64,000 bases of DNA from Planctomycetota bacterium (GTDB lineage Bacteria > Planctomycetota > Planctomycetia > Pirellulales > Pirellulaceae). Below are positions 1 to 64,000 of this stretch, in pieces; position 1 is the stretch's first letter, and every line of letters begins with the position of its first letter. Both the position numbers and the translations under genes were made by a program. The stretch lies in contig JAJRWU010000075.1 of assembly GCA_024276655.1 (NCBI GenBank), positions 1 through 64,000 on the forward strand, given 5' to 3'. The notes under the pieces are model-generated. The model did not search any database, had not been told where the DNA came from, and saw only the letters and a list, made by a program, of their open reading frames with translations.

Positions 1-87
1 CACATTACGCCGCAAAAGCTGGGAAGATAAATTATCGAGGGTGTCGCCTGCTGCGGGGCCCACCAATAATTCAATCGAACTGCTCAC
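1..87 (-). CDS. partial CDS, N-terminus of an unrecognised protein
   Basis: A frame open from a GTG at 85-87 to the left window edge encodes about 29 residues beginning (V/M)SSSIELLVGPAAGDTLDNL. A purine-rich stretch (GAGGGT) lies about 10 bases before the GTG, and the frame follows the gene ending at 152 on the same strand, 64 bases upstream. The codons look like those of the neighbours. The fragment is too short to recognise, and chance is possible. Confidence 0.3.
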   Translation of the reverse strand, partial: MSSSIELLVGPAAGDTLDNLSSQLLRRNV

Positions 88-151
88 CTACTTGGCAACC
101 CTCGCCGGATAGTTCCCCAAAAGTGCAAAACTGGAACTTAGTTACGCTTCC

Positions 152-985
152 CTAGCGATTTCGGCGACGACGCATCGATCTTCGCGATGGCCGCCGCAAC
201 GGTTTTTCCGCCAGCGCCGCGCCAGGACCATCAAACCCGTAGTTCAATAGACGTAACTGGCTGCGTTTGACTGTTTTTCCTTCCGGAGAACGCACCACCG
301 AAGTGTGGTACACCACGCCTCCCGGGACGCCCTCACAGTGCAATTCGACGGTGGTTGTCGCGCCGGCGAAATTCCGGCTGGTGGTCTTTACCAATGCGGT
401 GCGTTTCATTTCCATGAGAACCCGATACGGCGTGCAGAGCGAAAGCGTCTGGACCGAAATTTCCGTGACCTCCCCATCGCGAACGATCTTCGTGGAGCGT
501 GCGAGCACATAGGGCGCCTGGTGCGCGGAAAACTGAATGCGGCTCACGCGGCGCATTCTCTCGCCGCGAATCATCACTTCTCGAACCTGCACGGGAAACG
601 ATTGGCCGTCGAGTTCAAAGACGGCGGCTTCGTCGACAATTTGGGTGTCGATGCTTTCGTTGGGCGACTCCCCCAAATAGCCGTACGAAACAGTTTTCGG
701 GGACGAGACAAAACGCTTTCCATTCACATTCGACACCACCTCGACCTTTAACTCGTATGTCTTTTCATCGACCGCCATCAAGATCGAAGTGATTTCCGAC
801 ACCGTGATTCCCGACAGCCGTCCTTGCAGATCGAAAGATTCCGTCACCACCTCCACTTTTTTCCACGCTTGGGGGGCAAACTTTCCCCAAGCATGATGCC
901 GCCGCAAGGCCGACAAATCGCTCTCGGCTTCAGCCAAGGCGACGAGGCTCGCCAGAAAAAAGATAGAAAGAGTCGCCCTGCGCAT
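152..985 (-). CDS. hypothetical secreted protein
   Basis: About 277 residues from the ATG at 985. The N-terminus MRRATLSIFFLASLVALAEA is a typical signal peptide (two Arg, hydrophobic core, Ala-x-Ala end), so the protein is probably exported. An in-frame ATG at 1036 would add 17 residues before the signal peptide; it has AAAGG about 10 bases upstream, so the start is not settled. The rest is a soluble, probably beta-rich domain without Cys pairs or catalytic motifs I recognise, followed by a basic C-terminal tail (RRPSRRSMRRRRNR). No family assigned. It stands alone on the minus strand, with a repeat-bearing gap on its 5' side. Confidence 0.6.
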   Translation of the reverse strand: MRRATLSIFFLASLVALAEAESDLSALRRHHAWGKFAPQAWKKVEVVTESFDLQGRLSGITVSEITSILMAVDEKTYELKVEVVSNVNGKRFVSSPKTVSYGYLGESPNESIDTQIVDEAAVFELDGQSFPVQVREVMIRGERMRRVSRIQFSAHQAPYVLARSTKIVRDGEVTEISVQTLSLCTPYRVLMEMKRTALVKTTSRNFAGATTTVELHCEGVPGGVVYHTSVVRSPEGKTVKRSQLRLLNYGFDGPGAALAEKPLRRPSRRSMRRRRNR

Positions 986-1256
986 GAGACCCGGCTTTAG
1001 AAAGTGTGTGCGGTATAGGTCGGACGCCCTTGCCATGTGAGGAGCCTTTCATGCCCAACGTTTTCGAAAAACGCCGCCGACCACCCCATAAGATACCCTA
1101 TTCGCCAACACTTTGCCTAGACTTCCATGGCGGCGTTTGAAGAATACGCCTTTCTCGGTTTCATCGACCCAAAAACAGCTCTACGGAGGGGTTTGTGGTA
1201 TGCTGGCGAGAGTGGTCACGATGCAAGCGTCAAAAAAATTGGCGTTCCAAACTTAG

Positions 1257-1357
1257 GCCGTGTCCCGAAACAAATTCCTGGCGGTAGCTCAAAAAGCCCG
1301 GCATTTTGAAAATGCCGGGCTTTTAATTCGGTATGTAAATTCGGAACGAGTCCTTTC
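1257..1357. repeat. palindromic repeat, family A (copy 1)
   Basis: A perfect hairpin core at 1291-1324 (AAAAGCCCGGCATTTT, one base, then its reverse complement) is flanked by imperfect outer arms (TGTCCCGAAACAAATT on the left; AATTCGGAACGAGTCC on the right). It fills much of the 1037-1420 gap between the secreted protein and the sigma gene. A core followed by T4 can act as an intrinsic terminator in either direction. Nine more copies lie in this window. Confidence 0.8.
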
Positions 1358-1420
1358 CTTCTCTCCCAAAAGTTCGGGCGGTCTTGTTTCTTCACTTTCT
1401 GTACGGCGATAATCGCTCTT

Positions 1421-2056
1421 ATGTGGCCAGAAGCGGAAACAACGAAGGCGTTGTTGGCAGCCGCTCGCGAGGGAGACCCGCGGGCTATCGACCAACTATT
1501 CGACCGGCATCGCGACGCCGTTCGACGTTTAGTGCATATGCGCCTCGACCGCAAACTCCAGCGGCGGCTCGATGTCAGCGATGTCGTGCAGGAGGTGCTC
1601 CTCACCGCCAGCCGACGTTTGGAGAAATATCTCGACGATCCGGCGATGCCGTTTCACCTCTGGTTGCGGCATATCGCGAAGGACCGCATCATCGACGCGC
1701 ATCGGCGGCACCGTGTTTCGGCAAAGCGGAGCATCGACCGCGAACAATACGCCGCCGCGCCGACACAAGACCACTCCACGCATCAGTTGGTCGCGTAACT
1801 ATGCGACCAAGAACTGACCCCCGCCGCCGCAGCCTCCATGCGGGAGTTGGTGCGGAGCTTTGAACTGGCGCTCGAACAGTTGGACGACCAAGACCGCGAA
1901 ATCGTGGTCATGCGGCATTACGAATATTTGACCAATACGGAAGTCGCGCTGGCGCTTTCGCTCAGCGAGCCAGCCGCCAGCATGCGCCACTTGCGCGCCA
2001 TGCGTCGACTAAAAACATTGTTGGGCTCTGCTTCTGGAGAGAGCCGCCGATCATAG
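1421..2056 (+). pseudogene. ECF sigma factor (Planctomycetaceae type), interrupted by an in-frame stop
   Basis: RNA polymerase sigma factor of the ECF group. Part 1 (1421-1798, 125 residues) has sigma region 2: a core-binding and -10-recognition helix around DVSDVVQEVLLTASRRLEKY and the WLRHIAKDRIIDAHRRH segment. A TAA at 1796-1798 ends it. The same frame continues without a gap into region 4 (ALEQLDDQDREIVVMRHYEYL ... LSLSEPAASMRHLRAMRRLK) up to the TAG at 2056. Both halves match one ~210-aa protein, so this is one gene with a nonsense change (CAA in place of TAA would restore it) or a base-call error. The first internal ATG for a separate region-4 protein is at 1838. It converges with the epimerase gene and overlaps it by 6 bases. 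No anti-sigma gene is adjacent. Confidence 0.75.
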
Positions 2057-3073
2057 CCAACCGTGTTCCAGGTACCAATCGCTGGTTTCCTGGATTGCCT
2101 GCTGGAGCGGCTTCTTCACTTGGAAGGAAAAATCTCGTTGCGCGGCTTCCGCGCAACAGGCCCACGACGAAGCGGTGGCTTCCACGATTTTATCGCGATT
2201 GAAAGAGGCCGGCCGGCCGCGAAGGCGGGCCAGCCACTCGTTTCCGGATGCCATCAGCATGGCCGCCGCCGCGGGAAGCGGAACGTTGGGCGCGAAAGGG
2301 CGGCGCAAGGTGCTGCGAATCATGCGGCCGAGTTGGGCGTAGTCGGGGTATTCATTGGCGGTGGCGAAGTACACGCCCAGCCCGCGATTCTCCGCGTTAT
2401 CGTTGCCGGGTTCGATGCGCCGCCCTTTGTCGGCCGCCAATAAAATGAGCTGCACGAGGTCGTCGACATGAATCAGCGAAAGCGGCGGAACAACAAAGCC
2501 GGCCATCGGATGAATGCGGAAACGGCGAATCGTTTGGAACATGGGCAGCGTTGTTCGATCGCGAGGTCCGAAAACAATGCCCGGGCGGACAATCGTCACG
2601 GGGCCGTGCTCCGCCCATTTTTCCGCCTCTTGCTCGCCGGCCCGTTTGCTGCGGCCGTAGTCGGAAATCGGGGCGGGCGCGTCCGACTCCACGCGCACCT
2701 GGCCCTTGGGAATCGGTCCGGCGGCGGCCACCGAGGAAACCAGCAACAGCAGCGGCGGCGTTGCATTTCCTTTGCCCAAGGCTTCCACCAGCAGCCGCAC
2801 GTATTCACCGTTCACGCGATCAAGATCTTCGCTCCGGCGGGCGCTAATTTTACCGGCCAAATGATAGACGACGTCGCGGTCGGCGCAGGCCGCCGCCAAC
2901 CCGTCGGCGTCGTCGAAAGGCGACACAACAAGTTCCACATCGCGTTGCCGCAGCCACTCGGTGTTTGAACCCTGGCGCACCAGGCAGCGAACCTCATTGC
3001 CCCGCCCCAACAGCGATGCAACGAGGTGGCCGCCAATAAAACCGGTGGCGCCCGTTACAAGTACTCGCGGCAT
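2051..3073 (-). CDS. NAD-dependent epimerase/dehydratase (extended SDR)
   Basis: 340 residues, the normal length for an extended short-chain dehydrogenase. The N-terminal Rossmann motif G8-A-T-G-F-I-G-G binds NAD(P). The active-site set is present: Ser113/Ser114 in LVSSVAAAG and Tyr139-x3-Lys143 in DYGRSKRAGE. HLAGKISA follows the usual strand 4. A PGIVFGPRD segment is typical of the NAD-dependent epimerase family, including HpnA-like and sterol-type dehydrogenases. The substrate cannot be read from the sequence; a nucleotide sugar or an isoprenoid-linked group are both possible. It is transcribed away from the GNAT gene and converges on the sigma gene. Confidence 0.85.
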   Translation of the reverse strand: MPRVLVTGATGFIGGHLVASLLGRGNEVRCLVRQGSNTEWLRQRDVELVVSPFDDADGLAAACADRDVVYHLAGKISARRSEDLDRVNGEYVRLLVEALGKGNATPPLLLLVSSVAAAGPIPKGQVRVESDAPAPISDYGRSKRAGEQEAEKWAEHGPVTIVRPGIVFGPRDRTTLPMFQTIRRFRIHPMAGFVVPPLSLIHVDDLVQLILLAADKGRRIEPGNDNAENRGLGVYFATANEYPDYAQLGRMIRSTLRRPFAPNVPLPAAAAMLMASGNEWLARLRGRPASFNRDKIVEATASSWACCAEAAQRDFSFQVKKPLQQAIQETSDWYLEHGWL

Positions 3074-3338
3074 GATTGAGAGGGCTCCTGGAAGAGGTTT
3101 GACGTTTCAGTTGCACAATGGCTGATCCAACGGAGGCCGGTCTTTTTGAGCAACGGCGTTTGGCGTCGGCGCCTGCTCGTATTGACGCCGCCCAGGTTGT
3201 ACATTGACGGCTTCCCATTGTATTCGTCGTATGGCTGGATCGCCAATCTTTTATCCAATTCGTGTAACCCCCTATATTCGACCGCCGCCAGTACAAATAT
3301 GCACCCGGTAGGCATCGCCCTTGAGGATTCTCCGCAGC

Positions 3339-4463
3339 ATGTCAAATCTATCGATTGTACGAGTCTCGGGACGCCGCCAGAGAAAGCAATTCCTGGAGCT
3401 TCCCTGGACGCTTTATCGATCGGACCCCAACTGGACGCCGCCGCTGAGAACCAATCAAAAAGAACTCGTCGGCTATAAACCGCATCCCTTCTACGATAAA
3501 GGCCAGGTCCAGACGTTCCTTGCCTTGCGCGATGGCCAACCTTGCGGCCGGGTGGCCGCGATCATCAACCCCGCGCATAACGAACGCCATCAAGAGCAAC
3601 GCGGATTCTTCGGCTTCTTCGAATCGATCGACGATCAGGAAGTCGCCAGCGGTCTGTTGGACGCCGCCCGGGAGTGGTTTCGCGAGAAGGATATGTCGTG
3701 TATGCGCGGGCCCTGTAATCCTTCGTTGAATTACGAATGCGGCCTATTGGTGGAAGGCTTCGATACGCCGCCCACCTTCATGATGACCTACAACCCGCCC
3801 TACTATGCGAAACTGATCGAAGGTTGTGGATTCGAAAAGTCCCAAGATCTCTACGCCTACTGGGGGGAAATGAAAGAGCTTGGCAAGCTGGACGAAAAAT
3901 TCTACACGATTTCCAAAATGGCGGCCGAACGATTCAACGTCACCACCCGCGGGATCGACACCTCGCGGTTTGTCTCGGAAGTGAAAATGTTTCTCGACAT
4001 TTACAATCGGTCGTTGGTGGGAACATGGGGCTTTGCGCCGATGTCGGACGCCGAAGTCGAACACTCGGCGCATTCACTGCGCCGCCTGATCGTTCCGGAA
4101 TTGACGGCCGTGGCGGAAGTGGAGGGCAAACCGGTGGGCGTTTGCTTTGGCCTGCTCGACTACAATCCTCGCATCAAACAAATCGACGGCCGCCTTTTTC
4201 CGTTCGGTTTTCTCAAACTCCTGAACGGCAAGCGAAAAATAAAAGCCGCCAGAATCTTGAGCACCAATGTGTTGCCCGAATACCAGAGTTGGGGAATCGG
4301 CTTGGTCGTGATGGCGAAATTACTGCCCGACGCAATCGAATGGGGTATCGAAACGGGTGAGTTTTCCTGGGTTCTGGAAAGCAATCATCTTTCTCGCAAG
4401 TCGTTGGAGCGGGCCGGTGTTGCGCGCAGCAAAACCTACCGACTCTACGACGCCCAAGTGTGA
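3339..4463 (+). CDS. GNAT-fold N-acyltransferase-like protein (YghO-like)
   Basis: 374 residues from the ATG at 3339 (MSNLSIVRV); an upstream in-frame TTG at 3321 is less likely. The protein resembles the long two-lobed acyltransferase-fold family to which E. coli YghO belongs: FLELPWTLYRSDPNWTPPL near the N-terminus, RGPCNPSLNYECGLLVEGF in the middle, and a C-terminal GNAT-like lobe with ILSTNVLPEYQSWGIG and SWVLESNHLSRKSLERAG (acyl-CoA-binding loop and the conserved Asn helix). The substrate is unknown. It is single-copy and divergent from the epimerase gene across a 265-base gap that must hold both promoters; I see no strong promoter there. Confidence 0.7.
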   Translation: MSNLSIVRVSGRRQRKQFLELPWTLYRSDPNWTPPLRTNQKELVGYKPHPFYDKGQVQTFLALRDGQPCGRVAAIINPAHNERHQEQRGFFGFFESIDDQEVASGLLDAAREWFREKDMSCMRGPCNPSLNYECGLLVEGFDTPPTFMMTYNPPYYAKLIEGCGFEKSQDLYAYWGEMKELGKLDEKFYTISKMAAERFNVTTRGIDTSRFVSEVKMFLDIYNRSLVGTWGFAPMSDAEVEHSAHSLRRLIVPELTAVAEVEGKPVGVCFGLLDYNPRIKQIDGRLFPFGFLKLLNGKRKIKAARILSTNVLPEYQSWGIGLVVMAKLLPDAIEWGIETGEFSWVLESNHLSRKSLERAGVARSKTYRLYDAQV

Positions 4464-4496
4464 TCTGCGATGAAAGCAGCAAGCGGCATATACGAC

Positions 4497-4622
4497 TAAG
4501 CATCGCTCGATAAATAACTGTCGCATTTGTGTAGCCATCGTCGCCAGACGGTGGGTGAGCGGTGAACCATCCCACTCTGGCGAGCATGGCTACGACACTA
4601 ATTTTCCGCTCGATGTTAAACG
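4497..4622. repeat. long imperfect palindrome
   Basis: The gap between the GNAT gene and the esterase gene holds two arms that pair: GTGTAGCCATCGTCGCCAGA (about 4535-4554) against TCTGGCGAGCATGGCTACGACAC (about 4575-4597), with outer segments CATCGCTCGATAAATAA and TTCCGCTCGATG also pairing. The structure spans about 125 bases and has no coding potential. It may be a MITE remnant or a bidirectional terminator between the two convergent genes. No second copy is seen in this window. Confidence 0.55.
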
Positions 4623-4704
4623 TTTTTTTTAATACACGTTACGATGTCGGCGCAGTAAAAACACGTTCTTCTGTGAGCGTGCTGTTTTTTTCATGTCTGC
4701 ACGT

Positions 4705-5643
4705 TCATTCAATCGTTGGCGGGCCCTGCAAATAGCCCAACTTGGTAAGGAAGCGGTCCAGGGCTTGGGTCGTTTTCACATAGGCGGAGCCGTCGCCCCG
4801 GCCATGGTTGAAGAAGCCGTGCTGGGCGCCTTCGTAGCCGATAAGTTCACACGCGTTGCCGGTTTCTTTCGTCTTCTCGGCGAACAGTTCGGCGGTTTTG
4901 TAGGCCACGGTGGTGTCGGCCTTGCCGTGCAGAATCAACGTGGGCGGTTGCCCGGCGGCGATATGATGATACGGCGAAATCACTTCAGGATCGGCGCCGA
5001 CGCGAGCCGGCATAGCGGCCATGCGTTTGGCGTCGAATGGCGAGTAGTCTCCGATGGGCGCCAACACCAACGCCGGATTAAACAGCACCAGGGCGTTTGG
5101 CCGCGAACTCACCGCCTTGTTTTCGCTCGACGCTTCCAGTCCTGGAACCACGCCCGTGCAAGCCGCCACATGCCCGCCGGCGGAACCGCCGCCAGCCGCG
5201 ATTCGAGCAGGATCGATCCCCAGACGCTTCGCATTTTCCCGGACCCAACGTACGGCCGATTTGCCATCGGTCACGCATTGAATGGCTTTCGTTCCGTGGC
5301 GGGAGCTCACGCGATAATCGGCGGTCATCGCGACCATGCCCCGCGAAGCCAAGTACCGGCATTGGTGCTCAAACTGCTTGGGAGTTCCGCCTTTCCATCC
5401 GCCACCGAAGAAAAACACCACGGCTGGCCGCCGGTCGGCGGCTTTGTGTCCGGCCGGTTCGAAAATGTACATTTGCAAAGCGACGTCGCCAATCGTTTTG
5501 TAAACTTCCGAGCGGGCGCCGGCGAACTTCAAGGGTGGCTGGGCGGCCTTTTTTTGAGCCACTGCGGCGCCTGGAGTCATGGCCAATACCAGCATCGCCA
5601 TTGCAACGCCAGCCAAAGTGTTTTTCATCAATTGTGCAGCCAT
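4705..5643 (-). CDS. secreted alpha/beta hydrolase (esterase/lipase, BD-FAE-like)
   Basis: 312 residues from the ATG at 5643, chosen because GAGGTG lies 7 bases upstream. A signal peptide follows (MKNTLAGVAMAMLVLAMTPGAAVAQ). The fold is that of the hormone-sensitive-lipase/BD-FAE group: oxyanion-hole motif FFFGGGW (His of the usual HGGGW replaced by Phe), nucleophile elbow G-G-S154-A-G-G-H, acid in HGKADTTV and base in EGAQHGFF. It probably cleaves esters on secreted or imported carbohydrates. It is the last gene of a minus-strand operon, 44 bases after the PPC gene, so it is likely co-expressed with the DUF1501 and PSCyt proteins. Confidence 0.85.
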   Translation of the reverse strand: MAAQLMKNTLAGVAMAMLVLAMTPGAAVAQKKAAQPPLKFAGARSEVYKTIGDVALQMYIFEPAGHKAADRRPAVVFFFGGGWKGGTPKQFEHQCRYLASRGMVAMTADYRVSSRHGTKAIQCVTDGKSAVRWVRENAKRLGIDPARIAAGGGSAGGHVAACTGVVPGLEASSENKAVSSRPNALVLFNPALVLAPIGDYSPFDAKRMAAMPARVGADPEVISPYHHIAAGQPPTLILHGKADTTVAYKTAELFAEKTKETGNACELIGYEGAQHGFFNHGRGDGSAYVKTTQALDRFLTKLGYLQGPPTIE

Positions 5644-5687
5644 CGTGTTACACCTCATTGGTTGGAATATGGGAACGGGTGGTCGGC

Positions 5688-7451
5688 TTATTTTTTCGCA
5701 CTCTCGGCCGCTGTCACGGTAAGCCAAGGCGCCTTAAAAGGAAGCCTTGAGCCAGCCAGCGTAAAACCGGCCACGTGTTTTAATTCTTTCTTGTCGGCGT
5801 CCTCTTTTTGTTCGCCCTTCTTTTTGACAGGCCGCCCCACGATTTGAAACACGCCGGAATAGGGAGCATTCCCGGCCGTGATTTTCTTCGCCGTGATTTT
5901 CAGCTTGACCGCCTTCGCCGTTTCTCCCTTGGCCGGCGAAAGAACCGGCGGCGCCTCAATGCCTTCCGGCAAACCGACCGCCGTGATTTCGATTTCGTCG
6001 GAAAAGCCATTTTGGCGTTCGATTTTTACGGGAATTTCGATCGTCTGGCCTTGTTTCACGACGAACGCATCGGCTTCGAGCGTGAGGGAAAAATCGGGCC
6101 GTGTCTCGCGCATCGAAAGGCGATACACATAGCGGAAGCCGCCGTTGCGGTGGAGATCTCGGATTTGCAGCGTGTGGGCGCCGGCGGTTTTGGCGGTGTA
6201 ATTCAAGACGGCGTCGCGTTTTCTGTTGGTGTCGTCGACTTCCGCCACACTCGCACCTTGAGGATCGAACAGGCGAAGATGCGGGTCGAGCGGGAAACCC
6301 AGCCGCCAAGCCGCCGCCTCGAACGAAACCTTTTGGCCCTTGGCGAGCGTGAACCGAAAGGCGTCGACATCGCCAGCGGTTTCAATCCTCCCTGAAACGA
6401 GCACCGGCAAGGTGACGTCCTGCGGATTTTCCCGGCTATTTTCTTCCGCAGCCACGAGCAACGGGAACTCGGTGCGAGGAAGCTCCAAGCCATTGGTCGA
6501 TTCATGATGAGCAACCAAGCCACTGTCTTTTTCCGCCCTTTCCGTTTCGATGGCTAACGCTTCGACTTCCACTTCCGCGCCAGCCGCCACGTTCCAACCG
6601 AACACGGTGAGCTTGGTTGGCGTTTCGCGACCGACCGCCAGCGGAAGTGCGTGGTCAAGAAAACCGCCGGTGGTGAGCGTCAGCCGGTACACATATTTTG
6701 CGTTGCCGGAAAATGCGATCGAGCTATTGGTTGCCGTGGGAAAGGCAAACACACGCACGATGAAGCGGCCATCGGCCGGCGCGGTGAACACGATTTGAGG
6801 ATCGTAGCCGCGGGTTTCATCGTTCTGAGCGAGCACGAATCCCGACTCCGAACAGAGTTGCAGAACGCCGTCCATGGGCGACTCCAACACCCGATTGGCA
6901 AGCAGCGACGCCACCAATGTCTGGCCCGCCTTGAGCGGCACGCGGTAGGCGTCGACATCTCCGGCTTTGTTGAGCCGTCCATTAACAACCACGGCGTTGA
7001 AGGCATTGTCCGTGTTGATTTCTTGAGCGTCTTTCACGGCGTTGTTGGGTTCCTTTTCCAGCACGTTCGCGGCGCGAGCCACCACGAATGGCCGAGGACG
7101 ACTCACGCCTTCGGCATCAACAATGCGCAACCAGTACACGCCCGGCGCGGCCTCTGGAGAAACCGCCACCTTGAAAACGCCTTTCTTCTCGGCCGCTTCT
7201 ATCGTCAACCCCGCGCGGTCGACCCAAAACGCGGGCGGCCAACGGGCGAACTTGCCCGTGGCCGTCACTTCCACGGTTTCGCCCACGCCTCCGCCGGCGG
7301 GAAAGGAATAATCCCAACTGGGCGGCGCCGCCATTGCCGACCCCGTGGAAAACAGCAAGATGGCCAACGACGCCAGGGCAATCGCCGAAAGGGCGAAGCC
7401 TCGAAGCGAGGAAGGATGCCAACCTGGGAGTGAACGCCAAACCATAATCAA
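5688..7451 (-). CDS. exported protein with PPC (bacterial pre-peptidase C-terminal) domains
   Basis: 587 residues. The N-terminal signal peptide has a hydrophobic run LSAIALASLAILLFSTGSAMA. At least two PPC-type beta-sandwich domains follow: one from about residue 130 (LEKEPNNAVKDAQEIN ... GRLNKAGDVDAYRVPLKAGQ) and one from about 345 (LPVLVSGRIETAGDVDAFRFTLAKGQ), with the characteristic EPN and GDVDxFxF signatures. The C-terminal part is another beta domain (TLEADAFVVKQGQTIEIPVKI). It has no catalytic site and is likely a cell-surface binding or adhesion module. It sits between DUF1501 (30 bases upstream) and the esterase, the usual planctomycete arrangement. Confidence 0.85.
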   Translation of the reverse strand: MIMVWRSLPGWHPSSLRGFALSAIALASLAILLFSTGSAMAAPPSWDYSFPAGGGVGETVEVTATGKFARWPPAFWVDRAGLTIEAAEKKGVFKVAVSPEAAPGVYWLRIVDAEGVSRPRPFVVARAANVLEKEPNNAVKDAQEINTDNAFNAVVVNGRLNKAGDVDAYRVPLKAGQTLVASLLANRVLESPMDGVLQLCSESGFVLAQNDETRGYDPQIVFTAPADGRFIVRVFAFPTATNSSIAFSGNAKYVYRLTLTTGGFLDHALPLAVGRETPTKLTVFGWNVAAGAEVEVEALAIETERAEKDSGLVAHHESTNGLELPRTEFPLLVAAEENSRENPQDVTLPVLVSGRIETAGDVDAFRFTLAKGQKVSFEAAAWRLGFPLDPHLRLFDPQGASVAEVDDTNRKRDAVLNYTAKTAGAHTLQIRDLHRNGGFRYVYRLSMRETRPDFSLTLEADAFVVKQGQTIEIPVKIERQNGFSDEIEITAVGLPEGIEAPPVLSPAKGETAKAVKLKITAKKITAGNAPYSGVFQIVGRPVKKKGEQKEDADKKELKHVAGFTLAGSRLPFKAPWLTVTAAESAKK

Positions 7452-7481
7452 CCTTTATCGATATGCGGCCAACAACAAACT

Positions 7482-8807
7482 CTACGACATCAACTCCGCG
7501 ATGGGCGTGGGGTCGGTGACCAAGCGGGCGGGCCGTCCCTCTGGCGTGAAAAGAATTTTATTGGGCTCGATGCCCAACTTGGCGTAGACCGTCGAGACAA
7601 AATTCTCCGGCGACAACACCCGTTCCACCGCCGTGTAGCCTTGGCGGTCGGTGGCGCCGAGCACCAGCCCCCGTGGAGTTCCGCCGCCCGCCATCATGAC
7701 CGACATCGCGTTGGACCAATGGTCGCGCCCGCCCCGGCTGTTGACTTTCGGCGTGCGGCCGAATTCGCCCAGCGCCAGCACGAGCGTGGTTTCCAACAGG
7801 CCCAGTCGGTCGAGGTCTTCGAGCAGCGCGCCGACGGTATGTTCAAAGGGCGGCAGTTTCGTATTCAGGGCGTTGAAAATATCGCCGTGATGGTCCCAAC
7901 CGCCTTGGTTCAAGGTGATGAAAGGCACGCCCGCCTGCACCAGGCGGCGAGCCAGCAGCGCGCGTTGCCCGAAGGCGTTGCGGCCGTAGTGCTCCCGCAC
8001 TTTGTCGGGTTCGCGGTGAATATCGAAGGCGCGTTGTGCATCGGGCGAGGTGATGATTTCTCGCCCTTGCTGGTAGAATTCATCAAGCTCCAAGACCGGG
8101 TCGCCGGCGGTGGCGTCGTGCAAACGAACGAGTTGATCGACGCTCTTTCGCAGTGCCCGCCGACTGTTGAAACGCGGCTCCAGCAAACCCTCAGGCAGTG
8201 CGACATCGCGCACGCGAAAGCCGGCGCGGTTGGGGTCGCCGCCCACGACGAACGGCCCATACTTGCCGCCCAGAAAATTGGGGCCGCCCGAACGCGTCAT
8301 GCTCGGCAGCGAAAAATAGCCTGGCAGCCCGGCCGGAGCGGTCAATTCATGCGCCGCCATCGAACCCATGCTGGGGTGGAAACTGACAAACGCACCGCAG
8401 CCGACCGGAATCCGCGGCGGCGCGCCGGTCATCATATAGTGATTGCCCGCGCCATGATTACCTTGATTGTGCCGAATCGATCGGATCACGGTCAGTTTGT
8501 CGGCCAACGACGCCAACTTGGTCATGTGTTGGGAGAAGGCCACGCCGGGGATTTTTGTCGAGATCGTCGAGTACGAGCCGCGAATTTCAACCGGCGCTCC
8601 AGGCTTGGGGTCGAATGTTTCGTAGTGCGTGGGGCCGCCGTCCATCCAGATCAAAATGCAACTCTTGGCCGTTGCCCGGCGTTGGCCCTTGCCGGCGGCG
8701 CGCAGACTCTCCACCAGCGACAGTCCAAACGGGCCGCCCAAACCGAGCTTCAACGCATGGCGCCGTGAAACACCTGGGCAACTCATTGGCTTCCCTTGTT
8801 GCATCAT
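7482..8807 (-). CDS. DUF1501 family protein (alkaline-phosphatase-fold, Tat-exported)
   Basis: 441 residues. The N-terminus has a twin-arginine-like segment (SRRHALKLGLGGPFGLSL), suggesting Tat export. The body carries DUF1501 hallmarks: CILIWMDGGPTHYETFDPKP, the HNQGNHGAGNHYMMTG segment, NQGGWDHHGDIF, ALGEFGRTPKVN and GRDHWSNAMSV, which form the metal-binding set of the alkaline phosphatase/sulfatase superfamily. The substrate is unknown. In planctomycetes this family is nearly always next to a PSCyt/PSD1 gene, as here (40 bases downstream of it). The start at 8807 gives MMQQGKPMSCPG; a start at the ATG of MSCPG is also possible. Confidence 0.9.
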   Translation of the reverse strand: MMQQGKPMSCPGVSRRHALKLGLGGPFGLSLVESLRAAGKGQRRATAKSCILIWMDGGPTHYETFDPKPGAPVEIRGSYSTISTKIPGVAFSQHMTKLASLADKLTVIRSIRHNQGNHGAGNHYMMTGAPPRIPVGCGAFVSFHPSMGSMAAHELTAPAGLPGYFSLPSMTRSGGPNFLGGKYGPFVVGGDPNRAGFRVRDVALPEGLLEPRFNSRRALRKSVDQLVRLHDATAGDPVLELDEFYQQGREIITSPDAQRAFDIHREPDKVREHYGRNAFGQRALLARRLVQAGVPFITLNQGGWDHHGDIFNALNTKLPPFEHTVGALLEDLDRLGLLETTLVLALGEFGRTPKVNSRGGRDHWSNAMSVMMAGGGTPRGLVLGATDRQGYTAVERVLSPENFVSTVYAKLGIEPNKILFTPEGRPARLVTDPTPIAELMS

Positions 8808-8846
8808 GATTTGCTTCCCATATTCAACAGACTTGATTTCAAGAGG

Positions 8847-11366
8847 CTAATCCTTAAACACGAATTCGGGTGTGTTGAGCATGGCCCACATGAGATCTTC
8901 CAACGCTTGACGACGGTTTTTGTTCGCGGCCAAAAACTGTTCGGCGTTCGCCTTTTCGGCTGCGGAGGGAAGCCGGGCGTAGATCGCCAAATACAGTTCC
9001 TCAATGACTTCGCTTTCGGTGCGGTCGCTCTTGGCGAGGCGCGCGGCGCGGCCGGCGTCGGAAGTCACCTTGGCATGCAGCGCCGGAGCGTTCATCAAGT
9101 GCAAAGCCTGCGTGACCGTTGTTTCGCCGGTGCGCTCGCAGGGCGGGTCTTGGTTGGGGTCGGGTCGGCCGAAGGTGTCTAAGAACAGGGATCCGACGCG
9201 CCGCGTCCAGAGTTCGGCGGCGCGGGCGTTGGGCGGCATGGCGGCGAAGGCGGTGGGAACTTCGGTGATATCGCAGATCGCATCGTGCATGACTTCCGCG
9301 TTGAGCCGCTGCCGATAATGGCGGGAAAAATTGCGCGTGTCGCTCACGTTGCGATCGCTCGGCAAGGAACTCAGGCTATAAACATACGAATTGGTAATGG
9401 TGCGAATGAGTTGTTTGATGTCATATTTTTGACGACGAAATTCCTCGCCCAACGCTTGCAAAAGTGGCCCGTTGCTGGGCGGGTTGGTGGCGCGCAGGTC
9501 GTCGACTGGTTCGACGAGGCCGCGCCCCATGAGGTCGGCCCAAACGCGGTTGACCATCACCTGCACGAAATAATCGTTTTGCGGGGAGGTCATCCAGTTG
9601 GCCAGCACGGCGCGGGGATCGTCGTCGGGGCCAATCTTGGCCGCTTCGCCGAACAGCGGTTCCGGCGGCATGACCTTGCCGGTGCGAGGATGCTTCACGC
9701 TGCCCGACTTGGTCACGTAGATCATCTCTTCGCCACCGGAAATCGGCGGCGAAAGCCCCGTGCCTTTATGGCCAACACGCGAGAAATAGGCGGCAAAACG
9801 ATAGAAATCGGCCTGCTCCCATTTCTCCGAAGGATGATGATGGCACTTGGTGCACTCCAGGCGAATGCCCAAAAAAAGCTGGCTGACCAGCGTGGTCACT
9901 TCGTCGGGCGAACGGCGGTCGCGAAACAAGGTGGCCGCTCCGTTGCGCCAGGTGCTCCCTTGCGCCGCCACCAATTCACGCACGAACTGGTCGTACGGTT
10001 TGTTTTCGCGGAAGCTCTGGCGGATCCAATTGTCATAGTTGAACACCGCCTTAATGCCCACCCGGTAAGGATTCGGCCGCAGCAGGTCCGACCACTTCGT
10101 GGCCCAATGGTCGGCATACTCAGGCCGCTCCAGCAGTGCGTCGACCAACTGCGGGCGTTTGCCGGGTTGGCGGCTCTACAGGAATGCACGCGATTCTTCG
10201 GGCGTCGGCAAGCGGCCGATGATGTCGATATATACGCGGCGCAGGAATTTTTCGTCGCCCGCCGGCGCCGAAGGCGTGATGCCCAACGACTGCTGTTTCG
10301 CCCATGCATGTTCATCGATGAAATTGTAACGCGGCAGCGCGGCGTACAATTCCGGCGGCGGCGGGTTGGCCAAGGGGATGGCCGTACGACAAATCGCGAT
10401 TTGGCCCATGTAGCGCGCCATGATCGCGGCTTCTCCGGGAATCGGCCCGGCGGTGAGTTTGCCCGCAGCGCTCACCGCCACGACAGCGCTCTCGTTCGAC
10501 TGGAATGTGGTTTGACCGGTGACATCGCGTTGCGAGCCATCGGCATAATGCGCCGTGACGAGCAACTGCTGCTCCTCGCCCGGCCGCAAAAAACGCTGCA
10601 TGGGCGAGACCGTAACGCTGGCGAGCGTCGATTCCCCAGCGGCATGGCGCGGCATGCCGCTGGCCACCCAACGCAAGAGGGTGGCGTAATCGTGTTCGGC
10701 GAGATCTAGACGTTTCCCACCGCCGTGCGGCGCAGCGGCTGTCGCCTTGCGCAGCAGCAAACTTCTCTCGGGCGCCGCCGGAAAGATGCGGCGGCCTCTT
10801 GATTGCTGCGTTAGGGCGCTAAAATCAAAATCGGAATCGAAACCCAACAGAGAAAGCTGAAAACCGTTTTGGCCACGCGCCTTGCCGTGGCACGGCCCGC
10901 CGCTGCAACCTCGCGCCGCCAGAATCGGCTGGATATCAAGCTGGAAACTGACCGGCAAATCGGCGGCCGCGTCTTGCACGACAACTTTCGCCTCCACGCG
11001 TTTGCCCGCCAACGTGGCCGCCACAATACCGACGCCGTCGGCCAGCGGACGCACCACGCCGTCGGCGTCGATACGAATAATGTTCGGGGTGGGCGTGGAA
11101 AACGTCACCGTGTTCGTGACATCTGCAATGCGCTCGCCCAATGTTCCGCTCACCAACAGGCGTTGCAGAGCCGCTTTGCCGCGCAAGGTGAATTCCGCGG
11201 GGACGATCGTCAAGCCGTCGAAGTTCTCACCCTTTGTTTGATCACCAACTTCTTGTTCCGCGGCCAATGCGGAATTCGGCGTCAAGGGAATGACCGGCAG
11301 GCCGCCGATGAGCATCCAACTGATGACAAACAGCAACGCGCAACGGGAGGGGAGGGTCGTGAACAT
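8847..11366 (-). pseudogene. PSCyt1/DUF1549/DUF1553 (PSD1) surface cytochrome-like protein, interrupted by an in-frame TAG
   Basis: One frame of about 840 codons, cut by TAG at 10176-10178. The N-terminal part (11366-10179) has a signal peptide, a BIG2-type Ig domain (FSTPTPNIIRIDADGVVRPL), a planctomycete cytochrome-like segment with C-S-G-G-P-C-H-G-K, a second BIG2-type domain and the start of DUF1549 (RVYIDIIGRLPTPEESRAFL). The C-terminal part (10175-8847) continues DUF1549 (LVDALLERPEYADHWATKWSD, CTKCHHHPSEKW) and contains DUF1553 (NDYFVQVMVNRVWADLMGRG, LDTFGRPDPNQDPPCERTG). The stop lies inside DUF1549; CAG would restore it. It is the first gene of the operon with DUF1501, PPC and esterase. 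Either a true nonsense mutation or a sequence error. Confidence 0.85.
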
Positions 11367-11486
11367 AGAGCGATTTTGGGGAGAGGAAGGTCAATAGGGG
11401 GAGGATGTGAGGTGTTTCCCATTCTAACGCAATTCAAGACGCAAACCCAGCAGAAATCGGTTTTTACGTGCTTTGTCCCCACGCAA

Positions 11487-11760
11487 ACCGTCATTCCCGC
11501 GCAGGCGTTATACACAATTTTTTTTGGCGCCGGGTCCGAAGGTCATCCAAGCGGCGGCGTTCGCCTGAAAACCGATCCCGGAGGGATTCAAGCCTCCGGC
11601 TTGTAACGAACTTTTGCCTGCTTCAATCGATGGCGAGAATTTTGCGTCCCGGGTGAAAAAAACCTGCCGGGTTGTCGAATGACTTACGTATAAACAACGG
11701 GGCGGGAATTCCAGCCGGTCGCGTACATCACTGGATTCCCGCCCGCGCGGGAATGACGAC
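11487..11760. repeat. intergenic segment with REP-like inverted ends
   Basis: The 540-base gap between the PSD1 gene and tRNA-Ser has no convincing gene. CGTCATTCCCGCGCAGGCG (about 11490-11508) and CCCGCCCGCGCGGGAATGACGA (about 11736-11757) are inverted relative to each other, and the right copy is itself a GC hairpin. The same CCCGCC..GCGGGAATGAC motif lies inside family B elements at 27260 and 46258. Between the ends are short local hairpins (GGGATTCAAGCCTCCGGCTTG) and T- or A-rich tracts. Confidence 0.4.
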
Positions 11761-11907
11761 ATTGTTTCGAGGCGGTTGCTTTGAGGCATTTCCCGAGCCA
11801 CTCCGTAGTTTTCATCGCTGTTGCTGATCTTCCCAGTTTCCGTGCAACGGGTTAAAATTCAGGCAATCGCCGGCGGCTGTGTTAGAAGAAAGCCGCGTTT
11901 CGCTTCC

Positions 11908-11989
11908 GGAGGGTAAGCGAATGGCTAGCGGCCTCATTGGAAATGAGGCGCTCCGTAAGGAGTTGCGGGTTCGAGTCCCGTGCCCTCCG
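11908..11989 (+). tRNA. tRNA-Ser (GGA)
   Basis: Folded by eye as class II tRNA. Acceptor GGAGGGT/GCCCTCC (last pair T-G) with discriminator G at 11989; D-loop with GG; anticodon stem CCTCA/TGAGG enclosing loop TTGGAAA, so the anticodon is GGA (11939-11941) reading UCC and UCU; long variable arm CTCC-GTAA-GGAG; T-arm GCGGG-TTCGAGT-CCCGT. Length, G73 and the long variable arm all indicate serine. The 3' CCA is not encoded (CCT follows). It stands alone, with the kinase gene converging on it. Confidence 0.95.
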
Positions 11990-12109
11990 CCTTGACGGAC
12001 GCCGCCGTCGCAAGTGCTTGCTTGATAGTATCTTGCGGCGGCGCGTTTTTATTGGCGCCACTAACCGTGTGAAGGTTGGCTGCGTCAAAACCGTTGCGTT
12101 ACAACCCGT

Positions 12110-13555
12110 TCAATCGGCGGTTTGGCCGCAAGGCAGCCGTAGCACGAATTCGGCGCCTTCGTTGGGCTGGCTGTCGACCTCAATCGAACCGCCGTGCATT
12201 GCAACCACCCGCCAACACCAACACAGGCCAAAGCCCAGGCCACGCCCAGCTTCCCGGCCGGAGAAAAAGGGGTCGAACAGATGGCGCCGCGTCGTGGCGT
12301 CGAAGCCGGGTCCGTTATCGGCCACGCGAATTTCAATCAACGACGAATCCGCGAACCGCTCGGCGGGAACGAACTTCGCTCGAATCGAAACCACGCCGGC
12401 GGGGTTGGCTGCTTGCAGGGCGTTGGTCGTTAAGGCTCGCAATCCGACCAGCAACTGCTGTTGGTCGAGGAACACCGGCTGCGGGATTTCATCGCATTGC
12501 ACTTCGAGAGCCGCCTGCTGGGCAATCGCCAAGGGCTCCATCTCCTGTTTCAAGGTGGAGAGAACATCGTGCAGGTCAACGTCTGCGCGATGCAGCGCGG
12601 GAGGTTTGGCGAAGAGCATCATGTTGGCGATCATTTCATGGGCGCGAAAGGCCTGGCTGTTGATCATGGCCAACTTTTGCCGCCGCTCGGGGTCGGTTTC
12701 ATCTCGCAACAAGGTTTGCGCGCGGGACGATATATTCGCCAGAGGATTGTTGAATTCGTGTCCGGCGCCGTAGGCCAAGGCGTACATCGCCGCGATTTTT
12801 TCCTGCTCCAGCAAATTCTGGAAGTTGTCTTCCAGACCGCGAAGCCCGGCCAACCGTGCCGCGAGTTGGGGCAATGCCTTTTCGGCTGGCCGGCGTTTGC
12901 ATTGCCAGCGGCGTTGGATCTTTTTGTGCAGCGATGGCTTGAGCACAGTAAGCTGGGGCGGGTCGCTGGAAACCAGGAACTCGCGGCCGAAAAGGTCGCA
13001 CACGATTTCACGCACCGTCGCGATAACCGACGTGGCGGACGCGGCGGACGCGGCTGAGTCTCGATTCGCCAACCCCGTTAACCAAGCGGGAAGGGAGTTT
13101 CTCGCGGTAGGATCGTTCCTCAAAATACGAGGCGCCAAAAAGAGCAGTCCGAGCACGTGTGCCTGACCTGCTGCTTGGGCGTCGTGAGGAAAGGCGGCTC
13201 GACATTTTTTCGCCAACATCACGCTGGCGGTGAACAGCCGCACGTGTTCGCCGCTCGGTGATGCTCTTTCAATGTGCACTCTTTCAACGTACTCCGCCAA
13301 GGCAAGTTGCGATAATCCTTCTTGGTCGAGCCAAGCGGCCAGTGTTTGGATATCGGCGGGCGTTTTCTCGGCGGAACGTTGGGCGATCCAGAGCGCAAAC
13401 GCCGGCTCTCGTGCAATCGTGGCTGAAAACCGCGTGAGGCGTTTTTCAGCCGAGGGCAAGCAGAGAGCCCGCCAGAGTTCATCGGCGGCGCGGGGAGAGA
13501 GAGGGAGTTTTGGTTGGGTTGGGGCGTCGGCGGTGAGCGTTGGTAGAAACAACAT
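12110..13555 (-). CDS. soluble sensor histidine kinase
   Basis: 481 residues, no membrane segment. The N-terminal ~240 residues are helical and unrecognised; the LFTASVMLAKKCRAAFPHDAQAAGQAHVLGLL region recalls HDOD/HD-like helical bundles, but no HD pair is clear. The kinase core is complete: H-box GAGHEFNNPL with His266, N-box LTTNALQAAN, G1 DNGPGF, F-box DPFFSG and G2 GRGLGFGL. The HEFNNPL form of the H-box is typical of NtrB-like kinases. It lies 130 bases downstream of the receiver/HTH protein on the same strand, so the two likely form a two-component pair; the input signal must be cytoplasmic. Confidence 0.85.
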   Translation of the reverse strand: MLFLPTLTADAPTQPKLPLSPRAADELWRALCLPSAEKRLTRFSATIAREPAFALWIAQRSAEKTPADIQTLAAWLDQEGLSQLALAEYVERVHIERASPSGEHVRLFTASVMLAKKCRAAFPHDAQAAGQAHVLGLLFLAPRILRNDPTARNSLPAWLTGLANRDSAASAASATSVIATVREIVCDLFGREFLVSSDPPQLTVLKPSLHKKIQRRWQCKRRPAEKALPQLAARLAGLRGLEDNFQNLLEQEKIAAMYALAYGAGHEFNNPLANISSRAQTLLRDETDPERRQKLAMINSQAFRAHEMIANMMLFAKPPALHRADVDLHDVLSTLKQEMEPLAIAQQAALEVQCDEIPQPVFLDQQQLLVGLRALTTNALQAANPAGVVSIRAKFVPAERFADSSLIEIRVADNGPGFDATTRRHLFDPFFSGREAGRGLGFGLCWCWRVVAMHGGSIEVDSQPNEGAEFVLRLPCGQTAD

Positions 13556-13685
13556 AGGTTGTACTGCTCACCGCAAAGGATTTTTAACGCCTCTACAAAA
13601 AAACGACGCGCCAACACCGCTGGCGATGGCGCGTCGTCTGATCATTTTACTTGTGCCCAGCGAAAAAGCCCGGCATGTTACGTAC

Positions 13686-14273
13686 TTACCGAATTGACGA
13701 CGAGGGCCGCTCAATTTCGAGCATTTCGCAGCATCGATCGAGCAGACGTTCTACTTCAAACGGCTTTTGCATGAAGTCGTTGGCGCCGGCGGCCTTCAAG
13801 TCGGCCACTTTTTCCGCCTCCACCATGCCGGAAATGCAAATGATTTTGACATCGTGGAGGTTGGTGTCGGCCCGCACACGCTGGCAAACTTCCTTACCGT
13901 TGATGTCGGGCAACATGACGTCGAGCACGACCAAGTCAGGACGAAAATCCTTGACCGCCATGCCCGCCTCGAAGCCGTTGTTTGCAGTTCGGACTTCAAA
14001 ACGGCTGTCCCGCAGGAAGACGTCGGAAAGCAAATCGACGAGGTCTTCGTCGTCGTCGACGATCAGCACCCGTCGCTTGCCGCTTTCCAGGGCGTCGGTC
14101 GGGATGCCGTTCTCTTTCATAAAGGAGAACAGCAAGTCGCGAGGAATGCGGCGGAAGCGGCTGCCGGGAACGCGAAATCCCTTCAACTGTCCGTTATCAA
14201 AGCAGCGAATAATAGTCTGCTGGCTGACCTTGCAGATTTTCGCCGCCTCACCGGTCGTGAACACCGTTTTCAT
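13686..14273 (-). CDS. response regulator with N-terminal excisionase-type HTH
   Basis: 195 residues. The N-terminal ~55 residues form a MerR/excisionase-like winged helix (FTTGEAAKICKVSQQTIIRC ... FRVPGSRFRRIPRDLL). A receiver domain from about residue 67 has the acidic pair DDDED, phosphoacceptor Asp118 in VVLDVMLP, the Thr/Ser position in ICISG and Lys in MQKPF. DNA-binding first, receiver second is the reverse of the usual order. GAGGGTGG lies 6 bases before the ATG. A strong sigma70-type promoter lies about 220 bases upstream (14503-14530). Transcription likely runs on into the kinase gene. It probably represses or activates its targets on phosphorylation by the downstream kinase. Confidence 0.85.
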   Translation of the reverse strand: MKTVFTTGEAAKICKVSQQTIIRCFDNGQLKGFRVPGSRFRRIPRDLLFSFMKENGIPTDALESGKRRVLIVDDDEDLVDLLSDVFLRDSRFEVRTANNGFEAGMAVKDFRPDLVVLDVMLPDINGKEVCQRVRADTNLHDVKIICISGMVEAEKVADLKAAGANDFMQKPFEVERLLDRCCEMLEIERPSSSIR

Positions 14274-14502
14274 AAGTAACCACCCTCTCCTTAGGCGATG
14301 GTTGGACTAGCAGGAACCGAAATCACACGGCAATCGCGGTTCAAAAAAAACATCCGTTTTCGCACGCGGCAGCGTGGCTAGTCTGAGACTCCCTCGTCAC
14401 ACAAAACTTCGCCGCGTACGCAATCATCACAAGCTTCTGTTTTAATCCATTTACTTGGTTTGCCCGGCCCTTCCAAGATTGCCGAACTTACCAAGTGCAG
14501 GC

Positions 14503-14530
14503 ATTATACGCGTCTTGGAGTCTCAGTCAA
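14503..14530 (-). promoter_or_regulatory. sigma70-type promoter of the response-regulator gene
   Basis: Read on the minus strand: -35 TTGACT (14530-14525), 16-base spacer, -10 TATAAT (14508-14503). It faces the receiver/HTH gene starting at 14273, leaving a leader of roughly 220 bases. The 410-base gap 14274-14683 otherwise holds an A/T-rich stretch and no gene. Confidence 0.65.
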
Positions 14531-14683
14531 GATTGATGATATTAACGTAACCGCAACACACAAAACATCTTGTAGCAATCAAGCCGAAAAATATCCTGCA
14601 ATTTTTTTTACCCGTTTCCACTCGGGCGGCGGAATGCATGCTGGTAGTTTGCGCCCAATGAACCGTTTCGCGGCCTTAGGCGG

Positions 14684-16510
14684 CTACTCGCCCGACGATT
14701 TGAGACGCGCCAGAACCATGGCCACATCGGCCGGCGTGATGCCGCTAATACGACTTGCCTGGTCGAGGCTATGCGGCCGAATGCGTGTCAATTTCTCTTT
14801 GGCTTCAGTTCGCAAATGCGGCATTTGCGAGTAGTTGAAATCGGCGGGGATTTTTTTGGAGGCCAAGCGGCGCTGCCGGGCGACTTGCAACTCCTGCCGC
14901 GATATGTAGCCCGCGTATTTGACGTCATGCACGACTTGTTCGGCAGCGGCTGGCGAAACGTCCGCCAGTTGCGGGCAGCGTAAAATAACATCTTCCCAGC
15001 AGGCGTCGGGTCGGCGGAGGAACTTTGCCAGCGAAACATTTTCCGTGCGAGTTTCTTCCAGGCAGCGCATCGCGTCGGCGATTTCGGTTTCTTTTTTTTG
15101 CAACCGGGTTAGACGCTCATGGCCGACCAGTTGCTGCTCCGCGCCAACGCGCGTCAGCCGCCGGTCGGCATTATCTTGCCGCAATAAAAGCCGATATTCC
15201 GCACGGCTGGTGAACATGCGATAGGGTTCGTCGACGCTGCAATTCACGAGGTCGTCGAGCAACACGCCGATATATGCTTGATCGCGTCGCAACACCCAGG
15301 GCTCCTTGCCTTGCAGACGCAACGCCGCGTTGGCGCCAGCCATGAGTCCTTGGGCGGCGGCTTCTTCGTAGCCGGTGGTGCCGTTGATCTGACCGGCGAA
15401 ATAGAGCCCGCCCACGCGTTTGGTTTCCAGCCAGGCATACAGTTGATCGGGCGGGCAAAAATCGTATTCCACGGCGTACCCATAACGCATGATGGTCGCA
15501 TGTTCACAGCCTGGAATGAGCTTGAAAATGGCGTCCTGGATATCGCGCGGGAGGCTGGTCGAGATGCCGTTCACATACACTTCGGCCGTGCGGCGGCCCT
15601 CCGGTTCGAGAAACAGTTGGTGCTGATCCTTATCGGCGAAACGCACGACTTTATCTTCAATCGAAGGGCAATACCGCGGACCGCCGCCCTTGATTTGTCC
15701 GCTGTACATCGGCGCCCGGTGCAGGTTGGCGCGGATCAGTTCATGAATCCGCGTGTTGGTGTGGGTGATCCAGCAGGGCAGCTGTTCGACGTGCAAGGCG
15801 TCGGTCAGAAACGAAAACGGCTGGGGCGGTTCGTCGCCGGGCTGGCGTTCGGTGCGGCTGTAGTCGATGGTGTTTCCGTTTAATCGCGGCGGCGTTCCCG
15901 TTTTGAAGCGTTCTAATCGAAAGCCGAGTTTTTGCAGGGCGCCGCTAATTCCCTGGGTTGTTCCTTCGCCCGCACGTCCGCCGGGCGTTTTTTCCTCGCC
16001 GGTATGCATGATGGCTTGCAGGAACGTGCCGGTGGTGAGAATCACCGCCGGGGCGCGGTAGAGTGCAGCGCCCCGTGTTCGCACGCCCACAATGCGCGCC
16101 TGCCCGCCAACTTCTTCGGTGAGCAACTCCTCGACGGTTTCCTGTCGAAGATCAAGTCCCGCCTGCAATTCAACCCGATACTTGATTTCCTGCTGGTAGG
16201 CTTTTTTATCGGCCTGTGCGCGAGGGCTGTGCATCGCGGGGCCCTTACGGCGATTCAGCATGCGAAATTGAATGCCGGTGCGATCAATGGCCATTCCCAT
16301 CGCGCCGCCCAGGGCGTCAATCTCGCGCACGATGTGCCCTTTCGCGACGCCGCCAATCGCCGGATTACAACTCATCTGGCCGACGGTGTCGCAGTTGGTC
16401 GTTAATAACGCCACTTTGGCGCCCACCCGCGCAGCGGCCAACGCCGCCTCAACGCCCGCATGACCGGCGCCGACCACCACTACATCGTATTCATAGGTAC
16501 ACGCGATCAT
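14684..16510 (-). CDS. mnmG: tRNA uridine-5-carboxymethylaminomethyl modification enzyme MnmG (GidA)
   Basis: 608 residues, near the usual 620-630. FAD- and NADH-binding partner of MnmE; together they put the cm(n)m5 group on wobble U34 of tRNAs. The FAD motif [20 protein letters not shown] opens the protein. Family signatures [30 protein letters not shown], the C-containing [35 protein letters not shown] and C-terminal [17 protein letters not shown] are all intact. mnmE and rsmG are not adjacent. A -35 TTGACA lies upstream at 16570. The gene ends about 410 bases before the response regulator and is probably monocistronic. Confidence 0.96.
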
Positions 16511-16545
16511 TAGCGCTGTATGCCTTCCGCAGTTACACGGCAGAC

Positions 16546-16575
16546 ATTCTCATTGAGGAGGATGCAACATGTCAA
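16546..16575 (-). promoter_or_regulatory. candidate promoter of mnmG
   Basis: On the minus strand, a perfect -35 TTGACA (16575-16570) is followed after 18 bases by GAGAAT (16551-16546), a 4/6 match to the -10 consensus, about 35 bases before the mnmG ATG. The -35 is strong and the -10 weak, so this is tentative. Confidence 0.4.
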
Positions 16576-16638
16576 AATAGGTAAAACAGGCCGTCCGAGA
16601 GGCGCCATAACCGGTCGGAAAGAAATCATTTTCGTAAG

Positions 16639-16740
16639 TAGAAAGTGTGGAAGCATTAAATCTGAATGGACGTTTGAGAAGCCCGGCTTTTTGAAAAAGC
16701 CGGGCTTCTGAACCGGGAAGTAATTTTTCCACGCTTTCTA
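16639..16740. repeat. palindromic repeat, family A (copy 2), with TA flanks
   Basis: Core hairpin at 16678-16708 (GAAGCCCGGCTTTTT, G, then its complement). Outer arms TAGAAAGTGTGGAA (16639-16652) and TTCCACGCTTTCTA (16727-16740) pair with one mismatch and begin and end with TA, as expected for a TA target-site duplication. Arm sequence differs from copy 1 but is self-complementary. It lies between the divergent mnmG and TANGO2-like genes. Confidence 0.8.
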
Positions 16741-17045
16741 AGAACGCTTGTGGCTAGAGAATGTTCGCTGGCGCGGGCCTCCGTTGCAAGGTATCCACTG
16801 CCGCGGCACAACGCAAACGCCTCTTTTTCGGGAGTTCTAGGGGCCGGATTTCGCCCTACGCCCCTGAATTTCGAGGGGTGCGTCAGGACTATGTGAAAAA
16901 AGTCACTAACAACCCTCTCCGGGGGGGTGTCCAACGACGGCAAAGAATAATAGATTGGTTCGTAGTGAAAGACATCTCATTTGTAGGTAGACGCACCCCA
17001 CGAATCATCTGAAACGACTCCACCTGAAAACACGAAGAAAATCCT

Positions 17046-17819
17046 ATGTGCCTGTTGGCGATTCAATACAAACTCGTGCCGGAATCCCCCATTCTGGTGG
17101 CTGCTAATCGTGAAGAACTTTATTCACGGCCCACGCTTCCTCCCTCGATCCAGTCGGGCAAGCCGCGCGTGCTGTGCGGCGCCGACCAGCAGGCGGGCGG
17201 CACGTGGCTGGGCGTGAATCAGCATGGACTGTTCATTGGCGCCTGCAACCGCCTGAAACTCATGCCAGCCTTTAACGCCCGCTCTCGCGGCGTGTTGTGT
17301 CGTGAACTGATGCGCGCCGAATCGGCGCGAGAAGCGGTCGACATGGCGTTGGAAGAACTCAATACGGGCGAATTTGAAGGCGTGAATTACGTGTGCGCCG
17401 ATGGTGAAAGCGGCTGGATTGTACACGGCGGCGATGAACTGGAAGTCGTGCCGTTGGAAGAGGGTTTGACGATCATCGCCAATAACGATGCCAACGACCC
17501 TCGCGACGAACGCGTGAAAATGGCGCATCGGCTGCTTTCTCTGCAAACATTGGATTCTCCAGTCAAGTTTTTGGCGGTGGCCAGCAAGGTTTTTGCTCGG
17601 GCGCCCTCTCCGCCCGGTCGGCCCAGCATGGTGTATCGCGGCAAGGAACGCGGCACGGTGAGTTCCACGCTGCTTTCGCTGGGCTCCAAGCCACGCGACG
17701 CTATTTATCAGTACGCCGCCGGCGCGCCCGACAAAGCCAAGTACGAAGACTATTCCCCACTCTTGCGGGATATTCTCAGCCGTGGTTTGCGAGAAGCACG
17801 CACCAAAGCAGAGGCCTAA
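17046..17819 (+). CDS. NRDE/TANGO2 family protein
   Basis: 257 residues. The protein starts with the invariant Cys2 (MCLLAIQYKL), as in Ntn-hydrolase-like TANGO2 proteins, followed by the NRDE motif as A-N-R-E-E-L-Y-S-R-P. GGTWLGVNQHGLFIGACNR is the second conserved block; DGESGWIVHGGDELEVVPL and IIANNDANDPRDERV complete the match. The biochemical role of the family is not settled; links to haem or lipid handling have been proposed for the human protein. It is monocistronic, with a family A repeat directly after the stop that can serve as terminator. Confidence 0.88.
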   Translation: MCLLAIQYKLVPESPILVAANREELYSRPTLPPSIQSGKPRVLCGADQQAGGTWLGVNQHGLFIGACNRLKLMPAFNARSRGVLCRELMRAESAREAVDMALEELNTGEFEGVNYVCADGESGWIVHGGDELEVVPLEEGLTIIANNDANDPRDERVKMAHRLLSLQTLDSPVKFLAVASKVFARAPSPPGRPSMVYRGKERGTVSSTLLSLGSKPRDAIYQYAAGAPDKAKYEDYSPLLRDILSRGLREARTKAEA

Positions 17820-17920
17820 GGAATAGTCCCGAATTTACCTACCGAATTAAAAGCCCGGCATTTTCAAAATGCCGGGCTTTTTCGAGCTACGACAGGGAAC
17901 TTATTTTAGGACAGTTCCTA
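17820..17920. repeat. palindromic repeat, family A (copy 3), with TA flanks
   Basis: Core hairpin 17849-17882 (AAAAGCCCGGCATTTT, C, complement). Outer arms AGGAATAGTCC and GGACAGTTCC, each bordered by TA. The left TA belongs to the stop codon of the TANGO2-like gene, so the element abuts the coding end. It lies between this gene and the permease start. Confidence 0.8.
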
Positions 17921-17945
17921 AGCCGAGCCACAGGAAAAACACCCT

Positions 17946-19514
17946 TTGGCCACGCCCGACACAAACGACGCTGCGTCTTCTTCCGCCGGGCGCCCGCCCA
18001 GACTCATTCGCGCGCTCGGTCCTCGAATCGCCACGGCGGTTGTCGTGGGCAATGTGATCGGTTCGGGAATCTTTCTCAAGCCGGGCAATATCGCGGCGGA
18101 GTCGGGCCAGTTTGGCGTGATCATCGGCGTGTGGGTGCTGGGCGGACTGCTCTGCATTTTGGGCGGGTTGTGTTTTGCCGAACTCGCCGCGATGTATCCT
18201 CAAGCGGGCGGGCTGTACGTCTATTTGCGTGAAGCGTATGGACGTCCGATCGCATTTTTATTCGGTTGGACGGAAGTTTTTTTCGGCAAGCCGGCCTCGA
18301 TCGGCGCCTTGAGCGTGGCGTTCGTGGGTTCGCTGAGTCTGGCCTTGGGCGGAATTTTGTCGCCGGGGGTGCAAGTGCTGCTGGCAATCGGTTTGATTTT
18401 GGCGGTGGCTTGGGTGAATATTGTCGGGGTGCTCTGGGGCGGCCGACTGCAATTGGTGGTCACGATCATCAAAGCCGTGTTTCTGGCGTTGGTGGCGATC
18501 GTTCCGTTCCTCATGATCCCCTTGGCGGGCGACTCCATTATTTTGGCCAACTACGCCACGACGGTCGCGCCCCGGCAGCCGGGTTTGGCCGCTCAAGTTG
18601 GCGTAGTGCTGCTGGCCGTGATGTGGGCCTACAACGGTTGGCACGGCATCACGCCCTTGGCGGAAGAGGTGCGGCGGCCGCATCGGAATATCCCGCTGGC
18701 GTTGTTCGCGGGCATCGGTATTTTGATCGTGTTGTATCTGGCCGCCAATTTCGCCTACCACGGCGTGCTTTCGATGTCGGAAATGAAAGCCGCTGGAGAT
18801 CACGCAGCCGAGGAAATGCTGAAAAAATTGTTTGGGCAAACCGGCTTGGCGGCCATGTCGGCGGTGATCATGTGCAGCACCTTCGGCGCGATCAACACCA
18901 ACCTGTTGCAGGCGCCGCGAATCACTTTCGCAATGGGGCGCGACAACGTGTTCTTTCGCTCGTTGGGCGGCGTGCATGCCAACTATCGCACGCCGTCGGT
19001 GGCGATTGTGGTGATGTCGGCGATGTCGATCGCGCTGGTTCTCAGCGTGACCATCGCCAAGCATTTAGTGACGCCCGCCGCCAAGCCGCCCCTGACGGTT
19101 ACAGCCGTTGTACATACCTCCCACGACGCGGCGCTGCCACCGGCGACACGGCGCACCGAAACCGCCAACGAACCGGCCGCCGAAGAACCGAAACAGCTTC
19201 TGCCGCTGGTGCTGGCCAGTCTGCGGAACGATTCGATTTTCGACCTGCTCACCAACTTTGTCATTTTCTCCGCCAGCATTTTTTACACGCTGGGCGTGTT
19301 GGCGGTGATCGTGCTGCGAATTCGACGGCCAGATTTAAGGCGGCCCTACAAAACGTGGGGCTATCCGCTCGTGCCTGTGCTGTTCTTGGCGGCCTATGTT
19401 TGGTTCATGCTGCAAATTTATCAGAGCAAACCGCTGGAAGCACGCACCGGGCTGGCCTTCATCGCCCTGGGAGCGCCCGTTTATTTCGCCTATCGGTATT
19501 GGCGGCGGGCGTAA
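17946..19514 (+). CDS. amino-acid/polyamine permease (APC superfamily)
   Basis: 522 residues from a TTG at 17946; AGGA lies about 10 bases upstream and no ATG or GTG is better placed. TM1 carries the APC signature VVVGNVIGSGIFLKPG; LGGLLCILGGLCFAELAAMYPQAGG is TM2. I count 11-12 hydrophobic helices. Like LAT/YjeH-type exchangers it ends without a soluble domain. A polar insertion of about 65 residues (roughly 375-440, KHLVTPAAKPPL ... EEPKQLLPLVLAS), rich in Pro, Thr and Ala, splits the late helices and is unusual for the family. Substrate unknown. No metabolic partner is adjacent. Confidence 0.85.
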   Translation: MATPDTNDAASSSAGRPPRLIRALGPRIATAVVVGNVIGSGIFLKPGNIAAESGQFGVIIGVWVLGGLLCILGGLCFAELAAMYPQAGGLYVYLREAYGRPIAFLFGWTEVFFGKPASIGALSVAFVGSLSLALGGILSPGVQVLLAIGLILAVAWVNIVGVLWGGRLQLVVTIIKAVFLALVAIVPFLMIPLAGDSIILANYATTVAPRQPGLAAQVGVVLLAVMWAYNGWHGITPLAEEVRRPHRNIPLALFAGIGILIVLYLAANFAYHGVLSMSEMKAAGDHAAEEMLKKLFGQTGLAAMSAVIMCSTFGAINTNLLQAPRITFAMGRDNVFFRSLGGVHANYRTPSVAIVVMSAMSIALVLSVTIAKHLVTPAAKPPLTVTAVVHTSHDAALPPATRRTETANEPAAEEPKQLLPLVLASLRNDSIFDLLTNFVIFSASIFYTLGVLAVIVLRIRRPDLRRPYKTWGYPLVPVLFLAAYVWFMLQIYQSKPLEARTGLAFIALGAPVYFAYRYWRRA

Positions 19515-19618
19515 CCGGCTTGTGGTATTCTTAGTGGGAAGGAGAATCGTTCGGTTGGGCGTGGCCGGAGGCAAACACCCATTACCATCTCGCAGTGCAA
19601 CTTTAAGAGGATTCACTG

Positions 19619-20689
19619 ATGTCGCGGATTACCACTTTGTCTTTCAGGCGGACGCTTTGTTTCGTGGCGTTCTTGCTGGCTGCTTCCTTGCTTAGCCAAC
19701 CGTTGGTTCGGGCGCAAAATCCCAGCTTCGCCAAGGACCCCGTGATCGTCGAATACGACGTCGACCCCGCGTGGCCGCAAACCCCAGACGATGTCAGCAG
19801 CAAGGGCTGGACATCTGGAATCGCGATCGACGCCAAAGACCAAGTGTGGTTCTTCAAGAAGGGCCCCAACCCTGTTCAGGTCTATACGACCGAAGGCGAG
19901 TTTGTTCGCACATGGGGGCAGGGCATGTTCGTGAACCCGCACCATATTCGCATCGATCATGAGGGAAACATTTGGCTCGCCGACTTCGGTTTGCACGTGG
20001 TGCAAAAGTTCACGCCCGAGGGAAAGTTGCTGATGGTGCTCGGCGTGCGCGGCGAGAAAGGCGACGACCAAAACCATTTCAACATGCCCACCGATATGGC
20101 CATCACGCCAAAGGGAGATATTTTCGTCACCGACGGGTATGGCAACCGGCGAGTTGTCCATTTCGATAAGAACGGCAAGTTCATCAAAGCCTGGGGTAGT
20201 TATGGTTCGACGCCCGGCGCGTTCGTGTTGCCGCATGCAATCGCCCTCGATTCCAAGGGCAAGCTGTACGTGGCCGACCGGAATAGCGCCCGCATTCAGG
20301 TCTTTAACCAGCAAGGCGAGTTTCTGAATCAGTGGTCGAACCTGATTATGCCCTGGGGGCTTTCGATCAACGCCGACGACGAAATTTGGGTTTGCGGCTC
20401 TTCGCCGCACTGGTGGTTGCGCGGCGGCAAATACCCAGAATACAAAGACCAGATTTTCATGCGGTTCGATACCGATGGCCGCGTGAAGCAGATGTGGTCG
20501 ATTCCCTTGGGCGACATCGGGACCGACAAAAACCATCCTCAAACCGCGAATCTGAAACCGGGCGAGGCGGTCGGCGTGCATTGCATCGTGCAAGATTCCA
20601 AAGGTAATCTCTACGTGGGCGACATTTACGGCGAGCACGCGCAAAAATTCACGCCCGTTACAAAGCGGCCCCTGGAGGCGGCGAAATAA
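19619..20689 (+). CDS. secreted NHL-repeat beta-propeller protein (PAL-like)
   Basis: 356 residues. AAGAGG lies 8 bases before the ATG. A signal peptide (TLCFVAFLLAASLLSQPLVRA) leads into a six-bladed NHL propeller: blades begin near GWTSGIAIDAKDQVWFF, NPHHIRIDHEGNIWLADFG, MPTDMAITPKGDIFVTDGY, LPHAIALDSKGKLYVADRN, MPWGLSINADDEIWVCGSS and GVHCIVQDSKGNLYVGDIY. This resembles the lyase domain of peptidyl-glycine alpha-amidating enzymes and many planctomycete exported propellers; the catalytic metal site cannot be confirmed by eye. Likely a periplasmic binding or lyase protein. A family A hairpin follows 11 bases after the stop. Confidence 0.85.
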   Translation: MSRITTLSFRRTLCFVAFLLAASLLSQPLVRAQNPSFAKDPVIVEYDVDPAWPQTPDDVSSKGWTSGIAIDAKDQVWFFKKGPNPVQVYTTEGEFVRTWGQGMFVNPHHIRIDHEGNIWLADFGLHVVQKFTPEGKLLMVLGVRGEKGDDQNHFNMPTDMAITPKGDIFVTDGYGNRRVVHFDKNGKFIKAWGSYGSTPGAFVLPHAIALDSKGKLYVADRNSARIQVFNQQGEFLNQWSNLIMPWGLSINADDEIWVCGSSPHWWLRGGKYPEYKDQIFMRFDTDGRVKQMWSIPLGDIGTDKNHPQTANLKPGEAVGVHCIVQDSKGNLYVGDIYGEHAQKFTPVTKRPLEAAK

Positions 20690-20700
20690 TTCGCGAATCA

Positions 20701-20731
20701 GAAGCCCGGCTTTTTGAAAAAGCCGGGCTTC
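20701..20731. repeat. palindromic repeat core, family A (copy 4); likely bidirectional terminator
   Basis: Perfect hairpin GAAGCCCGGCTTTTT, G, complement, located 12 bases after the NHL gene and 48 bases after (downstream of) the convergent Hsp70 gene. Outer arms are not clear here. Position between two convergent stop codons fits a shared terminator. Confidence 0.75.
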
Positions 20732-20779
20732 GTGACCGCCAATGTTGCGCAGCAATTACTTGCTTGAAACGTGTTCCGC

Positions 20780-22609
20780 TTAATCGTCGTTGGCGCGGTA
20801 GGAATCGTATTCGGGATCCGTTCCTTCGGCGTCGCCTTCAACATTGCCAACATCATCGGCGTTGTTATCATCGGGTTGAAACACCGAAAGCACGCCCATT
20901 TCCTTCAGGTGTTCGTGGTGGTTTTCCACTTCGTCGGGCGTCAAACCGTTGGGAATTTCCATCGCGAAGATGAGCTGGGTGTCGCGGTCGCCGTATTTGG
21001 CGCTAACGCTCAAACGGCCGAGCCGGTCGAATTGCATGATCACATCGACGGGCTGTTGTGCGGGTTCGTCGCCTGAAAAACCTTCAATGCGGCCCACGCC
21101 CAATACTTCGGCGAGGTCTGGGTCGGCGGTGTCGCCCTGAGTGATTTCGACGCGAATGTAGGAGCCGGCTTCCGGTTTTTTTGTGGGGTGGCACCGCTTC
21201 GAGGCGTCTTTGGGAACGCGCGTGTTGGCTTTGATCAGCACCTCGTTTTTCCAGCGTTCGCCTTCCCTGACCCTGATTCCCACGCCATGCGCCGTGACAA
21301 ATTTCACGCTATCGACCGTCAGGCCGATCGGGTTTTCAACCGGCGGCGGCTCGGTTTCGGACGGCTTCTCCCCGGGCGGCTGGGCTTCCGCCGTTTCGCC
21401 AGCGCCGCCTTCCAGCGATATGCCGGGCGCGGCGGCGGAGAGCACCGCCGGTTTTTCGTCGAAGGGCGTGTCGGGCCGTTCTTCCTCGGCCGCCTCCTGG
21501 AAAATTTCAGGGCCCTGCTGGCCGCTCTCCAAAATATGGGCGTAAATGGCGGCGCCTTTGGCCACGGCGGTCACGGGGTTGATGTCGGAGTCGGGCGGCG
21601 AGCCGGAGGCTTCTTGGAGCATGCGTCGAATGGCGGGCATTTGCGTCGACCCGCCCACCAACAACACCCGCGAGATTTTATCCCAGGAGAGGCCGGCGTC
21701 GGAAAGCGCCAGTTCCACGGTGAGCCTCGTGCCTTGGACGAGGTGCGCCGTGGCGGCTTCAAATTGCTCCCGCGTCACGCTGGTGGTGTGGCGTTTGCCG
21801 CAGGCGTGAAACACCACGGGCGTTCGCTTCATCGAACTAAGACGCCGCTTGGCGAGTTCGCATTCGATGCGTAGATCGTGTTCGGCTTGAGGATCTTCCT
21901 GGCGAAGGTCGACGCCATGCGCGCGTTTGAAGTCGTCGGCGATGAGGTTCAAGAGGTAATCGTCCCAGTCGCGCCCGCCCAGGCGACGATTGCCCTCGGT
22001 GGCGATCTCCCAAATTTCGGTGGGAGAAATCCTCACGATCGTGACATCAAACGTGCCGCCGCCCAAATCAAAAACGACCACGGCCTGATCTTCCATTTGC
22101 TTCCCCGCCGAATCGTTCTTGCCGCGGTACAAGCCATACGCCAGCGTGGCGGCCATGGGTTCGTTCAAGGTTCCCAAAACATCGAGCCCGGCAATCACGC
22201 CGGCCTGTTCGGTGGCGCGGCGGCGGCGCTCCACGAAAAACGCCGGCACGGTGATCACGGCGCTGGGAATGGGGCCGATCTGCGATTCGGCCTCTCGTTT
22301 CAAATGGCTGATGATAATCGCGGAAAGACTCTCCGGCGTATGCGCGTGGCCGTTGAACTCGCGTTTCCAGGGTTCGCCCATGTGGGCCTTGATGAATTGC
22401 ACCGAACGGGAGACGTCGATTTTCGACTGTTGCAGCGCGACATCGCCCACCAGAACGGCGTGGTCGTCGAAATAGACCACGCTCGGCATCACGGCTTGGC
22501 CGGCGGCGTCGTTCACAACTTGCACCACGCCCCGCTTATCTAGATAGGCAAGCGAGGAATAGGTCGTTCCCAAATCGATACCCACGGCCTGACAGGCTCG
22601 CTCCGTCAT
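20780..22609 (-). CDS. Hsp70-family protein (DnaK-like, divergent C-terminus)
   Basis: 609 residues. The ATPase domain is intact: phosphate 1 motif VGIDLGTTYSSLAYLD, connect 1 in NEPMAATLAYGL, phosphate 2 FDLGGGTFDVTIV and adenosine motif LLVGGSTQMPAIRRML. After about residue 355 a low-complexity acidic linker (EEAAEEERPDTPFDEKPAVL) leads to a divergent substrate-binding region with a beta-sandwich-like stretch (DSVKFVTAHGVGIRVREG). The C-terminus is acidic (DDNNADDVGNVEGDAEGTD). So it is not housekeeping DnaK but a paralogue. Its gene is the last of the 15-kb minus-strand run, 15 bases after the second ExbD-like gene. It probably serves the membrane complex encoded upstream. No DnaJ or GrpE is adjacent. 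Confidence 0.88.
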   Translation of the reverse strand: MTERACQAVGIDLGTTYSSLAYLDKRGVVQVVNDAAGQAVMPSVVYFDDHAVLVGDVALQQSKIDVSRSVQFIKAHMGEPWKREFNGHAHTPESLSAIIISHLKREAESQIGPIPSAVITVPAFFVERRRRATEQAGVIAGLDVLGTLNEPMAATLAYGLYRGKNDSAGKQMEDQAVVVFDLGGGTFDVTIVRISPTEIWEIATEGNRRLGGRDWDDYLLNLIADDFKRAHGVDLRQEDPQAEHDLRIECELAKRRLSSMKRTPVVFHACGKRHTTSVTREQFEAATAHLVQGTRLTVELALSDAGLSWDKISRVLLVGGSTQMPAIRRMLQEASGSPPDSDINPVTAVAKGAAIYAHILESGQQGPEIFQEAAEEERPDTPFDEKPAVLSAAAPGISLEGGAGETAEAQPPGEKPSETEPPPVENPIGLTVDSVKFVTAHGVGIRVREGERWKNEVLIKANTRVPKDASKRCHPTKKPEAGSYIRVEITQGDTADPDLAEVLGVGRIEGFSGDEPAQQPVDVIMQFDRLGRLSVSAKYGDRDTQLIFAMEIPNGLTPDEVENHHEHLKEMGVLSVFQPDDNNADDVGNVEGDAEGTDPEYDSYRANDD

Positions 22610-22624
22610 TACATTACCTTATGT

Positions 22625-23545
22625 TTATTGGACCAGCCATTCATCGGCGCCTTCACCCAGATAGGCTTTTGCGTTTTCGGCGAAGGGGATCAGCCGGTAT
22701 TCGAATTTGGCCCGCACGATGGCGTCTTTCACGGCTGAAAACGACGCGAAGGAATCGGGCCAGACTATAATAGCAATAAAATGCTTCTCCGCGTCGAAGC
22801 CGCGAATTTTCTTCTCGATGCTCGCCAGCGCGGCTGGAGCAACATTGCCTGGTTCGACAACCAGCCCGGCGTTTTTGCGCGGCTGCAAGAATGAGCCTGC
22901 GCCGTCTCTTTTCTCCTCCACTTCCAGCGGATTGGCCGCCAACGACCCATCCGGCTGCTGCACGTGGTACGACGTCAACCGCCCGTTGCGGAGGAACATC
23001 AGCACCGGCTCCTTTTTAGTGCGGCGCATGCGTGGCAACTTCGCCGACCTCGTGCGAAGCGCCACTTCTTGCTGCAACTGTTCATCGGCCCGCTGAAGAT
23101 TTTTCGCCGCCGCCCGCATGGCGCGCGTTAGCTCGGCCATCAGGCCGGCAATGCGGTTGATTTCGATTTGCGCCAAGCTGGCGTCTTGGAGAAGCCGCAG
23201 TTTGTCGTCTTCCTGATTCGTTCTTTGCAACTGCTGCTGGCGGCGCTCCTCCAACAACTCCCGGATATTCTGGTCGAGAACGGCCTTCGCCATTTCCCGT
23301 TGCGCGGCCAAGGCGGCGCGGAGTGATGTCATTTCACGCCGCGTATCGGCTAGTTGTTTTTCCCAATGGATAAGATCAGCCTCGACTTTTTCGTCGGGCG
23401 GAGAAAGCGTGGTCGACGCCGCCGGAGACGTACTCAACAACACGACCACCAACATCGAAATAAACAGCACGCCGCCGAAGGTATTGCAGATCGTGTCGAG
23501 CAGCAGATCGAGGCTGGCGTTGTCGTCGGTCTGGCGGCGTCTCAT
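22625..23545 (-). CDS. ExbD-like membrane protein with coiled coil (second of pair)
   Basis: 306 residues from the ATG at 23545, which overlaps the upstream stop by four bases (ATGA), so the two genes are translationally coupled. The N-terminal MRRRQTDDNASLDLLLDTIC is followed by a single TM helix (NTFGGVLFISMLVVVLL), the arrangement of ExbD/MotB-type proteins with a conserved Asp just before or in the helix (SLDLLLD). A long coiled coil follows (about residues 55-165) and then a small alpha/beta C-terminal domain (FIAIIVWPDSFASFSAVKDA). It probably couples the ExbB-type proton channel at 26319-27185 to a periplasmic target. Longer reading from 23725 has no support. Confidence 0.75.
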   Translation of the reverse strand: MRRRQTDDNASLDLLLDTICNTFGGVLFISMLVVVLLSTSPAASTTLSPPDEKVEADLIHWEKQLADTRREMTSLRAALAAQREMAKAVLDQNIRELLEERRQQQLQRTNQEDDKLRLLQDASLAQIEINRIAGLMAELTRAMRAAAKNLQRADEQLQQEVALRTRSAKLPRMRRTKKEPVLMFLRNGRLTSYHVQQPDGSLAANPLEVEEKRDGAGSFLQPRKNAGLVVEPGNVAPAALASIEKKIRGFDAEKHFIAIIVWPDSFASFSAVKDAIVRAKFEYRLIPFAENAKAYLGEGADEWLVQ

Positions 23546-24378
23546 TCCGAGGGCGCCCCGCGACGAGGATCGATCGCCGTTTGATCGATCGAGAGCAGCT
23601 CGTAACCCATGTCGAAATCCAACTTGCGGAGAACGGCGTTCACGTGTTGAAATTTTTCCACGCCATCGGGCTTGATGAGGAGCACAAAGTACTCCGATTC
23701 GTGATCGCGTTTTCCCTTCGCCCATTGTTGTAGGTCGTCGGCGTTTTCAAAAACGGCGGGCGGCGTTTCGACGCCGACTTGGGCGGCGAGAATGTGATCA
23801 GCCGAGATTTCCAGCAGCCAGGGTGTTTTAGGATCGCCGGGCGCGGGATTAAAAATCATGCGGTTCAGCTCTCGCAAGCGTTTGAGTTTTTCCTTCTTAT
23901 CCTTGATGGCGGCCAGCATCGCGGCGACCTTTTTTCGATCATCTTCGCGATTTTCGAGTTGTTCTCGCGCCGCGTTTTCGCGATCTTTCGCTTCACGACT
24001 TCGTTCCGCCCGCCGGCTCGTTTCCTGTTCGAGCTCCTGGTTGAGCCGTTTCAGGTCGTCGAGTTGCGTTTGCACGTGCGAGGCGTCGTATCTTGCTGAT
24101 TCGACAAACGCACTGGCTTGCTGGCTTATTTGATTGCGCAGCGCTTTGAGATTTTTTTCATCTTGGGCGACGGCTTCCTTCAAGTTCGCCACGCTGGCCA
24201 CCGCCGCCCGAGCCTCTTCGACCGTGCGCATGGAACGCTGCTGTTCGGAGTCGGCGCGTTGGATCAATTCGATCGCCAAAATGAGTGTGATGAGAATCAT
24301 GATTCCCGTCACCGAAGTGATGATGTCTTGAAAGGCGAACAGCGAGAACGGCGCGGCGTCACGACCTCGACGCGACAT
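23542..24378 (-). CDS. ExbD-like membrane protein with coiled coil (first of pair)
   Basis: 278 residues. The N-terminus MSRRGRDAAPFSLFAFQDII runs into one TM helix (TSVTGIMILITLILAIELI), with Asp before the helix (FQDI) as in ExbD relatives. A charged coiled coil covers about residues 55-165, followed by a C-terminal alpha/beta domain (LEISADHILAAQVGVETPP ... SEYFVLLIKPDGVEKFQHV) that resembles the C-terminal domain of its neighbour. The pair is a recurrent planctomycete arrangement with ExbB. Coupled by ATGA to the next gene; 65 bases after the GYF/toroid gene. Confidence 0.75.
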   Translation of the reverse strand: MSRRGRDAAPFSLFAFQDIITSVTGIMILITLILAIELIQRADSEQQRSMRTVEEARAAVASVANLKEAVAQDEKNLKALRNQISQQASAFVESARYDASHVQTQLDDLKRLNQELEQETSRRAERSREAKDRENAAREQLENREDDRKKVAAMLAAIKDKKEKLKRLRELNRMIFNPAPGDPKTPWLLEISADHILAAQVGVETPPAVFENADDLQQWAKGKRDHESEYFVLLIKPDGVEKFQHVNAVLRKLDFDMGYELLSIDQTAIDPRRGAPSE

Positions 24379-24443
24379 AACAAAACCTCATATGTGTTTC
24401 AAAAACGCGTTGAACGAATGGGCCGGAGCGGCCGCATGGCCAA

Positions 24444-26285
24444 TCAATCGGCGTACAAGGGTGCGTGGCGATAATAAACTTCCAGCGTGCAAATTGCCAG
24501 AGCCGTCATGTAAACCCGCCCGCCCATGGAGTCGTGAATATCGCGCGGCGTCCAACTGCCGGCTTGGTGGCCTTGCGTTTCCTGCAAGGCGATGAGCGTA
24601 TCGCGCATGGGTGCGTTCCAGGCCTCCCAGGGGTCTCCCTGATAATGGTGCATGACCTGCGTGGCGTAGTACCAATAGTACATGTTCGGATTGCGAATTT
24701 GCGCCAGATTTTTCGCCAGGTGTTCGACGCCAGACGCCATGCCGGGATGAATTTTCGGCCAGCCGGTGTATTGGCGGCAGAGCAATCCTTCGGCGGTCAT
24801 GGTAAGACGCGCGCCGCTGCCTCTCATATAAGCGTAGCGGCCGCCGATTTTATCGGCTTGCACCGAATCGATGAAGCGCGTCGCGGCCTCCATCGTTTCC
24901 ACGGGCACGTTAAGATCGGCCAAATCGGCGCTGCGCAGCGCCATGATCTGCCAGCCCACGACGCTCAAATCGCCCGGCGACCGTGGAGCGTATCTCCAAC
25001 CGCCCTCGGTGTGTTGCGCGGCGACAATAAAATCGATGGCGCGCTGCGCCGGCCTTTTTAGTTTCCGGTCGCCGGTCATGGCCAGCGCTTCGGCCAAGGC
25101 GAGCGAGGCTTGTCCGTGTGCGTACATGTTGCCGCCGCCAATGCTGGTAAAACCGCCCGAAGGCGTTTGGTTCTTGACCAGCCAGTCGAGCGCGCGCTTC
25201 ACAACCCGTTGATGATCGCCTTGCCGATGCGTGTGCCCGGCGCCCAAAAACGGCAACAACGCCAACGCCGTTCCCGCGGCATCGCTGTTGAGGCCGCTAT
25301 CGCCGCAGGCACAGTTGTTGACCCTCTGGAAATTATCCAACGACCAACTTCCGTCGGGGTTTTGGTGTCGAACGAGCCACGCCAAGCCGGCCTTTACCGC
25401 CGCTTCACTTTCCGGCGTGCCTTCCTTCAAGGCGAGGTCGGCTCGCCGCGCCGCCGTACGACCGGCGAACATGTTTTCGAGATCTGGCAGGTCGAACTTC
25501 CCGGGCATGTTCGCCGCGGGGGCGCGTTTGAACCTCAGCAGGCCAGAAGACGATTTCTCCTCCTCGTCGAGATTGCCTTCCAGATTTTCCGTTTCGATGG
25601 CGTTGGCGTCTTCCGGGAGATCACGATTCCGCCGCGCCGCCGCGTTCTCTTGATTGTCGGCGTTTTCGGCGTTGTTTTTTTTCTCTTGCTGGGAGTTTTC
25701 AGACGCGGCGGCCGCGCTATTGGCGCCGTTTGGCGTGGTGTCTTGTGACGAGGCGTCGTTGGGTTGGCCCGCGCCATCTGTTCGAGATTCGAAAAGCGCG
25801 GTTTCATTCGAGGACGTCAAACCGCTGCGCCTCGCCACGACATCGCCATTGAGGCCGGGAGTAATGTTTTGGCAGGAGCGAAGCGGCAGAAGAAACAACA
25901 TCAGCAACAACAACAGCGCGGCGGTCAGGCAGCCGCACCCGGAGCCCATAAGCAGCGGCAGACCGTAGACTCTTTTCTTTTTTCGCTTTCGCTCCGGCGG
26001 GCGATTTTCTTCTTCGGCGTCTGGTCGGGATTCGCCATCTGTTGAATCGTCATCCGCCGCCTCTTCCAGCGCCGTTTTTTCCAGCGATGCCTCTTCCAAC
26101 GATGCTGCCGCTGGCTGGGTGAAAAAACCACTGAGTGTCGTGATCGGCGCCCAGTGGCCTGTTTCGCCACGGCGGACTTGATCGTGCGGAGAAATTTCGC
26201 CGCGTGACGCCAGGTACTTGAGTTCATCGCGAGAAAAAGGCCCCATGGCTTCGCCGTCGCGCTGATAATACCACTGCGTGCTCAT
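24444..26285 (-). CDS. GYF_2 - TM - prenyltransferase/squalene-cyclase-type alpha-alpha toroid protein
   Basis: 613 residues. Residues 1-52 are a GYF_2 domain (WYYQRDGEAMGPFSRDELKYLASRGEI, in part), a proline-rich-peptide-binding fold common in planctomycetes. A charged linker precedes a TM helix (about 108-135, after RKKKR). A 150-residue Asn/Glu/Ala-rich linker leads to a C-terminal alpha-alpha barrel (about 290-600) with QW-like repeats: AGLAWLVRHQNPDGSWSLD, ALDWLVKNQTPSGGFTSIGG, AIDFIVAAQHTEGGWRYAP. No DxDD or DCTAE catalytic motif is seen, so it is probably a binding toroid rather than a cyclase. Lies between ExbB and the ExbD pair, 33 bases from ExbB. Confidence 0.8.
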   Translation of the reverse strand: MSTQWYYQRDGEAMGPFSRDELKYLASRGEISPHDQVRRGETGHWAPITTLSGFFTQPAAASLEEASLEKTALEEAADDDSTDGESRPDAEEENRPPERKRKKKRVYGLPLLMGSGCGCLTAALLLLLMLFLLPLRSCQNITPGLNGDVVARRSGLTSSNETALFESRTDGAGQPNDASSQDTTPNGANSAAAASENSQQEKKNNAENADNQENAAARRNRDLPEDANAIETENLEGNLDEEEKSSSGLLRFKRAPAANMPGKFDLPDLENMFAGRTAARRADLALKEGTPESEAAVKAGLAWLVRHQNPDGSWSLDNFQRVNNCACGDSGLNSDAAGTALALLPFLGAGHTHRQGDHQRVVKRALDWLVKNQTPSGGFTSIGGGNMYAHGQASLALAEALAMTGDRKLKRPAQRAIDFIVAAQHTEGGWRYAPRSPGDLSVVGWQIMALRSADLADLNVPVETMEAATRFIDSVQADKIGGRYAYMRGSGARLTMTAEGLLCRQYTGWPKIHPGMASGVEHLAKNLAQIRNPNMYYWYYATQVMHHYQGDPWEAWNAPMRDTLIALQETQGHQAGSWTPRDIHDSMGGRVYMTALAICTLEVYYRHAPLYAD

Positions 26286-26318
26286 GGGATTTTCCCCTCT
26301 CCGCCGGCGCGTCCCGTG

Positions 26319-27185
26319 TTAACTGGTCAGCTCCCGTTCGTAGGGCATGATGCGAAGTCGATTGACCACGTTCCGCACACAATATTCGTCGCAATCGTCG
26401 AGGAATTCTTCTTCGGATTTTTTTAGAAAAGTGAGAAAAAGTTGAATGCATAGTGCGGCCACCAAGGCTTGCAAGGTGGTCTCGAAGGCGGTTGCCAATC
26501 CGCCCGTGACGCCCTGCAAGGCGCCCTTGATTTGCGAGAGGTCGTCGGCCGATTGCAGCACGCCGCCAAAGCCGCCGATAGCCTGCGAAAGCCCCAACAC
26601 CGTGCCTACGAACCCCAACACCGGTATGGCCCAAACCAGGCCTCGCAAAACGGCATAACTGGCTTCCAGCACGGAGTCGTCGTGCTGCGACTGCGAGCGG
26701 AGGATGTCGTCGACGTCGGAAACCCGGCCCAGATTCCGCAAGTTCGACAGCGCGATCACGATCCGATTGAACAAAATAAAATGGCGAGGATCGTCAACGG
26801 TTTGGTAAATGTTTTCCAATACATTGTCGACCGTCGCCGAAGAGAGCACGAAGTCGTGGTCGGCTGGAACGACATCGAGCGCGAGCGAACGCCGTTGGAA
26901 GGCCAATTTGCAAGATTTCAAAAACAAAATCGCCAATGACCAAAACGACAGAAAACAAATGGCGAAGGGCACAACGCCCCGTTCGAGAAACATTTCCGCA
27001 AAAGCCGCCGTGCCGGCCACTTGCCTCAGCGGCAACAACGCCGCCACGAAAAGAACAGTTCCCACCACGCCCAGCAGCGCCGACAAAAACATGTTCACCC
27101 TAGTGTATCGGCCGCCGGAAAAGGCCAAACGCTGCTCAATATCTTGACGGGCCCAAGACAAGGCGACTTCCGTTGGTAGTGCCAC
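26319..27185 (-). CDS. MotA/TolQ/ExbB proton channel family protein
   Basis: 288 residues from the GTG at 27185. The frame is also open to a GTG at 27230, but those extra 15 codons lie partly in a family B repeat end (27204-27223), so the shorter form is preferred. Hydrophobic helices: FLSALLGVVGTVLFVAALL, VVPFAICFLSFWSLAILFL, a paired late segment AIPVLGFVGTVLGLSQAI and ALVAALCIQLFLTFL. GLVWAIPVLGFVGTVLGLS and the later ALQGVTGGLATAFETT match the ExbB/TolQ pore signature (G-x2-GTV-x-G and the conserved Thr). It should form a proton channel with the two ExbD-like proteins. Confidence 0.85.
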   Translation of the reverse strand: MALPTEVALSWARQDIEQRLAFSGGRYTRVNMFLSALLGVVGTVLFVAALLPLRQVAGTAAFAEMFLERGVVPFAICFLSFWSLAILFLKSCKLAFQRRSLALDVVPADHDFVLSSATVDNVLENIYQTVDDPRHFILFNRIVIALSNLRNLGRVSDVDDILRSQSQHDDSVLEASYAVLRGLVWAIPVLGFVGTVLGLSQAIGGFGGVLQSADDLSQIKGALQGVTGGLATAFETTLQALVAALCIQLFLTFLKKSEEEFLDDCDEYCVRNVVNRLRIMPYERELTS

Positions 27186-27203
27186 GCTGGTGCTTTCTCT
27201 TTG

Positions 27204-27345
27204 GAGCGGCAGATGAAAATTTACCAGCACGCGTCGGGAGTCGGGGAGTGTTTTTGGGTTCCCGCCTACGCGGGAATGACCGTTTGCTGATTCACTCGCT
27301 TGCGCTTCGTGCTTGTATTAGCTGAATTTTCATCTGCCGCCCGTC
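27204..27345. repeat. MITE-like repeat, family B (copy 1)
   Basis: Terminal inverted repeats GCGGCAGATGAAAATT (27206-27221) and its complement (27325-27340) enclose GGGTTCCCGCCTACGCGGGAATGACC and the segment CGTTTGCTGATTCACTCGCTTGCGCTTCGTGCTTGTATTA. Translated on the minus strand the middle reads STKRKRVNQQTV-like, a common misannotated peptide in planctomycete genomes. It lies between the GYF/DUF4190 gene and ExbB and reaches the ExbB leader. Confidence 0.8.
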
Positions 27346-27409
27346 TTGTGACGACGGTTTTATATAAGAACATTACTCAATCTGGCCGATAGGCGGCCAT
27401 CCGCCAAGC

Positions 27410-28216
27410 TCAACTCGAACTCACGAGTATCACGATGATCGAGATAACGATCACCAACAAAAGCAGCGACAAGCCCAGATAGCCCAAAACCAGCCCCGTT
27501 AACGCGCTGCCGCTCCCGCCGAGTGTGTTGCCGCTGGCGCGTATTTCGTTTCTCGCCAAATGACCGCAAACAACGCCGCCCAAAGAACCGAAAAAGGGAA
27601 TACAGAAAAATCCTAAAATCGATAACACCAGGCTGGTCGTGGCCATTTTTGATTTGCCAGACGCCCCGCCCGCGAACGAAGCAGAGTTCGCCGACGCCGG
27701 CGGGAACAGTTCAGCAATGGTGTTCGCTTCGACCCAATCCACCATGCTGTCGGTCCAGAGCATGTCGTGGGCGGAAAGTTTTCCGGCGGCCAGCAGTTGT
27801 TGGAGGTCGGCCATGAGGACCGGCCCCGCCTCTTCGGCGCCTTGGGTGTAATACCACATTGCGTCCGCCGCCACTGTTTTCTCGTGCGAGGCGGTTTTCT
27901 CATGCGCCGCCGAGCCGGCTGGCTGCAAGGCGTTGTCTGACAGGGCGGCGTCTGAAACACCTGCCGACGGCTCCCCTGCTACCTCCGGCTCGGCAAGATG
28001 AAGGTCGCCGGCGGGGGGAAGTTGGGCTTGAGGCATCTGCATGGCGAGCGTCGGGAAGAGTTGCGGGTGTTTGGTCGCCCTTTCCCAAGCGACGCCATCG
28101 GTCGACACCTGGTGCAGTCGACTAAACCGCCCTCGCTTGGCCAGGTCGTGCAATTCCTCAACCGAAAAAGGGCCCTGCACCTGCCCCTTCAAACGTATGT
28201 GGTACTGCTCAGACAA
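27410..28216 (-). CDS. GYF_2 / DUF4190 membrane protein
   Basis: 268 residues from the TTG at 28216 (MSEQYHIRLKGQVQGPFSVE), chosen because GAGGTG lies 7 bases upstream; the GTG at 28231 has none. Two GYF_2 domains (about 3-52 and 115-165: MWYYTQGAEEAGPVLMADLQ) are joined by an Ala/Glu linker. The C-terminus has two TM helices of DUF4190 type (SLVLSILGFFCIPFFGSLGGVVCGHLA and LTGLVLGYLGLSLLLLVIVISI, in parts). GYF domains likely dock proline-rich partners; the GTPase three genes upstream ends in a Pro/Thr/Ala repeat and is a possible ligand (inference). 51 bases after the 989-aa gene. Confidence 0.8.
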   Translation of the reverse strand: MSEQYHIRLKGQVQGPFSVEELHDLAKRGRFSRLHQVSTDGVAWERATKHPQLFPTLAMQMPQAQLPPAGDLHLAEPEVAGEPSAGVSDAALSDNALQPAGSAAHEKTASHEKTVAADAMWYYTQGAEEAGPVLMADLQQLLAAGKLSAHDMLWTDSMVDWVEANTIAELFPPASANSASFAGGASGKSKMATTSLVLSILGFFCIPFFGSLGGVVCGHLARNEIRASGNTLGGSGSALTGLVLGYLGLSLLLLVIVISIIVILVSSS

Positions 28217-28267
28217 CCGGATACACCTCACGCGGCTTGGTTTGACACAACTTCGTCCTACAACGGT

Positions 28268-31237
28268 TCAACGCAACTGTTCAATATACACGATACGGCC
28301 TTCCTTAAGCGAGCCGCTGGCATCGGGCGCCAGATTCAAACGGCTGCCGGAAAACGTTCCGATCGGCGTGAACCGCCCCATACCGCCTTCATCGCCGCCG
28401 GCGTTGAGGAGCAGGTAGGCCGTGGCGCCTTGAGCGGGCGGCGCCGAGACGGGGCAACGCCATTGGTCGCGGGTGTCGCGTCTGAGCCAGCCAACCCATT
28501 GGTATTGAGGGCCGAAATTCGGCGATGCAAGCGCCGCCAACCCACGGCTGATTTCCGCCGCAACGCCCTTGGCCGGCCGCGTGAGAACGGTAAGTTTGTT
28601 CATGACCGCCTGCGCCTGCTCGCTCGCGACGCGGCCGGCTTGATCTTCAGGATTAAACCAATTGGCGGCGTCGTTGAAGCGGCCTTTCTCCAATTCCGCC
28701 AAATCGGGGCCGAATATTTTGGCCAACAGGGCGCTGCCGCGGCAGCCTTTTTTGAGCAATACGACCGCCAACTGGATCTTCAATAAAGGATCCATTTTGA
28801 AACTAGGATTCTTCTCGCCCATGTCGGTGGTCAAGGTCCAGAGTGCTAGGGCGAAGGTCTTTTCCCAGGACTTTTTTCGAGATTCGAGGTCGTCGAGGTC
28901 GTCGGTCATGAGCGCGCGAAAAGTTTGTTGGGGAGATTCCCAATTGAACTCTTTCCCACGCACTCTGGAGCGAGGTTGCTCCGCGCTGATGGCTGTTTTG
29001 GGCAGACGGTACTCCTTGGTTTTGACAAGCTTCGTATCCGTGACCGCCTCGAACACAACGATGTTGTTCATAATTCGCGGTTCTTTGCGGGTGTAGTATT
29101 TTCTCCCGCCGGTGTAGACGACGTAGAGATCTCGGATTTGCGTTTTTTCCAAGATTCCGCGAATTTCGTCGACGATGCCAACGCCAGATTCGCCGCTGCG
29201 TTGGGCCACCGTTTTCAAATAGTCGAGAAGCGTATCGAGCGTGTTATTCAGCGGGAAGCGACCGAATTGCTCCTCCAGCTCCGCCGCTTTACGCACCAGA
29301 ACGGCGGCTGCGGCGGAGGTTTGTTCGGTCACGGGTTTTCGCGTCAATTCGCCGACCAGCGCCAGCCAGCGGCTGTATCCTTGCCACAGATTCGTTTCGG
29401 CGGCCAAAATCTGATCGAACGCATTGGCGCGAGACGTGCCTGGAAATTCATTCGCGAACGCGCGCAACGCGGCCGCATACCGATCGTGGTTGCCGAGGCT
29501 GGCCGTCACTTTCTGTAGCGCCGCTTCGATGCGCAGCAGCTCTTGACGGCGATCCTCCATGCCCTCGATGTTGTTGCGCATGCCTTGCGCCATATCGCGC
29601 AGTTCGGGATATTTCCGGCTGCGGTTCAGCAATAGCTTGGCTTCCTGCAGCAGCTTGGCCAGAGCGCGTTGGTCGGTAGGATCGGCCAAATCGGAACGCC
29701 GGGCAAGGTCGAGCAGCCGTTCGCGGATTTGCGTTTCCTCGGTCGCATCGAGTTCATTCAGTTTGGAGCGGAGGCGCCCCTCCAACGACTCGATATCTCG
29801 CAGTTCGTCGTCGCCGTTGGCGAGTTCCTTTTTTGTTTTGTTGAGGAGCAGAATGGCGTCTTGCACGGAGGCCACGGCGCCTTCGTCGAGCCATTGTTCG
29901 GCTTGGGCGAGCGCGGCGTCGAACCGTTGCCTCCGCGATTCCTCAGCCGATTGCAGTTGCCTCAATTCCGAGAGCGCTGCTTGAAAATCGGGCGATTGGT
30001 AAGCGGCGAGGTTTGATTCTTTCAAATCATTTGCATAACGGCCGGCTTCGGCGAAGTGCTTGCCCGCGATACGATTTTCCAGCGTGGCTACGTGCTTGGC
30101 CACCGTGGCGGAGCGCGTCTGGAAGTAGACACCCGCACCCGTGGCGCCGGCGGCCAAAAGCATGACCGCCAACACGCCAATGACGACCAAGCGCCGCTGC
30201 CGCTTCTCTTTTTCTTCGAGGTAGCGCAGCCGTTCGCTCAAGCGGCGTTCGAGCGTTTCAGAAACGCCCCACTCCTCGAACCGCGCCGCCGCGTGGTACA
30301 ACCGCTCTAACTGCTCGCGTGGCGCGTTTTCGTCGAGCGCGCGTTCCAAACCGGCAATAGCGGCGGCGTGCTCGGCCTGATCTTGTTCTTGCTGGTCTTG
30401 ACCTTCGAGCCATTCCAACGCGGGCGCCGCTCGTTCCAACAGTGGGTCGCTGTTTGGGAGTCCGGCCAAGGTCAGACGAGATTTCCACTGGGCTCGCCAG
30501 CGGCGTCCCTCCCGCACATCGAAATCGGTCCAGGCGGCGTTGAGCGCTTCCTCGATTTTCACAAGTTCGCTGCAAGCTTTCTCTTGGCGAAGTCGGGTGT
30601 GCGCGCCAGCCGCTTTCCTGACCAACGCCTCCGGCGGAGATTCCAGCCAGTGCGCGGCGCGCACTTCCTTCTCCAAAGCCGCCACGACTTGAAGATTCCC
30701 GGCCGACTTCGCCGCCTCGATTTCGGGGGGAAGTTGTTCCAGACGCGCTATTTCAAATTCACGTAGGTCCGCCGCCCACAGCGGATTCCCGGCGTCGGCT
30801 TCGGAAAGTTTCCGCATGACCTCGATCCGCTGGTGCAACGAACTTCCGGCCAAGGCGTGCAAACGGTGGGCGCGCATCAAACGGGAGAGCGGCTGTTCGA
30901 GGTCGTACGCCTCGTTCAAATCGGCGGCGATATCGATCAGCAACTTCGGCGGCGCCGGCAGGCGAAATTGCCGCACGAATTCAGCCCAAACATCGCGTTC
31001 GGGAAAATCGAGCACGCGCACGGCGTCGAGCAAGTCGCTTTCACCGTCGCAGAGTTGAATGGCCTCCGAACGCAGCCCTTTCTGTAGTAGGTTGTCACAC
31101 TCGCGCAGGCGTTCGTTGACATCCACCACGGCGTCGACGTAGGGCTGCCGGAATTCCTCCAACGATTCGGGAGAAACGGCGGCGTCGGAAGCCAAGATGG
31201 TTTGAATTCCCACCACGATTTGTTCGTAATCTGACAT
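28268..31237 (-). CDS. large membrane-anchored coiled-coil protein, unknown function
   Basis: 989 residues. A cytoplasmic helical region of about 345 residues rich in Glu, Arg and Leu ends in a positively charged stop (EEKEKRQRR), then one TM helix (about 350-371, VVIGVLAVMLLAAGATGAGV). After it come about 400 residues of helical, tetratricopeptide-like or coiled-coil sequence and a C-terminal soluble domain with beta strands (about 690-989: YVVYTGGRKYYTRKEPRIMN ... FGPQYQWVGWLRRDTRDQW). I recognise no enzymatic motif. By its place between the GAP1-like gene and the GYF gene, it is a candidate membrane scaffold of the GTPase system. Start ATG at 31237; the only alternative is far inside. Confidence 0.7.
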   Translation of the reverse strand: MSDYEQIVVGIQTILASDAAVSPESLEEFRQPYVDAVVDVNERLRECDNLLQKGLRSEAIQLCDGESDLLDAVRVLDFPERDVWAEFVRQFRLPAPPKLLIDIAADLNEAYDLEQPLSRLMRAHRLHALAGSSLHQRIEVMRKLSEADAGNPLWAADLREFEIARLEQLPPEIEAAKSAGNLQVVAALEKEVRAAHWLESPPEALVRKAAGAHTRLRQEKACSELVKIEEALNAAWTDFDVREGRRWRAQWKSRLTLAGLPNSDPLLERAAPALEWLEGQDQQEQDQAEHAAAIAGLERALDENAPREQLERLYHAAARFEEWGVSETLERRLSERLRYLEEKEKRQRRLVVIGVLAVMLLAAGATGAGVYFQTRSATVAKHVATLENRIAGKHFAEAGRYANDLKESNLAAYQSPDFQAALSELRQLQSAEESRRQRFDAALAQAEQWLDEGAVASVQDAILLLNKTKKELANGDDELRDIESLEGRLRSKLNELDATEETQIRERLLDLARRSDLADPTDQRALAKLLQEAKLLLNRSRKYPELRDMAQGMRNNIEGMEDRRQELLRIEAALQKVTASLGNHDRYAAALRAFANEFPGTSRANAFDQILAAETNLWQGYSRWLALVGELTRKPVTEQTSAAAAVLVRKAAELEEQFGRFPLNNTLDTLLDYLKTVAQRSGESGVGIVDEIRGILEKTQIRDLYVVYTGGRKYYTRKEPRIMNNIVVFEAVTDTKLVKTKEYRLPKTAISAEQPRSRVRGKEFNWESPQQTFRALMTDDLDDLESRKKSWEKTFALALWTLTTDMGEKNPSFKMDPLLKIQLAVVLLKKGCRGSALLAKIFGPDLAELEKGRFNDAANWFNPEDQAGRVASEQAQAVMNKLTVLTRPAKGVAAEISRGLAALASPNFGPQYQWVGWLRRDTRDQWRCPVSAPPAQGATAYLLLNAGGDEGGMGRFTPIGTFSGSRLNLAPDASGSLKEGRIVYIEQLR

Positions 31238-31287
31238 GCCTTTTATTTCCGGCGGCGCCGTAAAGATTCATTCGACCAGAGGGTAAT

Positions 31288-32460
31288 CTACAATTCCACT
31301 CCCACCGGCTCGGCCGCCTCCACGGCGCGAGTCCCGGTTTTCTCTCCGGCTGTTTCTTCTCCGGCAAACGGCGGCGCCTCGCTCGGAGCGATTGCCGGCG
31401 CCCTGGGAGCTGCTGTTTGCGGGGACGTTTCCACCGACCTGGCTAAAATCACACGTGCTCCGGGTTTCAAATCCAGAGCGAAAAGAAGATTCACCTTTGT
31501 ATCCGCACAGATGACGTCGAGCGTTTCCTCCACGTGTTCCTTCCAGGGAGGCGTGTTTTGAGCCACGCGCAATCGCACATGCCAAGCGGCGAGTCTTCGT
31601 GCGGCGGTCTGGCGTTTTAAGTTGATCTCCTGCGCCTGCTCGCTCCATTTGTTGATATCCAGCAACCATTGTTCGTGAGCCGATACCTTGGCGGGGTCTG
31701 GTTCTTTCGGTTTCACGCCCGCATGCTTTCGGAGCGCCGATTCGGCCTCTCCTTTCGCTTTCTTCGCCTCCGCGACTTGAAACTGAGCCGTTTCAATTCT
31801 TTTTTTCGCGCCAAAATTTCGCAGACGCTCTTTCATCGTCGATACGCTGCTGACAACCATTCGCTTGGCGATCAGTTGGGGGTTCGCGCTGTTTAAGCCG
31901 TACGCCTCGGGGGCAAAAGCAAAAAAACTATAATGAACCTCGACGCCCGCCTCCGTCGGTTTTATCCGCCACTCCATTTCGAGGGTGTTGAAATCGGCGG
32001 GGCTCCCGGTATTCGTCACAAACCTTACTTTGCTGAAAGGTATTTGTCTTGCCAAGGCGCCATTTTTCCAATCGTTGGGGAGAGAGCTTTCCAACGCGAG
32101 CCGCATCGAAAAACGCTGTTCCAAAATGGCTTTATCTTCGGCCGAAGCATTTTTTATGAGGTTCTTCACTTCGGGCCAGGCGAGCGATTCCGGATTCCTG
32201 ACCAACGAGTGATCGCCGGTCCGCCAGGTAATTCGTCCGATTTCCGCGTCGCGGGGTTCGAGGAGTTGACAGAGCTGTATCGACTGCGGCGCGGCGGGCA
32301 CATCTTTTCCGGCGGGTGCGTCATTTCGGTGAGCCACCTTGATTTTGAGTGCGTGAAATCGCAACAACGATCGCTGTTGGCTGAGGTCTTTGTTGGGATA
32401 CTTCGGCGCCCATTGGAAAAAGAGCGCCTCGCCATCAAGCGTGATTCGCGCGATATTCAA
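31288..32460 (-). CDS. unknown protein, probably the C-terminal part of the GAP1-N2-like protein
   Basis: 390 residues if started at TTG 32460 (GGAG five bases upstream). The frame is open 50 codons further, back to about 32613, and this stretch looks coding (high GC at third positions; reads ATPLEIKPLDDKKGGSQRV then WQIFTISSNVSGDQL) but has no ATG, GTG or TTG. It takes over directly where the upstream frame ends in ...ELLGADL, so one protein of about 940 residues is likely. The N-terminal 110 residues (IARITLDGEALFFQWAPKY) look like a beta domain; then comes a coiled region (about 215-290) and a disordered Pro/Ala tail. Unknown function; 50 bases before the 989-aa gene. Confidence 0.6.
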   Translation of the reverse strand: MNIARITLDGEALFFQWAPKYPNKDLSQQRSLLRFHALKIKVAHRNDAPAGKDVPAAPQSIQLCQLLEPRDAEIGRITWRTGDHSLVRNPESLAWPEVKNLIKNASAEDKAILEQRFSMRLALESSLPNDWKNGALARQIPFSKVRFVTNTGSPADFNTLEMEWRIKPTEAGVEVHYSFFAFAPEAYGLNSANPQLIAKRMVVSSVSTMKERLRNFGAKKRIETAQFQVAEAKKAKGEAESALRKHAGVKPKEPDPAKVSAHEQWLLDINKWSEQAQEINLKRQTAARRLAAWHVRLRVAQNTPPWKEHVEETLDVICADTKVNLLFALDLKPGARVILARSVETSPQTAAPRAPAIAPSEAPPFAGEETAGEKTGTRAVEAAEPVGVEL

Positions 32461-32567
32461 CTGGTCTCCGCTGACGTTGGAGGAGATCGTAAAAATTTGC
32501 CAGACGCGCTGCGAGCCGCCTTTTTTGTCGTCGAGCGGTTTGATTTCCAGCGGCGTCGCGTCGCCGC

Positions 32568-34118
32568 TTAAAGGTCGGCGCCGAGCAGCTCCATCGAGAC
32601 ATTCCGGGGAGATTCACTAAAAACGAGGCCCAATCGAACTTGGCGTTCATTGTCCTGGTTTCCCTCCAGGCTGCCGCCGGATTTGTATTCCGGAATTACC
32701 AACCGATAGGGGTCTTTTTTGAGGGCGGAAAACGGGAAGGCGAGTTCTTGCTCCCGCTCCTGGGCCGCTTTTGTTTTATCGGCCGCCTCTTTGTCGGCTT
32801 TCGCTTTCACGGCTTTCGCTTTCACGGCTTTCGCTTTGTCGGAGGCGGCTTTCTCCATGGCCGCCTTTTCACGCGCCGCTCTTTTTTTGTCTGCCGCGGC
32901 CGACGCTTCGGCCGCTGCATGGGCGGCTGCGTCAGTGGCGTGAGGACCGGTTGGCTCCATAGGCGGGTCGGCGGTGGCCACGGTTTGCCTATTGTTATTA
33001 CCGCCGCTCGTCACCAGATACGCCGCCAAACCAAACACCGCCACGAAGAGCAACATGGCCCCTCCGCCCATGACAAACACCAACGGCGAATTACGTTTTT
33101 TGGCCGCCGATTCCATACGACTTCTGAGGACGTCATCCGCTGGCAAGCCGCCCCGCGACGCCCTGCCGACGCGTTCGGGCGGCGCCAAGGTCAGTTCGCC
33201 CGCGTCTGGCGCCGCTTCAGGCGGCGAATCTGACGTATCCTGAGAAACAGCGCCGGCTGGCGCTGGGGCTTGTGCTTTGGGAGGGGCCGTGAGCGGCGCT
33301 ATTCCCCGACGGGCCGCCAACACCAATTCGCCGTCGGGCGCCGCGCCCAAGGGCTTGCAAAGGTCGATCAGCTGCGCGTGCGGGTTCCTCCGCAACACAT
33401 CCGCCTCGGAACTGCCGTCGAAGATGAACCGCCATTGGCACTCCAAGCCGGCCGGTAGTTTGGTGAAGTAGGTGCTGAACGTGACTTGCCAGCGCTGCTC
33501 TTGCGGAAGCAAGCTCAACGCTTCGACCACCAGCGGCAGCGGTTCCGCGCCGACGGGATAAATCACCGAGATCGGCTTGCCGCCGCGCGTGCGCGCGTTT
33601 TCCGCCAGCACACCGGCCCAACCTTCGTCGCCCGCGTCGCCGGCTTTGGCGGAGAGCCGCTTCCAGCGCGAACAGACCCGCGTGGGGCACGCCTCGGCGC
33701 GCAACGGCCGACCTTCCGGCAGGATTCTTGTTTCGCCGTCCCAGGCGGTTTGAAAAAAACCGGGAGAGGTCATCACCCAGGCGGGGCCGCCCGTCGCGAC
33801 GAGCGCTTCAGCCGGCTCGATCGCGACATGATGCGCCAGCTTGTTCGAGCGTTTGGTGTAGTCAAAACCTGCGTCGCAAATACGAGAAAGGACGTGCAGT
33901 TTGCGCCCGCCCACCGAGGCAATCAGGTGTTGATAATTGACAGGATTATACTTGGAGCGAGGGTCGTGCGTTTCGAAGGCGTGCCGGTAACCGCTCAACG
34001 ACTCCAAACGCTCCGCAAGGTTCTTAGCCATGCCCGCAGTGCTGACAACCGTGCAAAAACCCCGGCTGCCCGCCTTCAAACCTTCGGGAGCGGAGGTGTA
34101 AAGAATCTCTTGGCTCAC
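32568..34118 (-). CDS. GAP1-N2-like (GTPase-associated protein 1) membrane protein
   Basis: 516 residues from a GTG at 34118 that overlaps the GTPase stop (GTGA), so translation is coupled. Residues 1-260 resemble the N-terminal domain of GTPase-associated protein 1 (GAP1-N2): EILYTSAPEGLKAGSRGFCT, VVSTAGMAKNLAERLESLSGY, NPVNYQHLIASVGGRKLHVL, SRICDAGFDYTKRSNKLAHH. A Pro/Ala linker, one TM helix (345-369, PLVFVMGGGAMLLFVAVFGLA), a Lys/Ala-rich repeat (about 400-455, with AVKAKAVKAKADKEA) and a short beta segment follow. The frame ends at TAA 32568, apparently in mid-domain. The match was made by eye from memory of the family; a profile search would settle it. Confidence 0.65.
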   Translation of the reverse strand: MSQEILYTSAPEGLKAGSRGFCTVVSTAGMAKNLAERLESLSGYRHAFETHDPRSKYNPVNYQHLIASVGGRKLHVLSRICDAGFDYTKRSNKLAHHVAIEPAEALVATGGPAWVMTSPGFFQTAWDGETRILPEGRPLRAEACPTRVCSRWKRLSAKAGDAGDEGWAGVLAENARTRGGKPISVIYPVGAEPLPLVVEALSLLPQEQRWQVTFSTYFTKLPAGLECQWRFIFDGSSEADVLRRNPHAQLIDLCKPLGAAPDGELVLAARRGIAPLTAPPKAQAPAPAGAVSQDTSDSPPEAAPDAGELTLAPPERVGRASRGGLPADDVLRSRMESAAKKRNSPLVFVMGGGAMLLFVAVFGLAAYLVTSGGNNNRQTVATADPPMEPTGPHATDAAAHAAAEASAAADKKRAAREKAAMEKAASDKAKAVKAKAVKAKADKEAADKTKAAQEREQELAFPFSALKKDPYRLVIPEYKSGGSLEGNQDNERQVRLGLVFSESPRNVSMELLGADL

Positions 34119-35743
34119 GACCCCGTCTCCTTAATGTTCTTCCGTGGAACTTGAGCTTCCTGTTCCGGCGCCGCCCGCGGCGACACAGCTAGGTCGATGC
34201 CGCCATCGTCGGAATCGCGATCGGTTGTTTCGTCGGCAGCGCGATCGCGCGGCGCGGCCGCTGGTGAAGACTCCGACCCCGCCGGCGGAATCGGAGCGGT
34301 GGTCGGAGCGGTGGTCGGAGCGGTGGTCGGAGCGGTGGTCGGAGCGGTGGTCGGAGCGGTGGTCGGAGCGGTGGTCGGAGCGTGCGAGGACCGCGCCGCT
34401 CTCTGTTCAATAGGCCCGTCCTTAAAAGGCCCGTCCTTAAAAGGATTGCGATCGCCCGACGATTCGCCCACGCGAACCAACCCCTTGGTGGTGCAGTGCA
34501 GTGCGTAGAGCATGGGAACCTCCGCCCACTGGGGCTTGATGTTGCGCGGCCGCACTCCGAGGAAGCCGGTGTCGGGGTTGATTTCAGGATGCGTTCCCAA
34601 CGCGCTGACCGGAATGTAGATCACGTGCGAGGAAAAACCTTCCGCCGCCGCCACCACTTCCGGCGCATACTTGAGCATCAAATCCTGCACATGCCGCGAG
34701 ACCGCCTTGAGCATGCCGACATCGAGCGCGGCGCCGCCATTCGGCATTTTGTGAACCACCCAATCAATATCCAACGTCTTGCCGCCCATGAGTGAATTCC
34801 AAGCGTCGAACTTCGTCACCACGACAATCAAGGGCCGAGTGTCTTTTTTGTTATTTCCGATCTGCCCTTCCGAACGAACACGTTTGGCCACCTCGCCCAG
34901 GATGGTGTCTTGCCGGTTGAGCCGCACGGCGTCGGCCATTTGAGGATCGAGGTTTTCGGCGTTGGCGCAGGCGTCGCGAAAATGCACGTGTTGCGTGGGG
35001 TCGAACAAGAACAGCAGCGCCTTGGACGACGCCAAGTGCCGGGTGGTTGAGTCGCTGCCCAAGCTCCCTCCAGGCATAAACTGCTCGCCGGCGTTGTCGT
35101 ACAGACACAAAGCCCTGGAAATTTTTCGAGACGCCTCATGCGCCGGGTGTTTGCTTGCCGGCTCCAGTGAAAAAACGAATGGCCGGGGAATGAGGGTGTC
35201 GCGGCCGTCGAGCTTCACCGATTGAAAAAACTTTCCGTGCTCGCCTTGCGTTTTGGGAAGGGTCGTGATGTGATCTTTCTCAGGATTCAAAAACAGCAGC
35301 TCTTCATAACTTCCCAGCAGCAGATTGGCGGTGGGGTCGGCGTCGCCGAAGCTCAAATCGAATCGATCGCGCAACGTGTTGCGCAACTGCCAGGTCATGG
35401 AGGTGAGGAAGTACGACTTCCCAGACGTCGGCGCCCCGACGATGGAAATAAACAGCGGCTCCATGTGCAGCAGATCGTGAGCCACGACCAAATGGCAATG
35501 CGGGCACGCCAATTCGCGGCAACTGGCGCCGTTGGCGTCGATGGCCTTTCCGGAAACATTGAAACGCGTGGGGTGAAAACGGAGTTGGGCGTCGGATCCC
35601 AAACGCGGATCATGCACCAAATCGGGATGCGCCGCGATCCATTTGATGTCTTCGGGAGGAAATTCGAACCAGCAATGCGGGCAAATAACCTGCTGCCGCA
35701 GTATTATCGCCGAATTCACTGATGAAGAAGTCTTTCGCGACAC
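34115..35743 (-). CDS. zinc-ribbon P-loop GTPase (double-GTPase/GAP1-system type)
   Basis: 542 residues from a GTG at 35743 (GGAG seven bases upstream). The N-terminus has a zinc ribbon: C21-P-H-C24 and C80-P-H-C83. A GTPase-like P-loop follows: G103-A-P-T-S-G-K-S110 (G1), D216-N-A-G-E (G3-like) and T310-K-F-D313 (G4-like). DADPTANLLLGSYEELLFLN lies between G1 and G3. The C-terminal third is low-complexity: eight near-perfect PTTA repeats, then an Asp/Glu/Arg-rich tail. First gene of the 15-kb run, coupled to the GAP1-like gene. It likely acts as a membrane-recruited switch. Whether it hydrolyses GTP or ATP is not shown; TKFD favours GTP. Confidence 0.7.
   Translation of the reverse strand: MSRKTSSSVNSAIILRQQVICPHCWFEFPPEDIKWIAAHPDLVHDPRLGSDAQLRFHPTRFNVSGKAIDANGASCRELACPHCHLVVAHDLLHMEPLFISIVGAPTSGKSYFLTSMTWQLRNTLRDRFDLSFGDADPTANLLLGSYEELLFLNPEKDHITTLPKTQGEHGKFFQSVKLDGRDTLIPRPFVFSLEPASKHPAHEASRKISRALCLYDNAGEQFMPGGSLGSDSTTRHLASSKALLFLFDPTQHVHFRDACANAENLDPQMADAVRLNRQDTILGEVAKRVRSEGQIGNNKKDTRPLIVVVTKFDAWNSLMGGKTLDIDWVVHKMPNGGAALDVGMLKAVSRHVQDLMLKYAPEVVAAAEGFSSHVIYIPVSALGTHPEINPDTGFLGVRPRNIKPQWAEVPMLYALHCTTKGLVRVGESSGDRNPFKDGPFKDGPIEQRAARSSHAPTTAPTTAPTTAPTTAPTTAPTTAPTTAPIPPAGSESSPAAAPRDRAADETTDRDSDDGGIDLAVSPRAAPEQEAQVPRKNIKETGS
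34291..34382. repeat. 12-base tandem repeat coding for PTTA units
   Basis: The unit TCGGAGCGGTGG is repeated about 7.7 times without a mismatch inside the GTPase gene. On the coding strand it gives (A)PTTAPTTAPTTAP. The length is a multiple of three, so copy-number changes keep the frame. Perfect identity suggests recent expansion. Confidence 0.9.
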
Positions 35744-35831
35744 GCTCGTACTCCGTGTTGTTGATCAAATCCGACCCGACTCACGGTCTGGGGCTCAACC
35801 TCTTTGGCGAGCGTTCTTTGGCCAGCGCGGG

Positions 35832-35896
35832 AAAATGACGCCCCGATTCAGAAACCCGGTTTTTTTGAAAAAGCCGAGCTTCTCGAACGCCATTTC
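35832..35896. repeat. palindromic repeat, family A (copy 5, degenerate)
   Basis: Core at 35851-35882 (GAAACCCGGTTTTTTTG, then AAAAAGCCGAGCTTC) with mismatches; short arms AAATGACG and CGCCATTT. It is in the 454-base gap between the GTPase start and the PII gene. The same gap has a GC hairpin (GCGAGGCG .. CGCCTCGC, about 35970-36000) followed by ATTTGTTTT; no clear promoter for the minus-strand cluster is seen there. Confidence 0.6.
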
Positions 35897-36197
35897 AGGA
35901 ACGAGTGATTCCGCTTCTTAGCATATCTCTTATCGTCGAACGAAACAACGATTTTCGACGAGTCTTCGTTGCGAGGCGGGCCGCTTTCACGGCGCCTCGC
36001 GATTTGTTTTCGAGGTTGCTCCCGGCTGGCGCTGGGTCGTGTATAAACAGCAGGATAAAGGTTTGAGGTTTGAGTCTTCTTTATCCGTGTTCATCAATGA
36101 ACGAGCGGGATGACGGTTACACCCGGTGGACTTGTGAATTCACCCCGCCCCGACTAGATTTGATACCTTCCCTCACATCTTGGAGCCTGACATCGCG

Positions 36198-36545
36198 ATG
36201 AAACTCATTGTCGCCATTATTCAGCCGAATAAGCTGGAACTCGTCAAAGCCGCACTCACGGAAGTGGAAGTGTTTCGCCTCACCGTGATGGACTGCCAAG
36301 GTTTTGGCCGCCAAAAGGGCCAGACCGAAGTCTATCGCGGCCATGAAATTACCGTGAATTTACTGCGGAAAGTGCAACTCCAGATCGCCGTCAATGACGA
36401 TTTTGTCCAACCGACGGTCGACGCCATCATCAAGGCGGGGCGAACCGGCGAGAAGGGCGAAATCGTAGATGGCAAGATTTTTATCCTGCCCATGGACGAC
36501 TGCATTCGCATTCGCACCGGAGAACGCGGTGAAGAAGCGGTTTGA
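36198..36545 (+). CDS. glnB: PII nitrogen-regulatory protein, lacking the T-loop Tyr51
   Basis: 115 residues from the ATG at 36198 (MKLIVAIIQPNKLELVKAAL); an in-frame TTG at 36180 would add six residues. Typical PII trimer protein: it senses 2-oxoglutarate and ATP/ADP and controls nitrogen enzymes or transporters. T-loop: GRQKGQTEVYRGHEITVNLL. Tyr46 is present but residue 51, the uridylylation Tyr of proteobacterial GlnB, is Ile. The ATP-binding segment TGEKGEIVDGKIFILPMDDCIRIRTGERG is complete. Covalent control by GlnD is therefore unlikely. No amtB, glnA or NAD synthetase gene is adjacent. Symbol given by family; the paralogue type is not resolved. Confidence 0.9.
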   Translation: MKLIVAIIQPNKLELVKAALTEVEVFRLTVMDCQGFGRQKGQTEVYRGHEITVNLLRKVQLQIAVNDDFVQPTVDAIIKAGRTGEKGEIVDGKIFILPMDDCIRIRTGERGEEAV

Positions 36546-36747
36546 TGCGACCGTTGTTTCTAGAACGGCTTCAGCGGCGATGTACCTATCCAAGAGCTAT
36601 TCCGTGCAATGATGCTATGAAATTCTCGCCAAGGCGGAGGCTTGAATTCTTCCAGGATATGAAATCTAAGACGCCCGACCTCTCAGCCGTGACCGCATCC
36701 GAAAACACGGAATAGTTTTTGGACAGGTGCTATGGCGCCGCCCGCGC

Positions 36748-36813
36748 AAAAAAAAGGCTCCCGGAATCGACGGGTCCCAGGGGGGCAAAGGACGTCATCA
36801 ATGATCCGGGAGC
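36748..36813 (-). terminator. intrinsic terminator on the minus strand
   Basis: Stem GCTCCCGGA (36813-36805) pairs with TCCGGGAGC (36765-36757); inside it GGGACC/GGTCCC-like pairing is possible. On the minus strand it is followed by eight T (36755-36748). No annotated minus-strand gene lies upstream within 1 kb, which is the main reason to suspect an unannotated transcript. Confidence 0.6.
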
Positions 36814-36950
36814 GATTGGTTTGTCGACAGCCGCGTCGCATCCTTGCTTGCAGCCGCCTCCGTTCGCGAAGTGATTTACGCGTCGGTTGTTGGAATCCGT
36901 TCCAACAAAACGAGCACGCGGTTCGCGAAACAAGCCACGGGGCGAGTTTC
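36748..36950 (-). ncRNA. candidate small RNA with intrinsic terminator
   Basis: In the 741-base gap between PII and the ABM gene (36546-37286), the minus strand has TTGACA (about 36981-36976) and, 17 bases on, TTTGCA near 36953-36958, then about 190 bases with stable hairpins (TTGTTGGAA CGGA TTCCAACAA around 36892-36913), ending in a strong terminator at 36748-36813. There is no convincing protein frame. A 15-codon frame with a good Shine-Dalgarno (AAGGAGG) starts near 37010 and ends before the RNA proper, so a leader peptide is another option. It does not match 6S, SRP, RNase P or tmRNA motifs I know. Confidence 0.35.
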
Positions 36951-37286
36951 CATGCAAACGCTTTCACTTTCGCTGTGTCAAGGTCTGTTTCCACAATGTG
37001 TCGACCAACATCGAGGACGCCTTCCTCCTTAACGAGGCGGGAGAATAAGCCATTCCCGGAAAGCGGTCAAGGGCGATTTTTCACACACGGCGAAGTTTTT
37101 CCAGAACGAGTTTTTTTTCGCCGCCGTGTGGTACAATCAGCGGCCCGGCGGAGAGACTCGCCGGAACATAATGCTGAAAAAACGCGGAAGACATCCATTC
37201 CAAGAAGGCGGCCGTAGTGCTACGCCTTGGAGCGGCTGCGCTCGCTTTAAAAAACAACGGGTGCGTTCGAAAACAGGGAGCCTCTG

Positions 37287-37601
37287 ATGATTTTTGTCGT
37301 CGCGACAATCGAACTACAAGCCGGCCAGCGAGACGCCTTTCTGGCGGAGTTTCAGAAACTGACGCCGCTGGTGCGCGCCGAAGAAGGCTGCCTCGAATAT
37401 GGACCGGCGCTCGATGTCGAGACCAGTATTCCCGCCCAAAACGAACCGCGTGCGAATGTGGTTACGGTCATGGAAAAATGGGAAGACCTCGACGCCCTGG
37501 AAAAACATCTGATCGCGCCACACATGTTGGAGTATCGCCAACGTGTGAAAGATCTCGTACAGAGCGTCGCCTTGCAGGTTTTAGAACCGGCGCCGCAATG
37601 A
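37287..37601 (+). CDS. antibiotic biosynthesis monooxygenase (ABM) domain protein, YgiN-like
   Basis: 104 residues, a single dimeric ferredoxin-like ABM domain: FVVATIELQAGQRDAFLAEF at the start, EEGCLEYGPALD in the middle, VMEKWEDLDALEKHLIAPHM with the conserved Trp and His, as in quinol monooxygenase YgiN and LsrG. GGGAG lies six bases before the ATG. Small enzymes of this family oxidise quinol-like substrates without cofactor, or act as isomerases; the substrate is open here. Single gene, about 50 bases before a remnant on the other strand. Confidence 0.88.
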   Translation: MIFVVATIELQAGQRDAFLAEFQKLTPLVRAEEGCLEYGPALDVETSIPAQNEPRANVVTVMEKWEDLDALEKHLIAPHMLEYRQRVKDLVQSVALQVLEPAPQ

Positions 37602-37649
37602 TCCGACAACCCGTGATTTAGCAGCCAACGATTTTGGTGACGGCTGGAC

Positions 37650-37786
37650 TCATTCCTGTTTTTGATCTTCCGGGGTGAGATCCACGCCGGCGCCGGTATC
37701 GAGTAGCTGGTCAAACGAACCACCGTCGTCCTTCCTGTTGCGTCCCACGGAATAGACCGTGAAACCTTGGCTGATTTTTCTCAGAA

Positions 37787-37805
<19 letters not shown>
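37650..37805 (-). pseudogene. C-terminal remnant of a planctomycete exported/pilin-like protein
   Basis: An open stretch without a start, running into the truncated sigma gene in another frame, encodes NGQPLILRKISQGFTVYSVG, then RNRKDDGGSFDQLL and a tail ending in DQKQE. The pattern NGQPLxYR..GFxxYSVGxNxxDDGG is the characteristic C-terminus of many planctomycete surface proteins. There is no corresponding N-terminal part, so this is the end of a gene cut away by deletion. Confidence 0.5.
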
Positions 37806-39410
<1,605 letters not shown>

Positions 39411-39484
39411 GCCGTTGGCATTGCCTTCAGATAGCGGCCGAAGCGTAACACTCCAGCGCCGCGTCTCTGGCGCACCAACGTAAA

Positions 39485-39515
39485 GAAGCCCGGCATTTTG
39501 GAAATGCCGGGCTTC
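39485..39515. repeat. palindromic repeat core, family A (copy 6); likely terminator
   Basis: Hairpin GAAGCCCGGCATTTT, G, complement with one G/A mismatch near the tip. It lies between the convergent GAPDH and WD40 genes, 75 and 70 bases from the stops; short outer pairing CTGGCG / CGCCAG is present. Confidence 0.75.
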
Positions 39516-39585
39516 TCGTCCGCCAGTGCGGATGTCAATCGTTACGCTCTTTTTAAGCCTGCGGCCAACGGTAACGCGTCGGTCG

Positions 39586-40959
39586 TCATTCGGCTTTTTC
39601 GTTCTTCTTATCGGCAGCGGCTTTGTCGGCAGCGGCTTTGTCAGCAGCAGCTTTGTCAGCAGCAGCTTTGTCGGCAGCAGCTTTATCTTTTGCCGCCTTC
39701 GCCTTGGCTTCCTTGGCGGCTTTCTCTTTCGCAGCCTTTTCCTTGGCGGCTTTCTCTTTAGCTTCTTTGGCGGCTTTCTCTTTAGCTTCTTTGGCGGCTT
39801 TCTCTTTCGCAGCTTTCTCCTTGGCTTCCTTGGCCGCTTTCTCCTTGGCTACCTTGGCGGCCATTTCAGCTTCGGCTTTTTCCTTGGCGGCTTTTTCCGC
39901 AGCTATTTTCGCGGCTGCCGCTTTTTCTTGGGCTGCTTTTTTCTCGGCCGCGATTTTTGCCACGCCCTCTTTCAAGGAAACGGCGACATCCAACACGCGA
40001 ATGGGACCGCCGTGGCTGCCCACGGCAACATTCTTGCCGTCGGGCGAGAAAGCCACCATCCAGACGGTGGTCTTGAATTCGTCGATACCGGCGGGCGCCA
40101 ATTTTTTGATATCCCAGAGGCGAGCGGTGCGGTCTTGGCCGGCGCTGGCGAGCATGGTCCCGTCTTTGGAGAAGGCCAAACCGTCAACCCAATCCTTATG
40201 GCCGGCAAGCGTGGCTTTTTCCTTGCCGTCGAGTCCCCAGAGTTTGATTTTTCGGTCGGCGGCGCCGGTGGCAATGGTTTTTCCGTCCGGTGAAAAAGCG
40301 ATCGCCAACACGGCGTCGGCGTGGCCTTCCATTTTGGCCAACTCTTTCCCGGAAGCCAGATCAAAGAGCTTGGCCGTTTTGTCGGTGCTGGCGGTGGCCA
40401 GCTTGGAGCTATCGGGAGAAAACGCGACCGCATACACGGCGGCGTCGTGCGCCTTGATTTCCTTGACTGGTCCCAGGCCATCAAGCCCCCAACTCCAAAC
40501 GCGAACGATTCCGTCTTCGCCGGCGGCCGCGATGTGCGAACCATCGGCGGAAATAGCCACGCTTCGCACCCAACCTTTTTTACCTGCCATCGTGGCTCGC
40601 GGCTTGCCGGAAGCGACATCCCAGACGATCACCTTGCCGTCGTATCCGCTGGTCACGAGAGAGCCGCCGCCGGGAGAAAAGGCGACCGACCAAACGCAGG
40701 TGTCGTGGCCTTGGAGCGTGGCCACGCGAGCGCCGGTTTTTGCGTTCCAAAGTAGGACATCGCCAGCTCGGTAAAGCAGGCTCTCGCCGCCAACGGTCGC
40801 CAGCAGGGCGCCATCGGGAGAGTAGGCCAGCGATGTCACCCAGCGTTTATGCTTGGCGAGCGATTCATCTTCCGCATGCGCCACAACGCCCGCCGAAAGC
40901 AGACCAGCGATCATCACGGCTAGCGAAAGGCGGGAAACTACAAAGCGACAACAAAACAT
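39586..40959 (-). CDS. exported WD40 beta-propeller with long Lys/Ala-rich tail
   Basis: 457 residues. Signal peptide FVVSRLSLAVMIAGLLSAGVVAHA, then seven WD40 repeats (about 35-330): HKRWVTSLAYSPDGALLATV, HDTCVWSVAFSPGGGSLVTS, GWVRSVAISADGSHIAAAGE, HDAAVYAVAFSPDSSKLATA, HADAVLAIAFSPDGKTIATG, HKDWVDGLAFSKDGTMLASA and TTVWMVAFSPDGKNVAVG. The last ~120 residues are AKEKAAKEA-type repeats ending in AADKAAADKAAADKKNEKAE, likely a single helix or a cell-wall or nucleic-acid-binding tail. The repeat DNA gives long spurious frames on the other strand. Single gene, convergent with GAPDH. Confidence 0.85.
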   Translation of the reverse strand: MFCCRFVVSRLSLAVMIAGLLSAGVVAHAEDESLAKHKRWVTSLAYSPDGALLATVGGESLLYRAGDVLLWNAKTGARVATLQGHDTCVWSVAFSPGGGSLVTSGYDGKVIVWDVASGKPRATMAGKKGWVRSVAISADGSHIAAAGEDGIVRVWSWGLDGLGPVKEIKAHDAAVYAVAFSPDSSKLATASTDKTAKLFDLASGKELAKMEGHADAVLAIAFSPDGKTIATGAADRKIKLWGLDGKEKATLAGHKDWVDGLAFSKDGTMLASAGQDRTARLWDIKKLAPAGIDEFKTTVWMVAFSPDGKNVAVGSHGGPIRVLDVAVSLKEGVAKIAAEKKAAQEKAAAAKIAAEKAAKEKAEAEMAAKVAKEKAAKEAKEKAAKEKAAKEAKEKAAKEAKEKAAKEKAAKEKAAKEAKAKAAKDKAAADKAAADKAAADKAAADKAAADKKNEKAE

Positions 40960-41131
40960 GGTGTTACTCCTTCACGGTCGCATCCCACTACGGAAAAATA
41001 TCTCGCCGCAGTGTTACGACCTCGGGACCGATAGGTATGAGAACTATCCCGCAAGCGGCTCCGGCATAATTGGCAAAGCCGCTGCAAACACCCCCGATTA
41101 TAGCACGACTCGAAGGGGCGGTGTCGAGAAT

Positions 41132-41881
41132 TCAAACCACCAAAGCCGCCAACATCCCGGAAATGACAATTCCATCAAAAGTACCGGCGCCGCCAATCGA
41201 AACCAAACCCGCCGAAATTTTGCGAATATCTCGGAGGTGCAGTAAGTCGGCGCCGATGAGAGGTCCGCAAACCCCGGCGATAAAAGCGACCGGCGCCCGA
41301 ATGAGGGCGTAATCGTCGTGCCAGAGGAGAAGCCAGGTGATGGCCACCGCCACGGCGGGCGACGTAAAGGCCGGCAGGGCGATTCCCAGTCCGGCGATCG
41401 GTTTGGCGACGAAGTAGCAGACCGCGATATTCACCAGCACGGCAGCCAGCAGCGCCCAACGCGCCGGCGGCGGCGCCTGGAGCATGATCGTTAGTTCGTA
41501 CATCATGATCGCGAGCGGGAACAAGCAGCCGCCCACATTCACCGCCAAAATCGATTCAAAACCAGCCCGACTGGCCTGAGGCCAGCCCACCAGTCCCCAA
41601 AAAGGGCTTCCGGGAACGAATTGTTCCTCGTCGCGAGGGAATCGATACAGAGGTATGTTGATCAGTCCGCCCAGTAATACCCCCAAAAGCAACAAGGGCG
41701 CCAACATGGGGTAGAGGTGTAATTTTTCCAGCACGGTCTGCAGCATTCCCACCACCACTTGGGGAAGAATGCACATTCCCAGCAAAACCCCGGTCAACAG
41801 CAGGCAGCCCAACTGAGGCTGATAAAGCATTTCATGCGGCGGGCGCTGTGGCGGCATGGGCGGGGAATCGGGCGGCGGCAT
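41132..41881 (-). CDS. DUF1614 integral membrane protein
   Basis: 249 residues from the ATG at 41881; the frame is open to 42031, but that extension is Arg/Cys-rich and unlike a membrane protein. No clear Shine-Dalgarno. A Pro-rich N-terminus (PPPDSPPMPPQRPPH) is followed by about seven hydrophobic helices (LLLTGVLLGMCILPQVVVGM, LAPLLLLGVLLGGLINIPLY, ILAVNVGGCLFPLAIMMYEL and others) and a conserved C-terminal GPLIGADLLHLRDIRKISAG plus SIGGAGTFDGIVISGMLAA. This matches DUF1614, a membrane family without known function, found in bacteria and archaea. Divergent from the coiled-coil gene. Confidence 0.75.
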   Translation of the reverse strand: MPPPDSPPMPPQRPPHEMLYQPQLGCLLLTGVLLGMCILPQVVVGMLQTVLEKLHLYPMLAPLLLLGVLLGGLINIPLYRFPRDEEQFVPGSPFWGLVGWPQASRAGFESILAVNVGGCLFPLAIMMYELTIMLQAPPPARWALLAAVLVNIAVCYFVAKPIAGLGIALPAFTSPAVAVAITWLLLWHDDYALIRAPVAFIAGVCGPLIGADLLHLRDIRKISAGLVSIGGAGTFDGIVISGMLAALVV

Positions 41882-42240
41882 GGTCGGGCCGGAGGGACAT
41901 TTCAGGCGAAGGCGGGAGCAACGACTTGCGGTTCTGCACCGTCGTTTATACACAAAATCATGGAGGCCACCTACAACGCCCTTCCATTGGCCAGTGACAC
42001 CCCCCTCCGAGGCCGCGATTTTTCGGACCACCCGTACGATGGACTTCCCAGGCCGTCGGACAAAACACCATCGCCTCTGTGTCAGGCCTTTGTTTATTCA
42101 AACGCGCGCCGGCGCCGATTATGCAGACTGTACGGCCGTTTCCCCCAGAACGTCCGTTGCCGGCTCCAGGAAGACATTGCCGCCCCGCCGCCGAATTTAT
42201 CCGGCGGCTTATGCATTGCCGTTTTGACTGAACTTCGATT

Positions 42241-44769
42241 GTGGCCTATATCAACCGTAGGAAGCTACGCGCCCACGAGCCTGCCGCCGGTTCTCACGTG
42301 GTCGCACTCAGCGATGCGCCCCTTTGTTTGAACGCCATGGAAGAACACCTCGCCACAACCACCGAAGGCAATTCGAGCGAGGCCATGCTGCGCACCCTGG
42401 AAGAACAGCAGAGCCGCGTCCGCGATATTTTTGACTCCCAAAAAGACCGCCTCGCGACCATCGATGCGATCATCGCCGAAGAACTAGCGCGTGTCTCGGC
42501 TGCGTTGGAGGACGAACGTTCCGACCTGGAGCGGCAACACCAAACGGTCGCCCAGCAACAGGAAACCGCCGCCCAGCAACAGCGCGCCACAGACGACCAC
42601 CACGCCTCGCTGGAAGAAAAACGCTCCCATCTGGAAACGGAGCGTGTCCAGATCGCCTCCGAGCGAGCCACGCTTGAAACGCTCCAAAAGAGTATGCTCG
42701 CCGAGCAGCAAAGTATCGAGCAGCAGCGGGGGCAACTCTCGCAACTGCACGATGAACTCATCGAACTCCAAGCACACTGGGAGCAAAATCAGGCGGAAGT
42801 GGGAACTCGCCAAAGTGAGTTGCTGGCCGATGTCCAACAGCAGCTCGCGATCTTAAAACAACACGCCGAGGAGTCGCGAAACCGTTCGGAAAGCAAGCAG
42901 CGCGAACTGGAAGAGCAAACGCGTGCGTTGCAAGATCGGGAGGAGCAGGTGCTGGTCGAACGAACGCGATTGGAGGAGAAAAACCAGCGGTTAAGCGAAG
43001 CGGAAAAACAACTGGCCGATCGCCGGCGTTCTCAAGAGGAATGGAACGACGCCCTTTCCGAACGCGAATCAGCGCTGGTGCAGCTTGTATCCGACACCAA
43101 ACGTCTGCGCAGCACAACAGCGCAACACCTGCGTAGCGAGCGCAACACGTTGCGGTCGGAGAGAGAAGCGGTCGCGCAAGCGATGGCGGAAATCACCGAC
43201 AAGGAATCGGCCTTGACAGCCTTGCAAGCGCAGGCGACGAACGACAAGGAAGCGGCTCGGCGGGAATGCGAGAAACTTCGCCACGAAATCGATGAGGCGC
43301 GCCGGCAACTCGTGCAATCGCACGAAGACGCCCGCACCGCTTCCAGTGAAAGTGAGGCGGCGCAGCGTAAACTCCTGGATGAAGTTGCCCGCTTGCGCGA
43401 GGCGCTCGACCAGCGGCGGGCCGTCGCCGATCAACTCGCCGAACTGAAAATCGAGTTGGAGCGTCTCCGCGGAGTCGCCGCCGAAGGCGAAAAAACGAAG
43501 CAAGAGCTGGCCTCGCTCAAGACCGAACAGGCCGAGTTGCGCAGCAAGGCCGCTGCTGCTGAAGAAACGATGCGGCAGTCGTCGACGGAATCGGAGCAGC
43601 AGTCGTACGAATTGAAAATCGAGTTGGAGCGTCTGAAGGGACTCGCCGCCGAAAGCGAAAACACCTCGCAGGAACTTGCCGCGTTCAAAGCCGAACAGGC
43701 TGAATTACGCAGCAAGGCCGCCGCTGCTGAAGAAACGATGCGGCAGTCGCGTTCGGAATCGGAGCAGCAGTCGAACGAACTCCAAATCGAACTGAAAAAG
43801 TTAGCCCACGACCTAGCCGACAAAGACAAGCAAATTCAAGAGTTCAGCGAACTGCAATCGACGATTGACACGTTGCAAGCGGAACGAGATGAACTGCTGG
43901 AGAAACTGGCCGCTGTTGAAAGCGGCGCGGCATCGTCATCTTGTTCCGACCAGCAAGTGAGTGAATTGCAGCAAGAAATGCAAGAGTTGCTTCTGCTGGT
44001 GGCGGAAGGAGAAAAGGCCGCGCAGGAAGCGAAGCAATTAAAAGCCGAGCGAGATTTGTTGGCGACGGAGTTAGAGGCCTCGCTAAGCGCAACGGCCGAA
44101 GGTTCGGCCGTGCCGCAGGACGACTTCGAAGACCTGCAACGCCGCATGGAAATGGCCATGGACGACGTGCGCGATCTCAAGCGACAAAACGCCCGCCTCA
44201 AGGAAGACCTGGTCTCGAACGACGCCCCCTCCGCCCCCTCCGATACCGGTCTTGACTGGGAAGCTCAAAAACGGCGCATGCTGAAGAGGCTCGACGATGA
44301 GTTCGATGAAAACGACGAGGAACAGAAAAAGAATCGACTGAGCATCGAAGAGACCATCCAGAACACCAACCGCCTGATCGCCGCGAAAGACGCACAACTC
44401 GCCGAATTGGAACGTGTGTTGAAAGAGCAATCGGGCAACATCGGAGACGTTGCGGTTGGCGCCCACGCCATTGCTCAAATGTTGGATCAAGACGAACTTA
44501 TCGTGCAAGAGCGAGAAAATCTGAAGGCCGTCAAGGAGGAACTAAATGAAAAACTGCGCAAGGCCGAGGTCGAGATCTCGCTCGAGCGAGCCAAACTGGC
44601 GCGCGAGCGTTCCGAACTAGACGAACAAAGTCATCAGCTCAAACTAAAAGGCAAACAGTCCGCCGAACCAACGGAAGACGCCAGCAAGAAAGCAGCAGAT
44701 AAAAAAACAGCCGCCGGGCGAGGACGTTGGTTGTCGCGTTTAGGGCTCTCCGAAAAAGAAAAAGAATAA
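42241..44769 (+). CDS. long coiled-coil protein, unknown function
   Basis: Up to 842 residues from GTG 42241; the ATG at 42337 (MEEHLATTTEGNSSEAMLRT) is an equally good start, since neither has a Shine-Dalgarno. From about residue 50 to 800 almost the whole protein is heptad-like, rich in Glu, Gln, Arg, Ala and Leu, resembling SMC or myosin coiled coils but with no ATPase head. Residues 401-456 and 457-512 are a tandem duplication. The end is basic (KKAADKKTAAGRGRWLSRLG), which may bind membrane or DNA. No signal peptide. A structural cytoplasmic filament-type protein is plausible (inference). Confidence 0.75.
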   Translation: MAYINRRKLRAHEPAAGSHVVALSDAPLCLNAMEEHLATTTEGNSSEAMLRTLEEQQSRVRDIFDSQKDRLATIDAIIAEELARVSAALEDERSDLERQHQTVAQQQETAAQQQRATDDHHASLEEKRSHLETERVQIASERATLETLQKSMLAEQQSIEQQRGQLSQLHDELIELQAHWEQNQAEVGTRQSELLADVQQQLAILKQHAEESRNRSESKQRELEEQTRALQDREEQVLVERTRLEEKNQRLSEAEKQLADRRRSQEEWNDALSERESALVQLVSDTKRLRSTTAQHLRSERNTLRSEREAVAQAMAEITDKESALTALQAQATNDKEAARRECEKLRHEIDEARRQLVQSHEDARTASSESEAAQRKLLDEVARLREALDQRRAVADQLAELKIELERLRGVAAEGEKTKQELASLKTEQAELRSKAAAAEETMRQSSTESEQQSYELKIELERLKGLAAESENTSQELAAFKAEQAELRSKAAAAEETMRQSRSESEQQSNELQIELKKLAHDLADKDKQIQEFSELQSTIDTLQAERDELLEKLAAVESGAASSSCSDQQVSELQQEMQELLLLVAEGEKAAQEAKQLKAERDLLATELEASLSATAEGSAVPQDDFEDLQRRMEMAMDDVRDLKRQNARLKEDLVSNDAPSAPSDTGLDWEAQKRRMLKRLDDEFDENDEEQKKNRLSIEETIQNTNRLIAAKDAQLAELERVLKEQSGNIGDVAVGAHAIAQMLDQDELIVQERENLKAVKEELNEKLRKAEVEISLERAKLARERSELDEQSHQLKLKGKQSAEPTEDASKKAADKKTAAGRGRWLSRLGLSEKEKE
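43441..43776 (+). repeat. 168-base in-frame tandem duplication
   Basis: Units 43441-43608 and 43609-43776 each encode 56 residues starting ELKIELERL and containing EQAELRSKAAAAEETMRQS. They differ at about a dozen residues. 56 residues equals eight heptads, so the duplication lengthens the coiled coil without breaking its phase. Confidence 0.85.
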
Positions 44770-44801
44770 CGCCCGCCCGCGCTCGAGAAGCCCCGACGCG
44801 A

Positions 44802-45422
44802 TCATTTCTCGCCCAAGAGTTCGTGCAGTTTGAGGTCGATCACTTCGGGCAGCGGCGGCGAATCGGGGTCGGCCGAAAAGGCGGCGAACAGTTGGCCTTC
44901 CCGATCATAGATTTTGTAGTGAGGCACGCCCGATTCTATGTCGAACGCCTCGGCGCTCGCTTCCCCCGCGCCCAATGCGCTGATCAAATTATCGAACGCC
45001 GCGCCCCGATTTTTCAAAAACTTCAAAACCCGCGCCTGATCGGTTTCGGGAACGTCCAGACTCACCGAAACAACCGCTACCTCGCCCGCATATTTTTTGC
45101 TGAGTTCAACCGTATGGGGGAACTGCTTGACACAAGGCGTACACCATGTGGCCCAAAAATCGACCAGCACGATTTTGCCTTTGTGCTTCCGAATCACTTC
45201 CGCGTACTGCTGGGCGTCGGCCACGACTAATGTGATCGGCGCGATTTCGGGTTGCTCCGCGTTCTCGGCGGTGAGCGTGCTTTCGTCCGCCGCAATCTGT
45301 GGCGATGTTTGCCCAGCCGGCGTTTGCTCAGACGCCTCCGGAAGCGGGGCTGCAACCTGTTTTGAGGAGTTGCAGCCCACGAAAACGACGACCGCCAACA
45401 GCAGAACCCAACGACACAACAT
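44802..45422 (-). CDS. TlpA-like thioredoxin-fold lipoprotein
   Basis: 206 residues from the ATG at 45422, with GAGGTG six bases upstream. MLCRWVLLLAVVVFVGC17 is a lipoprotein signal with lipobox; a Thr/Ala/Glu linker follows. The thioredoxin domain has IVLVDFWATWCTPCVKQFPH with the redox pair C-x-x-C and the cis-Pro region VPHYKIYDREG. It likely reduces periplasmic disulfides, for instance in cytochrome maturation. It converges on the coiled-coil gene and follows, in the same direction, another thioredoxin-fold gene (45542-46117), with a family A hairpin between them. Confidence 0.88.
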   Translation of the reverse strand: MLCRWVLLLAVVVFVGCNSSKQVAAPLPEASEQTPAGQTSPQIAADESTLTAENAEQPEIAPITLVVADAQQYAEVIRKHKGKIVLVDFWATWCTPCVKQFPHTVELSKKYAGEVAVVSVSLDVPETDQARVLKFLKNRGAAFDNLISALGAGEASAEAFDIESGVPHYKIYDREGQLFAAFSADPDSPPLPEVIDLKLHELLGEK

Positions 45423-45466
45423 ATCAGACACCTCAAAACAAATGTACAGAAAGAAAGCCGATCGCT

Positions 45467-45499
45467 AAAAGCCCGGCGTTTTGGAAACGCCGGGCTTTT
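45467..45499. repeat. palindromic repeat core, family A (copy 7)
   Basis: Hairpin AAAAGCCCGGCGTTTTGGAA and its complement. The core carries GCGTTTT/AAACGC, a compensated change relative to the GCATTTT copies. It lies between the two minus-strand thioredoxin-fold genes and can end transcription of the redoxin gene. Confidence 0.75.
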
Positions 45500-45541
45500 C
45501 TGCTTGAATATCAAATCGGGAAGGCATTCTTCCGCGACGCC

Positions 45542-46117
45542 CTAGCGTTTCCACTGGATGCCGCAACCGACCGCACGCGATTTCGTTCGCTGGGGCGTTT
45601 TGCCCGCCAATACGGCGTCGACGGCGTTGGCGACGAAATTTTCCGTCGGCTTGGCCATGCTGTTGTCGAAGGCGCCAATGTATTGAACCGTGCGGTCTTT
45701 GCCCAACACGAAAATGTGCGGCGTCACGCGGGCGCCGTAACTCTTGGAAACGGCCTGGGTGTCGTCGCGCAGGTAAGGGAAATTGAACCCTTTTTCCTCA
45801 GCGCGGATTTTCATCGCGGCCAAGTCTTCACGGCGGCTGACGTTAATCGCGACGAACTTCACGCCCTTCTTGGCGTATTTCTTCGAGAAGGCGGCGAAGC
45901 GATCTTCGTAAGCCACCGCAACCGGGCAGATATTGCAGGTAAACGCCACGACGACGACGTCTGAATCCTTGAAGTCGGCTAGGCCATGGGCTTTGTCGTC
46001 GACGCCGACCAAGCCGCTGAAGGAGGGCGCTTTGTCGCCAACTTGAACGTCGGCTGCCAAGGCGGCGCCGGCGACCAACAAAACAGTCGTCAATGAAAGC
46101 AGAACGGTTCGCAACAT
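45542..46117 (-). CDS. exported redoxin (AhpC/TSA-type thioredoxin fold)
   Basis: 191 residues from the ATG at 46117, with AAGGAG five bases upstream; the frame is open 88 codons further, but that part translates a family B repeat (PNTSTKRKRVNQQTVI) and is not protein. Signal peptide LRTVLLSLTTVLLVAGAALA. Redoxin body: VGDKAPSFSGLVGVDDKAHG, then VVVVAFTCNICPVAVAYEDR with C-x-x-C, then VKFVAINVSRREDLAAMKIR and GARVTPHIFVLGKDRTVQYI. The TCNxCPxA motif is common in planctomycete exported peroxiredoxin-like proteins. Next downstream is the TlpA-like gene. Confidence 0.88.
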   Translation of the reverse strand: MLRTVLLSLTTVLLVAGAALAADVQVGDKAPSFSGLVGVDDKAHGLADFKDSDVVVVAFTCNICPVAVAYEDRFAAFSKKYAKKGVKFVAINVSRREDLAAMKIRAEEKGFNFPYLRDDTQAVSKSYGARVTPHIFVLGKDRTVQYIGAFDNSMAKPTENFVANAVDAVLAGKTPQRTKSRAVGCGIQWKR

Positions 46118-46198
46118 GGAAAGCTCCTTGAAAAAACGAGGGGAGGGGTTGATTCCCGAAATGGGAGCCAGGTTTTCAGTATGCGGTTTATGGTCTAA

Positions 46199-46346
46199 GG
46201 CGAGCGGCGGAAAATAACTTACCCGCACGTAGCGGGAGTCCGTGAGTTTTTTTTGGGTTCCCGCCTGCGAGAGAATGACCGTTTGCTGATTCACTCGCTT
46301 GCGCTTCGTGCTTGTATTAGGGTAATCCTCATCTGCCGCACGTCTA
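46199..46346. repeat. MITE-like repeat, family B (copy 2), with TA flanks
   Basis: Left end AGGCGAGCGGCGGAAAATAA, right end ATCCTCATCTGCCGCACGTC; each border is TA. The centre shares GGGTTCCCGCCTGCGAGAGAATGACC and CGTTTGCTGATTCACTCGC with copy 1. It lies upstream of the redoxin gene and lengthens its frame spuriously. Confidence 0.8.
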
Positions 46347-46566
46347 GAAAACATTCTGACGTACGCAGCCCGCGCCGGCAAGGTTCAGGGAGCCGATATC
46401 TATTTTATGGTTTTTTTGAGGCCCCCCATTTCGGTAGTAACACGGCCGGCGGCGCGTGCTCCCGCTGGAGGTGAAGAACGTGTGGCGGTACAAAGAGTAG
46501 CGCAGAGAGATGTCTGATCTTGGAGCAAACCCAGCGTATCAACCCTCGCAGAGGAGCCGCAGCGTT

Positions 46567-47253
46567 ATGTCGTCGGACGTCAACGATTACGAACCGGGAG
46601 TCTTGCGGATTTTCCAATCCAAAGGGGAAACGAAGGCCTATTACAACAAAATCGCCAAGGTGTACGATCTTCTGGCGGAACGCTCCGAACAGCCAATGCG
46701 GGAGAAGGGTTTGCAAAAACTGGCCCCGCGACCGGGCGAACATATTTTGGAGGTGGGATTCGGCACCGGGCATAGTCTGGTTGAACTGGCGCGGGCGGTG
46801 GGTCCGACCGGCAAGATCTTCGGCGTCGATATTTCCGAGGAAATGGTGACACTCACCAGCGAGTTACTCCAACGCGAAGGTTTGTCTGATCGGGTGGAGC
46901 TGATCTGCGGCGACGCTGAAACACTACCTTACGACGACAACTCACTGGATGGCGTCTTCACCAGCTTCACATTTGAGTTGTTCGACACCCCCGAAATCCC
47001 CCAGGTTTTGGCCGAATGGAAACGCGTGCTCAAGCCGCGAGGGCGTTTGGTGGTCGTGGCGCTCTCGAAAGAAGGCAAGCAGGGCATCACCATGAAGGCC
47101 TATGAATGGACGCACAAACATTTCCCCAACCTGATGGACTGCCGCCCCGTTTTCGTGCGGCGCGCCATTGAAGCAGCCGGTTTCGAGATCCGGCAGGTAG
47201 ACCTCGAACATATGTGGGTCGTGGTCGAGATCGTGCTAGCGGTCAAGCCGTAA
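46567..47253 (+). CDS. class I SAM-dependent methyltransferase (UbiE-like)
   Basis: 228 residues from the ATG at 46567 (MSSDVNDYEPGVLRIFQSKG), with GAGGAG ten bases upstream; a start at 46510 is possible. Rossmann methyltransferase: motif I HILEVGFGTGHSLVELARAV, acidic ISEEMV, motif II CGDAETLPYDDNSLDGVFTS, then VLAEWKRVLKPRGRLVVVAL. AYYNKIAKVYDLLAERSE resembles the start of UbiE/Coq5 enzymes. Small-molecule substrate (quinone or lipid) likely but not proven. Monocistronic, followed by a family A repeat. Confidence 0.88.
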   Translation: MSSDVNDYEPGVLRIFQSKGETKAYYNKIAKVYDLLAERSEQPMREKGLQKLAPRPGEHILEVGFGTGHSLVELARAVGPTGKIFGVDISEEMVTLTSELLQREGLSDRVELICGDAETLPYDDNSLDGVFTSFTFELFDTPEIPQVLAEWKRVLKPRGRLVVVALSKEGKQGITMKAYEWTHKHFPNLMDCRPVFVRRAIEAAGFEIRQVDLEHMWVVVEIVLAVKP

Positions 47254-47309
47254 CCTTGCAGCGGAAGCCGTTGTTTTTTTGATGCCTAGATTTTCCGATT
47301 TCAACTTGG

Positions 47310-47410
47310 GAGATAGTCCTGAATTTCCATGCCGAATTAAAAGCCCGGCGTTTTGAAAATCCCGGGCTTTTCTGAAGCACCACCGGTAACTTATTTCAGG
47401 ACGATTCCTT
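47310..47410. repeat. palindromic repeat, family A (copy 8)
   Basis: Core 47339-47372 (AAAAGCCCGGCGTTTT, G, AAAATCCCGGGCTTTT) with one mismatch; outer arms AGTCCTGAA (left) and TTTCAGGAC (right) pair. It lies between the methyltransferase and rhomboid genes. Confidence 0.75.
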
Positions 47411-47440
47411 GGCCGTCTTACCACGACGAACGACCCCCCC

Positions 47441-48181
47441 ATGTTTCCTTTGCAAACGACCATTTTCGCCCGCCACGTTCCGGTTGTCACTTGGCTGATC
47501 ATTGGCGTCAACACCTTGGTTTTCTTGCTGGAAGCCGACCTGTCCAAGGAACATCTCGAGCAGATCAGCTTTTTGTTTGGTCTGGTGCCGGCGAGGTTCA
47601 CGCATCCCGATTGGGCGGAAAAGGTTGGCTACCCGCTGCATGCCTATTGGCCGTTTCTGACCAGCATGTTTCTGCACGGCGGGCTGTTGCACATCGTGGG
47701 CAATATGTGGACGCTGGCCGTTTTCGGCCGGAACGTGGAAGACCAAATGGGGCCGCTGCGATATCTGGTGTTCTATTTGCTTAGCGGACTTGCCGCGGGG
47801 GTGGTGCATACGGTTGTGAACGCGGATTCGACGTTGCCCGTGATTGGCGCCTCCGGCGCGATTGCCGGCGTGATGGGCGCATACTTGATGATGTTTCCGA
47901 AATCTCGGGTGATCGTCGTGATACCGATTTTTATTTTCCCCTTCTTTTTTGATTTTCTGGCAGTGTTCTATTTGGGCTATTGGTTTTTGTTGCAGTTTGT
48001 CAGCGGCTTGTGGTCGCTCTCGGCAGGCTCTGGAGCCGGCGGCATCGCCGTTTGGGCGCATGTTGGCGGCTTCCTCGCCGGAACGCTCCTATTCGCACTC
48101 TTTCTGCGGCCGCCGGCCGAGCGCGCGCCGTGCCATGCCGATGAAGATTGCGTCGAGCATGCCTGGGGCCGTGGTTGGTAA
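47441..48181 (+). CDS. rhomboid-family intramembrane serine protease
   Basis: 246 residues, six hydrophobic helices. Catalytic dyad present: Ser138 in GASGAIAGVMGAY (GxSG) and His207 in WAHVGGFLAG. SMFLHGGLLHIVGNMWTLAVFG is the second conserved block with the HxxxHxxxN-like residues. FIFPFFFDFLAVFYLGYWFL is an aromatic helix typical of the group with a Trp-rich gate. The short Cys-containing tail (APCHADEDCVEHAWGRGW) is hydrophilic. Cleaves TM segments of unknown substrates. It is 28 bases before the SDH-type protease gene, so two membrane proteases are probably co-expressed. Confidence 0.92.
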   Translation: MFPLQTTIFARHVPVVTWLIIGVNTLVFLLEADLSKEHLEQISFLFGLVPARFTHPDWAEKVGYPLHAYWPFLTSMFLHGGLLHIVGNMWTLAVFGRNVEDQMGPLRYLVFYLLSGLAAGVVHTVVNADSTLPVIGASGAIAGVMGAYLMMFPKSRVIVVIPIFIFPFFFDFLAVFYLGYWFLLQFVSGLWSLSAGSGAGGIAVWAHVGGFLAGTLLFALFLRPPAERAPCHADEDCVEHAWGRGW

Positions 48182-48209
48182 GGTAAGGCATCCTTGGTAA
48201 GGAAAAGTA

Positions 48210-49043
48210 ATGAATACTTCGAATCTGTTTTGGCTGTTCTTCGTGCTCGTCATGATGCAGCCAGTCATTTCGAGGCGGCTGCTAGACGCAGCTCGCACGC
48301 TGCTGTTGGTTAGAATTGAGATAAAACGCAAATCCCGTGTGATTCTTCTCGCCCATCGCCAAGAGACCATGGCCTTTCTCGGCTTCCCGCTGGTGAAATA
48401 TATTGATGTCAACGACAGCGAGGAGGTTTTGCGAGCCATCCACATGACCGACCCCGATGTTCCGGTCGATCTGGTGTTGCACACGCCGGGCGGTTTGGTG
48501 CTGGCGGCGCTGCAAATCGCCCGTGCGATCCACAAGCATCCTGGCAAGGTCACGGTTTTTGTGCCTCACTACGCGATGTCTGGCGGAACGCTGATCGCGC
48601 TGGCGGCCGATCAAATCGTGTTGAGTCCTCATGCGGTGCTGGGGCCGGTCGATCCTCAGTTGGGCCGTTTTCCAGCGGCGTCGCTGCTCAAGTTGGTGCA
48701 AGAAAAGCCGATCGAGCGAATAGACGACGAATCTCTGATCTTGGCCGACCAAGCCGAAAAGGCAATCAGGCAAGTCAGAGCTAGCCTGCGCGAACTGCTG
48801 GCCGATAAGTACGCCGCGGAGAAGGCCGATGCATTGGCGACCATGCTTTCCGAGGGCCGTTGGACACACGACCACGCCATCACGTATGAAGACGCCAAGG
48901 AATTCGGTTTGTGTGTTAGCGATCAGATGCCCGAAGAATTCATGAAGCTGATGACGCTCTACCCGCAGCCGGTCAAGCACCTGCCGATGGTGGAGTATTT
49001 GCCGGTTCCGCATCATTCTCCAGCAACGAGAAAACCGACGTAA
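48210..49043 (+). CDS. SDH-type membrane serine protease (ClpP/SppA fold, PF01972-like)
   Basis: 277 residues. An N-terminal TM helix (NLFWLFFVLVMMQPVIS) anchors a ClpP-fold domain: LVLHTPGGLVLAALQIARAI is the oxyanion-hole strand, Ser124 in PHYAMSGGTLIALAADQIVL the nucleophile, and SPHAVLGPVDPQLG the following conserved block, as in serine dehydrogenase proteinases and bacterial DUF114 proteins. EEFMKLMTLYPQP follows. Acts on membrane proteins or signal peptides, probably with the rhomboid upstream. The next gene, CorA, starts 24 bases on. Confidence 0.85.
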   Translation: MNTSNLFWLFFVLVMMQPVISRRLLDAARTLLLVRIEIKRKSRVILLAHRQETMAFLGFPLVKYIDVNDSEEVLRAIHMTDPDVPVDLVLHTPGGLVLAALQIARAIHKHPGKVTVFVPHYAMSGGTLIALAADQIVLSPHAVLGPVDPQLGRFPAASLLKLVQEKPIERIDDESLILADQAEKAIRQVRASLRELLADKYAAEKADALATMLSEGRWTHDHAITYEDAKEFGLCVSDQMPEEFMKLMTLYPQPVKHLPMVEYLPVPHHSPATRKPT

Positions 49044-49066
49044 GGCGAGCGGGAAATACCACAGCC

Positions 49067-50032
49067 ATGAAATATCAAACCTTTCGGCTCAACAAAGAAC
49101 GATACATCGAGAGTTGCTCGCTCGACGAGGTGCTTGCGCCGAGCAGCGGCGCCCGCGACGCCTGTTGGATCGACCTGCGCCGCGGCGACCACGCTTCGAC
49201 GGAACAACTGCTGGCGTCGTTGGGAATTCATCCGCTGGCGGTGGAGGCCTGTCTCGACCCAACCCCCGCGTCGCGGTTGGTGGCTTACGGAAAATCGCTC
49301 TTTCTCGGCCTGCCCACGCAAACGCGTTGGGACGCCGAACATCATGCTTTTTTGTGGGTCGTGTGCATGCCGGGTCGGATCATCACGCTGCACGAAGAGG
49401 CCGTCCCCGCGCTCGAGATGGTGATCGAACACTACAGCGACGGGATGCGCTTTCACGGTGAAAGCACATCGGCCATTCTATATCAAATTCTCGACCACCT
49501 GATCGACCAAGGCATGGCCTTCACCCTCCGCGCTCGCGATGCGATCAACCAGTTGGACGACTGGCCCGAACAAAAAGACGAAGACGATCTGACCGAACAA
49601 ACACTGTCGCTCAAACGGCGTCTCACCCGGCTGGCGGCCACGTTTGAAGATCAGCTTTATTGCGTGGGTGTACTCCAAACGATTGAATCCGAAGCGTTTA
49701 ATATCGAAGGACTGAACGACTACTTCCGCGACGCCTTCTCACACCTGGATCACGCCTCGCGCTCGGTCGGCCGCCAACTCGCACACTTAAACGCGATCCA
49801 CCAAGGGCGCCAACTCCAACTCCAAAATAAAACCAACGAGCGGCTGCGGCTGCTGACCATTATTTCGACGATCTTTATCCCCTTGACATTGCTCACCGGC
49901 ATTTATGGCATGAACTTTCGCAATATGCCGGAACTGGGTTGGGAGTTGGGGTACTATGGCGTTCTCGCGGTCATGGCGGCAATCGCCTCGGCAATGCTGT
50001 GGGGCTTCTATCGCACCGGTTGGTTCAAGTAG
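49067..50032 (+). CDS. corA: CorA-family Mg2+/divalent cation transporter
   Basis: 321 residues. A large N-terminal cytoplasmic domain (WIDLRRGDHASTEQLLASLG, HPLAVEACLD) leads to the long helix and two C-terminal TM helices (RLLTIISTIFIPLTLLTGIYG and GYYGVLAVMAAIASAMLWG). The signature Y-G-M-N-F lies at the end of TM1. Length is normal for CorA/ZntB. Positively charged end (YRTGWFK) as expected. Last gene of a likely three-gene operon with the rhomboid and SDH protease. Mg2+, Co2+ or Zn2+ selectivity is not resolved. Confidence 0.93.
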   Translation: MKYQTFRLNKERYIESCSLDEVLAPSSGARDACWIDLRRGDHASTEQLLASLGIHPLAVEACLDPTPASRLVAYGKSLFLGLPTQTRWDAEHHAFLWVVCMPGRIITLHEEAVPALEMVIEHYSDGMRFHGESTSAILYQILDHLIDQGMAFTLRARDAINQLDDWPEQKDEDDLTEQTLSLKRRLTRLAATFEDQLYCVGVLQTIESEAFNIEGLNDYFRDAFSHLDHASRSVGRQLAHLNAIHQGRQLQLQNKTNERLRLLTIISTIFIPLTLLTGIYGMNFRNMPELGWELGYYGVLAVMAAIASAMLWGFYRTGWFK

Positions 50033-50049
50033 GCGATTACAGAGTGTTA

Positions 50050-50158
50050 CGGCGAGCGGCAGATGGAAATTTATCTAATACAAGCACGAAGCGCAAGCGA
50101 GTGAATCAGCAAACGGTCATTTCCGCGTAGGCGGGTAAGTTATTTTCCGCCGCTCGCC
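50050..50158. repeat. MITE-like repeat, family B (copy 3, shorter, inverted), with TA flanks
   Basis: Ends CGGCGAGCGGCAGATGGAAAT and TTATTTTCCGCCGCTCGCC are inverted repeats, and TA stands at both borders (50048-50049 and 50159-50160). The centre has TAATACAAGCACGAAGCGCAAG..GAATCAGCAAACGGTCATT, the complement of copies 1 and 2, with a shorter middle. TTACAGAGTGT occurs on both sides (about 50038 and 50165), as if this stretch had been duplicated. Confidence 0.8.
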
Positions 50159-50202
50159 TAAGCAGTTACAGAGTGTGGGATTCACGGAAAAAAATACGCT
50201 AT

Positions 50203-50302
50203 GGACCAGTCCCGAAATAAGTTCCCGACCGTAGCTCAAAAAAGCCCGGCATTTTCAAAATGCCGGGCTTTTAATTCGGTAGGTAATTTCGGGACTGTTC
50301 CC
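50203..50302. repeat. palindromic repeat, family A (copy 9), abutting the tctC start codon
   Basis: Core 50238-50272; arms CAGTCCCGAAATAAGTTCCCGA and GGTAATTTCGGGACTG. The element ends one base before the ATG at 50303, so the 5' end of the tctC message would be folded in this structure. Its sequence makes a false 34-codon extension of the next gene. Confidence 0.8.
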
Positions 50303-51649
50303 ATGTATTTCAAAGGCGCCTTTCCCAGGCAATGGATCGCAGCCTATTGCCTCGCAATCGTATGTTGCTTGGCGTGCGTTTGGCCGTTGCCGGGTGCGTA
50401 CGGCAAAGCTCCGGCGGCGTATCCTAACCGGCCCATCAAGGTGGTCGTGCCGTTCACGCCGGGCGGCGGCAGCGACACCTTCGCCCGCATTATGAAAGCG
50501 GCGGTGGAGGAACATCATCTCCTTCCCCAACCATTGGTGATCATTAACGTGGGCGGCGCCAGCGGCACGATTGGCAGCCGCCGCGTCAAGAATGAAAAGC
50601 CCGACGGCTACACCGTGCTGCTGCTGCACGACGCCATTCTAACAGCCAAATACGCCGCCAAGGTGAATTATGGTCCCGAGGCGTTTCGCTCGGTCGTGGC
50701 GACGGGCGAATCGGCGATGTTGGTCGCGGTGCGCGACGACAGCCCGTTTGAATCGTTGCCTGAAATGCTGGAAGCCGCCAGCCGCCGGCCCGATGAAATC
50801 ACGTTTGCGGTCAACATGGGCGCGCCGACGCATTTCGCCGGTCTGCTGCTGCAACGCGCCTACAAAAAGGCCCGCCTGCGTTTTGTACAAAGCGGCGACG
50901 GACCCAGCCGATTCGCCGCCCTCAAGGGAGGGCATGTCGCGGTCACGACATTCTCCCTGAGCGAATTCGACCGTTTTCAGGCAGCAGGCATTCGCGCCTT
51001 GGCCATACTCAGCAAGCAGCGCCATCGCCACGCACCTAACATTCCCACGGCCCGAGAACAGGGCGTCGACGTCGTGCAGAGCATCGTGCATTACTGGTGG
51101 ATGCCCAAGGATACGCCTTCCCAGCGAGCCGATGTGTTCGCACAAGCGCTCATCGCCGCCATGCAGACCACATCGATGCGCGCCACCTTGGAGGAATTCA
51201 GAATCGATCCTATCGTTATTTCGGGCGACGCCCTGCGGCGGCATCTGCAACAGGCGAACGACGAAATAGCCGCCGTCGATTCGCGCGCGACGCTCCCCTT
51301 GCCGAACTTGCCATTCTGGATTGGCGCCCTGGCGCTGCTCACCGGCGCGCCGGTGTTTTGGCAACGCGTTCGGCGCCGTACGCCCGCCACAAAGCAAGAG
51401 AACCCATCCCAGACGAAAAAAGCGAGAACCATGTTGGCGTTGTGCGTGCTCTTGGTTTCGCTGTACGCCGCCAGCGTAACGCGGCATTGGGCGCCGTTGG
51501 GCGCGTCCACCGCGTTGTTTGTCTTTCTCACCGGCGGCGTGCTCTCGCAATGGCGCCGCCGGCAGCTTCCCACGTTGGTCGTTTCGGCGGCGGCGGCGGG
51601 CGTCGTTTTTCATCTGTTGTTCACCCAGTTATTCGTCATCGATTTGTAA
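50303..51649 (+). CDS. TctC-TctB fusion: tripartite tricarboxylate-type solute-binding protein plus small membrane subunit
   Basis: 448 residues from the ATG at 50303. Signal peptide or anchor (CLAIVCCLACVWPLPGAYG), then a Bug/TctC periplasmic domain: YPNRPIKVVVPFTPGGGSDT, VINVGGASGTIGSRRVKNEK, PDGYTVLL, APNIPTAREQGVDV. After residue ~330 comes a C-terminal part with four hydrophobic helices (PFWIGALALLTGAPVFW, MLALCVLLVSLYAASV, ASTALFVFLTGGVLSQW, LPTLVVSAAAAGVVFHLLF) that has the shape of TctB. TctC and TctB are usually separate, so a fused gene is unusual; one topology issue is that TctC lies outside the membrane. Followed by tctA. Confidence 0.8.
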   Translation: MYFKGAFPRQWIAAYCLAIVCCLACVWPLPGAYGKAPAAYPNRPIKVVVPFTPGGGSDTFARIMKAAVEEHHLLPQPLVIINVGGASGTIGSRRVKNEKPDGYTVLLLHDAILTAKYAAKVNYGPEAFRSVVATGESAMLVAVRDDSPFESLPEMLEAASRRPDEITFAVNMGAPTHFAGLLLQRAYKKARLRFVQSGDGPSRFAALKGGHVAVTTFSLSEFDRFQAAGIRALAILSKQRHRHAPNIPTAREQGVDVVQSIVHYWWMPKDTPSQRADVFAQALIAAMQTTSMRATLEEFRIDPIVISGDALRRHLQQANDEIAAVDSRATLPLPNLPFWIGALALLTGAPVFWQRVRRRTPATKQENPSQTKKARTMLALCVLLVSLYAASVTRHWAPLGASTALFVFLTGGVLSQWRRRQLPTLVVSAAAAGVVFHLLFTQLFVIDL

Positions 51650-51704
51650 ACGCCGACCAATGAACGCCGACCAATGAACGCCGACCTTTGAACATCCACC
51701 TTTG
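51649..51704 (+). repeat. 14-base tandem repeats between tctCB and tctA
   Basis: Four units: AACGCCGACCAATG twice, AACGCCGACCTTTG and AACATCCACCTTTG, followed by AACGTG. The first unit begins at the last base of the tctCB stop. Junctions read ATGA or TTGA, which overlap a start and a stop codon. tctA begins 13 bases after the array. No other Shine-Dalgarno is seen for tctA. Confidence 0.85.
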
Positions 51705-51717
51705 AACGTGTGTTGTC

Positions 51718-53208
51718 ATGCAAGAGTTTGTGTCAGCTTGTGCGTATCTTTTTCAGCCGTGGCCTCTGGCGCTCCTGGCCTTGGGGACCACGTTGGGGAT
51801 TGTCGTGGGGGCCATTCCGGGGCTCACCGGCGCGATGCTCATATCGCTCACGATTCCGCTCACCTTCCAAATGGAAGGGGCCGACGCCCTGATTTTGCTG
51901 GTCGCGATGTATGTGGGGTCGGTCAGCGGCGGGTTGATCACCGCCACGCTCCTGCGCATGCCGGGCACGCCGGCTTCCATGATGACCACGCTCGACGGCT
52001 ACCCCATGGCTCGCAACGGCAACCCCGGCCGCGCGTTGGGGTTGGGAATTACGGCGTCGCTGGTGGGCGGCTTGATTTCCTGGATGTTTCTCTGGACGTT
52101 GGCCCGTCCGATGGCCGATTGGTCGACCCAACTCGGCCCCTTCGATTTCTTCGCCTTGGTGATGACCGCGGTTGTGTTGGTGGCGTCGCTTTCGGAGGAA
52201 TCGCCGCTGGCCGGTATTTTCGCCGGCTGTTTGGGCGTGTTGGCTTCCATGCCGGGCACATCGCCTTTGGGCGAAGTTCGCTTGACCGGCGGTTTTGTTC
52301 AACTGAACGATGGCTTTAGCTTGCTGCCGGTGTTGATCGGCCTGTTTGCCTTGAGCCAAATCATTAAAGATGTGCTGAGCATTGATTCGCCGATGGCGCC
52401 GATTCCCGTCAGTCGGCGCGGCATGTTCCTCAGCCTGAGCCAATGGAAAGAACAGGCGGTGAACATGGTGCGTTCGTCGCTGCTTGGTTCCTGGATCGGC
52501 ATCTTGCCGGGAATTGGGGCCAACATCGGCTCAGTGGTGGCTTATTCGGCCGCCAAGAACAGTTAGAAGCATCCTGAACAGTTCGGCCAAGGTTGCGACG
52601 CCGGCGTGGTCGCCTCGGAAGCGGCGAATAACGCCACCATTGGCGGTGCGCTGATTCCACTCATCGCGTTGGGCATTCCCGGCAGCGTGATCGACGCCAT
52701 TCTTCTCGGCGCTCTTGTCATTCACGGCCTGCAACCGGGCCCGCTGTTGTTTACCAACAATCCGTTCGAGGTGAATACGATTATCGCGGCGTTCTTGGTG
52801 GCGAACTTCTTCATGTTCTTTTTCATGGTGGCGTCCGTGGGATGGCTGGCGAAGTTGATCTACGCGCCGCGGGCGATTTTGTTGCCCATTATTCTGGCCT
52901 GTTGCGTGATCGGCTCTTATGCGATTTACAACCGGCCGTTCGATGTCGGCGTGATGTTCCTATTCGGCGTGTTCGGCTTTATCTTGGAGAAGCGCCGGAT
53001 TCCGCTTTCGCCCTTGGTGGTCGGTTTTATTCTGGCCCCGATCGCGGAGGAACACCTGTGCGCCGGGCTGATGATTTCCGGCGGCAGCTACTTGCCGCTC
53101 GTGCAGCGGCCGCTGTCGTTGCTCTTTTTGTCGCTCGCATTTGTGTTGCTGCTCTGGCCACAATGGCGGCGTTTCCGAGCGAACCAACAACGAAAAGCAT
53201 CTCGTTAA
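51718..53208 (+). pseudogene. TctA-family transporter subunit, interrupted by an in-frame TAG
   Basis: One frame of about 496 codons, cut by TAG at 52564-52566. Large membrane subunit of the tripartite tricarboxylate transporter. Part 1 has the signatures LGIVVGAIPGLTGAMLISLT, GSVSGGLITATLLRMPGTPA, MTTLDGYPMARNGNPGRALG and GSWIGILPGIGANIGSVVAY-SAAKNS. The frame after the stop continues with KHPEQFGQGCDAGVVASEAA, then NNATIGGALIPLIALGIPGS and more helices. Known TctA proteins read straight through this place, and CAG, AAG or TCG would repair it. Start ATG at 51718. Whether nonsense mutation or error, the module is TctCB-TctA plus sulfatase. Confidence 0.85.
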
Positions 53209-53209
53209 C

Positions 53210-54610
53210 ATGACTGAGAAACGTCCTAACATCCTTTGGTACTGCACCGACCAACAACGCTTCGACACGATTGGCGCGTTGGGAAATCCTTTCGTGCAAA
53301 CACCGGTCATCGACCAACTGGTGCGCGAGGGCGCGGCCTTCACGCACGCTTATTGCCAAAGCCCGATTTGCACGCCCAGCCGAGCCAGTTTCATGACCGG
53401 CTTGTACCCTTCGCGCGTTCACAACACGCGCAACGGCAACGAAACCTTTCCCGCTTCGCCCCCCTTGGTTTCCAAGTTGATCGCCGACGCCGGATACGAT
53501 TGCGGCATGGTCGGCAAGTTCCACTTGCAAAGCTCCGGGCATCGCACCGAACCCAGGCTCGACGACGGTTACCGTTTTTGGAAATTCAGCCACGCCCCGC
53601 GCGACGATTGGCCCGTCGGGCACGACTACGCCGATTGGGTCCGGCGGAAAGGCGCCAACCTTGATGAGCTGCGCAACAGTGAAGACCGCGTGCCCACGGA
53701 GTTGCACCAAACCACTTGGGCGTCGGACCGCTCGATCGAATTTATTCGTCAAGAGCACGATGGCCCCTGGTTGCTGAGCGTGAACATCTACGACCCGCAC
53801 CCGCCGTTCATTCCGCCGCGCAGTTATCTTGACCGTTTCGATATCGACGCCATGCCCGGTCCTCATTTTCAAGAGACCGATCTTGAACAACAGCATCGTC
53901 TGCGGGAGATCGATTTCCAAGGTTCGGCCCGGCGGCCGGAAGAAATCAACGCCAAGGAAATCCAGGCTAAATATTACGCGATGATCGCCCAGATCGACGA
54001 CCAATTCGCGCGCATTCTCGATGTGCTCGATCAAACCGGCCAGCGAGAAAACACGGTGGTTATTTTCACCAGTGATCACGGTGAAACACTGGGAGATCAC
54101 GGCTTGCTGCAAAAGGGCTGCCGATTTTACGAGGGCTTGGTTCGCGTGCCGCTGATCTTTTCCTGGCCGGGTCATTTTGAATCGGGTTTGGCGAGCGACG
54201 CCCTGGTGGAGCTGCTCGACAAAACCGCCACGATTGTGGCGCTGGCGGGCGTTGCGGCGCCGGAAACCATGCAGGGAAAAAGTTTACTGCCCATTTTGCG
54301 AGGAGAGGCTTCGCCGCATCACTTGCGCGAGTTTGTCCGCAGCGAGTATTTCGATGCGCTCGATCCGCATTTCACCGGCGGAACGGGCGTGTTCGCCACC
54401 ATGCACCGCACGCGGCGATACAAGTTGGTCGTGTATCATGGCCGCGCGCTGGGCGAACTGTATGATCTTGAAGAGGACCCCTGGGAGTTCAATAATCTGT
54501 GGGACGCCCCCGCCCAACAAGCCGTAAAGAATCAGTTGCTCGCGGAAAGTTTCGACGCCCACGTGCTGCTCACCACCGACGTCGGTTCACGACGCATCGC
54601 GCCCATGTAA
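53210..54610 (+). CDS. type I sulfatase (formylglycine-dependent)
   Basis: 466 residues from the ATG at 53210, one base after the tctA stop. MTEKRPNILWYCTDQQRFDT holds the metal-binding Asp; C54-T-P-S-R in ICTPSRASFMTGLYPSR is the Cys-type formylglycine site. GMVGKFHLQSS, YDPHPPFIPPRSYLDRFD, VIFTSDHGETLGDHGLLQKG and KYKLVVYHG-type C-terminal residues (YKLVVYHGRALGELYDLEED) complete the family pattern. It has no signal peptide, so it acts in the cytoplasm, fitting hydrolysis of an imported sulfate ester. The neighbouring transporter probably imports its substrate (inference). Confidence 0.93.
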   Translation: MTEKRPNILWYCTDQQRFDTIGALGNPFVQTPVIDQLVREGAAFTHAYCQSPICTPSRASFMTGLYPSRVHNTRNGNETFPASPPLVSKLIADAGYDCGMVGKFHLQSSGHRTEPRLDDGYRFWKFSHAPRDDWPVGHDYADWVRRKGANLDELRNSEDRVPTELHQTTWASDRSIEFIRQEHDGPWLLSVNIYDPHPPFIPPRSYLDRFDIDAMPGPHFQETDLEQQHRLREIDFQGSARRPEEINAKEIQAKYYAMIAQIDDQFARILDVLDQTGQRENTVVIFTSDHGETLGDHGLLQKGCRFYEGLVRVPLIFSWPGHFESGLASDALVELLDKTATIVALAGVAAPETMQGKSLLPILRGEASPHHLREFVRSEYFDALDPHFTGGTGVFATMHRTRRYKLVVYHGRALGELYDLEEDPWEFNNLWDAPAQQAVKNQLLAESFDAHVLLTTDVGSRRIAPM

Positions 54611-54730
54611 CGCGTTGGCTGAAAGGCGGCGCGCCGTTGCGGGGAGACGAAAACCGCTCCGCCTTGCTCTCATCGCCATGCATCATGCAAGGGAACGGAA
54701 TCGGAACCCGCCGCGAAATTTCCGACACAC

Positions 54731-55594
54731 TTACTTCTTGATCAAGCGGCGCAGCGTTTCGAGGTTGATTTCGTCCCAACTGCGGCCTTCGTGTTCGCCT
54801 TTTTTGGTTTCCAGATACATGGGCGTTTCCGCGAAGCGAGGATCGTTGAGCAAGTGGCGAAAAGGCGCCAAGCCCATTTCGCCGCGACCGATGTGTTCGT
54901 GGCGATCAACCCGAGAGCCCAACGCGCGTTTGCTGTCGTTCAAGTGAATGGCCTTCACTTGGTCAATGCCGATGAGGTCGTCGAGCTCCGCCATGGTGTT
55001 GTCGTAATCTTGTTTTGACGACAGCGGATATCCCGCCGCGAACAAATGGCAGGTGTCGATACAAACGCCAACCCGCTCCGGCCGCCGCACGCCCGAAAGA
55101 ATGACGGCCAATTCCTCGAAGCGGCGGCCGAGCGTCGTGCCTTGGCCAGCGGTGTTTTCCAGCAAACAACGCGTGGGCGTTTTGGCGGTGCGGCGGTGGG
55201 CTTCATTCAAACCTCGAACAACATTCGCCAAGCCTTCCTCGGGCGTGGCGGTGGTGTGCGCTCCAGGATGCAAAACCAAATTCGGCACGCCCAAATGGTG
55301 CGCTCGGCGAACTTCCTCCACATAGGCGTCTACCGATTTTTTCCAAAGCTCCGGGGAAACGCTCGCCAGATTGATCAAATACGAAGTATGCGCCAACGGA
55401 TGTTGGATACGCTGCTCGCGCAGCGCGTCTTGAAACAGTTGGGCGTCCTGGTCGGTGAGCGGTTTGGCCCGCCATTGGCTGTTGTTCTTGGTGAAAATTT
55501 GCACCACGTCGCAGCCGCGCCGCCGCGCTTCCTCGACCGCCTTGTAATAGCCGCCCGCAATGCTCATATGCGAGCCCAGTAAAATATTTTTCAT
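54731..55594 (-). CDS. nfo: endonuclease IV (AP endonuclease)
   Basis: 287 residues from the ATG at 55594 (MKNILLGSHMSIAGGYYKAV); the frame starts at 55609 but with five extra residues. Metal-dependent TIM-barrel DNA-repair enzyme cutting 5' of abasic sites. Zinc ligands by family motifs: His in LGSHMSIAGG, His in HPGAHTTA, Glu in LLENTAGQG, Asp and His in CIDTCHLFAAGY, His in IHLNDSK, and DRHEHIGRGEMG, then Glu in YLETKKGE. All nine conserved positions look present. Its family A repeat (55624-55723) separates it from the hybrid kinase upstream. Confidence 0.95.
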   Translation of the reverse strand: MKNILLGSHMSIAGGYYKAVEEARRRGCDVVQIFTKNNSQWRAKPLTDQDAQLFQDALREQRIQHPLAHTSYLINLASVSPELWKKSVDAYVEEVRRAHHLGVPNLVLHPGAHTTATPEEGLANVVRGLNEAHRRTAKTPTRCLLENTAGQGTTLGRRFEELAVILSGVRRPERVGVCIDTCHLFAAGYPLSSKQDYDNTMAELDDLIGIDQVKAIHLNDSKRALGSRVDRHEHIGRGEMGLAPFRHLLNDPRFAETPMYLETKKGEHEGRSWDEINLETLRRLIKK

Positions 55595-55623
55595 AGCCCG
55601 ATCATACAACGGTTGCGTTGTTA

Positions 55624-55723
55624 GGGGCTCGTCCTGAAATAATTTTCCGAATTAAAAGCCCGGCATTTTCAAAATGCCGGGCTTTTTTGAACTACGATCG
55701 GTAACTTATTTCAGGACGAGCCC
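55624..55723. repeat. palindromic repeat, family A (copy 10), best-paired arms and TA flanks
   Basis: Core 55655-55687. Outer arms GGGCTCGTCCTGAAATAA and TTATTTCAGGACGAGCCC pair perfectly over 18 bases, and TA stands on both sides. The right TA is part of the hybrid-kinase stop codon. It is the clearest example of the nested design: an 18-bp arm, an asymmetric spacer, then a 16-bp core hairpin. Confidence 0.9.
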
Positions 55724-58700
55724 TATGGCGACGATTTTTTTGGCCCGCCGCCACGCAGTTGTGGCAACAACACCGCGATTCGGCTTTCGAGTTTCACCAA
55801 CAGGCTAGGCGCCTCGGGCATGAACTGGGTATCCAGGGATTCCAATTGCAGGGCAATGTCATGAGGCGCCGCCGCGCCGAAGAACGACAGACTCCCCTTA
55901 AGCGTATGTGCCGCTCGCCGCAGCGTTTTGTCGTCGGCGGCATCCAACGCGCGACGCATCTGAGACATCAACTGCGGGCATTCGATCAAAAAGGCGTTGA
56001 TCACCGATTGCAGCAATGCGTCGTCTCCGCCGGCGCCGTGCAGTGAGGCTTCCCAATCGACGATCACGGTGTTGCTCGCGGCGGCGGGCGGCGTTTGCTC
56101 GGGAGGCGATTCTTCCTCCGCAAACATCTCGGCGATGAGCGAATGCAAGTGTGCGGCGCGAATCGGTTTGGGTGCGTAGCCGTCCATTCCGGCGTCGAGG
56201 CAGCGTTGGCGGTCGCCTTTGAGGGCGTGCGCCGTCATCGCGATAATCGGCAGGCGAGCCCGGCCATGGCTCTCTTCAAATTCCCGGATCGCGGCCGTTG
56301 CGGCGATGCCATCGAGCACCGGCATTTGCACGTCCATGAGGAGCAGATCAAAGTTTTGCGTGGTGGCGGCTTCGACCGCGAGTTGGCCATTCTCGACAAC
56401 CGTCACGTTATGTCCCCACTTCTCCAGCAGCCCGACGGCTACTTTCTGATTGAACAGGCTGTCTTCGGCGAGCAATACAGTAAGAGATTTTGTGGGTCGG
56501 CGTTCGGCGGCGCCCGCAGTCCTTGATTCGTCAGGCGTTACCGCGCCCAAGGCGGCGCCAATGGCGTTGAAGAGTTCGGACTGCTTAATCGGTTTGATCA
56601 TTCTCGCCGCAATGTTGAGCGGCGCGGCGCGGTTTTCTTCATCGGCGCCATCGCCCGAACTGAGGAGCAGAAAGGCGGCGTCGGCGCTGCCCTTCATTTT
56701 TTGCAGTTGTTCGACCAGTGCATAGCCATCGACTTCGGGCATGTGAACATCGCACAACACGAGCGGAAAACGCTGGCCTCTCTCCCAATGCTCCCGCACC
56801 ACTTCCCGGGCCTCTCGCGCATCCGCCGCCTCGACAGGTTGCATGCCCCAGCTTCGAGCAAACTCTGATAAAATTCGACGGTTGGTGGCGTTGTCGTCAA
56901 CGATGAGCACCGGCAGGTCGTGCAGGCGTTGGCTGTCGAAGCCGGGCTGGGCGGGCTGCTGGTGGTCGATGGCGAACTGCGCCGTAAAATGGAACGTGCT
57001 GCCTTGCCCCAGTTGGCTGACCACCCAAATGCGGCCTCCCATGAGCGCCACCAAACGCGATGAAATGGCCAGGCCCAAACCGGTGCCGCCGAAACGACGG
57101 GTGGTTGAGCTATCGGCCTGCTCGAAGGCTTGGAAAACCGTGGCCAGTTTTTCATCGGCGATGCCGATGCCGGTGTCGCGGGCGGCGAAATGAAGCCGAA
57201 CATGGTCGTCGTCTTGGCGCTCCTCCACCGTAACCGACAACGCCACTTCGCCGCGTTCGGTGAATTTGACCGCGTTGCCGATCAAATTCAACACGATCTG
57301 CCGCAAGCGGCCCATGTCGCCGATGATGCGGTTGGGAACGTCGGGGCGAATATCGCAGATCAATTCCAGGTTCGCGCTGTGCGCCCGCACCGCCAACGAT
57401 TTCATCGTGTCGCCCAGCGCATCTCGCAAGGAAAACGACGTCGGCGATAGCTCCAGCTTGCCCGCCTCGATCTTGGAGAAATCGAGGATGTCGTTGATGA
57501 TCAACAACAAGGAGTCGGCCGACTCCTGCACGATTTTCAAGTATTCGCTTTGTTGCGGCGACAACGGCGTATCGAGCACCAGTTCCGTCATGCCGATCAC
57601 GGCGTTCATCGGCGTGCGAATTTCGTGGCTCATGTTGGCCAAAAATTCGCTCTTGGCGCGGTTGGCCTGATCAGCCGCCTCTTTGGCTTTTTTCAAGGCC
57701 AACTGCGCCTGTTTTCGCTCCATCACGCGGCCCACTTGCTCTCCGACGGTGCGCGCCGTCATCAACAGACCGTCGTCGGGCGCTACCTCATGATCGGTGA
57801 AAAATTCCAACACGGCCACGACGCGGTCGCGGATCAGGATTGGAAAACCAAACGCCCCAGTGACGCCGAGTTCAACGCCTAGCTGCTCCGAGAGCGGCGT
57901 ACGGACCGGGCATTGCTCGTCGTTGAGGTTTTTGATCCAGATCGGTTTTCCGGAGCCCCAAACTCGGCCGGGCAACGCTTCGTGCTTGCGAAATTGTGTA
58001 TCCAAGGTGATGCGGCGGAGGTCGTGGCGCAGCGCGGAATCGTCGACCCGCCACGATTGATCGGACACCAGCACTTCCTGGCCATCGTCGGTCGAACGGG
58101 GGAGCAGAAAATGGCCAACCGGCCAGCCGGTCAGTTCGCAGAGCGTGTCGACACAATGCCGCAGGGCTTCCTCGAAGCCATCGGTTTCAGCCGCCATGGT
58201 GGTGGCTCGATGCACGAGCCGAGCTTCCAAAGCCTGCTGGGCGAGAGCCTTTTCATTTCGGATGCGGTCGGAAACATCCCAGAACATGCCCTGAATGCCG
58301 ATCACTTCGCCATCGGCGTCGTGTATCGGGCCCTTCAATGTTTGGATGTAAAGCCGTCCGGCTTGCGTTTCGATTTCCTCAATGCGTTCGAGGGTGCGTC
58401 CGGTCTGCAACACGACTTCGTCGTCGGCCCGATAGCGACGGGCCAACTCCAGCGGAAAGAGATCGAAGTCGGTTTTGCCCGTGTATTCGTCAAGCGAAAG
58501 AGAAAGCATTTCGCTGAAACGTTGGTTGCCGAACACGAGTTTGAAATCTCGGTCTTTGCGGAACACGCTCAACGGCAACGACTCCACCAGCGAAGAGTAC
58601 CGGGCTTCGTAGGTTCGCAGGGCCTCTTGTGCTTCCTTGCGCTCGGTGACATCCCAAAAAACGCCCTGCACGCCGATGATAGCGCCGTTGGCGTCGCGCA

Positions 58701-59451
58701 CGGGAACCTTCAACACTTCCACGTAAATGAGTTGGTTGTCGGGCCGATGATGCTCCTCGATATCTTGCCAGACTTTTCCGGTCGCGGCGACGCGCCGGTC
58801 GTCGCGACGATATTTCGCGGCCAACGCCGGCTCGAAGAGGTCGTGGTCGGTTTTGCCCAGCAAATCCTCCAGCGGCGCGCCCAACGTTTCACAATACCGC
58901 TGGTTGCAGAACACGATTTCTCCATCGAGATTCTTGCGAAAAATATTGAAAGGCAGGTTATCCATCACGGAGGCTTCGATCGCCTCGCTGTGGCGCAGGG
59001 CTTCTTCGGCTTCATGGGCGGAGGTGATGTCGGCGCCGACGCCCAACAAACAACGCGACGCTCCCGCAACAGCGCGTTCCCCGCTTGCTAATTCCCCGCT
59101 TGCTAATTCCCCGCCAACCAAGAGTTGAAACGTCACCCGCACCCAACGAACGTCGCCCTCGGACCCCAGCAGCCGATACTCTTCAGTGCGAGGCGTGTTC
59201 GGTTCGAGCAACTGCACAAACTGGCCGACGCGCTCACGATCTTCAACATGCACCGCATCGAGCCAGAATTCGGGCGGCGGGAGCGTCTCTTGGGCGGTGC
59301 GGCCAAACACCCGTTCCGCCCGAGCATTCATGTAGATTGTCTGGTTCGACGCCAGATCGATGCACCAAGCAAAGTCATTCGACACCTCCAACAACTCTCG
59401 GAAAAGAGAGTTGTCGGACGCCGGCAAGGAATTGGGGGAGCACTCGCGCAT
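55723..59451 (-). CDS. hybrid sensor histidine kinase (3 PAS, GAF, HisKA, HATPase, 2 REC, Hpt)
   Basis: 1242 residues, no TM helix. Order: three PAS domains (about 15-130, 175-290, 300-415; each ends in a PAC-like [13 protein letters not shown] or [10 protein letters not shown]), a GAF domain (about 435-580), HisKA with His609 in [19 protein letters not shown], HATPase_c ([31 protein letters not shown]), receiver 1 with Asp901 ([11 protein letters not shown]), receiver 2 with Asp1040 ([12 protein letters not shown]) and Hpt with His1182 ([11 protein letters not shown]). A complete internal phosphorelay (BarA/ArcB logic). Short [14 protein letters not shown] repeat near residue 115. Signal cytoplasmic, possibly redox or ligand through PAS/GAF. 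No response regulator adjacent. Confidence 0.93.
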
Positions 59452-59671
59452 TACTTTTTTAACGCCGCGTTCGATAGAATATCGCTAGCAGAACCGAGGC
59501 CCCCAATGTACGGCGTCAGCTCGGGTTTCGCAAGAAAATAAATTGCCGCCGAAGGGCCCGCCGACCTTTGGGCCGGCTGCTGCGGACCTCGGAAAATGTC
59601 GCTACAATACCGTTTTTAAGGGCTATCACGACCCTCGTGTTTTCACTTGCCAGTCACCCGGGAAATGCAGG

Positions 59672-60724
59672 ATGCAAAATTTTTTGATGTTCATGGGGGT
59701 CGCGTTTCTGGCCTTGATAGGAATCGTGCTGCTCGCCATTTTGTGGGCGCTGTGGAAGCTTCGCCATGCGCCCGAACCATCTGGAGTTGGCGTTAAAACA
59801 ACTCTCGATGCTGACGTGCCGCCCTTTCGCGTCGCTCTGAGGCCGGTCAAGCACCATACTTGGGAAGAAGAATCGGAAGTTGCTTTGTCGGCCGCGTACT
59901 TGCGGTCGGTGGGCTTTGTCGAGATAGGGAATTTTGACATCCACGATACGGAATCGTACGTGTCGGCTTGGCGCCATCCGCGAGAACGCATCTACGCCTG
60001 CCTCTTCGAGGACTTCGAGCGCGGCGAGTGGGCGGAGTTGAGAACGTACTACAAAGACGGTTCCGTCGTGACGTATTCCAACGGACAGGACGACCTCGTC
60101 GATCGTCCGAATGACAAATGTTATCGTTTCCTTACAGGCGCCTCGCTCGAAAAATTGTACAAGGAGTTCTTAAAAAACCGTCCCAACAAGAAATCTCGCG
60201 ACGCCGCCGCGGAAGGATTCGCCAGGCGTTTCGAATCCTACTGGGCCGAGGAAATGGATTGGCGGATAGCGCACGGCGGCCCGTCGGTGGAAAACCTTCG
60301 CAATATCTGTGAGCGCAACGGCATGGAAGCGACGACCGAAGCTATTGAGTCGATGCAAGACGATTGGCGGGTCGCGATCAATGAGTTTCACGAACAGCAA
60401 CTGCAAATGAAATTTCTGGAACAGGCTGATCTTTCCGCAACGGCCTGGGAAAATCTACGAGACCGACTCGTTTTCATACATGAAGGGCTAGGACGCGATG
60501 AGCTTGTCGAAATTTACGCCGACAGCTTGAATTGGATTGAAGACGAAGACGATTTCCAAATTCAATTTGAAAAGGCTGAAGAAATGGCCGATTCCAAGAA
60601 GCCTCGTGAAGCGTTCCGCCTGCTCAATGAATCGTTGCCCGCCCAGAGGCGGTTTGAATGGAAGCTGCGAATCGACCAGCCCATCGTGGCGGATATCTAC
60701 GTCGAACCGGAGAACAACGGTTAG
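59672..60724 (+). CDS. single-pass membrane protein, unknown function
   Basis: 350 residues from the ATG at 59672 (MQNFLMFMGVAFLALIGIVL). One N-terminal TM helix (about 5-28, FMGVAFLALIGIVLLAILWA), then a soluble body: a first part with VGFVEIGNFDIHDTESYVSA and EDFERGEWAELRTYYKDGSV (alpha/beta), and a second helical part with Glu/Trp-rich LRDRLVFIHEGLGRDELVEI. No motif recognised. GGGA is about 12 bases upstream. The stop overlaps the spacing to the LarA-like gene by a single base, so they form an operon. The role is not clear. Confidence 0.65.
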   Translation: MQNFLMFMGVAFLALIGIVLLAILWALWKLRHAPEPSGVGVKTTLDADVPPFRVALRPVKHHTWEEESEVALSAAYLRSVGFVEIGNFDIHDTESYVSAWRHPRERIYACLFEDFERGEWAELRTYYKDGSVVTYSNGQDDLVDRPNDKCYRFLTGASLEKLYKEFLKNRPNKKSRDAAAEGFARRFESYWAEEMDWRIAHGGPSVENLRNICERNGMEATTEAIESMQDDWRVAINEFHEQQLQMKFLEQADLSATAWENLRDRLVFIHEGLGRDELVEIYADSLNWIEDEDDFQIQFEKAEEMADSKKPREAFRLLNESLPAQRRFEWKLRIDQPIVADIYVEPENNG

Positions 60725-60725
60725 C

Positions 60726-61997
60726 ATGCAATTTCATTTAGAATACGGACGCACCGGACTGGACGTCGAACTTCCCGCGGAACGCATTCTGGGAACGCTG
60801 GCCTACAAGGAAACGCCGCCGCTGGCCGACCCCGCCGCCGCGTTGCAAGAGGCTTTGGCGTCGCCGATTGGCGCACCGCCGCTGCGCGAAGCGGCAAGGG
60901 ACCGCAAGAGTGCGTGTGTCGTGATCTGTGATATCACGCGGCCGATTCCGAATGAACTCATCCTCACCGAAACGCTGCGGGAAATTGAAGCCGGCGGCGT
61001 ACCTCGCGAGGCCATTTTCATTCTGGTGGCCACCGGCTTGCACCGCCCCAACGATCACGACGAACTGGTGGAAATGGTCGGCGCCGAAATCGTGGCCAAG
61101 TATCGCATTGAAAACCACGACGGAAAAAGCGTTGGTCAACACACGCACTTGGGCGAGAGTCCGCGCGGCGTGCCGATTTGGATTGATTCCCGATATCTGG
61201 CCGCTGAATTGAAGGTCACGATCGGACTGATCGAACCGCACTTCATGGCGGGGTTTTCCGGCGGAAGAAAGCTGATCTGTCCGGGGATTTGCGCCTGGGA
61301 GACGATCCGGCATTGGCACAGCCCGATGATTCTGGAACATCCCGCAGCCGCCACTGGCGTGCTTGAAGGGAACCCGGTGCATGAAGAAAACACCTGGATC
61401 GCGCTACGCGCCGGTTGCGATTTTATCGTCAACGTCGTGATCGACGACCAACGCCGGCCGCTGGTTTTCGTGGTCGGCGATATGGAGCAGGCTTTTTTGC
61501 AAGGCGTTGCCTTCGTGCGCGAGGTTGTCTCGGCCACGTTGCCGGAGCCGGTGGATATTGTCGTGACGAGCAGCGCCGGGTACCCGCTCGACACCACGTT
61601 TTACCAGTCGGTGAAGGGCATGAGCTGCGCGTTGCCCATTCTCAAAAAAGGCGGCGTGATTGTGTTGGCGGCGAGTATGTCGGAGGGCGTGGGAAGCCCG
61701 GAGTTTGCCGGTCTGTTTGAGAAGTACGCATCGCTCGAGGCGTTTACCGACGACATTCAAGGCCGCCCCTGCCAGACGCTCGATCAATGGCAACTGGGAA
61801 AACTAGCCACCGTGCGCCGCCAGGGCCGCGTTAAGGTTGTCAGCAATGGTTTGCCGCGAGAAACACTGGAGCGGCTGTTCGTGGAAACCGCGCCCACGGT
61901 GGAGGAAGCCGTGGCCGATGCGGTGCGGGAAATCGGCGAAACCGCCACGATTGCCGTCATTCCCAAAGGCCCTTATGTGCTTGCCAAGTTGGCCTGA
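60726..61997 (+). CDS. LarA-like nickel-pincer racemase/epimerase (DUF2088)
   Basis: 423 residues from the ATG at 60726. Family of nickel-dependent lactate racemase LarA; the NPN cofactor is a nickel pincer. Conserved residues: D69-T-R-P (VICDITRPIPN), His106 in ATGLHRPNDH, His172 in EPHFMAGFSGGRK, Lys182 (the pincer-attachment lysine) and His196/His198 in RHWHSP. GFSGGRKLICPGI matches the characteristic LarA segment. Homologues racemise or epimerise various 2-hydroxy acids; which one is open. The maturation genes larB, larC and larE are not in this window. Co-transcribed with the preceding membrane protein. Confidence 0.85.
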   Translation: MQFHLEYGRTGLDVELPAERILGTLAYKETPPLADPAAALQEALASPIGAPPLREAARDRKSACVVICDITRPIPNELILTETLREIEAGGVPREAIFILVATGLHRPNDHDELVEMVGAEIVAKYRIENHDGKSVGQHTHLGESPRGVPIWIDSRYLAAELKVTIGLIEPHFMAGFSGGRKLICPGICAWETIRHWHSPMILEHPAAATGVLEGNPVHEENTWIALRAGCDFIVNVVIDDQRRPLVFVVGDMEQAFLQGVAFVREVVSATLPEPVDIVVTSSAGYPLDTTFYQSVKGMSCALPILKKGGVIVLAASMSEGVGSPEFAGLFEKYASLEAFTDDIQGRPCQTLDQWQLGKLATVRRQGRVKVVSNGLPRETLERLFVETAPTVEEAVADAVREIGETATIAVIPKGPYVLAKLA

Positions 61998-61999
61998 CG

Positions 62000-63322
62000 T
62001 TAATCCGCCAACTGAATCACGCGCCCCTTGACTTGGAATTCGGGCGGGTCGACCGTGGTGGGCCCGTTGCCTTCATCAATGGCGGAGCCGTTGCGTCCGC
62101 CCTTTTTGGCGACGCGCAATGTTTTCGCGGCGTGCGTTAGGCATTCGTCCAGACCTTCCTTGAAGCCGACCTCCACGACGCCGCAACTCGCCGTGACTTC
62201 TATTTCCTCGTCGCCCATGTCAATGCTGGTGGCCTGCAACGTTTGCCGAATGCGTTCGGCGGCGGCCAAGGCGTTTCTGGGGCCGGTGTCGCCGAGGAAC
62301 AACACGAACCGCTCTCCGTCGATCAGCGCCATGCGGTCGAAGCCGCGGTCGTGGCGAATCAGGCTGTATACTAAGCCGGCGTACGCGTGCAGCAGCCGAT
62401 CAACACACCGCGTACTCCATTTGGAATTGAGCTTTCGTACGTGGTCGATATCGATGGCCACGAGGCTGAGCGTCCGCTCCCGATTCGCGGTATCGGAATG
62501 CCATTCATCGAACAGCACCTCCAAGCCGCCTCGATTCAAGTGTTCGGCGGCGCCGTCTTTTTGCAGGGCCCGGCCAATCGTATTCAGGCGACCTTCACGG
62601 CGCACGATTGCCAGTAACGACTTGTTCATGCCGTCGCGCAAGGAATGGGCTAGATCGACCAGCCGGCCAATTTCGATCAGCAATCGTTTGCAGCCCGCTT
62701 CCACCTCGGACGTAAAATCAAGCACTTCCAAATTGCTGCACGTTGTTTCGATCTGGGCCGACTGTTCCAGAAGAATGTCTTCCAGCTCATTTCCCGTCGA
62801 TTCAAGATCTCCCATTTCTCCTTTGGAGGCTGTCAGGCAGGAAGCCGCCACCGACTGTTTTTCCAGCCATTGAACATTGAGCGTCTTCACCGATTCCAGC
62901 AACAACGCCAAGTCTTCGGCGCGCGGCGCCTGCGACTGCTCTCGGATCTGATCTTCCAAATCGAGCAGGCTCTCTCGGTATTTGCCCACTTCGAGCCGCA
63001 GCACTTGCACCGAAGCTTCCACGAACGACTGCGTTTCAACCGATTCTTCCGCCAATAGCGCAAACCATTCGTCGGGGATATCGACCGGCGGTTTTTCTTC
63101 CGCTTCCGTCTCGGCGCCCGGCAGATCGTCCGTGGTTTCACTTTCTTCCAGCACAACTTTTTTGCGAGCAAAGAAGCCGCCTTTTTCCAACTCGCTGCTT
63201 TCCGGCGCACTCGGGAACACAATTTGCGGCGTTTGTGGCCTTAGCCAATACTCCCAGAAAAGCGCCAGGGAAAAACCCAGGGCGAAATTGACGACGGCAA
63301 TCGTCAGAACGACGAGCACCAT
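62000..63322 (-). CDS. membrane-anchored GGDEF protein with degenerate active site
   Basis: 440 residues. One N-terminal TM helix (VVLTIAVVNFALGFSLALFW), a Glu-rich region, a coiled coil (about 95-200) and a C-terminal GGDEF domain (about 265-415): LVAIDIDHVRKLNSKW, then FDRMALIDGERFVLFLGDTG and VTASCGVVEVGFKEGLDECL. The signature is D-G-E-R-F instead of GG(D/E)EF, so the catalytic Gly and a Glu are lost; the RxxD product-binding I-site five residues upstream (RGFD) is kept. It may therefore bind c-di-GMP as a sensor rather than make it. Convergent with the LarA-like gene. Confidence 0.8.
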   Translation of the reverse strand: MVLVVLTIAVVNFALGFSLALFWEYWLRPQTPQIVFPSAPESSELEKGGFFARKKVVLEESETTDDLPGAETEAEEKPPVDIPDEWFALLAEESVETQSFVEASVQVLRLEVGKYRESLLDLEDQIREQSQAPRAEDLALLLESVKTLNVQWLEKQSVAASCLTASKGEMGDLESTGNELEDILLEQSAQIETTCSNLEVLDFTSEVEAGCKRLLIEIGRLVDLAHSLRDGMNKSLLAIVRREGRLNTIGRALQKDGAAEHLNRGGLEVLFDEWHSDTANRERTLSLVAIDIDHVRKLNSKWSTRCVDRLLHAYAGLVYSLIRHDRGFDRMALIDGERFVLFLGDTGPRNALAAAERIRQTLQATSIDMGDEEIEVTASCGVVEVGFKEGLDECLTHAAKTLRVAKKGGRNGSAIDEGNGPTTVDPPEFQVKGRVIQLAD

Positions 63323-63555
63323 GATTGCAGCTCACATGTTCGAGACGAGGAAACCAGAAGCAAAGGCACGGCGCCAAAATCGCGATTCACCTCAAACGTA
63401 CGACGCAGGGCAATCGAATGGGCGGCCCACAACGCCGAGAACCGGCAAACTTCAGCGGAGCCACCCTCATCCGGCCGATTGCAACGGTTGCGAGCAATGT
63501 TCGGGCGAGCGTTGGGAATATTATGCGTTTCCCTGCTTCGCGCCCGTTCACAGGC

Positions 63556-64000
63556 TTACCAAATCGTGAGCGAATTTTGGAAGAGGCTGGTGAGTTCGGC
63601 TTCGCCGGCGGGGATGGGCGAAAGCTTGGTCACGCGGTGCTGCGGGAGTGTCCCTTGAACCAACGCGGGGATATCGTCTTCCGTGTAGCCGACGTCCGCC
63701 AAACCGTTGGGCATGTCGAGCGAGGACATAAAAAAGATCACCCGCCGGGCCAAAATGTCACCGGCATCGGCGTTGCTGGCGCCGGAGGTATCGGCGCCCA
63801 ACGCTTGGGCGGCGCGCAGGTGGCGTCGGGGGGAAGCCGGCGCCGTGAATCGAACCACCGCCGGCGTGTTCAAAATGACCGACACCCCGTGCGGAACCAT
63901 GGCGTGATCGACATCGTACCCCGGCGGGCGAAACTCCCGCACCATGCCCGCCACCGGGTACGACATGCCGTGCGGAAGATGCACGCCCGCGTTGCCGAAA
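63556..64000 (-). CDS. iron-containing alcohol dehydrogenase, C-terminal part (hydroxyacid-oxoacid transhydrogenase-like)
   Basis: Partial: the frame runs off the right edge (reads [20 protein letters not shown] at the edge). [13 protein letters not shown] and [20 protein letters not shown] carry the His ligands of the Fe site; [33 protein letters not shown] and [20 protein letters not shown] follow. This fits the ADHFE1/hydroxyacid-oxoacid transhydrogenase branch, which oxidises 4-hydroxybutyrate. Last residues SLTIW. The gap to the GGDEF start (63323-63555) holds nothing recognisable. Confidence 0.88.

Follow-up and report, generated by a model that had tools for sequence, protein, structure and literature searches.

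The association of a GTPase with GAP1 and GYF-domain proteins is already published. In the DO-GTPase systems of Kaur et al. (2020, PMC7159879), GAP1 stands for GTPase-associated protein and not for GTPase-activating protein, and a planctomycete GYF-pair protein with a TM-rich region or trypsin was described among the components. Sequence was the basis on which DO-GTPase/GAP1 systems were proposed, and no demonstrated output of theirs was found in the literature searched. In Myxococcus gliding, MglA acts on AglR and GltJ (PMC12288465), and the motor consists of AglR with AglQ and AglS (PMC3169522, PMC9389320). In the PVC group, tolQ-tolR-tolR clusters with TPR and vWA genes are known (PMC12204202).

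Here we analyze a gene cluster in the window, by which we mean the whole 64-kb stretch of DNA under study. New in this cluster is an ordered, multi-phylum core that couples a GTPase-GAP1 pair to a motor of one ExbB and two ExbD-like proteins, an arrangement not found in the literature searched. A search of openly readable main texts returned no paper joining a DO-GTPase or GAP1 with ExbB/ExbD, and Kaur et al. mention neither ExbD nor MotA in their main text (PMC7159879).

Nine genes on one strand

A first-pass annotation had reported ten open reading frames in one direction. Their positions and common minus strand were borne out, while the pair of GAP1 frames proved to be one gene and the start of ExbD2 was wrong, so the cluster comprises nine genes:

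34115..35743, minus strand: zinc-ribbon P-loop GTPase, DO-GTPase2-like, first gene of the run (motifs and homologues)
31288..34118, minus strand: GAP1, with GAP1-N2 and GAP1-M, a single TM and an extracytoplasmic C-terminal part (Pfam; frame of congener G001)
28268..31237, minus strand: scaffold of 989 aa, helical-repeat, one TM, beta-rich C-terminal domain (profile; AlphaFold)
27410..28231, minus strand: adaptor with two GYF_2 and DUF4190, two TM (Pfam)
26319..27230, minus strand: ExbB/TolQ/MotA-type channel subunit, four predicted TM (Pfam MotA_ExbB; conserved Thr)
24444..26285, minus strand: GYF-TM-alpha/alpha toroid protein in an accessory slot (GYF_2; SQHop_cyclase_C)
23542..24378, minus strand: ExbD1, single TM, Asp18, long helices and a C-terminal alpha/beta domain (Asp; fold)
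22625..23545, minus strand: ExbD2, ExbD1 homologue, single TM with Asp, start corrected (Asp; profile)
20780..22609, minus strand: Hsp70, accessory, a lineage-specific neighbor (Pfam HSP70)

The most closely packed genes overlap by 4 nt (GTPase/GAP1 and ExbD1/ExbD2), and the widest gap, ahead of ExbB, is 179 nt. Promoter-like and terminator-like sites occurred at about shuffled expectation and were uninformative. Among named records, Planctomycetaceae bacterium SZUA-33 (L066) is closest, with an ExbB that is 98% identical.

Identification of the GTPase rests on motifs. GxxxSGKS, DNAGE, TKxD and PVSALG are conserved across 20 homologues, as is the C21/C24/C80/C83 zinc ribbon, and the name "GTPase" is thereby well backed. 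The window protein scored 22.9 bits against Pfam DO-GTPase2 (cutoff, 27), and 15 of the 20 homologues matched this family at E values up to 0.01 (best, 1e-8). GAP1 matched both GAP1-N2 (2e-27) and GAP1-M (1.3e-13) above the Pfam cutoffs, so its assignment passed the profile check. It had been described as a protein in two frames, and these lie at 32568-34118 and 31288-32460. In the congener G001 the frame is unbroken, and the window is one base shorter at approximately 32568-32571. The continuous frame in G001 and the single-base difference indicate that the two frames are one gene split by a one-base indel near these positions; two separate GAP1 proteins are thus ruled out. Either an error of assembly or a true mutation in this Planctomycetota metagenome-assembled genome (MAG) could explain the break.

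The third gene product matched no Pfam family and belongs to a conserved but nameless family. It had been called a membrane coiled coil, a description contradicted by its AlphaFold model (pLDDT, 88), which consists of helical repeats with one TM at approximately 350-368 and a beta-rich C-terminal domain. With the whole model as the query, a VIA structure search returned generic helical repeats only, and Foldseek gave no match at E 0.001. For the adaptor, the earlier GYF/DUF4190 identification agrees with the Pfam profiles (GYF_2, 3e-21; DUF4190, 2e-16). PPG/PPP motifs, putative GYF ligands, were in no more than modest excess in GAP1 and the scaffold relative to composition shuffles.

ExbB was confirmed by a Pfam MotA_ExbB match above the cutoff (2.3e-11). 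Its pore residues T210, T242, T251 and T252 are 99 to 100% conserved among 70 sequences. A sequence search of the PDB returned only weak TolQ matches for ExbB and coiled-coil noise for ExbD1.

The evidence for the two ExbD-like proteins is mixed. Each has an Asp at the start of its sole predicted TM: Asp18 in ExbD1 (Asp in 99% of 69 sequences) and an Asp in ExbD2 (100% of 56). The two proteins are homologous (profile match, 99.5%). The fold of ExbD1 may also point to this family: with a model of pLDDT 89, the best two structures in VIA were TolR (5by4) and ExbD (8pek), each at a modest Z of 7.9, with unrelated folds close below at 7.0 to 7.5. Foldseek gave no match for ExbD1 at E 0.001. A sequence match to Pfam ExbD (PF02472), by contrast, was lacking in the window proteins, and this family did not figure in the list of 25 families for 45 homologues of ExbD1. 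Nor was there a profile-profile match between ExbD1 or ExbD2 and eight canonical ExbD proteins of the same genome. An alignment showed that ExbD2 homologues begin at the Met at 23545; the start at 23725 given previously was over-extended. From 23545, ExbD2 overlaps ExbD1 by 4 nt (ATGA).

A conserved core and its accessories

Gene order was surveyed by searching for GAP1 in 98 related genomes, by running scaffold and ExbD2 profiles on 294 genomes across the phylum, and by an ExbB-alignment scan that gave 80 loci, 45 of them with at least 6.5 kb upstream and 55 with sufficient sequence downstream. Profiles made for the present analysis served to annotate the loci. A core of seven genes recurred in the order GTPase-GAP1-scaffold-GYF/DUF4190-ExbB-ExbD1-ExbD2. 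Upstream of ExbB, the GTPase was present in 38 of 45 loci, GAP1 in 39 and the scaffold in 40; downstream, ExbD1 was present in 51 of 55 and ExbD2 in 47, counts that, in a set chosen by ExbB, gauge the specificity of this ExbB subfamily for the system and not the frequency of a motor beside GAP1. That frequency is addressed by loci gathered by GAP1 or scaffold: in a hand count of the 23 with enough sequence, ExbB followed GTPase-GAP1-scaffold in 16. The motor was absent in the other 7, so the switch can work without it.

The core order was found in the window and in L028, L030, L031, L035, L036 and L046 to L048, and with GYF missing or displaced in L049 to L053. The scaffold profile scored strongly in 13 of 294 Planctomycetota genomes, and in 9 of 10 genomes strong ExbD2 matches lay no more than approximately 5 kb from the scaffold; the tenth is represented by a contig of 3.7 kb. 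Some loci have GTPase-GAP1-scaffold-GYF (L027, L034, L039 and L040) or GTPase-GAP1-scaffold (L055 and L056) with no motor alongside, and in a GTPase plus GAP1 tree the motor-less loci form six scattered tips. In the single-contig genome G075 the sole ExbB is a distant one, indicating that the motor is absent and not relocated.

Carriers belong to the Planctomycetota, Verrucomicrobiota, Lentisphaerota and Thermodesulfobacteriota (Desulfamplus and one MAG labeled Syntrophus). Among cultured carriers, the seven-gene core is complete in Botrimarina colliarenosi Pla108 (L093) and "Ca. Laterigemmans baculatus" JC640 (L113). Desulfamplus magnetovallimortis (L130), also cultured, carries six of the genes, with the GYF adaptor undetected and the ExbD pair approximately 4 kb away. 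At L060, a divergent scaffold-ExbB-ExbD1-ExbD2 relative lies close to a TonB-dependent receptor. For seven frames a comparison with near relatives was possible; their dN/dS was 0.09 to 0.29, which places them under purifying selection. Given this range and an order kept across phyla, the cluster is far beyond chance expectation. Separate occurrence of the two halves in most genomes had been named in advance as the refuting outcome; they travel together in most genomes having either. The earlier proposal that GTPase/GAP1 switch and proton motor belong to one machine passes this check, and the two very probably work together in the cell envelope.

The two remaining genes fared differently. The toroid protein, placed in the machine by the first-pass annotation, matched GYF_2 (1e-10) and SQHop_cyclase_C (1e-11) in Pfam, which upholds its GYF/toroid identity. 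Toroid proteins occur in or beside 9 of the 80 loci, either GYF-fused in the slot seen in the window (L068), after ExbD2 (L080, L085 and L116) or on the other strand (L083 and L084), and close toroid homologues are found at other loci of the system. The toroid is a recurring accessory and not part of the core; elsewhere its slot is taken by vWA or trypsin proteins. Accessories at other loci are GYF-trypsin, GYF-vWA, TM-vWA and GYF-PrsW proteins, and together these look like interchangeable membrane-tethered modules. Hsp70 (Pfam HSP70, 2.5e-96) had been taken for a dedicated chaperone. Among the 80 loci, the window and the congener contig L066 alone have it next to the core, which rules out a core or dedicated role. 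Hsp70 is at L027 in the opposite orientation, and a full-length HSP70 match lies elsewhere in the window's own genome.

A proposed GTP-switched motor and its alternatives

Based on sequence, we hold with slightly more confidence than doubt that the core is one conserved operon encoding a GTP-switched, proton-driven trans-envelope machine. The GTPase and GAP1 would form a cytosolic switch at the membrane, with GAP1 reading the zinc-ribbon GTPase. The GYF adaptor and helical scaffold would tether this switch and link it to an ExbB pentamer, and five ExbB subunits around one ExbD1 and one ExbD2 would make a heterodimeric 5:2 motor. The switch might turn the motor on and off or place it, and proton flow would then power work on the envelope itself or on extracytoplasmic modules tethered by a TM (the toroid here; vWA, trypsin and others elsewhere). 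As to the role, we would guess at a regulated process of the surface or envelope. Counting against this reading are the lack of a sequence match of ExbD1 and ExbD2 to the ExbD family, the modest structural Z of ExbD1, the 7 of 23 loci with no motor, and a search of accessory proteins that found no TonB/TolA-type SHLS transducer among those checked. More tentatively, and with confidence somewhat below even, the core may form a 5:2 motor class of its own, having an obligate ExbD1/ExbD2 heterodimeric axle and an activity or placement set by a dedicated GTPase/GAP1 switch in the PVC group and Desulfamplus; GTPase-controlled, proton-driven envelope work would then have evolved a second time, independently of MglA.

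A serious rival, which we nevertheless judge unlikely, is that the cluster is an anti-invader conflict system in which DO-GTPase/GAP1 would act as the sensor-threshold unit that Kaur et al. proposed and ExbB/ExbD as an effector through ion flow or force, as in ZorAB of Zorya. In the classification of Kaur et al. (PMC7159879), GAP1-N2 systems are conflict systems that have membrane effectors, and Zorya proves that motors of this kind can serve in cell defense (PMC11890865). The varying accessory modules (toroid, trypsin and vWA), the patchy occurrence and the repeated loss of the motor point the same way. However, the core contains no nuclease or known toxin, and its motor genes are conserved rather than hypervariable. 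PADLOC found no defense system in the core, and its one HEAT/ARM-type match in the flanks was to a WD40 protein; the neighboring genes are housekeeping genes, a setting that does not favor this reading.

It is less probable again that the cluster serves as a dedicated, Ton/Tol-like energizer of outer-membrane uptake tuned by the GTPase. Although an ExbB subunit is present and the divergent relative lies close to a TonB-dependent receptor, Pfam found no TonB-dependent receptor, TonB or TolA in the window cluster, and the accessory proteins checked lacked the TonB/TolA-type SHLS motif. In addition, the window's own genome carries several canonical ExbB/ExbD sets for that job. That switch and motor are independent, functionally unrelated neighboring operons is hardly credible: the loci with a switch half and no adjacent motor would allow it, but the survey contradicts it, with the joined order recurring across phyla in most loci and the motor-less loci scattered over the tree.

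The fixed proton motor gives one branch of the DO-GTPase/GAP1 systems a physical output, ion flow or force, that can be tested through clear point mutants. It is also a natural place to ask whether a heterodimeric axle can work in a 5:2 motor, a question that is open for AglQ/AglS (PMC9389320).

Comparison with described systems

GAP1-N2-type DO-GTPase systems share with the present cluster a GAP1 with GAP1-N2, GAP1-M and TM, which here comes after a zinc-ribbon GTPase probably of DO-GTPase2 type. ExbB, two ExbD-like proteins and a helical-repeat scaffold in fixed order do not feature in the main text describing those systems. Conversely, the FNIII-repeat partner of GAP1-N2 systems has no counterpart by Pfam, which gave no FN3 match in the ten window proteins. 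The Hsp70 theme of Kaur et al. concerns actinobacteria and firmicutes (PMC7159879).

Zorya has in common with the cluster the channel region of the 5:2-type motor family, as seen in a weak PADLOC match to ZorA. In place of two ExbD-like subunits, it has ZorB with a Pal/OmpA-type peptidoglycan-binding domain, and neither an OmpA-type domain nor ZorC, ZorD or ZorE was found in the window cluster by Pfam and PADLOC.

The PVC tolQ-tolR-tolR clusters are alike in having one TolQ-like protein, two different TolR-like proteins, and repeat and vWA proteins, and some loci of the present system also have a TM-tethered vWA protein. GTPase/GAP1 is unreported in those clusters (PMC12204202) and present here; the vWA proteins checked in the present system differ in lacking the SHLS motif. 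Some of the PVC clusters may nevertheless overlap with the present system.

Agl-Glt and the present cluster have in common a GTPase acting, or here proposed to act, on a motor and adaptor, and one ExbB-type with two ExbD-type subunits, a makeup also found in other trios of the window's own genome. The families are different: the present GTPase, going by most of its homologues, matches DO-GTPase2 and not Ras/Arf (MglA-type), a roadblock domain (MglB-type) was not found in the cluster, and the Glt outer-membrane components are missing from it. As an analogy only, MglA/GltJ/AglRQS of Myxococcus is the nearest working model for the cluster, by logic and not by family.

The GTPase/GAP1 junction and the GTPase tail

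The GTPase and GAP1 genes overlap at their junction. In the window, the GTPase codons AAG GAG ACG (34115-34135) can be read as a Shine-Dalgarno site serving GAP1, whose start lies within the overlap. This suggests that translation of the two genes is coupled. KETG-like C-terminal residues are found in several GTPase homologues.

The GTPase gene also contains a 12-bp tandem repeat of 7.7 copies (window 34291-34382), the product of which is the (TAPT)n tail of the protein. This tail is nearly missing in the congener (G001), and the difference in repeat length between the window and G001 keeps the reading frame.

Additional genes within the core

Genes were found at two positions within the core of other surveyed loci:

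L078 10863-11780 and L080 10885-11796, TM-tethered protein of ~305 aa between ExbB and ExbD1, recurrent
L078 4729-6306, L030 6748-8400 and L027 10228-12120, extra gene of 400 to 630 aa between GAP1 and the scaffold, in some loci

Pfam gave no match for the L078 copy of the ~305-aa protein or for the extra genes between GAP1 and the scaffold. A TM segment was predicted in both of the latter proteins checked (L078 and L030).

Motor-type sets and a doubled GAP1

The genome containing the window has ten MotA_ExbB matches in total. A second, divergent ExbB-ExbD-ExbD trio lies on its contig C95 (L064, 8721-12726), without GTPase or GAP1. GTPase and GAP1 are likewise absent from a divergent scaffold-ExbB-ExbD1-ExbD2 set (L060, 9902-18279), which lies next to genes encoding a TonB-dependent receptor, a YfiR-like protein and a CHASE8 histidine kinase. 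In genome G276, one GTPase has a GAP1 gene on either side (two GAP1 genes; L166, 12206-17999), and this GAP1-GTPase-GAP1 trio sits immediately upstream of a full motor system.
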